Part shown: positions 1 through 54,627 of the stretch, piece by piece | Layout: each line of letters opens with the position of its first letter | Position numbering within the stretch: position 1 is the first letter of the stretch | From: an uncultured Bacteroidales bacterium | GTDB taxonomy: Bacteria; Bacteroidota; Bacteroidia; Bacteroidales; UBA932 | Assembly (NCBI GenBank): GCA_900321655.1 | Contig: ONWU01000005.1 | Location: forward strand, 1-54,627 | DNA: 54,627 nt | Direction: 5' to 3' | Notes under the pieces: model-generated | The model's database searches: none | What the model was told of the DNA's origin: nothing | Seen by the model: only the letters and a program-made list of their open reading frames with translations | Translations under genes and position numbers: made by a program

Positions 1-6
1 TCAAAA

Positions 7-38
7 TTTGGATGCCAAAATGGTATTCATTATATTTG
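7..38 (+). promoter_or_regulatory. Promoter of the toxin-antitoxin operon, with a possible operator
   Basis: A perfect Bacteroidetes -7 box TATATTTG lies at 31-38, with a -33 TTTG at 7-10 and a 20 nt spacer. The antitoxin ATG follows 16 nt downstream. A small inverted repeat TTTGG-ATG-CCAAA (7-19) overlaps the -33 box. Phd/YefM modules are usually autorepressed, so this could be the operator; that role is inferred. Confidence 0.7.
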
Positions 39-54
39 CGAAAAAAATAAAGTT

Positions 55-309
55 ATGACCGTTATCAGTATACGTGATTTCAGAGCAAATCAAAGTAAAT
101 ATCTTGATTTGGCAGCCGGTGGGGAGAGCGTAATCTTGACATCCCGCGCGGGCAGCTTCAAAATTGTCCCCATAACGGAGGATGATAGCCTTGTCAGCAA
201 AAAGGAATTCTTAGCCCGTGTTGATGAAGCTCGTAAGAGCATTTCAGAGGGGAAGGGTACATCGGTTTCTGGGAAGGAGGAATTGGATTCATTGTTGGCA
301 GGTCTATAA
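55..309 (+). CDS. Phd/YefM-family antitoxin
   Basis: This 84-residue protein has the Phd/YefM fold signature at its N-terminus (TVISIRDFRANQSKYLDLA, then a segment ending ILTSRAGSFKIVPI). In the family this half dimerises and binds DNA, while the charged, flexible C-terminal half (about residues 45-84) wraps and neutralises the toxin. It stands immediately before a YoeB-type toxin, with the stop codon directly abutting the toxin ATG, the usual antitoxin-first order. It most likely also represses its own promoter. The module is visibly more AT-rich than the genes that follow, which fits a mobile addiction module. The family call is secure; the cognate pairing is inferred from adjacency. Confidence 0.9.
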   Translation: MTVISIRDFRANQSKYLDLAAGGESVILTSRAGSFKIVPITEDDSLVSKKEFLARVDEARKSISEGKGTSVSGKEELDSLLAGL

Positions 310-582
310 ATGTATACACTAATATTTGCTCCTCAGGCAATAGAGGATTTATCAAAACTTAAAAAAACCGAACCTGCAGCTTTTAAAAAGGCTGGAAAAC
401 TATTGGCCGAACTTCAAGAGCATCCTGAAACAGGGACGGGAAAACCCGAACCTCTTTCTGGAGATAGAGTGGGGCAGTGGTCCAGACGCATTTCCCTGAA
501 GCATCGTCTGGTCTATGAAATCGAAGAAAATATTGTAAAGGTGAATGTGTTGGCTGCATACGGTCACTACAAAGATAAATAG
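310..582 (+). CDS. YoeB/Txe-family mRNA interferase toxin
   Basis: This 90-residue protein matches the YoeB/Txe toxins, ribosome-dependent endoribonucleases that cut mRNA in the ribosomal A site. The landmarks are all present: GKPEPL (Glu47), WSRRI, HRLVYEI (Arg66) and a C-terminal YGHYKDK with His86. These correspond to the Glu, Arg and His catalytic residues of the family, and length is normal (84-90 residues). Translation starts at the base after the antitoxin stop, so the two are translationally coupled. Nothing suggests inactivation. The gene ends just before a strong bidirectional terminator. Confidence 0.92.
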   Translation: MYTLIFAPQAIEDLSKLKKTEPAAFKKAGKLLAELQEHPETGTGKPEPLSGDRVGQWSRRISLKHRLVYEIEENIVKVNVLAAYGHYKDK

Positions 583-583
583 A

Positions 584-620
584 ACGAAAAAGGGAGCGAG
601 TGATCCGCTCCCTTTTTCGT
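584..620. terminator. Bidirectional terminator between convergent operons
   Basis: A perfect 15 bp inverted repeat (584-598 with 606-620) has a 7 nt loop and is flanked by A-run and T-run arms, so it can terminate in both directions. The last base abuts the stop codon of the DUF4906 gene on the minus strand and lies 2 nt after the toxin stop on the plus strand. Confidence 0.93.
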
Positions 621-3600
621 CTAGTCTACAAAGCCCCTTGCAGGGTCGAAGTAATATTTGATTCCAACTCCGGAACTGATGGCCCCAATATGGATGACAA
701 AAAGTTTGTCGGTCTTAGATGGATCTGAGCCTGGGTACGTATATAAATAGCTATTCCCCGTAGGGTCATAGAACAGGGTTCTGGAATCCTGGCGATAGTA
801 GGTATTGTTGCCAAGGATGGTCGTAAGCCCCTCGTAGGTACTCTGGTGCATACTGCCGTCGGGGTTCATTTCCGAGCGGGTTTCGCTGGTGGTTCTGCGG
901 AAGGTGAAGGGTTCGGAAGTGGTGCTGTTCACTGAGGAGAGTGCTGTCATCAGCTTCTTTTTGCGCTGGGTATCGTTATAGCCGTTGAAGTAGCTGTTGT
1001 TGCGGAACTGCCATACGGTGGGAGAGCTCATAGAGCTGTAATCCACGCCGATACGCCCTGTCCCGGCAGAACTTGTCATAATGAAAGTGGTGGAAATGCT
1101 GGTGTATGTCTCGGCGGCCGGAAGGAGGATTTCCTTGTTCCAGGACCCATACTTGTCCAAACCGGCAATGCGTTTCCCTTCGGTATAGCAGTACGGGAAA
1201 GCACTGTAGTTCCATCCCGAAGAGGCACCGGTGCCGTAACCGGGCGAGCAGCTGCTTACATCCACGACGGCCGGCCAAACGAACAGATGCAATCTTACGA
1301 ACGCTTCGGCCACCATCCGGTCCAGGGAAGGGGAGGCGCTGTTGTACGGATTGATGATCCGCATCACGATGCCCACCTTGCCGGCGTTATGTGTCCGGAT
1401 GTCGCCTTCCACGAGGTCCTTCATCGAGTACTTGAGTGTCCAGGTGGACGTAATATATTCTGATTCCACCTCGAACTGAACACCCGTTATGGCACCGGGA
1501 GCGGCTGCATTCACCCCCTTGGGAGCATAAGACCAGGCTTCTTCTTCGGTTGCCATCCAGCCGGACAGAATAAAGGTAGGATGGGCCATTACGACTCTGT
1601 ACATTTCGGCCTTCCTTTCATCGTCCGTTATGGCAGGGTCGGCCCACACGGAGCCGGGAAGATAGTTGTGACCCTGCTCAAACCAGAGATAGTTTCCCAT
1701 CGCCTTCCAGTCATAGGCAGCTTTGTTGGTTACCCTTGCCACCAGCCTGTAGCGGGTGGAAGGTGTGAACCCGGGATCCACATTCCGGGGATTTCCCGTG
1801 CAGACTTTGCTTCCCAGATAGCCTCCATCCTCCTGGAAGGAAGCGTCCAGTTGAATGTTGTTGATGCTTCCTACGATGGCATTGGTGATAGAAGTCTGAT
1901 ACTCTGCTGTTTCTACAGGCCGATAGGTAGGGCTCTGCTCCCATCCGGTTTTGGCCTGGGGCGTGTTCCATCCGCGAGGTTCGTGATAGAGTGTATAGTC
2001 ATTCATCACTCCTCCTGAGTGAATGATGGCTCCGGCCTGAAACCAGAACCACCAGGGGTTCCAGGAGACAAAGGAAAGGTTTTTCGAACCCCGGTCACCG
2101 TGGTTTTTCATAGAGACAGTTCCCTTATCGGCCGTGAAAGTCTTGGACCTTGTGATGAGCCCGGAAACTCCCTGGTAGGTATGAACGTGGGTAAAGATGG
2201 TGAAACTGCCGTTGGAGTTGAGGGAACGGTCGAAGGACAGCCGCCCGGCGCTGCTTTCCATCTTCGGAGGAAAGAACTCGTCCACAAGCCTCATATCCAG
2301 CTTGTTTCCGGCGGTGACGGCGCTGGTCTGCGTACCGTTATCCACCACCTGCATCCGCGTGGAGGTCTTTTCGCCTCCGGCGGTGGACTGCAGGTAGGCA
2401 AAATTCATTTCGCCCTGTGCGTCAATATAATTGGTGGCAGGAGTGAGGTCGCTGCATTCGAAGAAAGGCAGCCTTGCTTCCAGCGGAACGTCGCAGTGCC
2501 GATCGCCGTCTGCATCTTCGATATAGATGGCATCGGCCAGGGCGGTGAATCCGTCAATGAGTTCCACCACGGCCGTTCCGTCGCCATTGTCCTTCAGACG
2601 CACCTTGGACGAGTAGCCGTCCTTCAGGTGGAAGATGCCCTCGGCATCTACGGCCCTGGTATCGGCATCCAGGGCTTGCAGGAGGCCTCTCTGGGCCACG
2701 TGATTGGGCATTCCGTCCTCCGCCCAGCCGTACTCGAAAGGAATCGAAGTCGTAAAATACACGATATTGGATGCCTTTCTCCCGTCGGTGGTCCTGAACT
2801 GCAGGGTATGGATATCGGCCGATGAAGGTGCGCCGGGAAGAGCCTCCATCAGGAGGCAGTCGTTTTCGCTGTTGTAGCTCCAGCGAAGGAGGTTCTGGTT
2901 GCTCCCGTTCTTGACAGTTCCCGACGTTCCGACCATATAGACGGCACTGCCGTCCACATAGGCCTGCCAGCCGAAGGGCCAGCTGTCCAGGTCTTTCCGG
3001 CCGTGGGCGGGGGCTCCGGAGGTGCCGGTTGGAAAGAAATTCAGATAGAAGGCCGTAGGAGTTGCCTTTCGTACTTTGGCCGATCCGGTCTTGGTGTTTG
3101 TGGTATTCATCGGCACGCTGCTTCCCTCCGCCGCCGAGATGACAAGGGCTCTTGTGTCGGAAAGATCCTGATTGGTTACCCTCCAGTCCCCTTCGAGCAG
3201 CTGCCCGTTCCAGGTGAGACTCAGGGTGGCTTCATAAATGCGGTCGCGGGTGACGTTGAAGTCGTTGGTTTCGTTTTCGCCCAGGTAGGTCCTGTAGCGG
3301 AGGGGCCCGGAAAAACCGTCCGAAGCGCCATCTTTGGTAGCGGAATACTCCAGATAGGTGGCCAGCTTTTCCCGGCCAGTGGCTGGTGTTTTTCCTGCCT
3401 GTGAAGAGCCGGTCCCCGTTCCCTGGCGGTTTTCTGCAATGTAGAGAGTGATTTCTTCAGACTGTTGGTTCCAGGCCTCGGCGGCGTTGAAAGTATAGTA
3501 ATCTGTATTGCCGGGGAAGATATCTGCATCCCCCAGGGCCCGGGAACCATCGGCGCGGAAGGGATATAGCGCCCGCGCCACCTGCCTCAGATGCAGGGAG

Positions 3601-4181
3601 CCCGATTGAAGCACCTGCGCCGCCTGGCCTCCGGTGATGCCGGATTTGTCTATGCGGATGTTCACCCGCGCCATCAGCCGCTGCAGGGAAATGGAAAGAT
3701 GGACATGCTCACCACCCGAAAGCTCGCTCCCCGGAAGGGTAAGCATCCGGGCCATCGGCATGGCCTTCAGCGAGGAATAGGGCGGCACCTCGAAGCGGAA
3801 GGCCGACAGGTCAAAGCCGTCCTGCGAGGGAGGGAGTAAGGAATAGATGTTTCCCATATTGCCAACGGCATACACCGTGCAGTCCATTCCGGCAGGGAGG
3901 CGCCAGTCTACGCTGGGGGACTGGGAGGCCGATGTGAAATCGAAATACCGGTAGCGGAAAAAGCCATCCCGGCCCTGGATGAGCACAAAGGCGTTGTCCA
4001 GCCGGTTCTCTATGTCGTAGGGCAGGATGCTGCGGGTCAGGGGCTCTTTCCCCAGGGTAATGCTCACGGTGCATGCTTCCTGCCCCGGAGACAGGGCCTC
4101 TTCCTCCATGGGCACTTCCTGCTGGCAGGAGGTGAAGGGAATCAGCCACAGTGCTGCCATTGCTCTTGTAAGTAGTTTCAT
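621..4181 (-). CDS. Large DUF4906-type fimbrial lipoprotein, putative pilus tip component
   Basis: This is a 1186-residue secreted lipoprotein. The N-terminus has a Lys/Arg start, a hydrophobic core and a lipobox ending FTSC with Cys19. I start it at 4181 (ATG with AAAGGA upstream) and not at an in-frame TTG four codons earlier. Residues about 40-330 resemble the Mfa/FimB-like fold; the long remainder is mostly beta and aromatic-rich, with Trp clusters in the middle. Length and last position in a fimbrillin operon match the DUF4906 proteins of Bacteroidetes type V fimbrial loci. A role as accessory or tip adhesin is inferred from size and context. No von Willebrand domain was recognised. The start lies 12 nt after the stop of the preceding Mfa2-like gene. 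Confidence 0.75.
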   Translation of the reverse strand: MKLLTRAMAALWLIPFTSCQQEVPMEEEALSPGQEACTVSITLGKEPLTRSILPYDIENRLDNAFVLIQGRDGFFRYRYFDFTSASQSPSVDWRLPAGMDCTVYAVGNMGNIYSLLPPSQDGFDLSAFRFEVPPYSSLKAMPMARMLTLPGSELSGGEHVHLSISLQRLMARVNIRIDKSGITGGQAAQVLQSGSLHLRQVARALYPFRADGSRALGDADIFPGNTDYYTFNAAEAWNQQSEEITLYIAENRQGTGTGSSQAGKTPATGREKLATYLEYSATKDGASDGFSGPLRYRTYLGENETNDFNVTRDRIYEATLSLTWNGQLLEGDWRVTNQDLSDTRALVISAAEGSSVPMNTTNTKTGSAKVRKATPTAFYLNFFPTGTSGAPAHGRKDLDSWPFGWQAYVDGSAVYMVGTSGTVKNGSNQNLLRWSYNSENDCLLMEALPGAPSSADIHTLQFRTTDGRKASNIVYFTTSIPFEYGWAEDGMPNHVAQRGLLQALDADTRAVDAEGIFHLKDGYSSKVRLKDNGDGTAVVELIDGFTALADAIYIEDADGDRHCDVPLEARLPFFECSDLTPATNYIDAQGEMNFAYLQSTAGGEKTSTRMQVVDNGTQTSAVTAGNKLDMRLVDEFFPPKMESSAGRLSFDRSLNSNGSFTIFTHVHTYQGVSGLITRSKTFTADKGTVSMKNHGDRGSKNLSFVSWNPWWFWFQAGAIIHSGGVMNDYTLYHEPRGWNTPQAKTGWEQSPTYRPVETAEYQTSITNAIVGSINNIQLDASFQEDGGYLGSKVCTGNPRNVDPGFTPSTRYRLVARVTNKAAYDWKAMGNYLWFEQGHNYLPGSVWADPAITDDERKAEMYRVVMAHPTFILSGWMATEEEAWSYAPKGVNAAAPGAITGVQFEVESEYITSTWTLKYSMKDLVEGDIRTHNAGKVGIVMRIINPYNSASPSLDRMVAEAFVRLHLFVWPAVVDVSSCSPGYGTGASSGWNYSAFPYCYTEGKRIAGLDKYGSWNKEILLPAAETYTSISTTFIMTSSAGTGRIGVDYSSMSSPTVWQFRNNSYFNGYNDTQRKKKLMTALSSVNSTTSEPFTFRRTTSETRSEMNPDGSMHQSTYEGLTTILGNNTYYRQDSRTLFYDPTGNSYLYTYPGSDPSKTDKLFVIHIGAISSGVGIKYYFDPARGFVD

Positions 4182-4193
4182 AGGTCCTTTCAA

Positions 4194-5036
4194 TTAAATC
4201 TCAAACAGCAGTTGGTCGCCTTTCTCCCACTCTGCCACCCGGACGCTGAACTGGGCCTGGGTGTAGTCAAATTCCAGGATGACATCCCGAAGGTTCTTTT
4301 CTTCCCAGGAAAAGTCCGGATTCTCCCGGAACAGGCTCCAGAGGTTGAAGGAATCGGCCAGCCCCTCTTCCTGTCCCAGCTCGGGGATGCCGTGCAGTTC
4401 CATCGTAAGGGAATGGTCGGCCTGACGGGGTACAATCAGGCGGAACGTGCCGTTTCCTTCATCCTCGGGCTCGTAGTAGAAAGTGCCCTGGACAGGGGTT
4501 CCGGTGGAAGCGTCAATGCCCACGGTGTTTCCGCGGATGGACAGGCGGAAGGGGAGCCTTCCGCCTGCATCCTGGAAACGGTCGAAATGAGGAAAGTGAA
4601 TGGTAACGCGCGAAAAGTCTTTCACGAACTCTACCGGAATGAGAACGGACTCCTCCTGGCCGGGCACTTTGTCGTAGGCGAAGCGGAACAGGGGAACGTA
4701 GTTGGCCCCTTCGTCCACCACCCACCGGAAACTGCCTTCCTGCCGGGCTCCTTCATATCCCATCACTCCGTATCCCATAACGGCGTCCGTCCTTTTGACT
4801 TTCAGGTAGAAGGAATGCTCCTGGATGCTGGTGACCATGGTGGTGTCGGCCGTCAGAAACTGCTTCTCCTCCTGGGAATAGGCGGCGATGTGCACGTGAT
4901 TGACCCCGTCGAAAGCTTCGGCATTTTCGATGTCGAAAAGCAGCATACTGGGGCAGTCGATGCGGTTTTCCAGCACCAGGTTCTGGCAGGAGCACAGCAG
5001 CAGGACGGCCACCAGTAATGGAATCCGGTTATTCAT
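4194..5036 (-). CDS. FimB/Mfa2-family fimbrial anchor-like lipoprotein
   Basis: This 280-residue lipoprotein has a signal peptide with lipobox LLCSC (Cys17), followed by a short cysteine-containing segment (NRIDCPSMLLFDIEN) typical of the FimB/Mfa2 family. In the family, Mfa2 or FimB anchors the fimbrial shaft to the outer membrane and limits its length. A longer frame extends upstream to 5075 but would overlap the fimbrillin gene and spoil the signal peptide, so the start at 5036, 2 nt after the fimbrillin stop, is preferred. It is a single gene in a co-directional run of four fimbrial genes. Whether it is the anchor or a minor subunit cannot be settled from sequence alone. Confidence 0.8.
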   Translation of the reverse strand: MNNRIPLLVAVLLLCSCQNLVLENRIDCPSMLLFDIENAEAFDGVNHVHIAAYSQEEKQFLTADTTMVTSIQEHSFYLKVKRTDAVMGYGVMGYEGARQEGSFRWVVDEGANYVPLFRFAYDKVPGQEESVLIPVEFVKDFSRVTIHFPHFDRFQDAGGRLPFRLSIRGNTVGIDASTGTPVQGTFYYEPEDEGNGTFRLIVPRQADHSLTMELHGIPELGQEEGLADSFNLWSLFRENPDFSWEEKNLRDVILEFDYTQAQFSVRVAEWEKGDQLLFEI

Positions 5037-5038
5037 AA

Positions 5039-6181
5039 TTAAAGTTCGTAAGTGAGGGTGGTATGTCCTCCCCACTCGCCCACGGTAATGGTGGCGTTCA
5101 CCTTTCCATACTTGGGACGGTGGGCGGGGAGGTCGGAGGTGCCGCCGGGCATGGAGATGCTGATATTCTCGATATCGTACGTATGATTCCGCTCTACGGT
5201 GATGCCGGTGCTGGATTTGGGAATATCAAAGCAGTAGTAGGATTCCTCTGCGTGGGCCACGTTGTCTCCCAGGTTCCTGCCGGCGGCACCCCGGATATAC
5301 CCGTGCAGGATCAGGCGGGTGAGCCGGGCCGACGGCGTGGACTCCGTATTGTCATTGGCGGCGGTGGAAACATTGGGATATACATAGAAGAAGCGGTTGA
5401 TGTCCTGCGTCCCGCTGGTGGGGCCGATGGAAATGTTCAGGTTGCCGCGGTCCCCGAGAATGGCCTGGGCCGCTGCCGGAACTCCGTCATTCCAGGCCTC
5501 CAGATTGTACCAGTAGGCCGATGACCCCAGCTCGGAGGTTGTACGGGCCGTTCCGCCCAGACTGACGCTGTTGACGGCGTTGAGGATGTACACCTCCTTG
5601 ATGTCCAGGTAACATCCCTCCAGCGAGGTGCCGGAAAAGTCTACATTTACATTCCGGACCGAAATACGGGCTCCCAGGCGGCTTACAGTGATGGGTGCCG
5701 GGGTGACGGCACCCACAGAGGCGGCCGCATTGTATTCTCCCACTTCAACGTTGGTGCTCCCGGTCATTACCAGGCCGGTGGCGCTGTTCTCCTCCAGTCT
5801 GGAGTAGTGGGACATAAGCTCCTGCTCGTTGGCAAAGGCCAGGCGGGGAGCATTTACCAGCGCCCAAACTTTCTTCTTGCCCACATAGGTGTTGAGGGCC
5901 AGCGTGGTGCTCCCGTCGGCGCTCCATTTGTCCGTTTCCCGTACATTCTGGGAAAAGTCGGAGCCGCTGATGTCCTTGAAGACAAAAATCTGGAGGGTTT
6001 TGACGGCCGATTCTTTGGTGTCTGTTCCGGAAACCTTGGTAAGCGGACCGGATGGCAGCATCAAGTCCACGAGTAGCGTTCCGCCGGGAACGATTTCCGT
6101 GTTTTCCACCTTTTCAAAGGAGGCGTTTTTCTGGCAGGCGGCTGCCAGAAGGCAGAGGGTAATGAGTAGGTATTTTTTCAT
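5039..6181 (-). CDS. Mfa1/FimA-like major fimbrillin lipoprotein
   Basis: This 380-residue lipoprotein has signal MKKYLLITLCLLAAAC (Cys16). After a short linker it shows the fimbrillin N-terminal domain pattern, with a segment resembling TLQIFVF at about residues 68-74. It ends with the conserved beta-strand tail KVNATITVGEWGG. In type V pili such subunits are exported as lipoproteins, trimmed by a trypsin-like protease and polymerised by strand exchange, and the C-terminal strand is the usual donor. The genes on either side (OmpA-like upstream, Mfa2-like downstream) match a fimbrial operon. It is the best candidate for the shaft subunit. Confidence 0.83.
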   Translation of the reverse strand: MKKYLLITLCLLAAACQKNASFEKVENTEIVPGGTLLVDLMLPSGPLTKVSGTDTKESAVKTLQIFVFKDISGSDFSQNVRETDKWSADGSTTLALNTYVGKKKVWALVNAPRLAFANEQELMSHYSRLEENSATGLVMTGSTNVEVGEYNAAASVGAVTPAPITVSRLGARISVRNVNVDFSGTSLEGCYLDIKEVYILNAVNSVSLGGTARTTSELGSSAYWYNLEAWNDGVPAAAQAILGDRGNLNISIGPTSGTQDINRFFYVYPNVSTAANDNTESTPSARLTRLILHGYIRGAAGRNLGDNVAHAEESYYCFDIPKSSTGITVERNHTYDIENISISMPGGTSDLPAHRPKYGKVNATITVGEWGGHTTLTYEL

Positions 6182-6196
6182 TGTTTTAAAGGTTTG

Positions 6197-8155
6197 TTAA
6201 TTAATCTCTTCTTCTTGGTTTAGACCATAGCGCTGGATGAGCACGTTGATTTCCGGGTCCAGGTTGCCCCTGAAGACATAGGAACGGTCTTCGTGGCAGG
6301 CGTTCAGATAGTACTGCACGGCATTCTGGTTGTCTCCCTTCCTGGCATAGAGCAGGGCCAGCATATAGTTCACCTGCGGGGTCTTTTCCAGGTCTTTGAG
6401 GATGTCCATGGCCGATGCATTATAATCCAGTGACACATAGGCGATGGCGGTATTGTAGTCCCGGTATTCCCTCAGGAGGGACAGGGCTTTCTCGTATTCC
6501 CGCTCCCGAAGGGCCTCCAGACCCAGCATATAGGTACTGTCCACCTCCGTGGTATGCACGGTGTCCTTCACCATTCCCTTTCGATGCAGATGGAAGTCGA
6601 AGCGGACGGTCCTCAGGCGGGGGTAGAGGTTTTCCCGCAGGTAACGGTAGCCGGAGAGTTCCTGCAGCATCTTCTCCCGGGTGTCCAGGTCGGCCGTCTC
6701 CCGTATTTTCCCGTAACGGTCCTTGTCGGCCCGGGCCAGCGTGCTGTCCTTTTCGACCAGGGCGTCCAGCATGTCCCAGTTTTCGGCATCGTAATGGGGA
6801 ATGAAACGGATGGGAGCCTTCTGGGCCGCCCGGTAACTCTCGTCCATGGACAGCATCACTCCCTGGCTTCGGCGGAGGGAATCCTCCCTTCGTTTCAGAA
6901 AGGCCTGGTAGTGCCTGGAAACCGACTCGGAACGCAGGACGGAGAGTTTCCGGTTGCTCTCCCAGCTGCCTTCCGGCGAGCAGGAGGCCGTTATCACAAT
7001 GGAATCCAGGTCAAATACCTTGTCTTCCACCAGACTCACCAGGTTTTCCTTGATCCGGCCCATCTCGGCGGGGTTGTTGCCCCGGTTTTCCCGGATGTCG
7101 GCCTTTCCCTGCTCAAATTCGATGTAGCAGGCGGTATTGGCCTGGACGGCACGGCTGATCACTTTGGTTTTGTAGCGTATGCGGTTGTCCGTGAGACTGC
7201 TCAGGGAACTGATATAAAAGGTAAGGGGCTCACTGGGTGGCACCCGGTAGATGACTTGTCCGTCCTGGAGAATCTCTCCTCCCAGGATGACGGAAGCTTT
7301 TCTCATCTTGGGCCGGACCCGGACAGACTGCACATATTCGTAGGCGATGTCGCCTCCAATCTGCTGAATCACCGTGTCCAGCCGCAGCCCCTCCGATACA
7401 ATGGGCGCCTTCACATACTGCCGGAATACTTCCTCTTTTCGCTCCACCTTCCGGCGGTTCAGGCGCACACGCAGGTCGTTGGTGTAGTGTTCCAGGGCCC
7501 GCTGCTCGGTAACGCCGAAGGCCGATGTGAACGCTTCATCCGAGACAAAGCTGCTGTCGGTTCTGTACCGGTAGATGGAGGGGATGTTGCGGCGGAGGAA
7601 GTTCTCCAGTTGCCGGCGGTCTACAAAGTGAAGGGAGTCGGCCGACAGGGATTCCAGGAAACGGCGGTACTGCTGATATCCTTTCAGCTGCGCTTTCCGA
7701 TACCCGCTGCCGGTAATCAGGACGGGCTCCAGGCGGATGCTGTCCTCCAGGACAAACAAGTCGGGGTAAAAACACAGCTGCCAGTCACTGTCCTGCATCT
7801 TTTCCGGAACCAGGATTTGGAAGCGAAGGTCTACACTTCCACCGCGCTCCGCCACATTGCGAAAGCGCGCGGTAACCCGGGCGGCGTCCAGGGTTTCATG
7901 GGCTACCATTTCTCCATTCTCGTCTTTGACGGCTTTCATTATGATAACCTCACGTCCCTGCGGGTCTTCCACCACCAGGGTGTCCCGGTGAACAGGCGCC
8001 CCTACATCCAGGGTAGGGAGCTCCCTTTCCTCGCTCAGAGACAGCTGGGCCGATACCTGTTCCTGTTTCAGTTGCCTGATATGGGAGGAAGGGCCGCAGG
8101 CAGTCGCGAGCAGTAGAAAAGCAAGCAGGAGCTTGTGCTGGCAGTCTGTGTACAT
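6197..8155 (-). CDS. OmpA-like/TPR lipoprotein of the fimbrial operon
   Basis: This 652-residue lipoprotein (lipobox ATAC, Cys20) has three visible parts. A beta-rich N-terminal domain covers about residues 40-330. An OmpA-C-like peptidoglycan-associated segment starts near Cys343 (CYIEFEQGKADIRENR, then IVITASCSPEGS and a run like NRKLSVLRSESV). A TPR-like C-terminus (about 545-640) contains repeats such as YEKALSLLREY and YMLALLYARKGDNQNA. OmpA-domain proteins regularly precede fimbrillin genes in Bacteroides type V pilus loci, where they are thought to link the pilus to the cell wall. The gene starts 3 nt after the ssb stop and ends 15 nt before the fimbrillin start. Function is inferred from architecture and position. 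Confidence 0.75.
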   Translation of the reverse strand: MYTDCQHKLLLAFLLLATACGPSSHIRQLKQEQVSAQLSLSEERELPTLDVGAPVHRDTLVVEDPQGREVIIMKAVKDENGEMVAHETLDAARVTARFRNVAERGGSVDLRFQILVPEKMQDSDWQLCFYPDLFVLEDSIRLEPVLITGSGYRKAQLKGYQQYRRFLESLSADSLHFVDRRQLENFLRRNIPSIYRYRTDSSFVSDEAFTSAFGVTEQRALEHYTNDLRVRLNRRKVERKEEVFRQYVKAPIVSEGLRLDTVIQQIGGDIAYEYVQSVRVRPKMRKASVILGGEILQDGQVIYRVPPSEPLTFYISSLSSLTDNRIRYKTKVISRAVQANTACYIEFEQGKADIRENRGNNPAEMGRIKENLVSLVEDKVFDLDSIVITASCSPEGSWESNRKLSVLRSESVSRHYQAFLKRREDSLRRSQGVMLSMDESYRAAQKAPIRFIPHYDAENWDMLDALVEKDSTLARADKDRYGKIRETADLDTREKMLQELSGYRYLRENLYPRLRTVRFDFHLHRKGMVKDTVHTTEVDSTYMLGLEALREREYEKALSLLREYRDYNTAIAYVSLDYNASAMDILKDLEKTPQVNYMLALLYARKGDNQNAVQYYLNACHEDRSYVFRGNLDPEINVLIQRYGLNQEEEIN

Positions 8156-8158
8156 AGC

Positions 8159-8521
8159 TTAGTCTCTTTGGGGTTGCATTGTGGAGGCTTCGTCGTCTTT
8201 TTTGAGGAGTTCCACGCGTCCGGCGATCACGTCCATTGCAGAACGCTCCTCTCCGGTCTGGGTGGTGTACTTGCGCACGCGGAGGCGTCCCACCACGCGC
8301 ACCCACGCGCCCTTCTGGATGGTGTACAGGTCTGCGATGGTGTCTCTTCCGGCCCAGGCCGACACATTGAACCAGGAGGTCTCGATGATGGCATTGCGTT
8401 CCTTGTCAATGGTGCTGTACTCGGTGACCACTGAAAAGTTACACACCTGGCTGTTGTTGAAGCTGTTCACTTCGGCGCGGCCCACCACGCCTTTGAGTTC
8501 GATTTTGTTCAAAAATTCCAT
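8159..8521 (-). CDS. ssb: Single-stranded DNA-binding protein (SSB paralogue)
   Basis: This 120-residue protein is one OB-fold SSB domain. It starts MEFLNKIELKGVVGRAE, continues through NFSVVTEY and SWFNVSAW, and shows the strand pattern GAWVRVVGRLRVRKY. SSB coats single-stranded DNA during replication and repair. The acidic C-terminal tip that recruits partner proteins in housekeeping SSB (DDDIPF-like) is absent; the protein ends QPQRD, so it looks like a secondary SSB. The frame stays open to 8713, but the upstream residues look non-coding and homologues begin at MEF, so 8521 is preferred. It is first in a run that continues into the fimbrial genes with a 3 nt gap, an odd neighbour for a DNA-binding protein. 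Confidence 0.88.
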   Translation of the reverse strand: MEFLNKIELKGVVGRAEVNSFNNSQVCNFSVVTEYSTIDKERNAIIETSWFNVSAWAGRDTIADLYTIQKGAWVRVVGRLRVRKYTTQTGEERSAMDVIAGRVELLKKDDEASTMQPQRD

Positions 8522-8869
8522 GACTCTCAGATAATAAATCGGTTGAACTTGTGCCCGGAACCGGCGCGCGCTGCCGTGGGGCTCGGGAGACAAAGTAAGG
8601 GCAGAAAAAAATGGTTTCCTCGCAAGGAGACCCCACCAGCTGCAGATTTTGCTGTTTCTGATGCTTTTTGTGTGTTTTGCTATCCTTTTGCACAGAAAAA
8701 AAACGAATCGCAAGAATAATTCTTACGATTTCATTTTTCTTGCTATTCGGTGAAAACAGAAAAAACTGAGAAATGTTTTTTACGATCCTTGGATTTCTCA
8801 GCTTCGTTTTTCACCTTTGCCCAAAAACCGCCTGAGGCTATGGCTTATACCTTGGAATATTTTAAGATC
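8522..8869. other. Divergent intergenic region with a 25 bp near-palindrome
   Basis: This 348 nt gap separates the minus-strand ssb/fimbrial operon from a plus-strand zinc-ribbon gene. I see no gene in it. On the plus strand a promoter candidate is a -33 TTG at 8789-8791 and a -7 CACCTTTG at 8812-8819 with a 20 nt spacer. On the minus strand a weak -7 (TTACTTTG) reads 8598 to 8591. A near-perfect palindrome occupies 8706-8730. Confidence 0.5.
8706..8730. promoter_or_regulatory. Candidate operator: 25 bp inverted repeat
   Basis: The two arms (8706-8717 and 8719-8730) pair around a central A with one mismatch, giving AATCG-n-AAGAAT-A-ATTCTT-n-CGATT. It lies between two divergent transcription units and upstream of both candidate -7 boxes, as expected for a dimeric regulator's site. 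No regulator is encoded next to it, so the protein that binds is unknown. Confidence 0.45.
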
Positions 8870-9259
8870 ATGACCCGCTGCATCAACTGCGGAAAAGAGA
8901 TTGTGTATGGCCGTGCAGACCGAAAATTCTGCAGCGAAGCCTGCAAGAACGAGTACCACAACCGGCGGCGCTACCCCTACAGGGGAGACTTGCAGGCGGT
9001 GGTCTTGCGCAAGATAGACCTTAATTATGCTATTTTGGAGCGTCTCTACGGGATGGGAATCCAGACCGTAGACCTTATAACCCTGTCGCAGCTGGGCTTT
9101 GACTCCCAGTTTGTCACCTCTTTCCGCCGGGTTGGGCGGCACAATCTGTTTGCCGTATACAACTTCCAGTACGAGATGACAGAATCCCGTATCAAGAGGC
9201 TGGTATGTCTGGTTCCGGATAAGAAACAGCCTAAGCCGTCTTTTTCTGAGGATCTTTGA
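8870..9259 (+). CDS. Small zinc-ribbon protein of unknown function
   Basis: This 129-residue protein opens with a treble-clef or zinc-ribbon motif, CINCGKEI followed by RKFCSEACKNEYHNRRR, giving a Cys-x2-Cys...Cys-x3-Cys metal site. This is the pattern of a conserved Bacteroidetes family with no assigned function. The rest (about residues 45-129) is alpha/beta and basic, with LRKIDLNYAILERLYGMGI, and may bind nucleic acid. An alternative ATG at 8840 would add ten residues. I prefer 8870 because homologues usually start right before the first Cys. The 3' end overlaps the convergent nucleoside permease gene by 29 bp. Confidence 0.72.
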   Translation: MTRCINCGKEIVYGRADRKFCSEACKNEYHNRRRYPYRGDLQAVVLRKIDLNYAILERLYGMGIQTVDLITLSQLGFDSQFVTSFRRVGRHNLFAVYNFQYEMTESRIKRLVCLVPDKKQPKPSFSEDL

Positions 9260-10511
9260 ACAGGATCCAGAACAGGATGGCAACCACCAGCGAATAGCCG
9301 GCAAAGATGTACCAGGCGTGGGGCCAGTTGGCGGGGGTGTTGAACACGTCACAGGCATCTACCACAGCGCCGGCGGCCAGGGTGCCGATGGTGGCGCCGA
9401 AGCCGTTGGTCATCATCATGAACAGGCCCTGGGCGCTGGAGCGGATATCCTTGGCGGCGTTCTGCTCCACGTACAGGGAACCGGAGATGTTGAAAAAGTC
9501 AAAGGCCATACCGTAGACGATGCAGCTGAGGATGAACAGCAGTACCCCTGGCATAGCGGGGTGGCCCATTCCGAAGAAGGCAAAACGAAGTACCCAGGCA
9601 AACATGGAAATGAGCATTACCTTCTTGATGCCGAACTTCTTCATGAAGAAGGAAATGAGCAGGATACAGAGGGTTTCGGAGGCCTGGGAGATGGAAATGA
9701 GCGCGTTGGAATTCTTGACGGCAAATGTATCGGCCAGAGCCGGATCTGCCGCGAAAGAGCCCAGGAAGGTGTTGGCATAGCCGTTGGTAATCTGGAGAGA
9801 AGCCCCCAGCAGCATGCTGAAAATGAAGAAGATGGCAAACTGTCCGTCCTTGAACAGGGCGAAAGCCTTCAGGCCGAAAGCATCGGCAAGGGTTTCATCT
9901 TTCTTGCTTCTGTCGATGGGGCAGTTCGGCATGGTGAGGGCATAACCGCAAAGCAGGAGAGAGAGAATGCCGGAAGAGATGAGCTGGGTATAACTGTCCT
10001 GCATGGCAACGCCGCCAATGTGCAGGAAGTTGGTGAGAAGCATACTGCAGATAAAGCCTATGGTGCCGAACACGCGGATGGGCGGGAAGGCCTTCACAGG
10101 GTCCATTCCTTCCTTGGTGAGGGCGTTGTATGCCACGGAGTTGACCAGGGCGATGGTGGGCATGAAGAAAGCCACGCTGAGGCTGTAGAGGATAAACAGC
10201 GGGGCAAACTCCACGGAGCTTCCCGCGGTCATGCAGTAGCAGCCGGCACCGGCCATGAACAGGCCCGCCAGGCCGTGGCAAAGGGACAGCACCTTCTGGG
10301 CTTCCATTTTCTTATCGGCCACTATTCCCATCAGGGTGGGCATAAAGATGGAAACGACGCCCTGCATGGCGAAGAACCACTTGATCTGGCTGCCCAGGCC
10401 GATATTGCCGAGGTATCTGCCAAGAGAAGTGAGATAGGCGCCCCAGACGGCGAATTCCAGGAAGTTCATCACGATGAGCTTGACGGTAACGGGCTTGATC
10501 TTGATCTGCAT
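9231..10511 (-). CDS. Nucleoside:H+ symporter (NupG/XapB-like MFS permease)
   Basis: This 426-residue integral membrane protein has about twelve hydrophobic segments. It opens with KLIVMNFLEFAVWGAYLTS, the start typical of the nucleoside:H+ symporter branch of the MFS (NupG, XapB). Other family-like segments are FFMPTIALVNSVAYNAL and FPPIRVFGTIGFICS. In the family these permeases import nucleosides with protons. The start at 10511 (MQIKIKPVTVKL) is preferred over an upstream in-frame start at 10547, which would run into the tgt promoter region. It is divergent from tgt. The exact substrate cannot be read from sequence. Confidence 0.87.
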   Translation of the reverse strand: MQIKIKPVTVKLIVMNFLEFAVWGAYLTSLGRYLGNIGLGSQIKWFFAMQGVVSIFMPTLMGIVADKKMEAQKVLSLCHGLAGLFMAGAGCYCMTAGSSVEFAPLFILYSLSVAFFMPTIALVNSVAYNALTKEGMDPVKAFPPIRVFGTIGFICSMLLTNFLHIGGVAMQDSYTQLISSGILSLLLCGYALTMPNCPIDRSKKDETLADAFGLKAFALFKDGQFAIFFIFSMLLGASLQITNGYANTFLGSFAADPALADTFAVKNSNALISISQASETLCILLISFFMKKFGIKKVMLISMFAWVLRFAFFGMGHPAMPGVLLFILSCIVYGMAFDFFNISGSLYVEQNAAKDIRSSAQGLFMMMTNGFGATIGTLAAGAVVDACDVFNTPANWPHAWYIFAGYSLVVAILFWILFKDPQKKTA

Positions 10512-10568
10512 AATGATATTTTGTATTTTTGACTTCACTTGAATCACGCAAATTTACGAAAAAATCCG

Positions 10569-10576
10569 TACTTTTG
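10569..10576 (+). promoter_or_regulatory. Promoter of tgt-lptG-dut-murF
   Basis: A perfect -7 box TACTTTTG lies 18 nt before the tgt ATG. No clear -33 TTG is visible at the right distance. The four following genes overlap or abut, so this probably drives all of them. Confidence 0.65.
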
Positions 10577-10594
10577 TATGATTATACAAATAGG

Positions 10595-11737
10595 ATGTTC
10601 AAATTTGAGAAGATAGCCGTAGACCCCGCCAGCGCAGCCCGCGCCGGCAAGATCTCTACAGACCACGGAGAAATCCAAACCCCCATTTTTATGCCCGTGG
10701 GTACGGTGGGCTCCGTCAAGGGTGTCTATCACAGGGATTTGGAGAATGATATCAAGGCCCAGATTATCCTGGGTAACACCTATCACCTGTACCTGAGGCC
10801 CGGTCTGGACACGCTTTTCAAAGCCGGCGGCCTGCACAAATTCGAGCACTGGGACCGTCCCATCCTCACGGACAGCGGCGGTTTCCAGGTGTTCTCCCTC
10901 GCGCCCATCCGGAAGCTCACGGAAGAGGGCTGCAAGTTTTCCTCGCACATAGACGGCAGCAAGCACATCTTTACTCCGGAGAACAACGTAGATACCCAGC
11001 GCATCATCGGGGCGGATATTATGATGGCCCTGGACGAGTGCTGCCCGGGAGATGCCGATATCCGCTATGCCACCAAGTCCCTGAAACTCACCCAGGGCTG
11101 GCTGGAGCGTTTCGCCAAACACTTTGACGAGACCGAACCCCTGTACGGATACCAGCAGGTGATGTTCCCCATCATCCAGGGTTGCATCTATCCGGAACTC
11201 AGAAGACAGGCCGTAGAGCACGCTCTCACCCTGGACAACGCCAACCGCGGAGGCTATGCCGTAGGCGGCCTGGCGGTAGGGGAGCCCACGGAAAAAATGT
11301 ATGAGATGCTGGAGTACACCTGTCCGCTCCTGCCGCAGGAAAAACCCCGCTACCTGATGGGAGTGGGAACCCCCGCCAACATCCTGGAAGGCATTGCCAG
11401 GGGAATAGACATGTTCGACTGCGTGATGCCCACCCGCAACGGCCGTAACGGGATGCTCTTTACCTGGGACGGTATCATGAATATGCGAAACTCCAAGTGG
11501 ACGGATGATTTCACCCCTCTGGATCCTAAGGGAACCTCCTTTGTGGACAGCTACTACACGCGGGGATACATCCATCACCTTTTCATCGCCAAGGAAATGT
11601 TTGCGGCCATGGTGGCCTCGGAGCACAACCTGGCCTTCTACCTGGATCTGGTGAGGGTGGCCCGGGAGCACATCCTCCAGGGAGATTTCCTCAGCTGGAA
11701 AAACGCCGTTGTCCCTAAACTGATGCAAAGACTATGA
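10595..11737 (+). CDS. tgt: tRNA-guanine transglycosylase
   Basis: This 380-residue TIM-barrel enzyme exchanges the wobble guanine of GUN anticodons for the queuosine precursor. Clear motifs are IETP-like IQTPIFMPVGT, ILGNTYHLYLRPG, the catalytic-loop TDSGGFQVFSL, the DEC motif (ALDECCPGD) and DCVMPTRNGRNG. The Cys zinc ligands that classical bacterial TGT carries shortly before YxRAYLHHL are missing: the segment here is TSFVDSYYTRGYIHHL, with only the later His (EHNLAFY) kept. Start 10595 is chosen because MFKFEKIAVDP matches family N-termini. The last bases overlap lptG by 4 (ATGA). Confidence 0.95.
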   Translation: MFKFEKIAVDPASAARAGKISTDHGEIQTPIFMPVGTVGSVKGVYHRDLENDIKAQIILGNTYHLYLRPGLDTLFKAGGLHKFEHWDRPILTDSGGFQVFSLAPIRKLTEEGCKFSSHIDGSKHIFTPENNVDTQRIIGADIMMALDECCPGDADIRYATKSLKLTQGWLERFAKHFDETEPLYGYQQVMFPIIQGCIYPELRRQAVEHALTLDNANRGGYAVGGLAVGEPTEKMYEMLEYTCPLLPQEKPRYLMGVGTPANILEGIARGIDMFDCVMPTRNGRNGMLFTWDGIMNMRNSKWTDDFTPLDPKGTSFVDSYYTRGYIHHLFIAKEMFAAMVASEHNLAFYLDLVRVAREHILQGDFLSWKNAVVPKLMQRL

Positions 11738-12834
11738 GACTGAGGTTCACGGGGCTCCACAGGCTGGACTGGTACATCATTCGGAAGTTCCTGGTCACTT
11801 TCTTCATGGCCATCCTCTTCCTGGCGGTGATTATCATCATCTTCGACGTCAGTGAGAAAATCGAGGACTTCATCAACAAGGAAGCCCCCCTGAAAGCCAT
11901 TATCTTTGACTATTACTGCAATTTCGTCCCGTACTTCATGAACATGTATTCTCCCATGTTCGTGTTCCTGACGGTCATCTTCTTCACCTCCAAGATGACG
12001 CAGGATTCGGAGGTGATTGCCATTCTGTCGGGCGGAATCAGCTACCATCGCTTCGCCCTGCCGTATCTGCTGTCGGCCTGCTTTATCGCGCTCCTGTCCC
12101 TGGAACTGGGGCAGTGGGTGATTCCCCACGCCAACGGTGTCCGGGTGGATTTTGAGCAGAAGTACAATCCCCGCCACAAGGTGAATATCGGGCACGACAT
12201 GCATTACAAGCTGGAAGATGACCATTTTGTGTATCTGGAAAGCTTCAGCGCCTACAACAATACGGCGTACAATTTCACGCTGGAAGACCTCTCGGGCGGC
12301 AAACTCCGCTCCAAGATTACGGCCGAATCGGCCCAATACGATACCCTTACCGGGGTATGGCACCTGAGAAACTGGTTCGTGCGGGATTATGACGAAGGCA
12401 TGAAAGACCATATCCGCAGCGGCCGCCAGATGGATACCACCCTCAGTCTCACCAGGGACGACTTTTTCCTGAACAAGTACACCATCCAGCGCCTGAACAA
12501 GCGGGAACTGGACCAGCTGATAGAAACCCAGATTATGCGTGGAGATGCTTCTGTGAATCAGGCACTTATAGAAAAGAACAACCGCTATTCGCTGCCCTTC
12601 TCCACCATCATCCTTACCATCATCGGCCTCAGCCTTTCTACCCGGAAGAAGAGGGGAGGGATGGGCTGGAACCTGGCGGCGGGAACGGCCCTGGGCTTCT
12701 CCTACATCTTGTTTATGCAGTTCAGTGAAATGTTTGTGATTACGGATACCCTTCCGGCATCCATCGCCATCTGGCTGCCCAACTACCTCTATACTATCAT
12801 AGCCATCGTCCTGTATATCAAAGCTCCCAAATAA
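11734..12834 (+). CDS. LPS export permease, LptG/LptF (YjgP/YjgQ) family
   Basis: This 366-residue protein has the LptF/LptG layout: an N-terminal helix block ([21 protein letters not shown], then two more segments to about residue 135), a periplasmic beta-jellyroll (about 135-270) and three C-terminal helices. In the LPS transport complex such permeases pull lipid A from the inner membrane and hand it to LptC. The family signature SGGISYHRF is present. It overlaps tgt by 4 nt and dut by 1 nt, so it is translationally coupled. Whether it is LptF or LptG is uncertain; Bacteroidetes usually keep the two at separate loci. Confidence 0.88.
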
Positions 12835-13265
12835 TGAAAGTCAAGATTGTCAATCAGTCACCTTATCCCTGCCCGGCCTACGCAACGGAGCAAAGCGCCG
12901 GGGTGGATCTCAAGGCCCACCTCCCGGAGGCCGTCACGCTTCAGCCCCTGCAGCGTACGCTGGTTCCCACGGGGCTCTCCATCGCCCTTCCGGCTGGTTA
13001 TGAAGCACAGGTGAGGCCTCGTAGCGGCCTGGCGGCCAAGCACGGTATTACCGTTCTCAATACTCCCGGAACCATCGATGCGGATTACCGGGGAGAGATC
13101 AAGGTGATTCTGGTGAATCTTTCCAACGAGCCTTTCGAGATTGTGCCCGGGGAGAGGATTGCCCAGATGGTGATTGCCCGCCACGAGCAGGTAGAATGGG
13201 AGCCGGTGGATCAGCTGGATGCCACGGGCCGGGGAGCCGGCGGTTTTGGAAGTACTGGAAAATAA
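12834..13265 (+). CDS. dut: dUTP diphosphatase
   Basis: This 143-residue protein is a trimeric-type dUTPase. It contains the five family motifs, including [42 protein letters not shown] and the C-terminal GAGGFGSTG. It hydrolyses dUTP to dUMP and pyrophosphate, keeping uracil out of DNA and feeding thymidylate synthesis. It starts on the last base of the lptG stop (TAATG) and its own stop overlaps the murF ATG in the same way. All catalytic motifs are intact. Confidence 0.96.
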
Positions 13266-14518
13266 TGGAAATCAAAGATTTATACGATATCTTCCTGCAA
13301 AGCGCAGGAGTTTGTACGGATACCCGTACCCTTAAGAAAAATCAACTTTTCTTTGCTCTCAAGGGAGAGAATTTCGACGGCAACCGCTTCGCCCTCCAGG
13401 CGTTGGAGAAAGGTGCCTCGTATGCCGTGGCAGGGGAGGACCTGCAGGCCGATGACCCTCGTCTGATCAAGGTGCCCGATACCCTGGAAACCCTGAAAGC
13501 CCTGGCGGCGTACCACCGCCGGCAGCTTCGCATTCCCGTAATCGGCCTCACCGGAACCAACGGCAAAACCACCACCAAGGAGCTTATCAAGACGGCTCTT
13601 GGCGCGGCGTACCGGGTCAGTGCCACAGAAGGGAATCTGAACAACGAGATTGGCGTGCCGCTCACGGTGCTCAAAATCGGCCCCCGTGCCCAGCTGGCCA
13701 TCGTGGAGATGGGCGCCAGCCATCCCGAAGACCTCAAACCCCTTCTGGCCGTGGCCCAGCCCAATCTGGGACTTATCACCAATGTGGGCAAGGCCCACCT
13801 GCTGGGGTTCGGCAGTTTTGAGGGGGTTAAACACGCCAAGGGGCTTCTCTATGATTATCTGAAAGAGCACGACGGCGTGGTGTTTGCCAATGCCGAAGAC
13901 CCTGTTCTGCAGGAAATGCTTTCCCAGAGAGGCCTGGAAGCCATTACCTATTCCCGGGAAGGAGTTACCGTCAAGGCCGATCCCTTTGTGGAGCTAGACT
14001 TTGAAGATGCCGTTTTGAAGACGCACCTCGTGGGGGCCTACAATGCCGCCAACATCCTGGCCGCCCTCAAACTGGCCTGGTACTTCGACGTTCCCCGGGA
14101 GGATGCCCTGCAGGCCATTGCCTCCTACGTCCCTTCAAATAACCGCTCCCAACTGGTTAAGACAGAAAAGAATACACTCATCGTAGATGCATACAATGCC
14201 AATCCCTCCTCTATGGCCGTAGCCCTTGAGAACCTGTCCCTGATGCCCGGCCGCAAGGTGGCCCTTCTCGGGGATATGCGGGAACTGGGGGCCGATGCCG
14301 CAGCGGAGCACCGGAAAATTGTAGAGCGCCTGGAGGGAATGGAAGCCTTCCTGGTAGGTGAGGAGTTCACCAGCGCCGCCAAGGGCAAGCCCTATAAAAC
14401 TTTCGCCACGTCCGAAGACCTGGCGAAGTATCTGAAAGAGAATCCCCTGGAAGGCTGTACTGTGCTGTTGAAGGGATCCCACAGCATGCAGATGGAGAAG
14501 CTTACAGACGTGCTTTAG
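13265..14518 (+). CDS. murF: UDP-MurNAc-tripeptide:D-Ala-D-Ala ligase
   Basis: This 417-residue Mur ligase performs the last cytoplasmic step of the peptidoglycan precursor pathway. It shows the P-loop GLTGTNGKTTTKELI, the following TEGNLNNEIGVPLTVL signature, IVEMGASHPEDL and LLGDMRELG. A start at 13265 gives the family N-terminus [13 protein letters not shown]; an upstream frame to 13196 is inside dut. It ends in a 17 bp convergent overlap with the PAP2 gene. The tgt-lptG-dut-murF run joins envelope and nucleotide functions in one transcript. Confidence 0.95.
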   Translation: MEIKDLYDIFLQSAGVCTDTRTLKKNQLFFALKGENFDGNRFALQALEKGASYAVAGEDLQADDPRLIKVPDTLETLKALAAYHRRQLRIPVIGLTGTNGKTTTKELIKTALGAAYRVSATEGNLNNEIGVPLTVLKIGPRAQLAIVEMGASHPEDLKPLLAVAQPNLGLITNVGKAHLLGFGSFEGVKHAKGLLYDYLKEHDGVVFANAEDPVLQEMLSQRGLEAITYSREGVTVKADPFVELDFEDAVLKTHLVGAYNAANILAALKLAWYFDVPREDALQAIASYVPSNNRSQLVKTEKNTLIVDAYNANPSSMAVALENLSLMPGRKVALLGDMRELGADAAAEHRKIVERLEGMEAFLVGEEFTSAAKGKPYKTFATSEDLAKYLKENPLEGCTVLLKGSHSMQMEKLTDVL

Positions 14519-15086
14519 TAATGACCCAGTAGGAGCAGTATGCCAGGGCAAGGCCGATAGCTGTTCCAATGAGGGCTCCTACAAGAATATCCCCGAGGAA
14601 ATGGGCTGCCAGCATAATGCGGCTTATGGAAACGATGGCTGCCCAGAGGAACAAGCACCAGCCCAACCAGCGGTAACTGTGCTGTTTGTCGTTGAGCTGG
14701 AGCCCGGCCCAGGTGAGGGCCGCAAAGCCGAAGGTATTGGACGCGTGGCCGGAATAGAAGCTGTGCATTCCTCCGATGATTCCGTCCGGGCACAGGACAC
14801 CGTGGGCTGTCATCCAAGGGTCCCGGCAGGGACGAAGGCGCATAAAGCCCTCCTTGAAGGCATTGGCCAGCTGGTCTGTGAGGACGACGCCCAGGATGGC
14901 GAATGCTACCACGCACAGGCCTTTCTTCCAGCCCAGTTTCCAGATGATGAGGCCTGCGATGAGCCCGTAAAAGGGGAACCACACGCGAACCTGGGATACA
15001 AAATGCCAGAAGCCATTGAGGGCTTCCAGGTTATGCTGATTAATCCAGAGCGTCAGCTGCTGGTCTAGTTGGATAAGGCTTTCCAT
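14502..15086 (-). CDS. PAP2-family membrane phosphatase
   Basis: This 194-residue integral membrane protein carries the three type-2 phosphatidic acid phosphatase motifs in order: K-x6-RP (KEGFMRLRP), SGH ([10 protein letters not shown]) and SR-x5-H-x3-D ([12 protein letters not shown]). Several hydrophobic helices surround them. Family members dephosphorylate lipid phosphates such as undecaprenyl pyrophosphate or phosphatidic and PGP lipids on the periplasmic side; the substrate here is not readable. It overlaps the 3' end of obg by 22 bp, so the two are co-transcribed. Confidence 0.88.
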
Positions 15087-16057
15087 AAGGTTTCTTTGAG
15101 TTCATTCAGGCCGGTTTGCGCCACCGAGGAAATAAAGATATGGGGAATGTCTGCCGGCAGCTTTTTCTCAATCTTGGCCTTTTGTTTTTCGTCTATCAGG
15201 TCCGTTTTGGTGATGGCCAGTACGCGGTCTTTCACCAGCAGTTCCGGATTGTATTCTTCCAGTTCCTTCAGGAGGATCTTGTACCCCTTGGTGACATCCG
15301 GCTCGTCGGCCGCCACCATGAACAGCAGCACGGAATTGCGCTCTATGTGCCTGAGGAAACGCATCCCGATGCCCTTTCCCTCATGCGCGCCCTCGATGAT
15401 GCCGGGAATGTCGGCCATCACGAAAGAACGGTCGTCGTAGTAACGGACGATGCCCAGGTTGGGCTCCAGCGTGGTGAAGGCGTAATTGGCAATCTTGGGT
15501 TTGGCCGATGTGATGGCGGCCAGAAGGGTGCTCTTGCCCGCATTGGGGAAGCCCACCAGGCCGACATCGGCCAGTACCTTCAGCTCCAGGATGAACCAGC
15601 CTTCCACGCCTTCCTCTCCGGGCTGGGCGTAGCGGGGCGTCTGGTTGGTGGCACTTTTGAAGTGGTCGTTTCCCCATCCGCCGCGGCCGCCCGGGCACAG
15701 GATGTACTCCTGACCGGGTTCCACCAGTTCCGTAATCACTTCCTCGGTTTCGGCATCCTTGACCACCACGCCCTGGGGTACTTCCAGCACGATATCGGCC
15801 CCGTTCTTGCCCCTTTTGAGGGCTTCGGCGCCGTTGCCTCCGTTCTCGGCCTTCACCACTTTGCGGTAACGCAGGTGGATGAGGGTCCACAGCTGGGGGT
15901 TCACCCGCAGGATGATATGGCCGCCCCGGCCTCCGTCGCCTCCGTCCGGCCCTCCCTTGGGCACATACTTGGCGCGGTGCAGGTGGGCACTGCCGGCTCC
16001 TCCGTGCCCGCTGGCGCAGAAGATGCGTACGTAGTCTATGAAATTGGATTCTGCCAT
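15065..16057 (-). CDS. obg: Obg-family GTPase (50S assembly)
   Basis: This 330-residue protein has the glycine-rich Obg N-terminal fold ([14 protein letters not shown]) followed by a GTPase domain with G1 [10 protein letters not shown]3 [12 protein letters not shown] and G4 TKTDL. Obg binds the large ribosomal subunit and links growth to GTP and ppGpp levels. The optional C-terminal OCT domain of Gram-positive homologues is absent, as is normal in Bacteroidetes. The start [10 protein letters not shown] at 16057 fits the family better than a start four codons upstream. It is divergent from the arginase-like gene and upstream of a PAP2 gene. Confidence 0.95.
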
Positions 16058-16077
16058 AAGTCTGTGCAATTCTGCTG

Positions 16078-16106
16078 CAAAAGTACGAAAAAAATGCGTA
16101 TCTTTG
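16078..16106. promoter_or_regulatory. Back-to-back promoters for obg and the arginase-like/gcv operon
   Basis: Two perfect -7 boxes face away from each other: TACTTTTG on the minus strand (16085 to 16078, 20 nt before the obg ATG) and TATCTTTG on the plus strand (16099-16106). The plus-strand start codon at 16111 lies only 4 nt after the box, leaving almost no 5' leader. Confidence 0.75.
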
Positions 16107-16110
16107 AAAG

Positions 16111-16788
16111 ATGAATAGCCTGGTGTTCCATTTTAGTGAAGCCTATGGGGAGGAAGGGTTCCTTTCCTGCCTGAAAGATGCTCAGGTACTGGACTTTACC
16201 GGCCTGGAAGGTTGTTGCTGCTATTGTGACGCGCAGGCCCTGGAGCAGTTGGAGAAGGCTCTCCCAAGCCCCTTGCCCCGCCTCAGGTGGCTGGACAGTG
16301 GAGACTACCACTATCTGAGCCATCTTCTGGCCCTGAAGGAAAGGGAACCTTTTCACCTGGTCCTGCTGGATAACCACCCGGACAACCAGGACCCGGCCTT
16401 CGAAGGCGTCCTTTCCTGCGGCAGCTGGGTCAAGGAGATGCAGCAGAAGAATCCGATGCTCAGGGATGTTGTCACCATCGGACCGGAAGGCTGCGAAAAC
16501 GAGATTCCTGCCGCCTGGTTGGAAGAAAGAAGGGGAGAGCGGGTGTATGTGTCTCTGGACAAGGATATTATGGACAAGGCGTATGCCCGTACAGACTGGA
16601 CACAGGGAGGCCATACGCTGGAAGACGTGAAAAGGGAACTGGGCCGATTGGCGGAGGCGCTGGAAATAGTGGCGGTGGACATTTGCGGAGAACTGGCTCC
16701 TTCCAAGGGCGCAACGCCCGAAGACCTTCGGATCAACAAGGAAACGAATATTGAATTATATCATTGTTTAACAAATCTTTTAAAGTAA
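16111..16788 (+). CDS. Arginase/agmatinase-fold protein
   Basis: This 225-residue protein retains the ureohydrolase metal motifs: a GDYH segment near residue 64, D-x-H-x-D (DNHPD, Asp87, His89, Asp91) and S-x-D-x-D-x2-D (Ser148, Asp150, Asp152, Asp155). That suggests a binuclear manganese hydrolase of the arginase/agmatinase/formiminoglutamase superfamily, although it is shorter than true arginases (about 300 residues). It starts 4 nt after a perfect -7 box and ends 10 nt before gcvT, so it probably heads the glycine-cleavage transcript. Its substrate is unknown. Confidence 0.72.
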
Positions 16789-16798
16789 CGCGCTAAGT

Positions 16799-17917
16799 AT
16801 GTCAGACGTTCAAATCCCTCTGGACCAGCTGCAGAAGACCTGCCTGTACGATGCCCACGTAGCTCTGGGTGCCAAGATGAGCCCCTTCGCCGGCTTTATG
16901 ATGCCCATCCAGTACGACGGCATCACCGTGGAGCACAATGCCGTTCGGCAGAAAGTGGGTATGTTCGATGTGTCCCATATGGGAGAAATCTTCGTGAAAG
17001 GCCCGGAGGCCGAGGCTTTCATCAACCACATTTTCACCAACGACATCCGTGGATACGAACCCGGAAAAGTTCTCTACGGTATGATGTGCTATCCCGACGG
17101 AGGCACCGTGGATGATCTTCTCGTTTATCGGGAGTATCTGGCCAACCACTTCCTGCTGGTGGTCAATGCCGCCAACATAGACAAGGACTTTGCCTGGATC
17201 CAGGAGCACGCCAAGGGCTTTGACTGCAAGCTGGACAATGCTTCCCCCCGTATAGGGCAGATTGCCGTCCAGGGTCCGGAGGCAGAGAAAACCATCATCG
17301 AAGTCCTGGGGTACAAGGAAGCGGCCGATCTGGCCTTCTACACTTTCTGTGACGTGGAGTATAATGGAGAACGCCTCATCCTCAGCCGCACGGGTTACAC
17401 CGGAGAAGACGGATTCGAGATCTATACTTCCAACGAAAACATCGTGGAAATCTGGGACAAACTTCTCAAGGCCGGGGTGCAGCCCTGTGGCCTGGGCTGC
17501 CGGGATACCCTCCGCTTCGAGGCCGGTCTTCCCCTGTACGGAGATGAACTGAGCCCGGAGATCAGCCCCGTGATGGCCGGTCTGGGCATGTTCTGCAAAT
17601 ATGAGAAGGACTTCATCGGCAAACAGGCCCTGCTGGACCAGAAAGCCGGAAACCTCTCGCGCAAGCTGGTGGGCATCGAAATAGAGGACAAGGCCATTCC
17701 GCGTGCCGGTTACCCGGTAGAGACGGCCGATGAAAAAGAGGTGGGCGTGGTTACCACCGGCTATCATTCCATCTCCCTGGACAAGAGCATCTGCTTTGCC
17801 CTGGTGGACAAGGAGTACGCCGCCCTGGATACTCCGCTTTCCATCCGCATCCGCAAGAAAGTGTTCCCCGGCAAGGTGGTCAAAAAGAGATTCTATCAAA
17901 CAAATTACAAAAAATAA
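16799..17917 (+). CDS. gcvT: Glycine cleavage system T protein (aminomethyltransferase)
   Basis: This 372-residue protein transfers the methylene carbon of the H-protein-bound aminomethyl group to tetrahydrofolate, releasing ammonia. It has the family landmarks SHMGEI near the N-terminus, the folate-binding central region with RTGYTGEDGFEIY, and LRFEAGLPLYGDEL. Length is normal. The gene precedes gcvH by 12 nt. It is a complete, ordinary gene. Confidence 0.96.
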   Translation: MSDVQIPLDQLQKTCLYDAHVALGAKMSPFAGFMMPIQYDGITVEHNAVRQKVGMFDVSHMGEIFVKGPEAEAFINHIFTNDIRGYEPGKVLYGMMCYPDGGTVDDLLVYREYLANHFLLVVNAANIDKDFAWIQEHAKGFDCKLDNASPRIGQIAVQGPEAEKTIIEVLGYKEAADLAFYTFCDVEYNGERLILSRTGYTGEDGFEIYTSNENIVEIWDKLLKAGVQPCGLGCRDTLRFEAGLPLYGDELSPEISPVMAGLGMFCKYEKDFIGKQALLDQKAGNLSRKLVGIEIEDKAIPRAGYPVETADEKEVGVVTTGYHSISLDKSICFALVDKEYAALDTPLSIRIRKKVFPGKVVKKRFYQTNYKK

Positions 17918-17929
17918 ACACAAAACACT

Positions 17930-18310
17930 ATGTCTAAGATTATTGAAGGACTCAAGTATTCCGAATCCCACGAGTGGGTAAAGGTAGAGGGCGATGTAGC
18001 CGTTATCGGCGTATCCGACTACGCCCAGGCCGAAATGGGAGACATTACCTATGTAGATATGCCGGAGGTGGACGACGAAGTGGCCGCCGGTGAGGAATTC
18101 GGCGCCCTGGAAAGCGTGAAAGCCTCTTCCGAGCTCTACAGCCCGGTTTCCGGTACGGTATGCGCCGTGAATGAGGAACTGGAAGATGCTCCCGAGAAGG
18201 TGAACGAAGATGCTTACGGCTCCTGGATCATCAAGGTGAAGATGTCTAATCCCGCCGAGCTGGATGCCCTGCTGGACGCCGCCGGTTACAAAGCTGTCAT
18301 CGGAGAGTAA
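17930..18310 (+). CDS. gcvH: Glycine cleavage system H protein
   Basis: This 126-residue lipoyl carrier shuttles the aminomethyl intermediate between the P, T and L proteins. The lipoylation site is Lys64 in GALESVKASSE, and the N-terminal SESHEWVKVEGD is typical of the family. It sits between gcvT and gcvPA; gcvPA starts 1 nt after its stop. The L protein (lpd) is not in this window, so the cluster relies on a lipoamide dehydrogenase encoded elsewhere. Confidence 0.97.
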   Translation: MSKIIEGLKYSESHEWVKVEGDVAVIGVSDYAQAEMGDITYVDMPEVDDEVAAGEEFGALESVKASSELYSPVSGTVCAVNEELEDAPEKVNEDAYGSWIIKVKMSNPAELDALLDAAGYKAVIGE

Positions 18311-18311
18311 G

Positions 18312-19637
18312 ATGGCCCGGCTTCCTTACTTACCCCAGACGGAAGCGGATGTGAAGGCCATGCTGGCCCGAATCGGCGTGAACAAGCTGGAAGACCTCTA
18401 CAGCGATGTTCCCGCCCAGTTCCTGCACAAGGGCGCCTATGCCCTTCCGGAGGCTTTGTCCGAGCAGGAAATCCGCGACTATTTTGCCTCCCTGGAGGCG
18501 ATGAACGCCCGGCTGAAGGTGTTTGTGGGCCAAGGTGCCTACGATCACTACACGCCGTCCGTCATCCCTTACCTGTGCTCCCGCAGCGAGTTCCTGACGG
18601 CATACACTCCCTATCAGTGTGAGATTTCCCAGGGAACGCTCCGCTATATCTTCGAGTACCAGAGCATGATGTGCGAGCTCACCGGCCTGGATGTCTCCAA
18701 CGCCTCTATGTACGACGGCCCCACCGCCGCCGCCGAGGCCATGAAGATGGCCATCGCCTGTGCCCGCAAGAAAACGCGCGTGCTCCTTTCGGCCACCCTG
18801 CTTCCCAGCGTCGTCGACGTGGTGAAGACCTATGCGAGGTTCCACGGGGTGGAGATAGGCATGGTACCGGCCGATGGAGGACAAACCTCCCTGCAGGCCC
18901 TCAAGGCCGAACTGGCCAAGGATGATGTGGCCGGCGTGATTGTGCCTTCCGTGAACCGTTTCGGCATCGTGGAAGACCACAGCGGCTTTGCCGATGCCAT
19001 CCACGGGGAAAAGGGCATTCTCATCGAGTATTGCGACCCTTCCGCCCTGGCCGTTGTCAAGACGCCCGCCGAATGGGGGGCCGATGTGGCCGTGGGGGAT
19101 GGCCAGCCCCTGGGGCTGCCGCTTTGCTACGGCGGCCCGTACGTGGGTTTCATGACCGTGAAGAAAGAGCATATGCGCAAGATGCCCGGCCGCATTGTGG
19201 GCCAGACGGTGGACAAACAGGGCCGCCGTGTGTTCGTCCTCACCCTGCAGGCCAGAGAGCAGCATATCAAGAGAGAAAAAGCCACTTCCAACATCTGCTC
19301 CAACGAGAGCCTGATGGCCCTTTGGGTAACGGTATACCTTTCCCTGATGGGTCCGGAAGGGATGAAACAGGTGAATAAGATCAGTGCCGACGGCGCCCAT
19401 TACCTGAAGGCCGAACTGCTGAAGACCGGCAAGTTCGAGGATGTGTTCCCGGATAAGCCCTTCCTCAAGGAGTTTGTGCTCAAGTACAAAGGGACCGGTT
19501 CCCTGCAGGAAAAGCTGGAGAAGGCCGGTTATTTTGCCGCCTATCCAAGCGAGGAAGGCTATGTGAGCTTCTGCGTGACCGAGAAGCGTTCCAAGGAAGA
19601 TATAGACCGGCTGGTAGCCGCAGTAAAGGAGGGGTAA
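18312..19637 (+). CDS. gcvPA: Glycine dehydrogenase (decarboxylating) subunit 1
   Basis: This 441-residue protein is the N-terminal half of P protein as a separate polypeptide. Family-like segments include MARLPYLPQTEADVKAML, MYDGPTAAAEAMKMA and PLGLPLCYGGPYVGFM. With GcvPB it forms the pyridoxal-phosphate enzyme that decarboxylates glycine onto the H-protein lipoyl arm. The frame extends back inside gcvH to 18264, but 18312 gives the family N-terminus and begins 1 nt after the gcvH stop. A strong ribosome-binding site for gcvPB overlaps its last codons. Confidence 0.95.
   Translation: MARLPYLPQTEADVKAMLARIGVNKLEDLYSDVPAQFLHKGAYALPEALSEQEIRDYFASLEAMNARLKVFVGQGAYDHYTPSVIPYLCSRSEFLTAYTPYQCEISQGTLRYIFEYQSMMCELTGLDVSNASMYDGPTAAAEAMKMAIACARKKTRVLLSATLLPSVVDVVKTYARFHGVEIGMVPADGGQTSLQALKAELAKDDVAGVIVPSVNRFGIVEDHSGFADAIHGEKGILIEYCDPSALAVVKTPAEWGADVAVGDGQPLGLPLCYGGPYVGFMTVKKEHMRKMPGRIVGQTVDKQGRRVFVLTLQAREQHIKREKATSNICSNESLMALWVTVYLSLMGPEGMKQVNKISADGAHYLKAELLKTGKFEDVFPDKPFLKEFVLKYKGTGSLQEKLEKAGYFAAYPSEEGYVSFCVTEKRSKEDIDRLVAAVKEG
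19626..19634 (+). promoter_or_regulatory. Strong Shine-Dalgarno of gcvPB
   Basis: The stretch AAGGAGGGG lies 6 nt before the gcvPB ATG. A near-perfect anti-16S match is unusual for this window, where most genes have no obvious Shine-Dalgarno. It may keep GcvPB equimolar with GcvPA. Confidence 0.6.
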
Positions 19638-19640
19638 GCT

Positions 19641-21044
19641 ATGAAATACTACGACAAACTCGTTTTCGAACTCTCCCAGGAAGGCCGCACCGGTTTTTCC
19701 CTTCCCGTGAACAAGTTCCCTTCAGCCCCGGAGGTTCCCGCCGGGCTGCGCCGTGAATCGGCCCTGAACCTGCCCCAGGTGAGCGAGCCGGATGTGGTCC
19801 GTCACTATACCAACCTCTCCCAGATGAACTTCGGTGTGGATACCGGCTTCTATCCGCTGGGCTCCTGCACCATGAAGTACAATCCCAAGATCAATGAGGA
19901 GATGGCCGCCCTGCCGGGCTTTAACTGCCTGCATCCCCTGATGAAGGATGAACTGGTTCCCGGTGTGAAAAAGGTGTATGAGGAAATGAACAAGGCCCTC
20001 GCTGCCATTACCGGCATGCACACCTTTACGTTTGCTCCCTGCGCCGGCGCCCACGGTGAGCTTACCGGCCTGATGATCATGCGCCAGTATCACCTGAATA
20101 GGGGAGACCTGGCCCGCACCAAGGTCATTGTCCCGGACAGCGCCCACGGTACCAATCCCGCATCGGCCGCCGTGGCTGGTCTGGAAGTGGTGGAAGTGAA
20201 GTCCCTGGAGAACGGCCGCATCGACGTGGAGGCCCTGAAGCCACTGCTGGGTCCGGACATTGCCGGTATCATGATGACCAACCCCAACACCCTGGGCCTG
20301 TTCGAGACCCAGATTGAGGAGATTGCCTCGCTGGTGCACGGTGTGGGCGGCCTGCTGTACTACGACGGCGCCAACATGAACCCGCTGATGGGTGTGGTCC
20401 GTCCTGGAGATATGGGCTTTGACATCATGCACCTGAACCTGCACAAGACCTTCTCCACGCCGCACGGCGGAGGCGGTCCCGGCAGTGGCCCCGTAGGGGT
20501 GGCCAAGCATCTGGAAAGCTGTATCCCTGCCATCAAGGTGTCCGGTTTCCACGGCAACTTCGGCGTAATCCTGCGCGCATACGCATACATCCTTTCCCTG
20601 GGTAAGGACCATCTGCAGAAGGTGGGCCAGTATGCCGTCCTGGGTGCTAACTACATCAAGGAGTGCCTCAAGGACAAGTACAAGCTGCCCATCGAAGGCG
20701 TTTGCAAGCACGAGTTCGTGTTTGACGGCCTCATCAACGACGGTGCCCACGACGATGTCCCCGGCGCTACTACGCTGGATGTGGCCAAGCGCCTGCTGGA
20801 TTACGGTTTCCACGCACCCACCATTTACTTCCCGCTCCTGTTCCACCAGGCCCTGATGATAGAGCCCACGGAAACCGAGAGCAAGGAAACCCTGGATGCG
20901 TTTATCGAGGTGATGAGAAAGATTGCCGACGAGGCCGCACAGGATCCCAATATCCTGCACGAAGCCCCGCACAACACGCCCATCTCCCGCCCGGACGAAA
21001 CCACCGCCGCCCGCAACCCCATCCTGAAATACCAGGAAAATTAG
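19641..21044 (+). CDS. gcvPB: Glycine dehydrogenase (decarboxylating) subunit 2
   Basis: This 467-residue protein is the catalytic C-terminal half of P protein. The pyridoxal-phosphate lysine is Lys269 in LHKTFSTPHGGGGPG. MNFGVDTGFYPLGSCTMKY and SAHGTNPASAA are also typical. It needs GcvPA as partner. Many Bacteroides encode one fused gcvP of about 950 residues, so the split form is a useful taxonomic hint. The promoter of the next gene begins at the base after its stop codon. Confidence 0.96.
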   Translation: MKYYDKLVFELSQEGRTGFSLPVNKFPSAPEVPAGLRRESALNLPQVSEPDVVRHYTNLSQMNFGVDTGFYPLGSCTMKYNPKINEEMAALPGFNCLHPLMKDELVPGVKKVYEEMNKALAAITGMHTFTFAPCAGAHGELTGLMIMRQYHLNRGDLARTKVIVPDSAHGTNPASAAVAGLEVVEVKSLENGRIDVEALKPLLGPDIAGIMMTNPNTLGLFETQIEEIASLVHGVGGLLYYDGANMNPLMGVVRPGDMGFDIMHLNLHKTFSTPHGGGGPGSGPVGVAKHLESCIPAIKVSGFHGNFGVILRAYAYILSLGKDHLQKVGQYAVLGANYIKECLKDKYKLPIEGVCKHEFVFDGLINDGAHDDVPGATTLDVAKRLLDYGFHAPTIYFPLLFHQALMIEPTETESKETLDAFIEVMRKIADEAAQDPNILHEAPHNTPISRPDETTAARNPILKYQEN

Positions 21045-21052
21045 TATCTTTG
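21045..21052 (+). promoter_or_regulatory. Promoter of the SEC-C protein gene
   Basis: A perfect -7 box TATCTTTG starts immediately after the gcvPB stop codon, 8 nt before the next ATG. Transcription would begin only a few bases before the start codon. Confidence 0.65.
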
Positions 21053-21060
21053 CGCCCCCG

Positions 21061-22290
21061 ATGAAAGAAAGGACGTTACATACCATACTGGACGGATTCC
21101 AAAAGATGGAACTGCAGGACCTGGGGAGTATCCTCGGGACCGAGATGAGTTCGCGTCTGCGGAAGTCCCAGCTGGTAGACCAGTTGCACACCTACCTGCA
21201 CGGGCAGCCGTGCAGGTGGATGTCGCATCTGATGGAACGGGATGTACGCCTTCTGAGGGAACTGGTGCACGCCGGCCCGGAAAAAGTCCAGTACCAGGAC
21301 TTTGCCGATTATCCTTCCCTGTTGGAGGTGACGGGCCTCGTGCAGTTCGACGATTCGGACGAGAATTTCCACAAGGTATGGATCAGCCGCGAGATGTACG
21401 ATATCGTGGCTCCGGATGTGGATAAAGTGCTGCGCTCCTGCGAAAAGAGCGGCCAGTTCGAAGTGGAGCGGGTGGCCCTGGGATACCTGAACCTGTATGG
21501 AATCCTGCCCACGGAGCGCTTCATAGACCTGGTGATGGACTGGTACGAGAAGGCCCACGGAGGAGACTTCAAGCGTCTTTCGAAGATGCTGCACCAGAGT
21601 CCGCTGGTGAAGATGTACCGCTACACGGACGAGTGGGGAGACTACGTGTGCTCTCCCTGCGTAGAGAATGTGGAAGAGATCTTTACCCAGCGGAAAGCAC
21701 TGGGCCGAAAGGAGTTCAAACCCTTCACGCCGGCCGAGGCCCGGGAAGCGGGTGCCGGCGCCCCTTATTTTACCATCGGGATGAAAACGCCCGAAGGAAT
21801 GCGGCTGGAGCAGATGTACCGCCGCGTAGGCTATGAAGGATACGAGTTGGTAAAGGCCCAGCACGACACCTGGATGGAGGCGCAGTATACTGTAGAGCAG
21901 AACGATGCACTTTTCCAGCCTTTGCTGGAAAGCCCGATGAGCCCGGAACTGGACGAAGACAGCTGGCTGGCCTGCTGCCAGATAGTGAGCGACTATGCCG
22001 ACAGCATTCCCAAGTGGTTCCTCTGTGGCTACAGCGCCCGGGAGGCCGATGTCGCCAAGGCCGACTGGCCCGCCTGGCACACCCGAAGGGAGGAAGAACC
22101 CCTTCCCGCCGGAGAAGAATACCCGCACTGGAGTATGCCGGAGCCTACCATTTCGGATGGGTATGCCGGAGATCTGAACACGGATTTCCTACCCCTGGGC
22201 TTTGCCATTCCGCACGTGGCCGCTGACGATCCCTGCCCCTGCGGCAGCGGCCTCCGCTACTGCCGTTGTCACGGTAAATTCCTTTCCTGA
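21061..22290 (+). CDS. SEC-C metal-binding-motif protein of unknown function
   Basis: This 409-residue soluble protein ends with a SEC-C zinc motif (DDPCPCGSGLRYCRCHG), the module found at the C-terminus of SecA and many unrelated proteins. The first 70 residues (TILDGFQKMELQDLGSIL, then RLRKSQLVDQL) resemble a SAP or Rho-N-like helical fold. The middle is acidic and helical with no family I recognise. The gene has its own promoter and is followed 1 nt after its stop by trmO, so both are likely co-transcribed. Function unknown. Confidence 0.75.
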   Translation: MKERTLHTILDGFQKMELQDLGSILGTEMSSRLRKSQLVDQLHTYLHGQPCRWMSHLMERDVRLLRELVHAGPEKVQYQDFADYPSLLEVTGLVQFDDSDENFHKVWISREMYDIVAPDVDKVLRSCEKSGQFEVERVALGYLNLYGILPTERFIDLVMDWYEKAHGGDFKRLSKMLHQSPLVKMYRYTDEWGDYVCSPCVENVEEIFTQRKALGRKEFKPFTPAEAREAGAGAPYFTIGMKTPEGMRLEQMYRRVGYEGYELVKAQHDTWMEAQYTVEQNDALFQPLLESPMSPELDEDSWLACCQIVSDYADSIPKWFLCGYSAREADVAKADWPAWHTRREEEPLPAGEEYPHWSMPEPTISDGYAGDLNTDFLPLGFAIPHVAADDPCPCGSGLRYCRCHGKFLS

Positions 22291-22291
22291 T

Positions 22292-22960
22292 ATGACCGGC
22301 GAGGTGGTTCTGAAGCCGGTGGCTTACTATAAGGGCTCCTTCGGTTCCAAGTTTGGCATTCCCCGCCAAAGCGGGCTGGTGAAGGCCGAAGGACGCATAG
22401 TCTTTGAAGAAGAATTCCGCGTCCGGGAGGCTCTGCGGGGGCTGGAAGGCTTCAGCCGCCTCTGGCTCATCTGGGGCTTCAGCGCCAACAAACCCGCAAA
22501 AGGGGAGTGGCAACCCACCGTGCGCCCTCCCCGGCTTGGCGGCAACACCTGCGTGGGCGTCTGGGCTACGAGAAGCCCTTATCGGCCCAATCCCATCGGC
22601 CTTTCCTGTGTGGAACTTCTTCGCATAGAAGACCGGGAACTTGTGGTAAGAGGCGCCGATCTGATGGATGGAACCCCCATCTATGACATCAAGCCGTACG
22701 TTGCCTACGCAGACAGTTTTCCCGAGGCCCTTTGCGGTTTTGCCGCCGCCGCGCCCGAAAAGAAACTGACCGTCGTGATTCCCGAAACGCTGCCTCTGGA
22801 CAGTCGGCAGCGCACCCTCCTGGAGGATGCACTGGCGCTGGATCCCCGCCCGGCCTATCAGGACCAGGCAGGAAAAGTGTATGGAATGCCCTTTGAAGGA
22901 GGAGAACTTCGTTTCAAGGTGGAGAACAATCTTCTGACCGTTCTCTCTTACACCCTTTAG
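22292..22960 (+). CDS. trmO: tRNA m6t6A37 methyltransferase, TrmO/TsaA family
   Basis: This 222-residue protein has the UPF0066/TrmO fold. Signatures are KFGIPRQSGL, LWLIWGF, the S-adenosylmethionine-binding loop GVWATRSPYRPNPIGLS and LMDGTPIYDIKPYVAYAD. TrmO methylates N6-threonylcarbamoyladenosine at position 37 of some threonine tRNAs. I start it at 22292; the frame extends to 22202 inside the SEC-C gene. The stop overlaps the stop of the convergent AraC-type gene by 4 nt. Confidence 0.9.
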   Translation: MTGEVVLKPVAYYKGSFGSKFGIPRQSGLVKAEGRIVFEEEFRVREALRGLEGFSRLWLIWGFSANKPAKGEWQPTVRPPRLGGNTCVGVWATRSPYRPNPIGLSCVELLRIEDRELVVRGADLMDGTPIYDIKPYVAYADSFPEALCGFAAAAPEKKLTVVIPETLPLDSRQRTLLEDALALDPRPAYQDQAGKVYGMPFEGGELRFKVENNLLTVLSYTL

Positions 22961-23706
22961 TCTCCGTTTCGGAATTCGGACGGGGTTTGCCCGGTCATTT
23001 TCTTGAAGAAACGGGAGAAGTAGGACTGGTCCGGCAGGCCGGCCTGGGCCGATACTTCGGCGATGGAAATGCTGGGGTCTTTGAGAAGTTTCTTGGCGAT
23101 GTTCATTCGCGCAATCTCTATCCAGTCGATGGCCGTCCGGCGGGTACGGTTCTTGACGGTCTTGTTCAGGTAATTGGGCGTAACGCTCAGCATTTCTGCG
23201 TATTCGGCAACTGATAGGGGAATCTTGTCCTTTTCAAAAACCAATTGCAGGAAACGCTCCGATACGGCGGCTACCTTTCCACCGGGGCGGATCTGCCCCA
23301 GAATCAGGTCCAGGGCACTCTGGAGGAAGTTACGGTCTCTGTCCTCGTAGGCGGTATACATTCTCTTGAACAGGGCCCCCATAAACACGGCATCCTCAAA
23401 CCAGAAGCTTTGCTGGATAAGGGAATCCGAGCGCAGCACCGGGTAGGAAGCGTCTTTGAGGAACTCCAGCGTGAACCGGCCGTCGAAACCCTGGCAGCCG
23501 TGGAAGTACTTTACGTCTATGTCCTTTTCCGGGGGAACCATCACAAACTGGCCCGGCCCTACGAGGATATTCTTGCCGTCAATCTCGGCCAAAATCTCTC
23601 CTTCCACCAGGAAGGAGTAGACGTATCCCGGCCGTTTGATTCCTTTGTAATGTCCTGGCTTGTGGTTTTCCTCGTTTACTTTGTAAAGGGTAAATTGGTT
23701 TTTCAT
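22957..23706 (-). CDS. AraC-family transcriptional regulator
   Basis: This 249-residue protein has an N-terminal cupin-like sensor (about residues 15-100, with GQFVMVPPEKDI) and a C-terminal AraC double helix-turn-helix (about 155-245: IPLSVAEYAEMLSVTPNYLNK, then IAEVSAQAGLPDQSYFSRFFKK). Such regulators usually activate genes for nutrient or stress responses on binding a ligand. It begins 4 nt after the stop of the DUF5686 gene on the same strand, so it is probably expressed from that gene's promoter. Target genes are unknown. Confidence 0.87.
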   Translation of the reverse strand: MKNQFTLYKVNEENHKPGHYKGIKRPGYVYSFLVEGEILAEIDGKNILVGPGQFVMVPPEKDIDVKYFHGCQGFDGRFTLEFLKDASYPVLRSDSLIQQSFWFEDAVFMGALFKRMYTAYEDRDRNFLQSALDLILGQIRPGGKVAAVSERFLQLVFEKDKIPLSVAEYAEMLSVTPNYLNKTVKNRTRRTAIDWIEIARMNIAKKLLKDPSISIAEVSAQAGLPDQSYFSRFFKKMTGQTPSEFRNGD

Positions 23707-23710
23707 AGTG

Positions 23711-26185
23711 CTAAAAATCTACATCTATTCCTATATTGATCGTAAAATTCTTCTTGGCTTCCGGCCGGCGGTGGGTAACGCGCCAGAAGGCGTCTATCCT
23801 AAGGACCCGGAAAATATTGGAAAGGCCCACTCCCAGCTCTACGTAAGGGGTTTCAAGGGTTCCGGAGCCCTCGGGCAGACGGAAGGGAGCGTGGGTGCTG
23901 TTGGCCTCGGAAAGGGTGCCCCACGCCACACGGGCCGTAAACACTTCCCTAAGGTCCAGTTCCTTCACGTAGGGAATCTTTCCCAGGAAGAAACCGTTGA
24001 AATTGTGCTCATAATAACCTGAAATCCAGCGGTCTGATATGAATTCATAGTAATTCATACAACTGAAGGCCGACCGGTCCATAAAGAAAGTCTGGTTGCC
24101 TTCGTGCAGTTTGAGCATCGGATAGGGAATGCTTCCCCAGATGGCACCGGCTTCCACTTGCAGCCGGCCGAAACCGATGGCATTGGAGGGCATCTTCCAC
24201 TTGAGGGTGGCGTCGGTTCTCAGATAGGGGAAATCGTCCCTGGTGATGCCTTTGAAACCGCCGATGACATCTATCATCAGCACGGGATATTTAGTGTATA
24301 AGTACGTCTTCTTGAATACGTTACGCGTTACCCTCTCGTCTTTGGAAAAGCGGATGCTGGCGTGGAGGGTATTGGTGGAAAAGCTTTCCTGCAGGCTGCC
24401 GTCCGGCCTTATGAAAGGCACCAGCGGATTGCTCCAGACGCGGGACGTGGTCCATTCAAGGAAAGTATTTACGGAAGGGGTGAATTCGTGGTCGTAGAGA
24501 ATGTCGAAAGAGCGTACCAGGCTCTGGCGATTGGCGTGGGAGCGGGCCAGAACGGAAGAGATCATATTCTGCGCGGTAAACACCCCTTTTCCGGCGCCAA
24601 ACTGGGTATAGTCCCACTGGGCCATCAGCGTGAGCTTCCGGGTGACCTCCCGATTGAACATCATTTCGGCCGATACCTGCCCTTTTGCTCTTTTGTCCCG
24701 GAAGCCATAGGCGACGTAGCCGCCCAGCCGGATGAATCCCGAGAAATCCTTGGTTGTGCGTCCGCCCAGTTGCAGGCGCAGTCCCTCCGTCTGGTTGTAG
24801 ACGATGGTGCGGGCCCATCGGCCTACCTCGAAGCCTGTGCCGGGAATCTGGTAATAGCCGCCGATGAGGGTGCGCGCAAGGGCGTAAGTGTTTTTATAGA
24901 AGCGGGTTTGCTGGAACTGCTCCACCATGTCGAAGATGCCCTGCTCGCGGGGCTCCAAGGGAACGGGCCGAAGCTTTTCCCATAGCTCTTTGTCTCCTTC
25001 CTGTACATCGCGCTCTACAACCAGGTTCTGGGCCGTGAGGGCATCCTGGTCCTGCCAGGGGCCGAAAACGGGCTCCTCAAAGTTAATCTGTCTCCTCCCC
25101 AGGAAAGAGACTATCCGGGAGGAATCGCTGGTGGAGATGGAAAAGTCTATGAAAAGACGTTCGTCTGAAAAGAACCAGCGGCCTTCCCCGGTCCGGCGGT
25201 TCTGGATATCCACGTTGATGTGCCGGATCCAGTTTACATTGGCGCCTTTAGACAGGGCCGCGTGGACGCTCCGGATGCCGAAATCCTCTGCATCGATGTG
25301 CATTTCTCCGTCCAGGGTGGGGGAACTGACCAGTTTCTTGGGGTGAAAACGAAGCACGTATGTCTTTCGGCCTTCCACCTGCAGGGAGTCTACCAGATAA
25401 TAGTTGTAGAAGATCTGGGAGGTGCTGGCCACCGGGTTGGGGATGTCCAGGTTCAGGATGGAAAGGTGCGTCTTGAAGAAGTTGGCCCTCATCAGGTGGG
25501 AGCCCGTGTACTGCCTCAGGACGTGGTTGTCTCCGAAGCCGGACATATGGCTGTAGCGCATCACCTCCCTTTGGAATTCCGGGTCCTGATGGTGATAGAC
25601 GTCCGAAATGTTTTCCGAGATGATGGCCGGAATGAAGGCTTTTCCTGTGATGGCCGAAGTGTCTTCGTACTCCTTCATAAAGCCCAGATTACGGTTTATC
25701 GCACCTATTTTCATCAGGTCTTCCATGTTGGTCACATCCAGCTCAATCTTGCTGTACAGGCGGCTGCTCCAGTCCGGGGCATTGTCCGGGTCGTGGACGG
25801 CGAGATTCTGGCTGATTTTTTTCAGGATAGACTTGATGTAGCGGTTGTCGGGCCTGACGATGGCGGCATTCAGCTGCCGGGCATCCTGGCGCAGGTAGAA
25901 GTTAATCTCTGAGAAGGAGCCCTTTTGCACGCGGGCGGTAAGGCTTTCGTAGCCGATGAGGGAGGCCGTGAGCATAACGGCATCGGGGGAGCGGGTCTCC
26001 AGGCTGTATCGGCCCTCCAAGTCTGTTGAGATGCCGATGGTGGTGCCGTCGAAATACACGCCCACAAAAGGAAGGGGCTCTCCGGTATCGGCATCCCTCA
26101 CCACGCCGCGAACGCGGGTGGTCCCCTGAGCGGCAGCCAGAAGGGAAACTAACAGCCACACCAAAACAAGCCCTGTCTTTTTCAC
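23711..26185 (-). CDS. DUF5686 outer-membrane protein with carboxypeptidase-like regulatory domain
   Basis: This 824-residue protein has a signal peptide (residues 1-19, ending AAAQG), a carboxypeptidase-D-like regulatory domain (about 22-95, VRGVVRDADTGEPLPFVGV), a middle region (about 110-400) and a long beta-rich C-terminus ending in IGIDVDF, as expected for an outer-membrane barrel. This is the DUF5686 layout common in Bacteroidetes; no biochemical role is established. The start codon is GTG, 4 nt after a perfect -7 box, so the message may be leaderless. The AraC regulator follows within 4 nt. Confidence 0.82.
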   Translation of the reverse strand: MKKTGLVLVWLLVSLLAAAQGTTRVRGVVRDADTGEPLPFVGVYFDGTTIGISTDLEGRYSLETRSPDAVMLTASLIGYESLTARVQKGSFSEINFYLRQDARQLNAAIVRPDNRYIKSILKKISQNLAVHDPDNAPDWSSRLYSKIELDVTNMEDLMKIGAINRNLGFMKEYEDTSAITGKAFIPAIISENISDVYHHQDPEFQREVMRYSHMSGFGDNHVLRQYTGSHLMRANFFKTHLSILNLDIPNPVASTSQIFYNYYLVDSLQVEGRKTYVLRFHPKKLVSSPTLDGEMHIDAEDFGIRSVHAALSKGANVNWIRHINVDIQNRRTGEGRWFFSDERLFIDFSISTSDSSRIVSFLGRRQINFEEPVFGPWQDQDALTAQNLVVERDVQEGDKELWEKLRPVPLEPREQGIFDMVEQFQQTRFYKNTYALARTLIGGYYQIPGTGFEVGRWARTIVYNQTEGLRLQLGGRTTKDFSGFIRLGGYVAYGFRDKRAKGQVSAEMMFNREVTRKLTLMAQWDYTQFGAGKGVFTAQNMISSVLARSHANRQSLVRSFDILYDHEFTPSVNTFLEWTTSRVWSNPLVPFIRPDGSLQESFSTNTLHASIRFSKDERVTRNVFKKTYLYTKYPVLMIDVIGGFKGITRDDFPYLRTDATLKWKMPSNAIGFGRLQVEAGAIWGSIPYPMLKLHEGNQTFFMDRSAFSCMNYYEFISDRWISGYYEHNFNGFFLGKIPYVKELDLREVFTARVAWGTLSEANSTHAPFRLPEGSGTLETPYVELGVGLSNIFRVLRIDAFWRVTHRRPEAKKNFTINIGIDVDF

Positions 26186-26189
26186 GATT

Positions 26190-26220
26190 CAAAGATAGGG
26201 CAAATATTTAAAATGTACAA
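26190..26220 (-). promoter_or_regulatory. Promoter of the DUF5686-AraC unit
   Basis: On the minus strand a -33 TTG (26220-26218), a 20 nt spacer and a perfect -7 TATCTTTG (26197-26190) precede the GTG start by only 4 nt. Confidence 0.72.
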
Positions 26221-26224
26221 GTGA

Positions 26225-27037
26225 TTAGCTGTATAAGAAGTTCAGAAGGGCTAATTTGGACTTTTCGGGTAGGAAGCGAACCAGGGCTCCCACCGCGGCG
26301 TAGTCTATTCTGGGAATCACCCGGACGCGCATATGGCGGCGCTTCAGCTGCTTCAGGATGGCCCTCCCGATTACCTCCGGAGCCATACCGCCCAGTTCAT
26401 CGGCCTCTATCTTCTTGAGGTTCTTTTCCATTCTGGCGCGATAGGGGGAATCCGGATCCTGAGCGGCGACGTTCAGCTTTCTGGCTCCGGTGAAGCCGGT
26501 GGCTACGTCTCCCGGCAGGATGCTGCAGCACTCGATGCCGGTCCCCTTGAGCTCCAGGGACAGGGATTCGGAAAGGGAGAGCAGGGCTGCCTTCACGGAA
26601 GAATAGAACCCCTGGAAGGGGAGCTGCAGGATGGCCATCACGGAAGTGACGGTGATGATTCGGCCGTGCCCCTGTCTGCGGAATACCGGAAGGCAGGCCT
26701 GGATGGTTTTGAGAGCTCCGAAATAGTTGGTTTCAAACTGGCTGCGCGCTTCTTCCTCCAGCGTCCCTTCGACGGGGCCGTAGATGCCGTTACCGGCGTT
26801 GCATACCACCGCGTCCAGCCTTCCTTCGCGGGCTACGATATCGGCCACGACGGCTTCTGTACCGGTGGCGTCATTCACATCCATTTTCACGGGGACCACT
26901 CCTTCCGTGGGCTTTTCCAAGGTGCCGCGGCGGCTTCCGGCATATACTTTCATACCGGAAAGGGCCAGCAGGCGGGCGGTGGCGGCGCCGATGCCGCTGC
27001 TGCCGCCGGTGACAAGGACAACTTTTACTTTTTCCAT
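26225..27037 (-). CDS. Short-chain dehydrogenase/reductase of the lipid operon
   Basis: This 270-residue classical SDR has the Rossmann motif TGGSSGIG (residues 10-17), NAG (80-82) and catalytic Ser132, Tyr145 and Lys149 (YSSVK). Residues 220-270 are basic and hydrophobic (AAVGALVRFLPEKSKLALL), suggesting membrane association, as in ketoreductases acting on lipid substrates. It overlaps the glsA-like gene by 13 nt and is last in the run. A frame open to 27337 is only the shadow of that gene; 27037 gives the family start MEKVKVVLVTG. A role in reducing a 3-oxo-acyl or related lipid intermediate is inferred from context. Confidence 0.85.
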   Translation of the reverse strand: MEKVKVVLVTGGSSGIGAATARLLALSGMKVYAGSRRGTLEKPTEGVVPVKMDVNDATGTEAVVADIVAREGRLDAVVCNAGNGIYGPVEGTLEEEARSQFETNYFGALKTIQACLPVFRRQGHGRIITVTSVMAILQLPFQGFYSSVKAALLSLSESLSLELKGTGIECCSILPGDVATGFTGARKLNVAAQDPDSPYRARMEKNLKKIEADELGGMAPEVIGRAILKQLKRRHMRVRVIPRIDYAAVGALVRFLPEKSKLALLNFLYS

Positions 27038-27891
27038 AACTCTGATCGGAGGGTAAAGGTTTCGGGTAAAGGCATATCGTAGACACTCTTTCTCAGGAAG
27101 ACCTTGAATTCTTCGTCCGAGAGGGCGTCCAGGGTTTCTACAGGAATGGTCTCTCCTATTCCCACACGGGGATGCTTCCCCTTTTTGTTGTACACCTCGT
27201 GAAACAGGCGCACAAAGCGGATGCGGTAGTCGATGAGGCCCAGGGCATAGTAGAACCAGGAGTTGTAGTCGAAAAAACGAATGGGAACCACCGGAACGTG
27301 CGCTTTCCGGATCAGGCGGATGGCGGCATCCTGCCATTCCCTTTCGCTGATGGTCCAGCCCTCGCGGGGCTTCAGGTCCGCCACGGCGCCCGAGGGGAAG
27401 ATAGCCAGCGGCTCACCTTCGTGAACCTGCTGCAATGCGCTTTTGATGCCGCTGATGCTGGTGGCGGTGGTCATCTTCCGGGTGGTGGTGGGATTCACGG
27501 AAATGAAATTGGGCCGAAGTCCCTTGAACCACATCAGGAACTCGTTCACCAGCACCTTGGTCTTGGGGCGGACGTGCCCCAGGATATCCACCAGGCAGAT
27601 GCCGTCAATATGGCCGTAAACGTGGTTGGCAATGGCAATGAAAGCCCCTTCGGGAAGTTGTTCCAGGCGCTCGGGGTGGCCGATGGCAAAATCTATCCCC
27701 GCATCGTCCAGGATGCCTTTGGCATAGTCCGGTCCGGCGGGCGTGCCAGCCGCTCCCACACGGTAGTGGGTTTTGTTGGCTTTGTCAATGCCCGTCACCT
27801 TCATAACCAGGTGGTAAAGAATCTTCCCGAACTTTCCCTTGAAGATAGGGGAGAGTTCATTCCCGGCTTCTTCTGGTGTGATGGCGTACAT
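27025..27891 (-). CDS. glsA: PlsC-family O-acyltransferase, GlsA-like
   Basis: This 288-residue protein has the acyltransferase motif NHVYGHID (His90, Asp96) of the GlsA/OlsA-type lysophospholipid-acyltransferase superfamily and FPSG (165-168) as the third block. In Bacteroides, GlsB adds a 3-hydroxy acyl chain to glycine and GlsA acylates its hydroxyl, giving diacylated glycine lipid. A GlsB-like gene lies in the same run (28618-29601), which supports this assignment over phosphatidic acid synthesis. The start codon overlaps the stop of the CDP-alcohol phosphatidyltransferase by 1 nt. Confidence 0.8.
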   Translation of the reverse strand: MYAITPEEAGNELSPIFKGKFGKILYHLVMKVTGIDKANKTHYRVGAAGTPAGPDYAKGILDDAGIDFAIGHPERLEQLPEGAFIAIANHVYGHIDGICLVDILGHVRPKTKVLVNEFLMWFKGLRPNFISVNPTTTRKMTTATSISGIKSALQQVHEGEPLAIFPSGAVADLKPREGWTISEREWQDAAIRLIRKAHVPVVPIRFFDYNSWFYYALGLIDYRIRFVRLFHEVYNKKGKHPRVGIGETIPVETLDALSDEEFKVFLRKSVYDMPLPETFTLRSELWKK

Positions 27892-28595
27892 TACTTCTTG
27901 ACGGGAGGGTCTATTTTATTGTAGTAGGCAAGGTCCTTGAACAGGCTTGTCAGGTAGAAGACAAACAGCAGGACAGCGATGGCAACGGTGATGTAGTCGA
28001 ACAGGCCGACGCTGAACTGGTTGTGGAACAGGACGACATCCTTTTTCCAGGCGCTGAGCCAGGGAATGTACATGAAAGCGATGTAGATGAAGAACATGAT
28101 GATGCGGAACTCCGTGGGGCCAAGGCCTCCGTAGGTCAGACGCATCTCTCCCTTCAGGTGGCAGTCTATGTACACATAGATGCTGAGCATGAAATAGCCC
28201 ACCAGGGCCAGCATCGCGAAGCTCATATTCACCATCGGGCTGCAGCCGAAGCCGATGAACATAATGGTTTCGTTGATGACGTCCACATTGTGGTCTATGA
28301 AGAAGCCATAGGTTTTTCTCTGGGTGTTGCGCACACGGGCCAGGCTGCCGTCCAGGGAATCTCCGAACCAGTTTACAAAAAGGCCGAAGCAGGAAAGCCA
28401 CATCCAGTGCAGGTTCAGGTTGGAAAGGGCATAACCGGCCGCTATGAGGATGGAACCCAAAAAGCCCACGAAGGTGAGCATGTCCGAGGTGACCCAGGAG
28501 GGCATCCTTTCGGCCAGATAAACCAGTATTTTCTTTTCGGCGGCATTCAGGATAGAAGTTTGAATGCGGGCAGCTTGTTTCTTCTCTTCCGACAT
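27891..28595 (-). CDS. CDP-alcohol phosphatidyltransferase
   Basis: This 234-residue membrane protein has about six hydrophobic helices. It carries the family active site, D-x2-D-G-x2-A-R (Asp79, Asp82, Gly83, Ala86, Arg87), then G-x3-D-x3-D (Gly97, Asp101, Asp105). The spacer between Arg and Gly is nine residues; the usual pattern has eight. Enzymes of this family move a phosphatidyl group from CDP-diacylglycerol to an alcohol such as serine, inositol, glycerol phosphate or a lipid hydroxyl. It is wedged between glsB and glsA, so a lipid acceptor made by those enzymes is plausible. The acceptor cannot be read from sequence. Confidence 0.85.
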   Translation of the reverse strand: MSEEKKQAARIQTSILNAAEKKILVYLAERMPSWVTSDMLTFVGFLGSILIAAGYALSNLNLHWMWLSCFGLFVNWFGDSLDGSLARVRNTQRKTYGFFIDHNVDVINETIMFIGFGCSPMVNMSFAMLALVGYFMLSIYVYIDCHLKGEMRLTYGGLGPTEFRIIMFFIYIAFMYIPWLSAWKKDVVLFHNQFSVGLFDYITVAIAVLLFVFYLTSLFKDLAYYNKIDPPVKK

Positions 28596-28617
28596 AGTTA
28601 GGTTTAAGTATTAAACA

Positions 28618-29601
28618 TTATCTGCTAACCCGGTTCTGGAGCCTTCTCAGCAGTTTGCGAAGGTGCTGCCAGCCCAGGGCCAAAAAGCTATCCAGATGTC
28701 TCTGGCGCTTTTCGGGGTATAAATCTTCAAAATTGATCATCAGGCCGGAATCATAGACGTCTCCGAACTCGTCGTTGATGCCGGTTCCGAAATAATCCAT
28801 CGTAGGGGAGAGGTTCATATAGGTATTCACCAGCGGGGGAATGAATACTCCCATCTTGGTGATTTCGGCCTTCAGTACCTTGTATCCTTCCTTGAAATCC
28901 AGTCCTTTGAACAGCTTGGAATAGCGGTGAGGGTGCTCCACCTTTACTTCTTTTCGGATGCGGATGAGCCGGCTGTGACGGCCGAAGTATTTGCGCAGGA
29001 ACACCATGATCATCTCGCGGGCTTCGGTGGGATAGCCGCGGTAGATGGTGGCTTTGCCGAAGAAGTACTTGATGCGCCGGTTATACAGGATGCCGATGGC
29101 GGCGATTCCGTCAAAAAGATTGTCCAGGGCAAAGAGGGCCTTGGCGCCGGCCTTGGAACTCTGGTATTCCACCTGCACGAAACTCCGGCCCAGCTCCAGG
29201 GTGTAGGGGAGGTAATCCTTCAGGAACTTCTTGGAGAACTCGAACATATGGGACGAAGTGAGGATGGGCTGGCCGAAACGGTCGAAAACGGCCTGGTCGC
29301 AAAGGCAGAAGCGATAGCCTCCAATGATTTCCCGGGCCTGGGGATCCCACAGAACCAGCTGCTTGTACCCGTAGGCCGGATTGGTGTCAAACTCGTCAAT
29401 ATCCAGCTCCTTTCCCGTCCCGCCACCGTCTGTGCGGAAGGCGATTTCCCGAAGCCTCCCTATCTCCCTGATGACTTGAACCGACTCTGGCCCAACGACA
29501 TATAGCTCGTTTCCTGCGCGATTGGTTTTTCGCAGGAACGTCTTTTCGTTGAGTTCGGCCAGCAAGGCTTCCCTGTCTACAGGTTCAATGATAGGTTTCA
29601 T
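28618..29601 (-). CDS. glsB: GlsB-like N-acyltransferase (glycine lipid synthesis)
   Basis: This 327-residue GNAT-fold protein belongs to the hemolysin/ornithine-acyl-ACP acyltransferase group. Typical segments are IGRLREIAFRTDGGGTGKELDIDEFD, LVLWDPQAREIIGGYRF, and ELGRSFVQVEYQ. (Each segment is separate.) In Bacteroides, GlsB transfers a 3-hydroxy fatty acyl group from ACP to the amine of glycine. It is first in the lipid operon, 22 nt before the CDP-alcohol phosphatidyltransferase, with the GlsA-like enzyme further down. An N-acyltransferase acting on another amino acid (ornithine, serine) is the main alternative. Confidence 0.8.
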   Translation of the reverse strand: MKPIIEPVDREALLAELNEKTFLRKTNRAGNELYVVGPESVQVIREIGRLREIAFRTDGGGTGKELDIDEFDTNPAYGYKQLVLWDPQAREIIGGYRFCLCDQAVFDRFGQPILTSSHMFEFSKKFLKDYLPYTLELGRSFVQVEYQSSKAGAKALFALDNLFDGIAAIGILYNRRIKYFFGKATIYRGYPTEAREMIMVFLRKYFGRHSRLIRIRKEVKVEHPHRYSKLFKGLDFKEGYKVLKAEITKMGVFIPPLVNTYMNLSPTMDYFGTGINDEFGDVYDSGLMINFEDLYPEKRQRHLDSFLALGWQHLRKLLRRLQNRVSR

Positions 29602-29637
29602 GGGTATAGTACAAATCGTTTGCTAAGGTAGTCTAAT

Positions 29638-29668
29638 TTTGTGACATTTACAAAAATTCGTATCTTTG
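29638..29668 (+). promoter_or_regulatory. Promoter of gtrA and downstream genes
   Basis: A -33 TTTG at 29638-29641, a 19 nt spacer and a perfect -7 TATCTTTG at 29661-29668 precede the ATG at 29675 by 6 nt. Confidence 0.75.
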
Positions 29669-29674
29669 TGGACT

Positions 29675-30133
29675 ATGAGACGCAGGACGGAAATCCTCAA
29701 AAAGTTCATCATGTTTTCTTTGACAAGCATGGTGGGAACCATTGTGGATCTGGGCCTGCACTGGTTTTTGAGTGTTTACGCCTTCCAGGAATCGTACTGG
29801 GGCTCTTTCTGGATTGCTCCTACCATTTCCTTCGAGGTGGCCACCCTGGCCAATTTTTTTATAGCTTATTACCTCGTTTGGAGGGAAAGGGTTTCGGAGT
29901 TCGGCACTTTCCGTTCCGTTATGCGGCACCTGGCCGGATACAATGCCACCTGCGTGGGAGGATATGTCATCAAGTTTGTGGCTATGCAGGGCTTCCACTT
30001 CCTCTTTGTGAGTCTGGACTGGCTGCAGGGCTGGTCCCTGGAACCGGTGTTCTGTAACCTGCTGGGCCTGTGCTTCTCCGGCGCTTTCAACTTCGTGATG
30101 AACGAGTTCGTGATTTTTAACAAGAAAAAGTAA
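29675..30133 (+). CDS. GtrA-like membrane protein
   Basis: This 152-residue protein has four hydrophobic helices in the GtrA/DPMS pattern (FIMFSLTSMVGTIVDLGLHW near the start, NFFIAYYLVWRERV in the middle, FNFVMNEFVIFN near the end). GtrA proteins are thought to flip polyprenyl-linked sugars or assist cell-surface glycosyltransferases. The start at 29675 is chosen because an earlier in-frame TTG (29666) lies inside the promoter -7 box. The protein starts 6 nt after that box, so the message is nearly leaderless. The HD-domain gene follows 18 nt downstream. Confidence 0.85.
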   Translation: MRRRTEILKKFIMFSLTSMVGTIVDLGLHWFLSVYAFQESYWGSFWIAPTISFEVATLANFFIAYYLVWRERVSEFGTFRSVMRHLAGYNATCVGGYVIKFVAMQGFHFLFVSLDWLQGWSLEPVFCNLLGLCFSGAFNFVMNEFVIFNKKK

Positions 30134-30151
30134 TTTATCTTAAACCTGAAT

Positions 30152-30742
30152 ATGGCAAACAAACCTTTAGATACCCAACTGCTGGACCGGGCCATCATTT
30201 TCGCCGTCAAGGCACATGCTGGCACGGAGCGCCGCGGAAAGGGCTTCCCTTACATCGTTCACCCTATGGAGGCCATGGAAATTGTAGCCACCATGACCCC
30301 GGACCAGGAACTGCTGGCGGCTGCCGCCCTGCACGATACCGTGGAGGATACGGACGTGACAGTAGAGCAGATCCGGGAAGAATTCGGAGAGCGCATAGCT
30401 TCTCTGGTAGCGGCCGAAAGCGATGTGATGGTGGAAGGAGTCAGTGAGGAAGACAGCTGGCATGCCCGCAAGAAGGCTGCCATAGACCGCCTGGCAAACG
30501 CCAGTCACGATGCGAAGATGGTGGCCCTCGGAGACAAACTTTCCAATATGAGAGCCATTGCCCGGGATTACGCCGTTCAGGGAGACAAGCTTTGGTCTCT
30601 TTTCCACGCCTCGGATCCCAAGGATCACGAATGGCATTACCGGGGCCTAGCCAATTCCCTCAGGGAACTGGACAACACCTTTGCCTTCAAGGAATTTGAA
30701 TCTTTAATAGACCAAGTCTTCTCTTCCAATCATGAGCATTAA
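30152..30742 (+). CDS. HD-domain alarmone hydrolase-like protein (SpoT/MESH1 type)
   Basis: This 196-residue protein consists of one HD metal-dependent phosphohydrolase domain of the RelA/SpoT hydrolase type: His22 (KAHAG), His37 (IVHPMEAM), His61-Asp62 (ALHDTVEDT) and the later DKLSNM. No synthetase or regulatory domain is attached, as in small alarmone hydrolases (MESH1-like), which degrade (p)ppGpp. It overlaps the SpoIIE phosphatase gene by 11 nt, so the two are co-expressed. A related nucleotide substrate is possible. Confidence 0.83.
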   Translation: MANKPLDTQLLDRAIIFAVKAHAGTERRGKGFPYIVHPMEAMEIVATMTPDQELLAAAALHDTVEDTDVTVEQIREEFGERIASLVAAESDVMVEGVSEEDSWHARKKAAIDRLANASHDAKMVALGDKLSNMRAIARDYAVQGDKLWSLFHASDPKDHEWHYRGLANSLRELDNTFAFKEFESLIDQVFSSNHEH

Positions 30743-32456
30743 AATTCCGGATTCTCTCAAACACGGAGTCAAGGCTGGTGTTCTGCTTGTTATTGTTGCT
30801 CTCCTAACCCTGGAGGCCACATCCCTCATTCAGTATTATTTCTCCCAGCAGGGCATCAAGGAAGAATCCACGTCCCGTGCCAGGGGCCAGCTGGAAAGCT
30901 CCAGCAACAAGATCATGGACATTATCAACCAGACGGAAGCGGCCGTTCGCAACAGCGTCTGGATTGCCCAGTGGTGCCTGAATGTCCCGGACAGCCTCAT
31001 TCGTGTGGCCCAGCGGGTGGTGGAAGACAATCCCGTAGTAGTGGGTTCCACCGTGGCCGTAGTTCCCGGTTATCTGAAAAGCCATCCGCTTTTCTCGCCG
31101 TATGTGTGCGAGGGGCCCGATGGCCTGGAATTCAAGACGCTGGCAACGGAAGAGTATGATTATCCCAGTCAGGAATGGTTCGTAAAGCCACTGGAACTTC
31201 AGGAGGGCTACTGGTCGGAGCCTTATGTAGATGAAGGCGGCGGAAACATCCTGATGACCACCTATTCGCTCCCTATCCGGGACCAGGAAGGGGAGATTGC
31301 GGCTATTCTTACGGCCGATATTTCCCTGGAGTGGCTCACCAAGATGGTGGGGAATATCCAGGTTTATCCCCACGCATACAGCATGATCCTGTCCCGGGAG
31401 GGGCAGGTGGTGGTTTCCCCGGTGAATAACGAACAATCGGAGCATATTGCCCGGGAGGTGATAAAGGCCAATATGGAAACCGGAGCGGCCGGAGAATTCA
31501 CCGTACAGAAGCGGGCCCTTTCCGATCTGGTCTTCTATACCCCCATTGAGCGCACAGGCTGGGTTATGTCCATCGTCATTCCCGAGAGCGTGATATACGC
31601 CGGCATCCGTCGCATCGCCCTTATGGTGGGCCTCCTTCAGGTCCTGGGTATTATGATGATCATTCTCATCATTTCTTCCGTATTCAAGAACCAGAGGGAA
31701 CTCAACGAGATCAATGCCCAGAAAGACCGTATGGAGGGAGAACTGCAGGTGGCCAGCAACATCCAGATGTCGATGGTGCCCAAGATTTTCCCGCCGTTCC
31801 CCAACAGGGACGATCTGGACATGTCGGCCTTCCTGGTTCCTGCCAAGGAGGTGGGAGGAGACCTCTACGACTTCTTCATCCGGGACGAGAAGCTTCATTT
31901 CTGCATCGGAGACGTCTCCGGAAAGGGTGTTCCTGCGTCCCTTTTGATGGCGGTCACCCGTACGCAGTACCGTACGCTGGCCACCCATTACGACAGCCCT
32001 TCCCGCATTGTCACTTCCATCAACGACGGAATGACGGACATGAATGACAACAATATGTTTGTCACCTTCTTCTGCGGTATCCTGGATCTTGAGACCGGCT
32101 TGTTGAAGTACTGCAATGCCGGCCACAATGCTCCGTACATCCTCACGGATGCCATCCGGGAACTGGACGTGAAGCCCAATCTGCCGCTGGGTATTATGGA
32201 CGGGATGGTGTTTGAGGAGCAGGAGGTTATGATGCGCTACGACGATGCCCTGTTCCTGTACACGGACGGTCTCAACGAGGCGGAAAACATCAACCACGTC
32301 CAGTTCGGAGACGAAGGCGTCCGTGCTGTCCTTCACACCCGCCGCGATGCGGACGGCCACCTGAAGGCTATGGAGAAGGCCGTGATAGATTTCCGTGGAG
32401 AGGCGGACCAGAGCGACGACCTCACGATGCTCTTTATCCACTATTTGAAGAAATAG
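30732..32456 (+). CDS. Membrane dCache-sensor SpoIIE/PP2C-type phosphatase
   Basis: This 574-residue protein has an N-terminal helix (about 15-35), an extracytoplasmic double Cache-like sensor (about 40-290, with QEWFVKPLELQEGYWSEPY), a second helix (about 295-318) and a cytoplasmic SpoIIE/RsbU-type phosphatase domain (about 350-574; GGDLYDFF, IGDVSGKGVPASL, NAGHNAPY, LYTDGLNEAEN). Family members dephosphorylate anti-sigma antagonists in partner-switching circuits. No STAS or anti-sigma gene lies nearby. The domain layout implies an external ligand controls it. It overlaps the upstream HD-domain gene, suggesting joint stress signalling. Confidence 0.88.
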   Translation: MSIKIPDSLKHGVKAGVLLVIVALLTLEATSLIQYYFSQQGIKEESTSRARGQLESSSNKIMDIINQTEAAVRNSVWIAQWCLNVPDSLIRVAQRVVEDNPVVVGSTVAVVPGYLKSHPLFSPYVCEGPDGLEFKTLATEEYDYPSQEWFVKPLELQEGYWSEPYVDEGGGNILMTTYSLPIRDQEGEIAAILTADISLEWLTKMVGNIQVYPHAYSMILSREGQVVVSPVNNEQSEHIAREVIKANMETGAAGEFTVQKRALSDLVFYTPIERTGWVMSIVIPESVIYAGIRRIALMVGLLQVLGIMMIILIISSVFKNQRELNEINAQKDRMEGELQVASNIQMSMVPKIFPPFPNRDDLDMSAFLVPAKEVGGDLYDFFIRDEKLHFCIGDVSGKGVPASLLMAVTRTQYRTLATHYDSPSRIVTSINDGMTDMNDNNMFVTFFCGILDLETGLLKYCNAGHNAPYILTDAIRELDVKPNLPLGIMDGMVFEEQEVMMRYDDALFLYTDGLNEAENINHVQFGDEGVRAVLHTRRDADGHLKAMEKAVIDFRGEADQSDDLTMLFIHYLKK

Positions 32457-32473
32457 GAGTTTTTATTTTAGCA

Positions 32474-32553
32474 GATTCGGGAGTTACTGCTTCTTTGAAT
32501 TCCCGTTTTGGTACTATGGCCGAGTGGTTAGGCACAGGTCTGCAAAACCTGCT
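32474..32553 (+). pseudogene. Truncated tRNA-Cys with decayed promoter (inverted copy)
   Basis: Bases 32510-32553 are identical (44 of 44) to the 5' part of the intact tRNA-Cys at 37256-37329, up to the end of the anticodon arm. The variable, T-arm and acceptor 3' strand are missing. Similarity continues upstream to about 32474, through the promoter, but the copy has lost the A of the -7 TA (TTCTTTG here, TATCTTTG in the intact one). Homology ends at a perfect 14 bp palindrome, CTTTCTATAGAAAG (32552-32565). It cannot fold as a tRNA. Confidence 0.9.
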
Positions 32554-32565
32554 TTCTATAGAAAG

Positions 32566-33177
32566 TTATAATCTTTCCATACACCAGGCAAACGCCCTGG
32601 CCAGCCTGCCTTCGTTGTCATTGAAATGGCCACCCTGTTCCCAGAAGAGGGTACAGTTATTGGCGCCTATGTGCTCCTGCAGCAGGCGGTACTGCGTCCT
32701 CAGGCAGTCCCCAACACGCGCAATGGCCTGATTCTTAACGTGCTCTTCCTGGTCTCCCAGGCTCAGGTAAACCGTGTCGGCCATGGGTACATGTTTCTTC
32801 GCAAAGGGAATCCAGTCCTTGATCCAGACTGACGGTGAAGCCGCCGCAACGGCCTTGAAACTGTCCGATTGTGCCGAAGCCCACAGGGCGAAGAGACCCC
32901 CCAGAGAATACCCGCCCAGAATAATCGGCAGGGGACCATAGCGCTTTTTCAATTCCGGAATCAGTGACATAAGGACGTATTCCAGCGTGTCCTGCCCGTG
33001 TTTCCCAGCCTCCGGGTCTCTGGAGACATTGCTGTCGGGCCAGGGCATGAGGTCTATCATCCAATCCTCCAGCTCAATGGTGGCCAGCACAAACGGGACG
33101 CTCGAGAGTTCCGCAATCTGTCCAGCCTCTGCCTCAAGTGTCGCATTCTCATGCCGGGCCGAAGGCTGAATGAGCAC
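32566..33177 (-). CDS. Alpha/beta-hydrolase esterase-like protein, uncertain start
   Basis: This protein of at least 203 residues has the nucleophile elbow GGYSLGG and a C-terminal His in GGHFND, as in esterase-type alpha/beta hydrolases. The first usable start is GTG at 33177. Plausible coding sequence continues upstream in frame (TISGRKCRLFGSDRTEC) to the stop of the previous gene at 33253-33255, but no ATG, GTG or TTG occurs there; an ACG at 33241-33243 sits where a start would be expected. The gene may be N-terminally damaged or use a non-canonical start. It ends 12 nt from the truncated tRNA. Confidence 0.65.
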   Translation of the reverse strand: MLIQPSARHENATLEAEAGQIAELSSVPFVLATIELEDWMIDLMPWPDSNVSRDPEAGKHGQDTLEYVLMSLIPELKKRYGPLPIILGGYSLGGLFALWASAQSDSFKAVAAASPSVWIKDWIPFAKKHVPMADTVYLSLGDQEEHVKNQAIARVGDCLRTQYRLLQEHIGANNCTLFWEQGGHFNDNEGRLARAFAWCMERL

Positions 33178-33252
33178 GCACTCCGTCCTGTCAGACCCAA
33201 ACAGCCTGCACTTTCTGCCAGATATGGTAAGCTCTTCTTTCGTAGGCTCGGT

Positions 33253-33492
33253 CTATAACTCGTCTTTGATCTCTTTCTCGACGTACTTTCGGTTGCTCGG
33301 GAGGATGGCCTTTATCTCGGCAATATTATCGAGGAACGATAAATCGAAGTCCTTCTTAACCACATCCGGCTTCGACTTTCCTTGCGTATGCGAGAACGAG
33401 CGCGTCTGCTGTGCCATCCGTTTGTCGTGGTCGTCCCTGAATATCAGGAACAATGCCACAACTACGATGATGCCAAGTATTGTGTAAAACAT
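33253..33492 (-). CDS. Small single-pass membrane protein, unknown
   Basis: This 79-residue protein has one N-terminal hydrophobic helix (FYTILGIIVVVALFLIF, about residues 2-18) followed by a basic, polar tail containing RDDHDKRMAQQTRS. No family is recognised. It lies upstream of the esterase-like gene and in the same frame; about 75 nt separate its stop from the GTG of that gene. It may be a small membrane-tethered regulator, but nothing in the sequence shows a role. Confidence 0.5.
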   Translation of the reverse strand: MFYTILGIIVVVALFLIFRDDHDKRMAQQTRSFSHTQGKSKPDVVKKDFDLSFLDNIAEIKAILPSNRKYVEKEIKDEL

Positions 33493-33652
33493 GCTATAAA
33501 GATAAACATTTTATGTGAAAAGGACAGACATCGTCGTTGTTGATACTCATCGGCAAATTCGGATTATCGCACTGACTAGGGAGGTCGAAATACAGTGTCT
33601 CGTACACGGAAATGCCTGTTTTGGTGTACGGGAGCAACGATGTAGGCTACGC

Positions 33653-34273
33653 TTAGGTCTCTTCCTTGAAAACGGATTCAAAGATAGTCCGGAGCCGCGT
33701 TTCATCCTTTATGATTTCTCGCAGCTGCTGCAGGGGGGCTTCATTGGGCGAGCCGGGAATCAAAAGATGGAGGTAGCCGCCCTCGGCGTATTTCTCGTGA
33801 AGGTGTTCCAGTGTGCGGTTCCAGTGGCCTTTCTGGTCCAGTTCGGGGTAGTGGGAGAGGCTGAACTGGACAGTCCGTCGGATGATGGTCTCGGGAACGA
33901 TTAACCGGTCCGCCTCGGCAACAAGACGGCCATAGAGGCTCCTTGGCAGCGTTTTAGCCGATGCACGATGATCTTCCGCCGCCTGGGCGATGGTCTCGAT
34001 TTGCTCAGGGGAGAACCATTCGGAAAGCCGCTTGTCCTGGCGGATAATCCGTCCGCTTTCCAAGTGGTGTGTCTTCCGGTCTACAGCGAGGCCGAGGTCG
34101 TGACAGGCTGCGGCCGTCAGCAGCATTTCCTCATTGATATCATACTGCCTGCCCATCGACAGGGCACGGTCGATAACCGTCAAAGCGTGGTCTTCCCGGT
34201 GCGCTTTGTCAAAAGCCCCGTACCGGGGAATGACGTCATTGTAGATGTAGTTATGAAGGCTCTCTCTGATCAT
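33653..34273 (-). CDS. HD-domain metal-dependent phosphohydrolase
   Basis: This 206-residue protein has the HD-domain residues in order: FDKAHREDHA near residue 23, a central AACHDLGLAVD, and EDHRAS later. HD proteins hydrolyse nucleotides or phosphoesters; the specific substrate is not evident. It is preceded by a small membrane protein gene with a 13 nt gap and followed by about 160 nt without a clear gene. The segment from here to the truncated tRNA is lower in GC than the flanking housekeeping genes. Confidence 0.78.
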   Translation of the reverse strand: MIRESLHNYIYNDVIPRYGAFDKAHREDHALTVIDRALSMGRQYDINEEMLLTAAACHDLGLAVDRKTHHLESGRIIRQDKRLSEWFSPEQIETIAQAAEDHRASAKTLPRSLYGRLVAEADRLIVPETIIRRTVQFSLSHYPELDQKGHWNRTLEHLHEKYAEGGYLHLLIPGSPNEAPLQQLREIIKDETRLRTIFESVFKEET

Positions 34274-34286
34274 CCGTAAACCCGTT

Positions 34287-34511
34287 CTATTCGTCTTTTG
34301 TCTTGCGTTTAAACAAGCTTCCTACCTTCTTCCACGAATTCCAGCCTTTGTCGTCAAGGTAGGAAAACAATCCGAACAGAATACCAAAGACAACGGCTTG
34401 TACCACATATTCCCGGACAGAATGCTCGTTCTGGAAAACAAAGTCCATCAACAAGTAAATAACGGTGTAGATCGCCGCGGAAACAATGGCTCTAATAAAG
34501 TAGTTCTTCAT
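34287..34511 (-). CDS. Small two-helix membrane protein, unknown
   Basis: This 74-residue protein has two hydrophobic segments (IRAIVSAAIYTVIYLLMDFVF and YVVQAVVFGILFGLFSYL) and a basic C-terminal tail (WKKVGSLFKRKTKDE). I start it at 34511 because the residues upstream look non-coding. It has a perfect -7 promoter box 24 nt upstream and runs into the HD-domain gene. Function unknown. Confidence 0.6.
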   Translation of the reverse strand: MKNYFIRAIVSAAIYTVIYLLMDFVFQNEHSVREYVVQAVVFGILFGLFSYLDDKGWNSWKKVGSLFKRKTKDE

Positions 34512-34535
34512 TTTATGGTTCGTTTTATTTGATAA

Positions 34536-34543
34536 CAAATATA
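34536..34543 (-). promoter_or_regulatory. Promoter of the small membrane protein/HD-domain unit
   Basis: A perfect minus-strand -7 box TATATTTG reads 34543 to 34536, in an AT-rich stretch, 24 nt before the ATG. Confidence 0.6.
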
Positions 34544-34715
34544 TAACATTTTATTTATACCGTAAGTATAGTCTGTGGTTCAAAAAACATCAAATTATTA
34601 TGTTCTTTGAACTATCGTGTTAATCAAGATGTGCCACTCAGGGAAAAAACACCGTTAGAGAATGCCAGTCTTTACGCATTTTGGGGTGATTTTGCTCGTC
34701 GGCTGGCTCAAGCGA

Positions 34716-34759
34716 GCCACCCGTTACGCATTGGGGGCTTCAAACGCGTAACGGGTGGC
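34716..34759. repeat. Strong intergenic hairpin
   Basis: Two perfect 14 nt arms, GCCACCCGTTACGC (34716-34729) and its reverse complement (34746-34759), enclose a 16 nt loop. A second, smaller hairpin (GGCTC-AAGC-GAGCC, 34705-34718) overlaps the left arm. There is no T-run on either side, so a simple intrinsic terminator is unlikely. It lies 25 nt beyond the stop of the AlkZ-like gene. The rest of the 273 nt gap (34512-34784) shows no gene. Confidence 0.7.
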
Positions 34760-34784
34760 AGGTTGAATTCGTCTAGGGGCTTTG

Positions 34785-35828
34785 CTATTTGACAAGGAAT
34801 TTCCGGTACCGCTCCAGCTGGGCCTCCAGGGCCAGCTCATCCACCTGGGCCAGGGGATGGAAGATGTCTACGGAGGGCTTTCCGGCGGCGTAGGACCAGT
34901 TTCCCACCACTTCACCGTCCAGCAGGATGACGGGCCAGAAGATGCCCCGGTTGTTGTGTGCGCGGTGGCTGTGGTCTGGATGGACGGCCACGTGCCGGCT
35001 CTTATAGCCGATGAGGTATTCGTCGTAAGAGGGGAGCAGGGTTACGGTACCGCTTCGGAACCCGCGTGTGCGGCTGTCCCGGTGTCGGTAGAAGGTGAGT
35101 TTCTTCCAACGCTCTTCAATGATTTCCGGACGGATGGCCTCCAGCCCTTGCTTGCACTCCGTGATGCCAAGACCGCTCCACCACACAAAGTCTTCCAAGG
35201 TGGCGGGGCCGTGGCTGCGGAAGTACTTCCGGGCCAGTAGGGCCAGGGCTTCTTCCCGGGGAACGGGACTGAGCGGCGGGAGTTTCTTTTCCGTCAAGGC
35301 GTAGCTCTGTTTCAAGGCATAGAGGTCTCCGCTGCAAAGGAGGCCGGAGTACTCCGAGAGACGGATGTGATAGGAAAGCCGCTGGTCTTCCATTGAGAAG
35401 CCCTTTTCCTCCAGCGCCTTGGCAAAATCGGCCTTCTGGGCTATTCTGTGCAGGGTTAGATGGTCGTAGAAAACCTGCTGCACGGCGTCCTGCTCGGCCC
35501 TCGGGATGCTGACTCCATTGGAATTCATCCAGCCCGCCAGGCCACGGAGGGCGTTGGCTTTGCACAGCTCCAGCATCCAGCGCCAGTCTTCCCCGGCCAC
35601 CAGCTGCCAGGTGGTTCTGAACAGGTGTCCGCGCACAATCCGTCCCTCATCGTAGTCTTTTTTGAAGGTCTTGGCCGATGGCCTTTTGGTGCGCATCTCC
35701 ACGGCCCAGCGCATCAGCCGGAACTCCTGCGCCTGCAAAGCCCCCATCCACTCCACCACATCGTGCGGCGAGGTGAACTGCGGGCAAATCAGTTGCTGAT
35801 TGAGGAGTCTGGCAGATACCGGATTCAT
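34785..35828 (-). CDS. AlkZ-like winged-helix DNA glycosylase
   Basis: This 347-residue protein belongs to the HTH_42 family, which includes the interstrand crosslink and alkylation glycosylases AlkZ and YcaQ. The catalytic Gln-x-Gln pair is present (GALQAQEF, Gln32 and Gln34), followed by winged-helix segments. The C-terminal region has the typical LLPSYDEYLIGYKSR motif. Family members remove damaged bases or unhook crosslinks, often protecting producers from DNA-damaging natural products. It has a perfect minus-strand -7 box and is divergent from an MFS transporter. Confidence 0.85.
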   Translation of the reverse strand: MNPVSARLLNQQLICPQFTSPHDVVEWMGALQAQEFRLMRWAVEMRTKRPSAKTFKKDYDEGRIVRGHLFRTTWQLVAGEDWRWMLELCKANALRGLAGWMNSNGVSIPRAEQDAVQQVFYDHLTLHRIAQKADFAKALEEKGFSMEDQRLSYHIRLSEYSGLLCSGDLYALKQSYALTEKKLPPLSPVPREEALALLARKYFRSHGPATLEDFVWWSGLGITECKQGLEAIRPEIIEERWKKLTFYRHRDSRTRGFRSGTVTLLPSYDEYLIGYKSRHVAVHPDHSHRAHNNRGIFWPVILLDGEVVGNWSYAAGKPSVDIFHPLAQVDELALEAQLERYRKFLVK

Positions 35829-35858
35829 TTTTTACGAGCAGCTTGTTGAGGGTATCGG

Positions 35859-35889
35859 CAAATTTAGGTAAAATGCTTAATTTTGCCAA
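35859..35889. promoter_or_regulatory. Divergent promoters for the AlkZ-like gene and the MFS gene
   Basis: On the minus strand a TTG (35889-35887), 20 nt spacer and -7 TAAATTTG (35866-35859) drive the AlkZ-like gene. On the plus strand a -7 TAATTTTG (35878-35885) lies 13 nt before the MFS ATG. The two overlap, so they may compete. Confidence 0.65.
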
Positions 35890-35898
35890 GGAAAACAA

Positions 35899-37074
35899 AT
35901 GGGAATGAAAGACTATAGAAAAACCAAACTGGCGTGTTATCTGGGTTTTGTGACGCAGGCCATCGTGGCTAATTTCACGCCGCTTCTGTTTATGGCTTTT
36001 CACCGTGAGTACGGGATCCCTATCGCCAGCCTGGCCCTCATCCCGGCTGTCTTCTATGTGGTTCAGCTGGTTACAGATTTCCTTTGTGCCAAGTTCAAGA
36101 ATATAGACTATCGCAGGAGCATCATCGTTTCGGAGGTGACATCGGCCCTGGGCCTCATGGGGCTGGCCTTTGTGCCCGGTCTTTTCCACAATCCGCTGAT
36201 AGGCATCCTCCTTTGCGTCACGGTCTATGCCGTGGGTAGCGGCCTCATCGAGGTGCTTTGCAGTCCCATCATCGAGGCCTGTCCTTTCCCCAACAAGGAG
36301 GGGATGATGAGCCTGCTCCATTCCTTCTACTGCTGGGGTGCCGTGGGCGTTATCCTGGGCTCTACACTGTTCTTTACGGTGTTCGGACTGGACAACTGGC
36401 GCATCCTGGCTTGTCTGTGGGCCCTGATTCCTCTCTATAACATTGTCAATTTCGCCATTTGCCCCATCGAGCCCATCGTGGCCGATTCCGAAGGGATGAG
36501 TATGGGACAGCTGCTCCGCAACCGGACTTTCTGGCTCTTTTTGCTTTTGATGATTGCCGCCGGGGCGTCCGAGAGCACGATGGCGCAGTGGACATCGGCC
36601 TTTGCCGAGGCGTCCCTGGGCGTAGACAAGGCCATCGGAGACCTGGCAGGTCCCTGCGGCTTCGCCTTCTGTATGGGGCTCGGGCGGCTCTGGTACGGAA
36701 AGAAAGGGCAGAAGATGGATTTGTCGGCCTATATGACCGGGGCCGGTATTCTGACCTTTGCCGCCTATCTGACGGCATCCCTTGTCCGTATCCCTATGAT
36801 CAGTCTGGCGGGTTGTATGGTCAGTGGCCTGGCCGTGGGCATTATGTGGCCCGGATCCATCAGCCTTACATCGGCCCGGATGCCCGGCGGCGGGACGGCG
36901 CTATTTGCCCTGCTGGCCTTGGCAGGAGATGCTGGCGGCACCTTCGGCCCTTCTCTTGTCGGTATCTGTACCCAGTCGGGAGGAGACAATATCCAAAGCG
37001 GAATCCTGGCCGCATCCATTTTCCCTGCCCTCCTGGTCCTGTGCCTTCTGGCCATCCGGCGCAGGAGGGTGTAA
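35899..37074 (+). CDS. MFS transporter
   Basis: This 391-residue protein has about twelve transmembrane helices in the major facilitator pattern, with a loop resembling the family A-motif after helix 2 (FKNIDYRRS) and a Gly-rich LLALAGDAGGTFGPSLVG near the C-terminus. The overall shape suggests a FucP-like sugar or organic solute importer, but the substrate is not readable. It shares an intergenic promoter region with the AlkZ-like gene and is not part of a larger operon. Confidence 0.82.
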   Translation: MGMKDYRKTKLACYLGFVTQAIVANFTPLLFMAFHREYGIPIASLALIPAVFYVVQLVTDFLCAKFKNIDYRRSIIVSEVTSALGLMGLAFVPGLFHNPLIGILLCVTVYAVGSGLIEVLCSPIIEACPFPNKEGMMSLLHSFYCWGAVGVILGSTLFFTVFGLDNWRILACLWALIPLYNIVNFAICPIEPIVADSEGMSMGQLLRNRTFWLFLLLMIAAGASESTMAQWTSAFAEASLGVDKAIGDLAGPCGFAFCMGLGRLWYGKKGQKMDLSAYMTGAGILTFAAYLTASLVRIPMISLAGCMVSGLAVGIMWPGSISLTSARMPGGGTALFALLALAGDAGGTFGPSLVGICTQSGGDNIQSGILAASIFPALLVLCLLAIRRRRV

Positions 37075-37082
37075 GGGAACGG

Positions 37083-37157
37083 TTACTTGATAACGCCCAG
37101 TTCCTGACAGAGTGTGTTGGCCATGGCCGTAGCGTGAAAAACCTTTCCAAGATGGCT
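37083..37157 (-). pseudogene. Short gene remnant resembling the 3' end of kbl
   Basis: On the minus strand a 25-codon open stretch ends in ELGVIK and a TAA stop. Its last 23 nt (37083-37105) are identical to the 3' end of kbl at 48496-48518. Upstream of about residue 6 the similarity to Kbl fades, and a stop codon closes the frame beyond 37157. It may be a relic of a Kbl-like (alpha-oxoamine synthase) gene; the match is too short to be certain. Confidence 0.35.
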
Positions 37158-37223
37158 CAATCCTGGTCATAAAGATACAACCTCACAAAATGTGGGAACA
37201 ATGTGGGAACTCTTTGGGAAAGC

Positions 37224-37256
37224 AAATGCCCCTGGAGTGCGTCCAGAGGCATTTTT
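37224..37256. terminator. Hairpin next to the 3' end of tRNA-Cys
   Basis: A 13 bp stem (37224-37236 with 37242-37254, one G-T wobble) with a 5 nt loop is followed on the plus strand by a T-run, so it could terminate transcription from the MFS side. On the minus strand it begins right after the CCA end of tRNA-Cys and could serve as that gene's 3' hairpin. Two tandem copies of ATGTGGGAAC lie just upstream (37189-37209). Confidence 0.6.
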
Positions 37257-37329
37257 GGAGGTACCAAGCGGAATCGAACCGCTGTAGCAGGTTTTGCAGA
37301 CCTGTGCCTAACCACTCGGCCATAGTACC
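37256..37329 (-). tRNA. tRNA-Cys (anticodon GCA)
   Basis: The minus strand folds as a complete cloverleaf: acceptor GGTACTA pairing with TGGTACC, D-arm with GTGGTTAGGCA, anticodon arm CAGGT-CTGCAAA-ACCTG with GCA, T-arm with GGTTCGATTCC, U73 as expected for cysteine, and an encoded CCA. It has a perfect -7 box (TATCTTTG, 37349-37342), flanked by 8 nt inverted arms (37332-37339, 37357-37364). A truncated inverted copy lies at 32474-32553. Confidence 0.95.
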
Positions 37330-37341
37330 AGTTCGGGAATG

Positions 37342-37349
37342 CAAAGATA
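37342..37349 (-). promoter_or_regulatory. Promoter of tRNA-Cys
   Basis: The -7 box TATCTTTG reads 37349 to 37342, 12 nt before the first tRNA base. It lies inside a hairpin-forming repeat TTCGGGAA...TTCCCGAA, which may also act as the 3' hairpin of the NRPS-like operon transcript. Confidence 0.65.
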
Positions 37350-37377
37350 GCAGGTTTTCCCGAAACTACAAAAAAAC

Positions 37378-39822
37378 TCAGATATTATTGAGGAAATAAT
37401 CTATAACCATATCCTTACTTTCCTGGGTGGTCAGGAATTGGAAATGGTCTGTATCGGAGTGGACAATCTCACATTGGGGATAACGTTTCTTCCAACGCTG
37501 CTCATTGGTTTTGAATTCAGCCAATTCCATTTCCCTGAGTTCGGGAGATTTTACAAAGTTGCTATTGATAGGGATTGCTTCCGTGAAGTGGGTGGAAACG
37601 ATGGAGGTAACCGGTCCGTTGTAGGTTTCCTCGGGCATGGTGGCCATCAGCTTGACGTCCAGTTCACTCCGGTGTTTGTTCCGTTCTTCACTCAGGTGAG
37701 GGAAGTAGTAGCCGGGCATAATCATCTCCTGGATTTTGATGTCGCGGTCCAGTTCTCCGTCCAGGACAATCACACGGGGTTTGTAGCTTTGTTTGTTGTA
37801 GATGCGGGCAGCAAGGGCCAGGGCCTGCTCACCGCCGGCGCAGAATCCCGTAATAACCGCCACGTTGCGCTCTTTGATTACGCGTTCTATATACGTCTGA
37901 TAGATATCAAGCAGGCCGTTCATGTCTGTCACTTGATCCTCCATGATGGTATGATAGGACTCGATGGCGTAGATGGCATACTTCTGGGAAACTTTCCGGG
38001 CCCATTCTCCAAAGAGGAAGTCAAAGCTGGTGAATCCGCTGATGACTATAATGACCGGTTTCTCCGGTTCGTTTTCTCCGTTGCCAAACCAGAAAGCATT
38101 GGGGTGCTTTTCGGCGGCCATGATGCGGCGAATGGTCCTCAGGGAATAGAAATCGTTGGCGGTAAGGTGAACGCCGGTCTGGTCTATCAATACAATCAGC
38201 TGCATGATGTGCAGGGATGTAATACCTACATCATTGATCAGATCGGCATCGATATTGATGCTGGGCAGGCCGAGAAGTTCGGCAGCGGCATTAACGAGCA
38301 GCTCTTCGCGCGGACTGATGGGCTCTTCATTGATGGTAATGGGACTGATGGCTTCGTTGACAAGGGTCGATTGGTCAATCTTACCGTTGATGTTCAGTTT
38401 AAACTCCTTGACCTGATTCCAGTAGGTGGGAACCATGTAGGCGGGGAGTTCCTTGGCCAGATTTTTCTTGATGGAATCGAAGCCCTTCACGCCAGGGGCC
38501 AGCATGACATAGGCCACTATATACTTCTCGGTACCTACCTGCTCAAGGCGCACAAAAGCCCTTGTCACACCTTCCTGCCTTTCAATAGCGGCAGTGATTT
38601 CTCCCAGTTCAATGCGGAAACTGCGCAGTTTGATCTGGCCGTCTTTGCGGCCCACGTAATTGAAACTGCCGTCCGGGTTAAGCTTTACCAAGTCTCCGCT
38701 GTGATACAGCCTGGATACGTCTATTCCGTCGTGCTCTTTTTCGAAGGGGTTCTCGGTAAAGACCCGGGACGTCAGTTCCGGACGGTTCCAGTAGCCGTTG
38801 GTAACCTGCATACCCGCAATGCAGAGTTCTCCGGATTCTCCGGGAGCTACCTGTTTGCCTTCTTCGTTGACCACATAGCAAACAGTGCCTAGGGCGGGTT
38901 TGCCTATGCACTGCCATTCATCGGCATTCTTAAACTCGTGGGTAGTCATAACCACGCAGGTCTCGGTGGGGCCGTATGCATTGACAAAACGGTAGGGGTA
39001 CTTTCCGGCTATTTTGCTGGTGAGGCTCTGCGGAATGGCTTCGCCACCGGCCGATAAGGTTTCCATGGCGGGGAAATTGTAATCGGGGAAGATGGCCAGC
39101 AGGGAAGGGGGCATAAAGGCAAAGGTAACCTCCTTCTGTTTGATTAGACTGTGAAGAAGCACGGCATTGTGCCTCTCTTCATTCTGGGCAATGATGAGCG
39201 TTCCGCCATAGAAGAGCGAGGAATAGATCTCCAGGACCGAAGCGTCAAAGCTGATGCTGGCGAACTGGAGGATGACGGAGTGGTCGCTAATCTGGAAATT
39301 GTCCGGATGGCACACCGTCTGGCAGTAACTGTAAAGGGCCTTATAGGGGACAGAAACGCCTTTGGGCTGTCCCGTAGTGCCGGAAGTATAAATCATGTAT
39401 ACCTCTGAAAAGCCTCTTTTCAGGAGGGGGAGAGGCTCTGTCAGGGGACTGGAAAGAAGTTCGTCGATATTATCGGCCGTTATCAGGAAACTTACGCCGG
39501 CATCCTTGCAGATAAAGTCTCTGCGCTCCAGGGGATTCTCTACGTCAATGGGAACATAAGAGCAGCCCAGTTTGACGGAAGCCAGCATGCAAGGCAGGTA
39601 ATGTTGGTTTCTGCCCAGGTATATACCAATGCGGACAGGAACCTCCGGGTCACCGGCATGGATATCTATCCTGGAAGCCAGGCCGGAAGCTATGCGGTTG
39701 GCCATCTCATCCATCTGGGCATACGTAACCTCTTGTTTGCCAATGATGTATGCGGCCTTATCCCGATATGTCTCAATAATGTTCCTTAACCTTTCTGTCA
39801 GTTTTTCGAAATATATATCCAT
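37378..39822 (-). CDS. NRPS-like enzyme, A-T-TE (no condensation domain)
   Basis: This 814-residue protein has an adenylation domain (about 1-490), a carrier domain (about 505-575) and a thioesterase-type alpha/beta hydrolase (about 588-814). Adenylation motifs are YTSGTTGQPKG (145-155), NAYGPTE (281-287), YHSGD (373-377), GRKDGQIKLRSFR (391-403) and Lys481 in NINGK. The carrier Ser is Ser536 (DVGITSL). The thioesterase elbow is GFCAGG, with Cys661 where Ser is usual, and Asp688 and His793 complete a triad. By eye, the pocket residues read D-A-L-F-L-A-A-V-V-K, suggesting a hydrophobic amino acid. It is last in a six-gene operon, 20 nt after the TonB receptor. The product is unknown. Confidence 0.85.
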   Translation of the reverse strand: MDIYFEKLTERLRNIIETYRDKAAYIIGKQEVTYAQMDEMANRIASGLASRIDIHAGDPEVPVRIGIYLGRNQHYLPCMLASVKLGCSYVPIDVENPLERRDFICKDAGVSFLITADNIDELLSSPLTEPLPLLKRGFSEVYMIYTSGTTGQPKGVSVPYKALYSYCQTVCHPDNFQISDHSVILQFASISFDASVLEIYSSLFYGGTLIIAQNEERHNAVLLHSLIKQKEVTFAFMPPSLLAIFPDYNFPAMETLSAGGEAIPQSLTSKIAGKYPYRFVNAYGPTETCVVMTTHEFKNADEWQCIGKPALGTVCYVVNEEGKQVAPGESGELCIAGMQVTNGYWNRPELTSRVFTENPFEKEHDGIDVSRLYHSGDLVKLNPDGSFNYVGRKDGQIKLRSFRIELGEITAAIERQEGVTRAFVRLEQVGTEKYIVAYVMLAPGVKGFDSIKKNLAKELPAYMVPTYWNQVKEFKLNINGKIDQSTLVNEAISPITINEEPISPREELLVNAAAELLGLPSINIDADLINDVGITSLHIMQLIVLIDQTGVHLTANDFYSLRTIRRIMAAEKHPNAFWFGNGENEPEKPVIIVISGFTSFDFLFGEWARKVSQKYAIYAIESYHTIMEDQVTDMNGLLDIYQTYIERVIKERNVAVITGFCAGGEQALALAARIYNKQSYKPRVIVLDGELDRDIKIQEMIMPGYYFPHLSEERNKHRSELDVKLMATMPEETYNGPVTSIVSTHFTEAIPINSNFVKSPELREMELAEFKTNEQRWKKRYPQCEIVHSDTDHFQFLTTQESKDMVIDYFLNNI

Positions 39823-39842
39823 ACACTACTTGTTAATAATTC

Positions 39843-42194
39843 TTAGAACTTGAAAGCCACGTGGCCCAGTATCCAGCGTCCGGCCTGCCGCATGGGAGCT
39901 ACACTGGATCCGCCTTGAACGTAAACCGTATTGGCAATGTTATAAACATTGATGCCCATTTCCACTTTCCAGATGTGGTAGCTGGCACCCAAGTCAAACA
40001 GCACGCGTGCCGGAATGTCAATGTTCAGGGGTTCTGCTCCAGGCAGGGCGTACTCGCTGTACTGTTTGGAAACAAAGTGGGCGTGAGCGTTGATCTTGAG
40101 CCCCTTCAGCACCTCATAGGATGCGGTAAGGTTGGCCTGCCAGTCCGGGATATTGTAAACGCTGTGGTTGATGATGCCGAAGTTCTGGGAATCCAGCACC
40201 CGCTGCCAAGTAACGTTACCGTCCACCATGAAACGGGAGAAGGAGTAACCGGCTACAAGCTCTACACCGGCGTTGGTAAGACTACCGGCGTTGGTGTTAC
40301 CCAATTCACTCTGGATGATGAAATTATCGGCCTTATTGATAAAGCCGTTGAGTTCCAGTTTCAGGCCCGGGACAATCTTTCCGTCGCTGTAGACAGACAT
40401 CTGCCAGGAGTTCAGGTATTCGGGGGAGAGATCTGCATCTCCGGAGTTAATGTCAAACGTGTTGTTGCGGTAGTAATACGGTGAGTCTACGAAAGACTTG
40501 GAATAGCTGATTTTGGCACTCCACTTGGGGAAGGAGTAGATCAGGGCTATACGGGGGGACAGCTCGTTCATCACCTTGCCGTGGGAGCGCTTCTTGAAGT
40601 CATATCGCAGGCCGGCATTCATAACCAGTCCCTTCCAGGTGTGCTTGACCTGGAGATAGGCGTCGGCGCTGGTCTCCTTGCCAGTGTATAATACCTTGAG
40701 GTCGTTGTATGTCTTCAGGATTACGCTGAAATCATTTCCTTCCAGGTAGCTGGCGTCGGACAGCGTGAAATTGTTGAAGTGACCGCCCACCATGATGATC
40801 CCCGAATGGTTCTTCCCAAAATTATAGTTGTAACTGCCCTGGGCCGAAACGCCATAAGTGTATTCGTTCCAGTTGGCGCTTTGGAATACTCCGTCGTAGA
40901 GTTCGAGGGTAACCCACTCCGCTCCGTTGGGATGGATTTCGTTGGATCCCACATCCGGAATCTTGTCTCCGCCAATCTGGTAGCGCTGCTGATTTTGCGA
41001 GTCAAAGAACACGGTAGCCTGCCAGGCAAATTTACCTGCGTTGTCGGAGTAACCTATCTCCGCATGTTGGGAACCGATGGCATAACCCGGAGCGTTGTTG
41101 TTGAGAAGACGGTATTTTTCGTAGCTGTACGGGGTAAAGAAATAACTCAGGGCCAAGGGCGCCACCGTCTTTGCGAAGCGGCGGTTATAAAGGAGATGGA
41201 TTTTGTTCCATTTCAAGGCTACACCCAGGTCGTAGGAGGGCGTCTTATTATAGCCTCCAATAATCATATCGCCTTCAATGGGCGTGTCCGAATAGGGCTG
41301 TTCGTCCCAGTTGGCGCCATAATGCACCTTCTGACCGGTGGCCTGATAGACGGTGGCCCAGGTCAGGAGGTCCAAAGACAGGTAGCGCTTGCCAAACAGG
41401 AGGTCTCCGCGAAGCTGTCCGTAGTTGCCCACGCTGGCCTTGGCCAGGAAACCGTCCACATCGGAGCCTTCCTTGGTGATGAGGTTCACTACACCCGTAA
41501 GAGCCACGCCGCCGTACAGGGATGAGGCAGGTCCTCGCAGCACCTCAATCTGCTTGACTTTTTCCAGGCTGATGGAGAAATCGGGGCTGGCTGCGTTGGT
41601 GGAATAACTGTTGAGGCGGTGGCCGTTGAGCATGATGAGAATCTTCTCCTGCCCGGAGGAGTAGATGCCTCGCATAGCCACGTTCATCTCTTCGTTGCAG
41701 GCTATGTCGGTCATGCCGGGAACGTAGGCAATCAGGGCTTCCTTCAGGGTTCTGGCCCCAATGCTCCGGATCATCTCCTCCGTGATGAGGGTCACCGGCA
41801 CGGGCGCCTCTTCAATGGATTCGGCCTGTTGGGAAGCCGTGGTAATGGTGGCGGTCTTGCCGGCCTTGATGCGGTTCACCATTTCGGCGAAGCGGGGAGC
41901 GTCGTTGTAAACGCTGTAATAAGGGTCTACGGCCAGCAGGCGGGAGACCCACGACTGTGCCACTTCGGGTTTGTCCATGTTGAGGTTGCACAGGGCAAGC
42001 AGCCGGTATACGCCAATGCGCGTCTCTCCTTTGAAGCTGTTCACCGAGCCGGTAAGCAGGGAGTCGGCTTTCTGGAAATGGCCGAGCTCATAAGCTTCCT
42101 GGGCCGACTCATACACTCGCGTAGCTTCCTGTGCCCGGGCGGCCGAAGCGATAAGCAGGATAAGGAGCGCGGTTATGTATCTCTGGAATCTCAT
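39843..42194 (-). CDS. TonB-dependent outer-membrane receptor with TPR-like N-terminus
   Basis: This 783-residue protein has a signal peptide (1-21), a TPR-like helical region (about 25-110, AYELGHFQKADSLL and RLLALCNLNMDKPEVAQSW), a plug domain (about 125-235, PVTLITEEMIRSIGA and IEVLRGPASSLYGGVALTGVVN) and a beta-barrel ending in phenylalanine (FKF). It looks like a siderophore/vitamin-type receptor; there is no SusD partner or SusC-type N-terminal domain. Its ATG overlaps the upstream histidine kinase stop by 4 nt. Uptake of the neighbouring NRPS-like enzyme's product, or of a metal complex, is inferred from context. Confidence 0.85.
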   Translation of the reverse strand: MRFQRYITALLILLIASAARAQEATRVYESAQEAYELGHFQKADSLLTGSVNSFKGETRIGVYRLLALCNLNMDKPEVAQSWVSRLLAVDPYYSVYNDAPRFAEMVNRIKAGKTATITTASQQAESIEEAPVPVTLITEEMIRSIGARTLKEALIAYVPGMTDIACNEEMNVAMRGIYSSGQEKILIMLNGHRLNSYSTNAASPDFSISLEKVKQIEVLRGPASSLYGGVALTGVVNLITKEGSDVDGFLAKASVGNYGQLRGDLLFGKRYLSLDLLTWATVYQATGQKVHYGANWDEQPYSDTPIEGDMIIGGYNKTPSYDLGVALKWNKIHLLYNRRFAKTVAPLALSYFFTPYSYEKYRLLNNNAPGYAIGSQHAEIGYSDNAGKFAWQATVFFDSQNQQRYQIGGDKIPDVGSNEIHPNGAEWVTLELYDGVFQSANWNEYTYGVSAQGSYNYNFGKNHSGIIMVGGHFNNFTLSDASYLEGNDFSVILKTYNDLKVLYTGKETSADAYLQVKHTWKGLVMNAGLRYDFKKRSHGKVMNELSPRIALIYSFPKWSAKISYSKSFVDSPYYYRNNTFDINSGDADLSPEYLNSWQMSVYSDGKIVPGLKLELNGFINKADNFIIQSELGNTNAGSLTNAGVELVAGYSFSRFMVDGNVTWQRVLDSQNFGIINHSVYNIPDWQANLTASYEVLKGLKINAHAHFVSKQYSEYALPGAEPLNIDIPARVLFDLGASYHIWKVEMGINVYNIANTVYVQGGSSVAPMRQAGRWILGHVAFKF

Positions 42195-43054
42195 TTTGCA
42201 ATCTTTACAGGAATGATGAACGTGAAGGTGGTTCCTACTTTGGGCGCTGTCTCTACGAGCAGCTGTCCGTTATGATTCTTGGTAATTAAATCATAGGTGA
42301 TACCCATTCCCAGGCCGGTTCCCTGACCGGCGGGCTTGGTGGTGAAGAAATTCTCGAAAATCTTGGCTTTTATTTCGGGGGTCATGCCCATTCCGTTGTC
42401 CGTGATATCAATCCTGAGGTCTCCCTCATTTCCGTCCTTGGGTGTGAAGGCCACTTTGGCAGTGATGGTGGGTTTGTAGTCGGGGCCTTCCTGGCCGGTC
42501 CTTTCCTTAACCGTGTAGCAGGCGTTGTTCATAACGTTGAGAACGGCGCGGCTCAGGTCCTGGGGAATGACCATGAATTTGGGCAGCCCTTCCGGAATCT
42601 CTTCCTGGATGGAAATGTTGAAGCTCTTGTCATTGGCGCGCATGGCATGGTAGCTGAGCCACACGTATTCGTGGACCAGCTGGCCAATGTCTGTGGGGAG
42701 TTTTTCGCCCGCCTTGCCGCGGCTTTGCAGCAGGATGCCCCGGATGATGCTGATGGCACGCTCTCCGTGTTCCTGGATCTTGGCCAGGTTTTCCTTCAGA
42801 TCGGCCGAAATGTCCTGGAGATCGTCGGCATCGTCTTTTTCCAGCTTGTCCCCGCAGTGGCTCAGGATATCCTGCATGTCCTCCAGCAGATTGGCCGACA
42901 TCTTGCTGAAGTTGATGACAAAATTAAGCGGGTTCTGTATTTCGTGGGCAATACCGGCACTGAGGAGACCCAGGGAGGCCATCTTTTCCTGCTTGTGCAA
43001 CTGTTGCTGCAAATATTCCACCTGTTTTTTCAGGTCTTCCATTTCCACATCCAT
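42191..43054 (-). CDS. Soluble sensor histidine kinase
   Basis: This 287-residue protein has no membrane helix. It has an N-terminal coiled coil (1-25), a HisKA-type dimerisation domain with the phosphoacceptor His37 (SAGIAHEIQNPLNF), and a complete ATPase domain (N box VLNVMNNACYTV, G1 DITDNGMGM, F box FFTTK, G2 GTGLGMGI). It lies between a membrane sensor that has lost its own phospho-accepting His and the TonB receptor gene. It probably receives the signal from that partner and phosphorylates the REC-SpoIIE protein of the same operon. This routing is inferred. Confidence 0.9.
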   Translation of the reverse strand: MDVEMEDLKKQVEYLQQQLHKQEKMASLGLLSAGIAHEIQNPLNFVINFSKMSANLLEDMQDILSHCGDKLEKDDADDLQDISADLKENLAKIQEHGERAISIIRGILLQSRGKAGEKLPTDIGQLVHEYVWLSYHAMRANDKSFNISIQEEIPEGLPKFMVIPQDLSRAVLNVMNNACYTVKERTGQEGPDYKPTITAKVAFTPKDGNEGDLRIDITDNGMGMTPEIKAKIFENFFTTKPAGQGTGLGMGITYDLITKNHNGQLLVETAPKVGTTFTFIIPVKIAK

Positions 43055-43060
43055 AATATA

Positions 43061-45613
43061 TTAGGTCAGGCTAATTACAAATTCTGTATAATCGTCTTTG
43101 GAGGAGTTCACCGTAATGTTGCCTCCGCAGTCGTGCATGATCTGCTGGCTCAGGTACAGGCCCACGCCGGGAGCCTCTGCGGTGGGCTTGGTGGTAAAGA
43201 AGGGGTCGAAAATCTTGTTCAGGATGCTTTCCTCGATACCTATACCGTTGTCGTAGATCTTGATGACGGCTTTGCCATCTTCCTCCAGCACGGACACCCG
43301 GATGACGGGACTGTACGGGGCACCACCTTTCTCGGCCTTCTTCTTGATGGCATAAATGCTGTTGGCCAGCATGGACATCAAGGACTTGCCCATCTGATCG
43401 GCCACCACATTCCGCATCAGGGGAGCAGCAGGCAGGTTGGTCTCTACCTGGATGCCCAGGGCGTTGATTTCGCTGGCATAGTAGGCCTTGAGCTTGTCTA
43501 CGCACTGCTGGCTAAGCTGGACCAGATCGGTGGGCTCGAACTTTTGGGAGCGTTCCTTAAGCATTTCCTCCATGGCCTTCAGGGTACGGGTGGTGGAGGT
43601 TCCGTGCTGCTCGATCTTTTCCAGGTTGGTATTCATCATGTCCATTACATCCACGGAATCTTCATAGATGTCGGGTGTAAGGCGGTCTTTTTCATCCTCA
43701 ATGTTCTGCCGCATGTCCTTGGCCAGCCCCAGCGTCAGATGCGCAAAGTTGTTGATGTAGTTCATGGGGTTGAGAATACGGTCAATGAGGCCTTTGGTGA
43801 GTTTACCGATGGCGGCCTCCCGCTCCTGGCGGAGCAGCTGGTCCTGGGCCGACCGGAGTTCTTTGGTCCTCTCGTCCACAATGGCTTCCAGCCTTTCCTG
43901 TTCCTCCGCCATACGGCGCATACGGTGCTGGAACCAGAGATAGACCAGCCCCACGGCAATCATCAGGTAAACGAGCAGGGAGTACCAGCGCACAAAGAAC
44001 GGGTAGGGTCTCTTGAACTCGTACGGGATGCTTTGGCTAATCTGGCCGAAGGCGTCCTTGGAGCGGACCTCTACCTGGTAGGAACCAAAGTTGATGTCTG
44101 CGAACAGGTATTCCTGCTGGGCGCTCCAGGCCGACCAGGCGTTGTCGTTATGCAGGCGGTAGCTGTACAGGGTCTCTCCGAGGGGGTCCAGTTTGTCATT
44201 GGCAAAACTGAGGGAGAGTCCTCCGTCGTTGAAATTGAAACGGCGGATGTGCAGCTGGGGCGTATACAGTTGGGCCGAAGCGCACTGGCCCAGGTTGAAC
44301 CGGATCAGTTCCTCATAGTCTCCTATCCAGGCAAGTCCGCCATGGACCAGCATGGCGTTGACTTTGGATTGGTCAAAGGGCTCCACCCACTCTTCCAGGT
44401 CTTCTGGCATATCGTCGTAGAAGAGGCCGGTGCCGTCACTGTTGCCGTGCCACACGTTGCCCTGGTTGTCTACGTACTCAAAGAGTTTGGAGATGGGGCC
44501 TTCGTCTTTCTTCTGGAACCGGTGGCCGCCGGCTTCCATAAAATAATAGTCACCGGCCAGGGTCAGGGCCCACATGCCTTGTCCGTCTTTCTTGAAACTG
44601 GTGATATTGGGAATATCGCCCACGGTTTGGATCTCCTCTCCGGGGCGGAAGCGGCAGACGCGCTCCAGTTCTCCTACCAGGTAGGAACCGTCTCCCAGGG
44701 CGGCTATGGAAAGGGAGAACTTGGTGGTTAACTGGCGTACTTTCCCGCTGGTGTACTCATAAAGGCCGTCCGAGGTGGCTACATAGAGGGTACCGTTTGC
44801 GCCCTGGACCATCTGCCAGCAGGCGTGGTTGATTTGCGGAACCTGGACAAAACGCTGCCCTTCCAGGCGGAAAAGGCCCTGGAACGTGCCCAGCATCAGG
44901 GTAGGGCCGCACATCTCCAGGCAGGAGATCTGACCCCGGAATCCTTCCTTTTCCGTAAAGCGGGTGTAGATTTCGGAGACGGAAACGCTGAAGACGCCGT
45001 TATCCGTGGCGCCCCAGACCGTTCCCTTGCCGTCATAGGCCAGCTTGGTGATACTGTTGGAGCAGAGCCCGTTTTCTACATTGATTTTCCAAACTTCCTC
45101 TCCCTGTGCATTGAGGGCTATGATACCATCCGTGGCCGTGGCCAGGAGGGTGCGGTTGTCGCTTAGCTTGAGACGCTGGTAAACCTCAATGTCTTTCCAG
45201 CGGTCCACGACGGTATCTCCGCTGCGCTTTTTGCCGGAAAACGGGGTGTAGGAAACGCGGATGGAATCCCCCTCAAAGGATTCTACCTTTCCCGTTAGAT
45301 TGATGCCGTCAAAGAGGATGGCGCCGTCGGCATCCTTGCGCAGGCTTACAACACGGGAGATGTCGGGCGTATGGACCATGGTCCAGTGAACATGGTTGTA
45401 CACCAGGAGACCTTCAAAGTTGGCAAAGAAGGTGTGGCCTTCGTCGTCGCAGAGGACATCGAAGTTGCGGTTGTGGGCATCGTACTGGCCGGCCGAGTAG
45501 TTCCGGAAGAACGGGATGCCCATGTGGGCGTCCGTTCCGCTTTGGGCGGCAGCCTGCACCGTGCACAGCAGCACGGCGGCCATCAAACTGATATGATACG
45601 CTAACCTTCTCAT
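43061..45613 (-). CDS. Propeller/Y_Y_Y membrane sensor with degenerate histidine kinase domain
   Basis: This 850-residue protein has a signal peptide (1-22), a periplasmic sensor of two-component propeller repeats (about 25-430), a Y_Y_Y-like domain (about 460-555), a membrane helix (about 560-585), a coiled coil, and a kinase core. In the H box the usual H-E is replaced by Asp611-Arg612 (GLIDRILNPMNY), while the ATPase motifs remain (DNGIGI, FFTTK, GVGLYL). It is probably a pseudo-kinase working with the soluble kinase encoded 6 nt downstream. Start 45613 overlaps the WD40-like gene stop by 4 nt; a longer frame to 45658 would spoil the signal peptide. Confidence 0.87.
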   Translation of the reverse strand: MRRLAYHISLMAAVLLCTVQAAAQSGTDAHMGIPFFRNYSAGQYDAHNRNFDVLCDDEGHTFFANFEGLLVYNHVHWTMVHTPDISRVVSLRKDADGAILFDGINLTGKVESFEGDSIRVSYTPFSGKKRSGDTVVDRWKDIEVYQRLKLSDNRTLLATATDGIIALNAQGEEVWKINVENGLCSNSITKLAYDGKGTVWGATDNGVFSVSVSEIYTRFTEKEGFRGQISCLEMCGPTLMLGTFQGLFRLEGQRFVQVPQINHACWQMVQGANGTLYVATSDGLYEYTSGKVRQLTTKFSLSIAALGDGSYLVGELERVCRFRPGEEIQTVGDIPNITSFKKDGQGMWALTLAGDYYFMEAGGHRFQKKDEGPISKLFEYVDNQGNVWHGNSDGTGLFYDDMPEDLEEWVEPFDQSKVNAMLVHGGLAWIGDYEELIRFNLGQCASAQLYTPQLHIRRFNFNDGGLSLSFANDKLDPLGETLYSYRLHNDNAWSAWSAQQEYLFADINFGSYQVEVRSKDAFGQISQSIPYEFKRPYPFFVRWYSLLVYLMIAVGLVYLWFQHRMRRMAEEQERLEAIVDERTKELRSAQDQLLRQEREAAIGKLTKGLIDRILNPMNYINNFAHLTLGLAKDMRQNIEDEKDRLTPDIYEDSVDVMDMMNTNLEKIEQHGTSTTRTLKAMEEMLKERSQKFEPTDLVQLSQQCVDKLKAYYASEINALGIQVETNLPAAPLMRNVVADQMGKSLMSMLANSIYAIKKKAEKGGAPYSPVIRVSVLEEDGKAVIKIYDNGIGIEESILNKIFDPFFTTKPTAEAPGVGLYLSQQIMHDCGGNITVNSSKDDYTEFVISLT

Positions 45614-47274
45614 TTGAACTTCATATATGGAATGGAGGCGCCAACGTAACGGGTCCATTCCTGTTGGGTGAGATTCCGGTTGATTCTGCGATACACCTGC
45701 CCGGCCATGTCATCGGCCGATGAATTGAGCGTCATCACGTTGCCGGAGGAGGTGCCAATCCAGACGGTTTTGCCATCGGCGTCTCCGCATACGGACAAGG
45801 TCCATCCGTCAAACGTATAATCTACGGGGACCAGCCATTCTGTGGGGATGCTCTTGCTGTCCGTGGGCTGCCTGGTTACAACTACCGATTCTTGCTGCAG
45901 CTCTTCCTGGAAGGTTAATCTGCTCTCATACAGCAGGTTGTTCATGCTCCAGATAAAGACCGTCTTGTCGTAGCCGCCGGTAACGACCACATCCCCCAGC
46001 ATGGTGATGCTGATGCAGCGCGACTTGTGGGCGGCCAGGGTTTCCATGACACGGTTATACTTATTGAGGGGGTATACCGTTCCGTCTTCCACGCCCAGCA
46101 GCAGGCACTGGGTGGCGCTGTCAAAGCAAGCGGCGGTAACCACATACGGGACAAGGGGTTTCTTATATTCAATGGTACCCGCTATATCCATCTCTGCGTA
46201 GGAGCCGTCTGCGAAGAAAAGGCAGATGGTCTCGTTGCGGCTCACCAAGGCCGAAAGGGTCTTGGTAAGGGTTACGCTTCCCGTAATCTTCCCGCCGGAG
46301 AACCAGCTCAGGCTTGTGCGGCCTGCCAGCAGCAGACCTTTGCCCATGCCGATTATTTTGAAATAATTCTCCTCGGGAAGCTGGATTTCTTCCAGATTGC
46401 TCTGGAAATCGAGGATGCAGAGGGGACCCTTGTTCGAGAGGGCGTAAATCTTTCCGTCCGTTACCTGCACATCCCGGAAGTCGTATTGGGGATCGAACAG
46501 GAGGGTTTGGGCCGACAGGCTTTTGGCATTGCCCCGGGAGCCTGCGGTTATCCATTCCACCTCACCGTAATTGGTGACGGCTACGCACTGGCCCGGCGTG
46601 CCGGGAATCTGGGAGATGGCGTTGACGGCGCCGTTTTCCGGAACCCGGTAGCGGGGGATGCCGCCCGTGGCCAATGTCAGGGACTTGAAGGTGTCTGAAT
46701 AATACTGGTTTCCCCGGTTGTTCTTCAGGAAATACCAGCTGGCGTAGGCCAGGAGGTTGGCCACTTCGGACTCTCCTGCTTCCCGCCTTACCTGGGAGCT
46801 GACCGCCAGGCTCCGGGCCTGGGTACGGCGGTTGAGCGTATCGGTCACGTTTTTGGCATACGTGGCCTCATCTCTCTGCTCTTCGGCTATCATCTGCTGC
46901 CTTTCGGCATTGATACGTTCTTTTTCGGCCAATTCTGCAGCGGCATGGGCCTTTTGTTCCGCCTCATGGGCGGCGCGGCTTTCCATTTCCGCTCGCTGGG
47001 CGTTGCGGGTGGCCAGGATGGATTGTTCTTCGGCCCGGTCTCTCTGCTGGTCGGAGATGGCTTTCTGCTGATAGGCAATATCCTCCATCTGCTGGCTTAC
47101 GCGCTTGACGATGGCGGCATCCTTTTCGGCTTCCACCAGGCGGTCCATTTCTTCCTGCATGGCCTCCAGCTCCCGCTGGGAATGCCTGCTTCCCAGGTGG
47201 TAGGAGACAACCGCCACGCCAATCAGGAGCACGGCCGCTACCACTGCATATAATATGATTGGACGGATTTTCAC
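45610..47274 (-). CDS. Membrane-anchored coiled-coil/WD40-like beta-propeller protein
   Basis: This 554-residue protein has one N-terminal helix (about 7-27), a long charged coiled coil (about 30-150, with runs like ERINAERQQMIAEEQR) and a C-terminal beta-propeller-like region (about 215-525, including VVVTGGYDKTVFIWSMNN). It ends in RNLTQQEWTRYVGASIPY, a tail very like that of WD40-containing nSTAND proteins. No ATPase domain is present. It starts with GTG, overlapping the REC-SpoIIE stop (GTGA). It may be a scaffold or phosphatase target at the membrane; no function is established. Confidence 0.8.
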   Translation of the reverse strand: MKIRPIILYAVVAAVLLIGVAVVSYHLGSRHSQRELEAMQEEMDRLVEAEKDAAIVKRVSQQMEDIAYQQKAISDQQRDRAEEQSILATRNAQRAEMESRAAHEAEQKAHAAAELAEKERINAERQQMIAEEQRDEATYAKNVTDTLNRRTQARSLAVSSQVRREAGESEVANLLAYASWYFLKNNRGNQYYSDTFKSLTLATGGIPRYRVPENGAVNAISQIPGTPGQCVAVTNYGEVEWITAGSRGNAKSLSAQTLLFDPQYDFRDVQVTDGKIYALSNKGPLCILDFQSNLEEIQLPEENYFKIIGMGKGLLLAGRTSLSWFSGGKITGSVTLTKTLSALVSRNETICLFFADGSYAEMDIAGTIEYKKPLVPYVVTAACFDSATQCLLLGVEDGTVYPLNKYNRVMETLAAHKSRCISITMLGDVVVTGGYDKTVFIWSMNNLLYESRLTFQEELQQESVVVTRQPTDSKSIPTEWLVPVDYTFDGWTLSVCGDADGKTVWIGTSSGNVMTLNSSADDMAGQVYRRINRNLTQQEWTRYVGASIPYMKFK

Positions 47275-48434
47275 TTTCTACGGATTACTAACTGGGTGAT
47301 ATCGTCACTCTGGGCGGCGCCGTTGATGAACTCTTTGACCTTGGCGTTGACGGTGTCCACGATGTGTTTGCTGTCTGCGCCCTTGCACTCTGCCAGGGCT
47401 TCTTCCAGGCGGGACTCGCCAAATTGGTCGTGGTTCTTGTTCTCGGCCTCGGTTACGCCGTCCGTATACATGAAGAGGGTGTCCCCGGGTTCGAGCTCAA
47501 GCGTATCGCAGCTGAAAGGCATGTCGGGAACGGCCCCCAGAACCAGGTTGCAGGGCGATTTCACTACCTCCACCTGCCCATCGGCCTTAAGGATGTAAGG
47601 CGGGTTGTGGCCGGCGTTGGTGAAGGTGATCTGGCCGGTCTGCAAGTCGTAGATGCCGTAGAATACGGTTACGAACATGGAACCTACGCTTTCGTCGCAC
47701 AGGATGTCGTTGACCGTACTCATGCACTCGTTGGTGGGTTTGTCCTGGAGACCGGTAGCCTTGATGAGGGTACGGCTTACTGCCATGAAGATGGCGGCGG
47801 GCACACCCTTGCCGCTTACATCGGCTATGGTAAAGCCCATTCTGTGGTCGTCAATGGGGAAGAAGTCGTAAAAGTCTCCTCCTACATCCTTGGCGGCCAG
47901 CATGCTGGCGTAGATGTTCACTTTGTCTGCATCCTGGAGCTTGAGATCGAAGGTGCGGGGAAGGATGGCATGCTGGATTTCCCGGGCTACGGAGAGGTCT
48001 GTCTGGATGTCCACCAGTTGGGCATGCTCCTTCTGGGCGCTGCGGATATACTCGATCTGCTCCACCGCCTTGTCAATGGTGCGCTGGAGGTCGTCCAGGT
48101 CTATGGGCTTGGTGGCAAAGTCGAAGGCGCCTCCGTTCATGGCCTGACGGATGTTATCCATGTCTCCATAAGCGCTTACCATGATGCACTTGAGGGACGG
48201 GATACGCATCTCGTTAATCTTTGCCAGAAGCGTAAGGCCATCCATCTCGGGCATGTTGATGTCCGAGAGGATGATGGAAATATCCGGATGCTTGAGAAGG
48301 ACCTGGAGTGCCTCCAGCCCGTTGTGGGCAAAAAAGAACTCGTATTCCCCATTTCTGATCTTTCTGCGGAAGTATTGCGTCAGCAACAGTTCAAGATCGG
48401 TTTCGTCGTCTACGCTGAGTATTTTAATGGACAT
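47271..48434 (-). CDS. Response regulator fused to SpoIIE/PP2C-type phosphatase
   Basis: This 387-residue protein has a receiver domain (1-125) with the acidic pair Asp9-Asp10, phospho-accepting Asp58 (LSDINMPEMDG), Ser87 and Lys109. A linker helix leads to a SpoIIE/RsbU-type phosphatase domain (about 150-387; GGDFYDFF, IADVSGKGVPAA, NAGHNPPY, MYTDGVTEAEN). Receiver phosphorylation is expected to control Ser/Thr dephosphorylation of a partner. It is the first gene of the six-gene operon and has a perfect -7 box 27 nt upstream. No STAS or anti-sigma gene is nearby, so the phosphatase target is unknown. Confidence 0.92.
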   Translation of the reverse strand: MSIKILSVDDETDLELLLTQYFRRKIRNGEYEFFFAHNGLEALQVLLKHPDISIILSDINMPEMDGLTLLAKINEMRIPSLKCIMVSAYGDMDNIRQAMNGGAFDFATKPIDLDDLQRTIDKAVEQIEYIRSAQKEHAQLVDIQTDLSVAREIQHAILPRTFDLKLQDADKVNIYASMLAAKDVGGDFYDFFPIDDHRMGFTIADVSGKGVPAAIFMAVSRTLIKATGLQDKPTNECMSTVNDILCDESVGSMFVTVFYGIYDLQTGQITFTNAGHNPPYILKADGQVEVVKSPCNLVLGAVPDMPFSCDTLELEPGDTLFMYTDGVTEAENKNHDQFGESRLEEALAECKGADSKHIVDTVNAKVKEFINGAAQSDDITQLVIRRK

Positions 48435-48461
48435 TGCAACAGTTGGTAACTAATTATCCCT

Positions 48462-48469
48462 CAAATATA
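48462..48469 (-). promoter_or_regulatory. Promoter of the signalling/NRPS-like operon
   Basis: A perfect minus-strand -7 box TATATTTG (48469-48462) lies 27 nt before the REC-SpoIIE ATG and 26 nt after the kbl stop. No other perfect -7 box was noticed between 48434 and 37378 in the gaps, which are all 20 nt or shorter. Confidence 0.65.
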
Positions 48470-48495
48470 ATAAAAATCTTTTAAAACGCTATTTT

Positions 48496-49686
48496 TTACT
48501 TGATAACGCCCAGTTCCTTGCCCACCTTGATGAAGGCGGCGATGGCTTTGTCCAGGTGCTGTCTCTCGTGGGCGGCACTCAGCTGCACGCGGATGCGGGC
48601 CTGGCCCTTGGGAACCACCGGATAGTAGAAACCGGTTACGAAGATGCCCTCTTCGGCCATCTTGGCGGCGAATTTCTGGGACAGGGGAGCGTCGTACAGC
48701 ATGACGGCGCAAATGGCGCTCTGGGTGGGCTTGATGTCGAAGCCGGCGGCCATCATCTTGTCCCGGAAGTAGTTCACGTTCTCCACCAGCTTGTCGTGCA
48801 GGGCGTCGCTCTCTTTGAGGATCTTGAAGGTTTCCAGGGCGGCGCCGGCAATCATCGGCGGAATGGAGTTGGAGAACAGGTACGGACGGGAGCGCTGGCG
48901 GAGCATGTCGATGATTTCCTTGCGGCCGGTGGTGAAACCGCCCACGGCACCGCCGAAAGCCTTGCCCAGGGTGCCGGTGAAGATATCTATGCGGCCGTAG
49001 CAGTTAAACTGTTCCGCTACGCCATGACCGGTGCGGCCCACCACGCCGGCGCTGTGGCTCTCGTCCACCATCACCAGGGCGTCGTATTTTTCGGCCAGGT
49101 CACAGATCTTGTCCATCGGGGCCACGTTGCCGTCCATGGAGAATACGCCGTCCGTGACGATGATGCGGAAACGGCAGGCCTGGGCTTCCTTGAGCTTTTC
49201 TTCCAGATCCTGCATATCGGCATTGTTGTAGCGGAAACGCTGGGCCTTGCACAGGCGCACGCCGTCAATGATGGAAGCGTGGTTGAGGGAGTCTGAGATA
49301 ATGGCGTCCTCGGCCGTGAAAAGGGGCTCGAACACACCGCCGTTGGCGTCGAAGCAGGCGGCGTACAGGATGGCGTCTTCCGTGTGGAAATAGTCTGCAA
49401 TGGCCTTTTCCAGCTCTTTGTGGATATCCTGGGTGCCGCAGATGAAGCGGACGGAGGACATTCCGTAACCTCGGGCGTCCATCGCCTTCTTGGCGGCTTC
49501 GATGAGCCGGGCGTTATCGGCCAGGCCCAGATAGTTGTTGGCGCAGAAGTTAAGGGCCTCGCTGCCGTCCTGCAGCTTGATGCAGGCGCTTTGGGCCGAT
49601 GCGATATTTCTTTCTCTCTTGTAAAGGCCGGCCTCGTCGATGGCTTGGAGCTCGGCACTCAGATGCTGTTGAAATTTTCCGTACAT
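48496..49686 (-). CDS. kbl: 2-amino-3-ketobutyrate CoA ligase (glycine C-acetyltransferase)
   Basis: This 396-residue pyridoxal-phosphate enzyme cleaves 2-amino-3-oxobutyrate with CoA to glycine and acetyl-CoA, the second step of threonine breakdown. It has the alpha-oxoamine synthase signature with Lys242 (GTLGKAFGGAVGG), DESHSAG and FCANNYLGL. Length matches Kbl; serine palmitoyltransferase of the same family was considered, but the divergent threonine dehydrogenase gene argues for Kbl. It has a minus-strand -7 box TAAATTTG at 49714-49707, 20 nt before the ATG. Confidence 0.93.
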   Translation of the reverse strand: MYGKFQQHLSAELQAIDEAGLYKRERNIASAQSACIKLQDGSEALNFCANNYLGLADNARLIEAAKKAMDARGYGMSSVRFICGTQDIHKELEKAIADYFHTEDAILYAACFDANGGVFEPLFTAEDAIISDSLNHASIIDGVRLCKAQRFRYNNADMQDLEEKLKEAQACRFRIIVTDGVFSMDGNVAPMDKICDLAEKYDALVMVDESHSAGVVGRTGHGVAEQFNCYGRIDIFTGTLGKAFGGAVGGFTTGRKEIIDMLRQRSRPYLFSNSIPPMIAGAALETFKILKESDALHDKLVENVNYFRDKMMAAGFDIKPTQSAICAVMLYDAPLSQKFAAKMAEEGIFVTGFYYPVVPKGQARIRVQLSAAHERQHLDKAIAAFIKVGKELGVIK

Positions 49687-49706
49687 AGTTATTTGTTTTA
49701 TGCTTT

Positions 49707-49756
49707 CAAATTTAGCGATTTTATCTTGAAAATATACGTAAAATGTAATAAATTTG
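49707..49756. promoter_or_regulatory. Divergent promoters of kbl and tdh
   Basis: Perfect -7 boxes TAAATTTG face outward: minus strand 49714-49707 for kbl, plus strand 49749-49756 for tdh, each about 20 nt from its ATG. Confidence 0.7.
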
Positions 49757-49775
49757 CGCGGATAAAATCGAAAGT

Positions 49776-50729
49776 ATGAAGAATGTTCTGGTGATTGGCT
49801 CCACGGGCCAGATTGGTTCGGAACTCACGATGAAAATCCGTCGTGAGGTGCCGGGAAGCACGGTTGTGGCAGGTTATATTCCGGGTGCAGAGCCCAAGGG
49901 AGAGCTGCTGGAAAGCGGCCCCTCTGCCGTGGCGGATGTCCGGGATGCCGCCGGTCTGGCTGCCATCGTGCAGGAGTACAAGATAGACACCATCTACAAC
50001 CTGGCCGCCCTCCTTTCCGCCGTTGCAGAAAGAAAGCCGCTGCTGGCCTGGGACATCCAGATGAACGGTCTTCTGAACATCCTGGAAATTGCCCGCGAAA
50101 AGGGCTGCGCCGTCTTCACGCCTTCTTCCATCGGCTCTTTCGGCCCGGAAACCCCGCACGTGGGAACGCCCCAGGATACCATCCAGAGGCCCCGTTCCAT
50201 GTACGGTGTCACCAAGGTGGCCACGGAGCTTCTGAGCGACTATTATTATCATAAATATGGTGTAGATACCCGTTCGGTCCGTTTCCCCGGCCTCATTTCC
50301 TATACTACGCTGCCCGGTGGCGGTACCACGGATTACGCCGTGGAGGTGTACTATTCGGCCGTAAAAGGGGAGGAGTTTGTATGCCCTATCGCCCCGGGTA
50401 CCTATATGGATATGATGTATATGCCGGACGCCCTTCATGCCGCCATCCAGCTCATGGTGGCAGACCCGTCCCGCCTGAAGCACCGCAATTCCTTCAACAT
50501 CGCCTCCATGAGTTTCGAGCCGGAGCAGATCTTCGCCAAGATCCGGGAATACATCCCTTCGCTCCGCGTCCGTTACGAGGTAGACCCCGTGCGCCAGGCC
50601 ATCGCCACCTCCTGGCCGGACAGCATGGACGATTCCTGCGCCCGCGAGGAATGGGATTGGAAGCCCACCTATGACATGGATTCCATGACCCGGGATATGA
50701 TCCGCCATCTTCGTGACAAGTTGCTGTAG
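49776..50729 (+). CDS. tdh: SDR-type L-threonine 3-dehydrogenase
   Basis: This 317-residue extended SDR begins with the NAD-binding GSTGQIGSEL and has the catalytic Tyr-x3-Lys in MYGVTKVATELL. It is the short-chain-dehydrogenase form of threonine dehydrogenase found in Bacteroidetes (related to UDP-galactose epimerases), not the zinc form. It oxidises threonine to 2-amino-3-oxobutyrate, the Kbl substrate. It is divergent from kbl on a shared 89 nt intergenic region and ends just before a strong terminator. Confidence 0.9.
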   Translation: MKNVLVIGSTGQIGSELTMKIRREVPGSTVVAGYIPGAEPKGELLESGPSAVADVRDAAGLAAIVQEYKIDTIYNLAALLSAVAERKPLLAWDIQMNGLLNILEIAREKGCAVFTPSSIGSFGPETPHVGTPQDTIQRPRSMYGVTKVATELLSDYYYHKYGVDTRSVRFPGLISYTTLPGGGTTDYAVEVYYSAVKGEEFVCPIAPGTYMDMMYMPDALHAAIQLMVADPSRLKHRNSFNIASMSFEPEQIFAKIREYIPSLRVRYEVDPVRQAIATSWPDSMDDSCAREEWDWKPTYDMDSMTRDMIRHLRDKLL

Positions 50730-50757
50730 TTTCAGCTTCTCGGAGTGTAAGAATAAA

Positions 50758-50805
50758 AAGGACCGATGCTTGCAGATTATAAGCATCGGCCCTTCTTTTT
50801 CTTTC
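50758..50805 (+). terminator. Terminator of tdh
   Basis: A stem of nine perfect pairs (50763-50771 with 50781-50789), extended by four more beyond one mismatch, has a 9 nt loop and is followed by a T-rich tract (CTTCTTTTTCTTTC). It lies about 30 nt after the tdh stop. Confidence 0.88.
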
Positions 50806-50990
50806 GATTTAATAGTGCGTGGATGGTTGTTCCAGGGCGTATATTAACCAATGCGCTACGTTTCAATTAATTAAATCTTTTTAATAAGACGTTCAAATCG
50901 GAATACTAAATTTGTCTTATTTGTATTATCGCTGATTATCAGCGACTTATAAAATTATTAAAAAAATTTGTAAAAAAAGTTTTGAAAAAA

Positions 50991-51021
50991 TTTGCAAATC
51001 CAAAAATTTGCCGTACCTTTG
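50991..51021 (+). promoter_or_regulatory. Strong orphan promoter
   Basis: A -33 TTTG (50991-50994), a 19 nt spacer and a perfect -7 TACCTTTG (51014-51021) sit behind A-tract-rich DNA. The next gene on this strand is over 1.3 kb away, so the promoter serves a short transcript. Confidence 0.78.
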
Positions 51022-51027
51022 TATCCG

Positions 51028-51143
51028 GATTGAGGAAGTGAGGTTCTCTCAACGGAATCAGTCTATTGGTTATTAGTTTTAGTGTTATTAATTATGTGGT
51101 TAGTGAGAGCGTCCGCCTGAGACAGGCCGACGTTTCTTTTTTT
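51028..51143 (+). ncRNA. Probable small RNA, about 115 nt
   Basis: A perfect promoter about 6 nt upstream and an intrinsic terminator (10 bp stem 51110-51119 with 51123-51132, one mismatch, AGA loop, then TTTCTTTTTTT) bracket a short transcription unit. The only start codon followed by a short frame is at 51094 (8 codons, MWLVRASA), whose stop lies in the terminator hairpin. No known RNA family was recognised. The transcript ends on the last codons of the convergent DUF389 gene. Confidence 0.55.
51110..51143 (+). terminator. Terminator of the small RNA
   Basis: A 10 bp stem with one mismatch and a 3 nt loop is followed by an eleven-base T-rich run. It overlaps the stop codon of the DUF389 gene on the opposite strand. 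Confidence 0.75.
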
Positions 51144-52314
51144 ATAGGGTGTCCTTCGGAGAATTGGCCTCCAGGCGGCTCTGCTGCTCGCGAAGACGGG
51201 CGATCTCCTGCGACATTTCTTCCAGGCGAGCCTGCATAGACTCCAGCAGGGCCTGGTTCTCTTCCAGCTCGGTGCTGGTGTTGTCGTATATTTCCTCTAT
51301 GATGGTGTCCATATCCTTCTGGGACAGGCCGAAGGAGTGTTCCAGGAGCACCAGGTCTTTCTGTTTGATATCGTATCGTCCCGCCTTGATATAAAGGCTG
51401 GACCGGAGGTCTTCGTCCAAGGGCTCTCCGGCCAGGGAAAGCTGGGCCTGATGACCCTGCACGCGGTATTCATAGATATAGGTGCGGGGGCCCACCAGGC
51501 GGTTGTTCTCCACGAAGTTCTGTACGTTCCTCTCGAAATTGTTGCTGCGGATCAGGGAGAAGGCACTCCAGATGCTGGGCACCAGGATGATGAACAGGAT
51601 GGTGCTGATGGCTTTGCGCCGGCGGCTGGCCAGTTCTTCCGATACACCCGATACCGTGGGGAATTCCAGGTACTTCACCATAAAGTAAGTGGCCAGGGCT
51701 ATGAAGACGCTGTTGATGACAAAGAGGTACAGCGCGCCGAAGAAAAAGTGCATATTCAGATGCGCCAGACCGTAACCGGCCGTGCATAGGGGCGGCATCA
51801 GGGCGGTGGCGATGGCTACACCCGAAAGCACGGTTCCTCGTTCCTTGCGGCTGTTTTCCAGGATGCCGGCCATGCCGCCGAAAAAGGCGATGAGAACGTC
51901 GTAGATGGTGGGGCTGGTACGGGCCTCCAGTTCCGTCGGGTTCACCAGCGACAGGGGAGAGAGGATAAAGAACAGGGTGGAAGCGAGGAGGGAGATGATA
52001 ACCATCGCCAGCAGATTCTTACCGGCCGATTTGAGGAGGTCTACATCGTTGGTGCCCAGGGCCAGGCCTGCGCCGATGATGGGGCCCATCAGCGGGGATA
52101 CCAGCATGGCGCCGATGATGACGGCCGTGGAATTCACATTGAGGCCCACGGAAGCCAGGACGATGGCGAAGGCCAGAATCCAAGCGTTGGGACCACGGAA
52201 CCAGATGGACGATTTGATCCTCTGCGCGGCACTCTCGGTGTCTATCTCATCGAAGATGAAGCTGTAGTATCGGATGGTGCGCTTTGCGCGCATCCAAAGC
52301 TGATGAAAATCCAT
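51142..52314 (-). CDS. DUF389-family membrane protein
   Basis: This 390-residue protein has the DUF389 layout: an N-terminal cytoplasmic segment, five or six membrane helices (about 45-260) with the signature VNSTAVIIGAMLVSPLMGPIIG and GVAIATALMPPLCTAGYGL, then a soluble tail ending in a coiled coil (about 335-385, QALLESMQARLEEMSQEI). The family has no established function. The start at 52314 fits; the frame continues far upstream only as a shadow of the flavoprotein gene. It is divergent from that gene and convergent with the small RNA. Confidence 0.85.
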   Translation of the reverse strand: MDFHQLWMRAKRTIRYYSFIFDEIDTESAAQRIKSSIWFRGPNAWILAFAIVLASVGLNVNSTAVIIGAMLVSPLMGPIIGAGLALGTNDVDLLKSAGKNLLAMVIISLLASTLFFILSPLSLVNPTELEARTSPTIYDVLIAFFGGMAGILENSRKERGTVLSGVAIATALMPPLCTAGYGLAHLNMHFFFGALYLFVINSVFIALATYFMVKYLEFPTVSGVSEELASRRRKAISTILFIILVPSIWSAFSLIRSNNFERNVQNFVENNRLVGPRTYIYEYRVQGHQAQLSLAGEPLDEDLRSSLYIKAGRYDIKQKDLVLLEHSFGLSQKDMDTIIEEIYDNTSTELEENQALLESMQARLEEMSQEIARLREQQSRLEANSPKDTL

Positions 52315-52353
52315 ACCCTGTATATTTGAAGCGCAAGTTAAGCAAATTTTCGC

Positions 52354-52361
52354 TATATTTG
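52354..52361 (+). promoter_or_regulatory. Promoter of the flavoprotein gene
   Basis: A perfect -7 box TATATTTG lies 7 nt before the ATG at 52369, so the expected leader is only a few bases long. Confidence 0.65.
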
Positions 52362-52368
52362 TAAAGAT

Positions 52369-53559
52369 ATGAACCAAGTTATGACAGAAATTGCAAAAGA
52401 TATCCGCTATATCGGAGTAGATGACGAGAACCTGGATTTGTTCGAGAGTCAGTATATCGTGCCGGAAGGTATGGCGTACAACTCCTACCTTATTATGGAT
52501 GATAAAGTGGCCATCTTGGATACGGCCGATGCCCGTAAGGGAGAGGAGTGGCTCCGGAACCTGGAGCAGGCTTTGGAGGGCCGTCAGCCGGATTATCTGG
52601 TGATTCACCATATGGAGCCGGACCATTCGGCCTGCATCGGCCCTCTGATGGACCGATACCCCGGTATTACGCTGGTGGGAAGCGCTATGGCCCTGAAGTT
52701 TGCGGGGCAGTTCCTCCCCGGGAAAACCCTTCCCGCTACCCTGGCGGTGAAAGAAGGGGATACCCTGCCGCTGGGCGTCCACACCCTCAAATTCCTCGCC
52801 GCGCCTATGGTGCACTGGCCGGAAGTGATGGTTTCGGTGGACTGTGCTACCGGCACGCTTTTTTCGGCCGATGCCTTCGGCAAGTTCGGCGCCTTGTGCA
52901 AAACCGCTTTTTGGGCCGATGAAGACCCGGACTGGGCCTGCGAAGGCCGCCGCTACTATTTCAATATCTGCGGCAAATACGGCCCTCAGGTGCAGGCACT
53001 CCTGAAAAAGGTAGCGCCGGAGAATGTTTCGCTCATCGCCCCGCTGCACGGCCCCATTATCCGGAAAAACCTGAAGTTTTTTCTGGATCTGTATAACACC
53101 TGGAGCAGCTACGGCGTAGAAACTGAAGGCGTTTTCGTGGCCTATGCCTCCATCCACGGAGGAACTGCCGCGGTGGCCCAGATGGTGGCCGACAGGCTCA
53201 AGGCCCTGGGCTGCCCCAAAGTGGCCCTGTCAGACCTTACCAGGGATGACCGCGCCGAAGCCGTGGAAGATGCCTTCCGCTATGGCCGTATGGTGGTAGC
53301 CGCCTGCTCCTACGATGCCGGCCTTTTCACTCCCGCGTATGATTTTCTGCACAGCCTGCAGATGAAGGGGTATTGCAAGCGCAAAGTAGCCCTCATTGAG
53401 AACGGCTCCTGGGCTCCTACGGCCGCCCGTGTGATGAAAGAAATGTTCGGGGCTATGAAGGAGATAGAACTGGTGGGAGAACCTGTTACCATCCGAAGCC
53501 GCTACAACCCGGCGGATGAACCTGCCCTGGAAGCCCTTTGTAACGCCATTTTGAAATGA
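52369..53559 (+). CDS. A-type flavoprotein (FprA/ROO-like O2 or NO reductase)
   Basis: This 396-residue protein joins a metallo-beta-lactamase-like diiron domain (1-250) to a flavodoxin-like FMN domain (about 255-396). Diiron ligands are all visible: His81-x-Glu83-x-Asp85-His86 (HHMEPDHS), His149, Asp168 and His227. FMN binding follows at YASIHGGTAAVA. These enzymes reduce O2 to water or NO to N2O, protecting anaerobes. There is no C-terminal rubredoxin domain, so an external electron donor is needed. It overlaps the next gene by 4 nt. Confidence 0.93.
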   Translation: MNQVMTEIAKDIRYIGVDDENLDLFESQYIVPEGMAYNSYLIMDDKVAILDTADARKGEEWLRNLEQALEGRQPDYLVIHHMEPDHSACIGPLMDRYPGITLVGSAMALKFAGQFLPGKTLPATLAVKEGDTLPLGVHTLKFLAAPMVHWPEVMVSVDCATGTLFSADAFGKFGALCKTAFWADEDPDWACEGRRYYFNICGKYGPQVQALLKKVAPENVSLIAPLHGPIIRKNLKFFLDLYNTWSSYGVETEGVFVAYASIHGGTAAVAQMVADRLKALGCPKVALSDLTRDDRAEAVEDAFRYGRMVVAACSYDAGLFTPAYDFLHSLQMKGYCKRKVALIENGSWAPTAARVMKEMFGAMKEIELVGEPVTIRSRYNPADEPALEALCNAILK

Positions 53560-54578
53560 TCATAAGAAGTAAAGCCCCCTTGCGGCTGGGTCTGGCCGGA
53601 GGAGGAACGGATGTATCCCCGTACTCGGAACTGTATGGCGGCAATGTGCTCAACGCCACCATCAACCTGGCTGCCTATTGTTCCATAGAACCGCTCAAGC
53701 AGCCCGTTATGCGCGTGAATGCGGCGGATGCCGGCATCCGGCAGGAAGTACCCCTGGGCACCGGTCCGGTAAATTCCGGCGCCCTTCTGATAGATGGAGT
53801 ATACAACCGCATCCTCCGGGACTTCGGCCCCATTCCCTCCGTGGGCTTTTCCATCACCACTTACAATGATGCCCCCGCCGGTTCCGGCCTGGGCACCTCT
53901 TCCACCATGGTGGTTTGTATCCTCAAGTGCTTTGCAGAGTGGATGAGCCTTCCTCTGGGAGACTACGAGCTGGCCCGCCTGGCGTACGAAATAGAGAGAA
54001 AAGACCTCCTTCTGGCTGGTGGCAAGCAGGATCAGTATGCAGCGGCTTTCGGAGGATTCAACTTTATGGAATTCCTCCCCAGCGATATGGTGATAGTGAA
54101 CCCGCTTCGCATAAAGGATTGGATTATATCAGAGCTGGAAGCCTCTATGCTGCTGTACTTTACGGGAAGAAGCCGCTTTGGCGCCGATATCATTGCCGAG
54201 CAGCAGAAGGCCACCCGTTCCGGAGAAACCAGGGCCGTGGAAGCCATGCACCGCATCAAGCAGAGCGCCATTGATATGAAACTGGCTCTCCTGAAGGGAG
54301 ACATGGCCCGCTTCGCCTCCATCCTGGGCCAGGCCTGGGAGGACAAGAAGAAAATGGCCGGAGCCATCACCAATCCCATGATCCAGGAAGCTTTCGACGT
54401 GGCCATGGCCTCCGGAGCCATCTCCGGCAAGGTTTCCGGCGCCGGCGGAGGCGGCTTTATGATGCTGATGGTGCCGCCGGAGCGCCGTGTGGCCGTGACG
54501 GAAGCCCTTTCCCGGCTTCCCGGCAAGGTGGTCCCGTTCCAGTTCACGGAAAAAGGAGCCGTAGCATGGAAGTTATAG
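53556..54578 (+). CDS. GHMP kinase, HddA-like (heptose 7-phosphate kinase)
   Basis: This 340-residue GHMP-family sugar kinase starts IIRSKAPLRLGLAGGGTDV and carries the ATP loop PAGSGLGTSSTM and GKVSGAGGGGFMM near the C-terminus. It most resembles D-glycero-alpha-D-manno-heptose 7-phosphate kinase (HddA), which feeds GDP-heptose for surface glycans. The following gene, a nucleotidyltransferase overlapping by 13 nt, supports that pathway. A related sugar kinase, such as one for fucose, is the alternative. Confidence 0.83.
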   Translation: MIIRSKAPLRLGLAGGGTDVSPYSELYGGNVLNATINLAAYCSIEPLKQPVMRVNAADAGIRQEVPLGTGPVNSGALLIDGVYNRILRDFGPIPSVGFSITTYNDAPAGSGLGTSSTMVVCILKCFAEWMSLPLGDYELARLAYEIERKDLLLAGGKQDQYAAAFGGFNFMEFLPSDMVIVNPLRIKDWIISELEASMLLYFTGRSRFGADIIAEQQKATRSGETRAVEAMHRIKQSAIDMKLALLKGDMARFASILGQAWEDKKKMAGAITNPMIQEAFDVAMASGAISGKVSGAGGGGFMMLMVPPERRVAVTEALSRLPGKVVPFQFTEKGAVAWKL

Positions 54579-54627
54579 TCCTGGCCGGCGGTCTGGGTAC
54601 CCGCCTTCGCTCCGTAGTCAAAGAGAT
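54566..54627 (+). CDS. Sugar nucleotidyltransferase, partial (cut by window end)
   Basis: The first 20 codons read MEVIVLAGGLGTRLRSVVKE, the N-terminal nucleotide-binding signature of the NTP_transferase family. It overlaps the HddA-like kinase gene by 13 nt. From its position it is probably the D-glycero-alpha-D-manno-heptose 1-phosphate guanylyltransferase (HddC) of a GDP-heptose pathway. The rest lies outside the window. Confidence 0.75.
   Translation, partial: MEVIVLAGGLGTRLRSVVKE

What the first reader, a model, noticed from the sequence alone, without database searches (positions are those of the whole stretch)
37378..48434. Six-gene operon joining a signalling cascade, a TonB receptor and an NRPS-like enzyme
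All six genes are on the minus strand, with 4 nt overlaps or gaps of 6 and 20 nt, behind one perfect promoter. They encode a REC-SpoIIE phosphatase, a membrane coiled-coil/WD40-like protein, a propeller/Y_Y_Y sensor, a soluble histidine kinase, a TonB-dependent receptor and an A-T-TE enzyme. I know no described system with this set. The simplest reading is a self-contained circuit that senses an external cue, acts through phosphorelay and Ser/Thr dephosphorylation, and makes and retrieves a small amino-acid-derived molecule. The alternative is that the receptor and enzyme are unrelated passengers of the signalling genes.
Basis: partly seen in the sequence, partly recalled or inferred. Interest (0 to 1): 0.85.

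Follow-up and report, generated by a model that had tools for sequence, protein, structure and literature searches.

The report
Swappable receptor-synthetase pair on phosphorelay
A six-gene operon in an uncultured gut-type bacterium ties a fixed signalling relay, built on a paired inactive and active histidine kinase, to an interchangeable pair of genes (an outer-membrane receptor and a small peptide-making enzyme) that appears to move between species as a unit, which suggests that the cells make a small molecule and then detect or retrieve it.

Summary
In detail: six tightly packed minus-strand genes, 37378-48434. It is a recurrent system, not a one-off. Of 80 loci found through the soluble kinase, 57 are of cassette type (50 show REC-SpoIIE, WD40, propeller protein and kinase in this order; 55 have the TonB receptor next). 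A TE-ended NRPS shares the gene chain in 17 of the 51 that can be judged. New points: (1) the propeller protein is a pseudo-kinase: phospho-acceptor His-Glu is Asp-Arg in 62 of 62; the adjacent small kinase keeps His-Glu in 64 of 64. (2) Receptor barrel and A-T-TE covary with each other, not with the core; a roughly 99%-identical barrel+enzyme block sits in another species' bin and stops at the enzyme's stop codon. (3) The receptor's TPR-like N-domain follows the core in A-T-TE cassettes, but not where the NRPS lies between kinase and receptor. Best reading: a make-and-sense/retrieve circuit, like pyoverdine/FpvA in logic, run by a two-kinase relay onto a PP2C phosphatase. Ligand, signal direction and phosphatase target are inferred. 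Against: 34 of 51 cassettes lack an NRPS, and the propeller sensor does not track the enzyme.

The parts
48462..48469 (-). -7-type promoter box TATATTTG, 35 nt before the first gene's ATG
   Evidence: consensus recalled. In 30 of 54 cassettes (fetched loci; L092 and L193 are the same genome) a TAnnTTTG lies within 160 nt before the REC-SpoIIE ORF as called, against 6 of 162 internal gene starts
47271..48434 (-). REC-SpoIIE response regulator/PP2C-type phosphatase, 387 aa
   Evidence: Pfam; REC Asp9, Asp10, Asp58, Lys109 and SpoIIE Asp187, Asp205, Asp377, Asp378 present in 58 of 58 rows (catalytic roles recalled)
45610..47274 (-). hydrophobic N-terminal helix, about 108-residue helix and WD40 beta-propeller, 554 aa
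   Evidence: AlphaFold2 pLDDT 84.7, PDB WD40 matches by profile and fold; Pfam WD40 itself below cut-off
43061..45658 (-). propeller (Reg_prop)/Y_Y_Y-like sensor fused to a pseudo-histidine kinase; likely start ATG at 45613
   Evidence: HATPase_c present, HisKA absent; H-box GLIDRILNP (Asp-Arg at 43778-43783) where active kinases have His-Glu
42191..43054 (-). soluble histidine kinase, 287 aa, H-box GIAHEIQNP (His37)
   Evidence: His, Glu and the N/G-box residues examined present in 64 of 64
39843..42194 (-). TonB-dependent receptor, 783 aa
   Evidence: plug, barrel; 21 plug-domain hits in the whole genome
41859..42134 (-). receptor N-domain (residues 21-112), TPR-like, not STN
   Evidence: weak TPR matches only; the only match to it in the own genome is this one
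37378..39822 (-). stand-alone A-T-TE NRPS-like enzyme, 814 aa (A about 38353-39777, T 38116-38301, TE 37381-38055)
   Evidence: carrier Ser536, TE Cys661-Asp688-His793 invariant in the 9 rows
37410..41144 (-). block about 99% identical at DNA level to contig C46 of another same-genus genome (G624 = RGIG1112): most of the receptor barrel plus the enzyme

Best explanation
A conserved signalling core with a slot for an exchangeable receptor + NRPS cargo. Shown by sequence: (a) the core REC-SpoIIE / WD40 / propeller pseudo-kinase / soluble kinase recurs as a unit; (b) the pseudo-kinase always pairs Asp-Arg in its H-box with a neighbouring kinase that keeps His-Glu; (c) receptor barrel and A-T-TE enzyme are co-inherited and exchanged together against the core. 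Inferred: the A-T-TE loads one amino acid on its carrier domain and a Cys thioesterase releases a small product; the product is exported and the cognate TonB receptor recognises it (alone or bound to a metal or other partner); receptor occupancy is reported across the envelope, probably through the receptor's TPR-like N-domain, to the propeller sensor; the pseudo-kinase forms a complex with the soluble kinase and controls its autophosphorylation; the REC domain passes the state to the SpoIIE phosphatase, which acts on a Ser/Thr-phosphorylated partner and so sets expression of target genes, perhaps the operon itself. In logic this is a lock-and-key make-and-sense (or make-and-retrieve) circuit like pyoverdine/FpvA, with a two-kinase relay and a PP2C phosphatase in place of anti-sigma and ECF sigma factors.
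For: Order conserved in 50 of 57 cassette-type loci, receptor next in 55 of 57, NRPS in the chain in 17 of 51 judged. NRPS variants are A-T-TE, C-A-T-TE, A-T-C-A-T-TE, C-A-T-C-A-T-TE and a three-module form. In the genus sample a full-length A-T-TE occurs in 4 of 200 genomes including the own, and the same 4 are among the 5 of 200 with the WD40 core gene. Pseudo-kinase Asp-Arg 62 of 62, kinase His-Glu 64 of 64; the relatives without a separate small kinase (L154-L171 less L165, 17 loci, and L062) keep His in every ORF with a readable H-box. Ten A-T-TE cassettes: enzyme-receptor Mantel r 0.82 (p 0.0002), 0.88 given the core; enzyme-core 0.25 (p 0.10); the barrel carries it (0.89); stable when near-duplicates are dropped (n 9, 8, 7). 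Receptor tree groups by NRPS type, while the NRPS label needs at least 9 changes on the core tree. RGIG1112 block: core about 75% identical, barrel + enzyme about 99%, loss of identity right after the enzyme's stop. Lock-and-key covariation of synthetase and receptor is the published signature for pyoverdine and FpvA (PMC11734721, passages seen).
Against: 34 of 51 judged cassettes have no NRPS in the chain. The propeller sensor region does not covary with the enzyme (r -0.34 given the core), so a sensor specific for the product is not supported. Neighbouring genes can be co-transferred without functional coupling. The N-domain/core link breaks where the NRPS is interposed (L111 against L134: core 90%, N-domain 44%), and nearest neighbours by core agree with those by N-domain hardly more often than with those by barrel (23 against 20 of 53). 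The NRPS label on the core tree, though scattered, is still more clustered than shuffles (9 against a mean of 14.8). The RGIG1112 link between core and cargo rests on a 141-nt contig overlap in a metagenome bin with about 5% contamination. No exporter, phosphatase target or ligand was found in the operon; nothing was measured.
Confidence: 0.5

Rival explanations
1. Metallophore or nutrient scavenging only. The NRPS product is a scavenger retrieved by its receptor, the core regulates the pair in response to an outside cue, and the receptor does not signal.
For: Receptor and enzyme covary as in siderophore lock-and-key pairs; the receptor's best NCBIfam relatives are haem/siderophore receptor families, though all below their cut-offs; the propeller sensor follows the core and not the enzyme; many cassettes have a receptor but no NRPS, as expected of non-producers that use foreign molecules.
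Against: A dedicated TPR-like N-domain fills all 62 aligned cassette receptors and has no second match in a genome with 21 plug-domain hits, which a pure uptake receptor would not need.
Confidence: 0.27
2. Chance cargo. The slot behind the kinase is a hot spot in which receptor-NRPS pairs are exchanged by homologous recombination in the conserved plug region, and linkage to the signalling genes has no functional meaning.
For: The switch from core-like to enzyme-like covariation lies around residues 200-280, at and just after the conserved plug; interposed cassettes replace the whole receptor; genes after the receptor in ten NRPS-free cassettes are mixed.
Against: Order and tight spacing persist in 50 of 57 cassette-type loci, the receptor is next in 55 of 57, and the cargo genes are receptor and TE-ended NRPS again and again.
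Confidence: 0.15
3. The operon is a conflict or antibiotic locus: the NRPS makes a toxin against neighbours, and the receptor and relay detect competitors or provide self-protection.
For: Rapid exchange between species suits antagonism; Cys thioesterases make strained rings in two known NRPSs (PMC6668435, PMC11298585, passages seen).
Against: No immunity or export gene in the operon; the TE keeps Asp at the EntF-like position, 27 residues after the nucleophile, with no conserved Asp where ObiF and SulM have theirs.
Confidence: 0.08

Closest known systems
Pyoverdine synthetase / FpvA receptor circuit of Pseudomonas
   Same: NRPS and TonB receptor covary as lock and key (PMC11734721, passages seen); the receptor carries an extra N-terminal domain and sits in a regulatory circuit (recalled).
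   Different: No STN domain, no FecR-like anti-sigma, no ECF sigma in the operon; instead pseudo-kinase, kinase and REC-SpoIIE; a minimal one-module enzyme; ligand unknown.
Hybrid two-component systems and other propeller/Y_Y_Y sensors of Bacteroidota
   Same: Reg_prop-type propeller and Y_Y_Y-like region ahead of a membrane segment and a kinase-like part (segment read from the sequence).
   Different: No phospho-acceptor His, no fused REC or DNA-binding part.
DivL pseudo-histidine kinase of Caulobacter
   Same: Kinase fold with the phospho-acceptor His replaced, regulating another kinase (PMC4211667, passages seen).
   Different: Asp-Arg rather than Tyr, encoded next to its likely partner kinase, in Bacteroidota.
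RsbU/RssB-like REC-SpoIIE phosphatases
   Same: REC and SpoIIE with the conserved residues examined; best NCBIfam relative is the Pseudomonas RssB family, below its cut-off.
   Different: No STAS or anti-sigma partner in the operon; the genome has two STAS-family hits elsewhere, one beside a SpoIIE-HATPase_c_2 gene.
ObiF / SulM Cys thioesterases; AB3403
   Same: Cys nucleophile; Foldseek hits include EntF, ObiF1 and AB3403; AB3403 shares Cys with the EntF-like Asp position (PMC11298585, passages seen).
   Different: No condensation domain; Asp688 at the EntF-like position, unlike ObiF and SulM.

Membership tests
FecA/FpvA-type receptor signalling | STN N-terminal signalling domain | tested here: not met
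   No STN match in the receptor nor among the families listed in a loose scan of 20 N-domains, where TPR models lead (25 of 32 families shown)
FecA/FpvA-type receptor signalling | adjacent FecR-like anti-sigma and ECF sigma | tested here: not met
   None among the six genes; the rest of the genome was not searched for them
FecA/FpvA-type receptor signalling | receptor matched to a self-made NRPS product | tested here: inconclusive
   Sequence covariation strong; no ligand data
Active histidine kinase (propeller protein) | H-box histidine | tested here: not met
   Asp in 62 of 62
Active histidine kinase (287-aa protein) | H-box His-Glu, N and G boxes | tested here: met
   64 of 64 at the nine positions examined
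Hybrid two-component system | kinase, REC and DNA-binding domain in one chain with the sensor | tested here: not met
SpoIIE/PP2C response regulator | REC phospho-site and SpoIIE metal-site aspartates | tested here: met
   58 of 58 at the nine positions examined; roles recalled
NRPS-like A-T-TE enzyme | adenylation, carrier Ser and TE triad | tested here: met
   TE without a Pfam hit at 0.001
Beta-lactone/lactam-forming TE (ObiF, SulM) | Cys nucleophile with Asp at the late position | tested here: not met
   Cys met; Asp688 lies 27 residues after Cys661, and no Asp is invariant after it (comparison)
Siderophore system | iron chelation or Fur control | not tested
   No Fur-box search or chemistry done
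Operon | single transcript | not testable with these tools
   No RNA data

The most novel reading that the evidence does not exclude
Outer-membrane pherotypes in Bacteroidales: a fixed two-kinase relay in which a sensor pseudo-kinase governs a soluble kinase reads a self-made non-ribosomal signal through a TonB receptor, and species switch signal dialect by swapping the receptor barrel + NRPS block while the receptor's N-domain stays matched to the relay.
Probability: 0.25. Interest if true: 0.92.

Novelty: new variant of a known kind. Interest (0 to 1): 0.76.

Why it matters
If true, it gives gut and rumen Bacteroidales a self-signal or self-scavenging system built on non-ribosomal products, names candidate receptor-product pairs from sequence alone, and offers a clean case of a pseudo-histidine kinase encoded beside its active partner. 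It also makes a general question testable: how a Gram-negative cell reads an outer-membrane receptor into a phosphorelay. One genome in the set is titled as a strain and not as a metagenome assembly (Prevotellaceae bacterium HUN156, L108) and carries all six genes in order.

Tried and rejected
Propeller sensor as the product sensor: tested by covariation and not supported. N-domain as a proven interface to the core: supported in the ten A-T-TE cassettes, but the interposed-NRPS cassettes break it, so physical adjacency may explain it. Beta-lactone-type TE: rejected on the Asp position. STN-type receptor: rejected. A-T-TE elsewhere in the order: 26 of 393 genomes have a match at E 1e-60 or better, at 29-35% identity apart from the own; the one frame of similar length (G397, 823 aa or more) is cut by its contig end and has no cassette gene on its 8-kb contig. 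Family sample: besides the own genome, no full-length A-T-TE in 118 others and one WD40 relative, G027. The 80 loci are the best of a capped list and lean towards close relatives. Fused relatives outside the order were not examined beyond the H-box. Paper searches gave no listed paper on this gene set; most subscription journals and preprints are not held, so this is not proof of absence in print. Papers seen: passages only of PMC8241843, PMC6668435, PMC11298585, PMC11734721, PMC9540692, PMC4211667; all others only as search listings with abstract starts.
Full report
What is there. The window is contig C27 of a 2.11-Mb genome in 59 contigs, 82% complete; G+C of the window is 55%. The upstream neighbour on the same strand is a glycine C-acetyltransferase that ends 61 nt before the first gene. 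A -7-type box TATATTTG lies 35 nt before the ATG, without a matching upstream element in the spacing tested. In 30 of 54 cassettes of fetched loci such a box lies within 160 nt before the regulator ORF, against 6 of 162 internal gene starts; ORF starts there are the first ATG, GTG or TTG, so some boxes overlap the called start.

How widespread. A WD40 query matched 2 of 119 genomes of the family (own and G027), 75 of 393 of the order, mostly through proteins of about 1040 residues, and 5 of 200 of the genus at E 1e-10. G027 and G172 (another family) carry the first five genes in the same order without the enzyme. A scan of 84,980 species genomes with the kinase alignment kept the best 80 of 590 confirmed candidates, the list being capped. 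Of these 80, 63 have a small separate kinase and 17 do not; 57 of the 63 are of cassette type and 6 (L140, L144, L146, L147, L149, L150; Parabacteroides, Coprenecus and one unnamed Bacteroidales) have only pseudo-kinase, kinase and REC-SpoIIE. Of the 57, 50 show REC-SpoIIE, WD40 and propeller protein upstream in order, and 55 have the receptor in the downstream chain.

The NRPS. It stands in the chain in 17 of 57 loci; 6 more are cut before a decision, leaving 17 of 51, and 34 of 51 without. Sizes are 812-857 aa (A-T-TE, 8 loci), about 1250 (3), 1764-1792 (2), 2267 (1), about 2807 (2), and one cut (L117). Five of the larger ones were scanned by Pfam, showing C-A-T, A-T-C-A-T, C-A-T-C-A-T and three-module orders; the TE in these is mostly weak or unmatched in Pfam and was read from a GxSxG/GxCxG motif near the C-terminus (Cys in L104, L132, L143, L152; Ser in L106, L111, L126, L151). 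In 11 loci it follows the receptor directly, in L111, L117, L126, L132 and L151 it lies between kinase and receptor, and in L096 a second receptor follows it. In the genus sample a full-length A-T-TE was found in the own genome, G624, G582 and G532, and these four are among the five with the WD40 core; the fifth, G695, has a contig of the same length as that of L099, which has no NRPS in the chain.

A paired pseudo-kinase and kinase. All 62 propeller or short pseudo-kinase rows that could be aligned (window and 61 loci) have Asp-Arg where the H-box has His-Glu, and keep the second N-box Asn and the G-box residues examined; the first N-box Asn is mostly lost (Asn in 4 of 62). All 64 small kinases (window and 63 loci) keep His-Glu, both Asn and the G boxes. 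In relatives without a small separate kinase (17 loci, and L062) each ORF with a readable H-box keeps His (one ORF, in L163, has none readable). A strictly kept Asp-Arg is not what decay looks like. The likeliest mechanism is a mixed complex in which the membrane-bound pseudo-kinase controls the soluble kinase; this is inference. DivL is a published precedent for a pseudo-kinase that acts on another kinase (PMC4211667, passages).

Receptor and enzyme move together. For ten A-T-TE cassettes (window, L092, L093, L192, L095, L096, L097, L108, L110, L134; L193 left out as the same genome as L092) protein distances were compared by Mantel tests: enzyme against receptor r 0.82 (p 0.0002), 0.88 given the core; enzyme against core 0.25 (p 0.10); receptor against core 0.64 (p 0.0002). 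Split by region, the barrel follows the enzyme (0.89 with or without the core held), the receptor N-domain follows the core (0.95), and the propeller sensor, pseudo-kinase and WD40 follow the core and not the enzyme. With near-duplicates removed (n 9, 8, 7) enzyme-receptor stays at 0.66-0.75 and 0.81-0.85 given the core. Along the receptor the change lies around residues 200-280. Examples: L092 has the core nearest the window's (79% mean) but an enzyme and receptor nearest L096's (61% and 62%); L095 shares its core with L096 (87%) but enzyme and receptor with L097 (79% and 73%). The receptor tree (62 rows, quick method, one long branch) groups by NRPS type with few changes; on the core tree (61 rows) the NRPS label needs at least 9 changes, 7 forced by starred branches, still fewer than shuffles (mean 14.8).

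A recent exchange. Genome G624 (its contig C35 is the contig of L094, RGIG1112, dairy cattle reticulum) has the core on C35, ending inside the receptor, and receptor barrel plus enzyme on C46; the contig ends share an exact 141-nt overlap. Against the window the core is about 75% identical at DNA level; from about 41144 to about 37450 identity is mostly 97-100%, with one dip to 89-91%, and it falls to background right after the enzyme's stop. The genes after the enzyme on C46 show no comparable match to the window. Caveats: the overlap is the kind that assemblers leave at branch points, the bin is about 5% contaminated, and the two halves are not shown on one contig.

Limits of the N-domain argument. 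All 62 receptors in the alignment fill at least 89 N-domain positions, the own genome has one such domain among 21 plug hits, and its sequence is TPR-like. Over 1378 cassette pairs core similarity tracks the N-domain (Spearman 0.73) more than plug (0.13) or barrel (0.36). But where the NRPS lies between kinase and receptor the N-domain goes with the cargo (L111 and L134: core 90%, N-domain 44%), and nearest-neighbour agreement is 23 against 20 of 53. So adjacency plus recombination near the plug may be enough to explain it.

The enzyme. The A domain keeps the Asp that in known A domains holds the amino group (Asp193 in FDxS; role recalled), so an alpha-amino acid is the likely substrate; the NCBIfam adenylation-domain model is passed (332 against 317 bits). 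Carrier Ser536 and TE Cys661, Asp688, His793 are invariant in nine aligned rows. Asp688 is 27 residues after the Cys, the EntF-like place; ObiF and SulM have it later (PMC6668435, PMC11298585, passages). The AlphaFold2 model (pLDDT 82, pTM 0.52) matches EntF, SrfA-C, ObiF1 and AB3403. Product unknown.

Beyond the cassette. Thirty-six other NRPS loci of the genus sample were fetched from the list; 19 have a SpoIIE gene within 600 bp and 23 within 3 kb, 13 have none in the stretch held, several of these being cut. Density in their flanks is 24 in 333 kb, against 7 in 2.11 Mb of the own genome and 3 in 425 kb of cassette flanks. Six such neighbours were scanned: all SpoIIE, four with a Cache-type sensor and four with HATPase_c_2. 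Many of these loci are orthologues, so they are not independent. It suggests that SpoIIE-type phosphatases and NRPS genes belong together in this group more widely.

Verdict. Confirmed and conserved; a new variant of a known kind. The conserved unit, the pseudo-kinase pairing and the receptor-enzyme pairing rest on sequence evidence; sensing, relay direction, ligand and output are inference.

Noticed in passing
L194-L229 (36 NRPS loci of the genus sample): 23 of 36 non-cassette NRPS genes lie within 3 kb of a SpoIIE-phosphatase gene, often divergent with gaps under about 110 nt or directly downstream.
   Followed up: partly
window 30732-32456 (+): A Cache-SpoIIE phosphatase, one of 7 SpoIIE hits in the genome, about 5 kb beyond the enzyme end of the operon.
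   Followed up: no
L140, L144, L146, L147, L149, L150: Short triads of pseudo-kinase, kinase and REC-SpoIIE without WD40, receptor or NRPS, in Parabacteroides and relatives; L150 has two pseudo-kinase genes in a row.
   Followed up: partly
L105, L107, L113, L118, L119, L096: Cassettes with two TonB receptors; the two copies are only 36-62% alike in the N-domain.
   Followed up: partly
L034-L060 and other one search matches: The WD40 protein resembles part of proteins of about 1040 residues spread through the order; what their extra part is was not examined.
   Followed up: no
G000:C30:12083-12370 and 12399-12773: STAS-family hit next to a SpoIIE-HATPase_c_2 gene in the own genome, a possible partner-switching set.
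   Followed up: no
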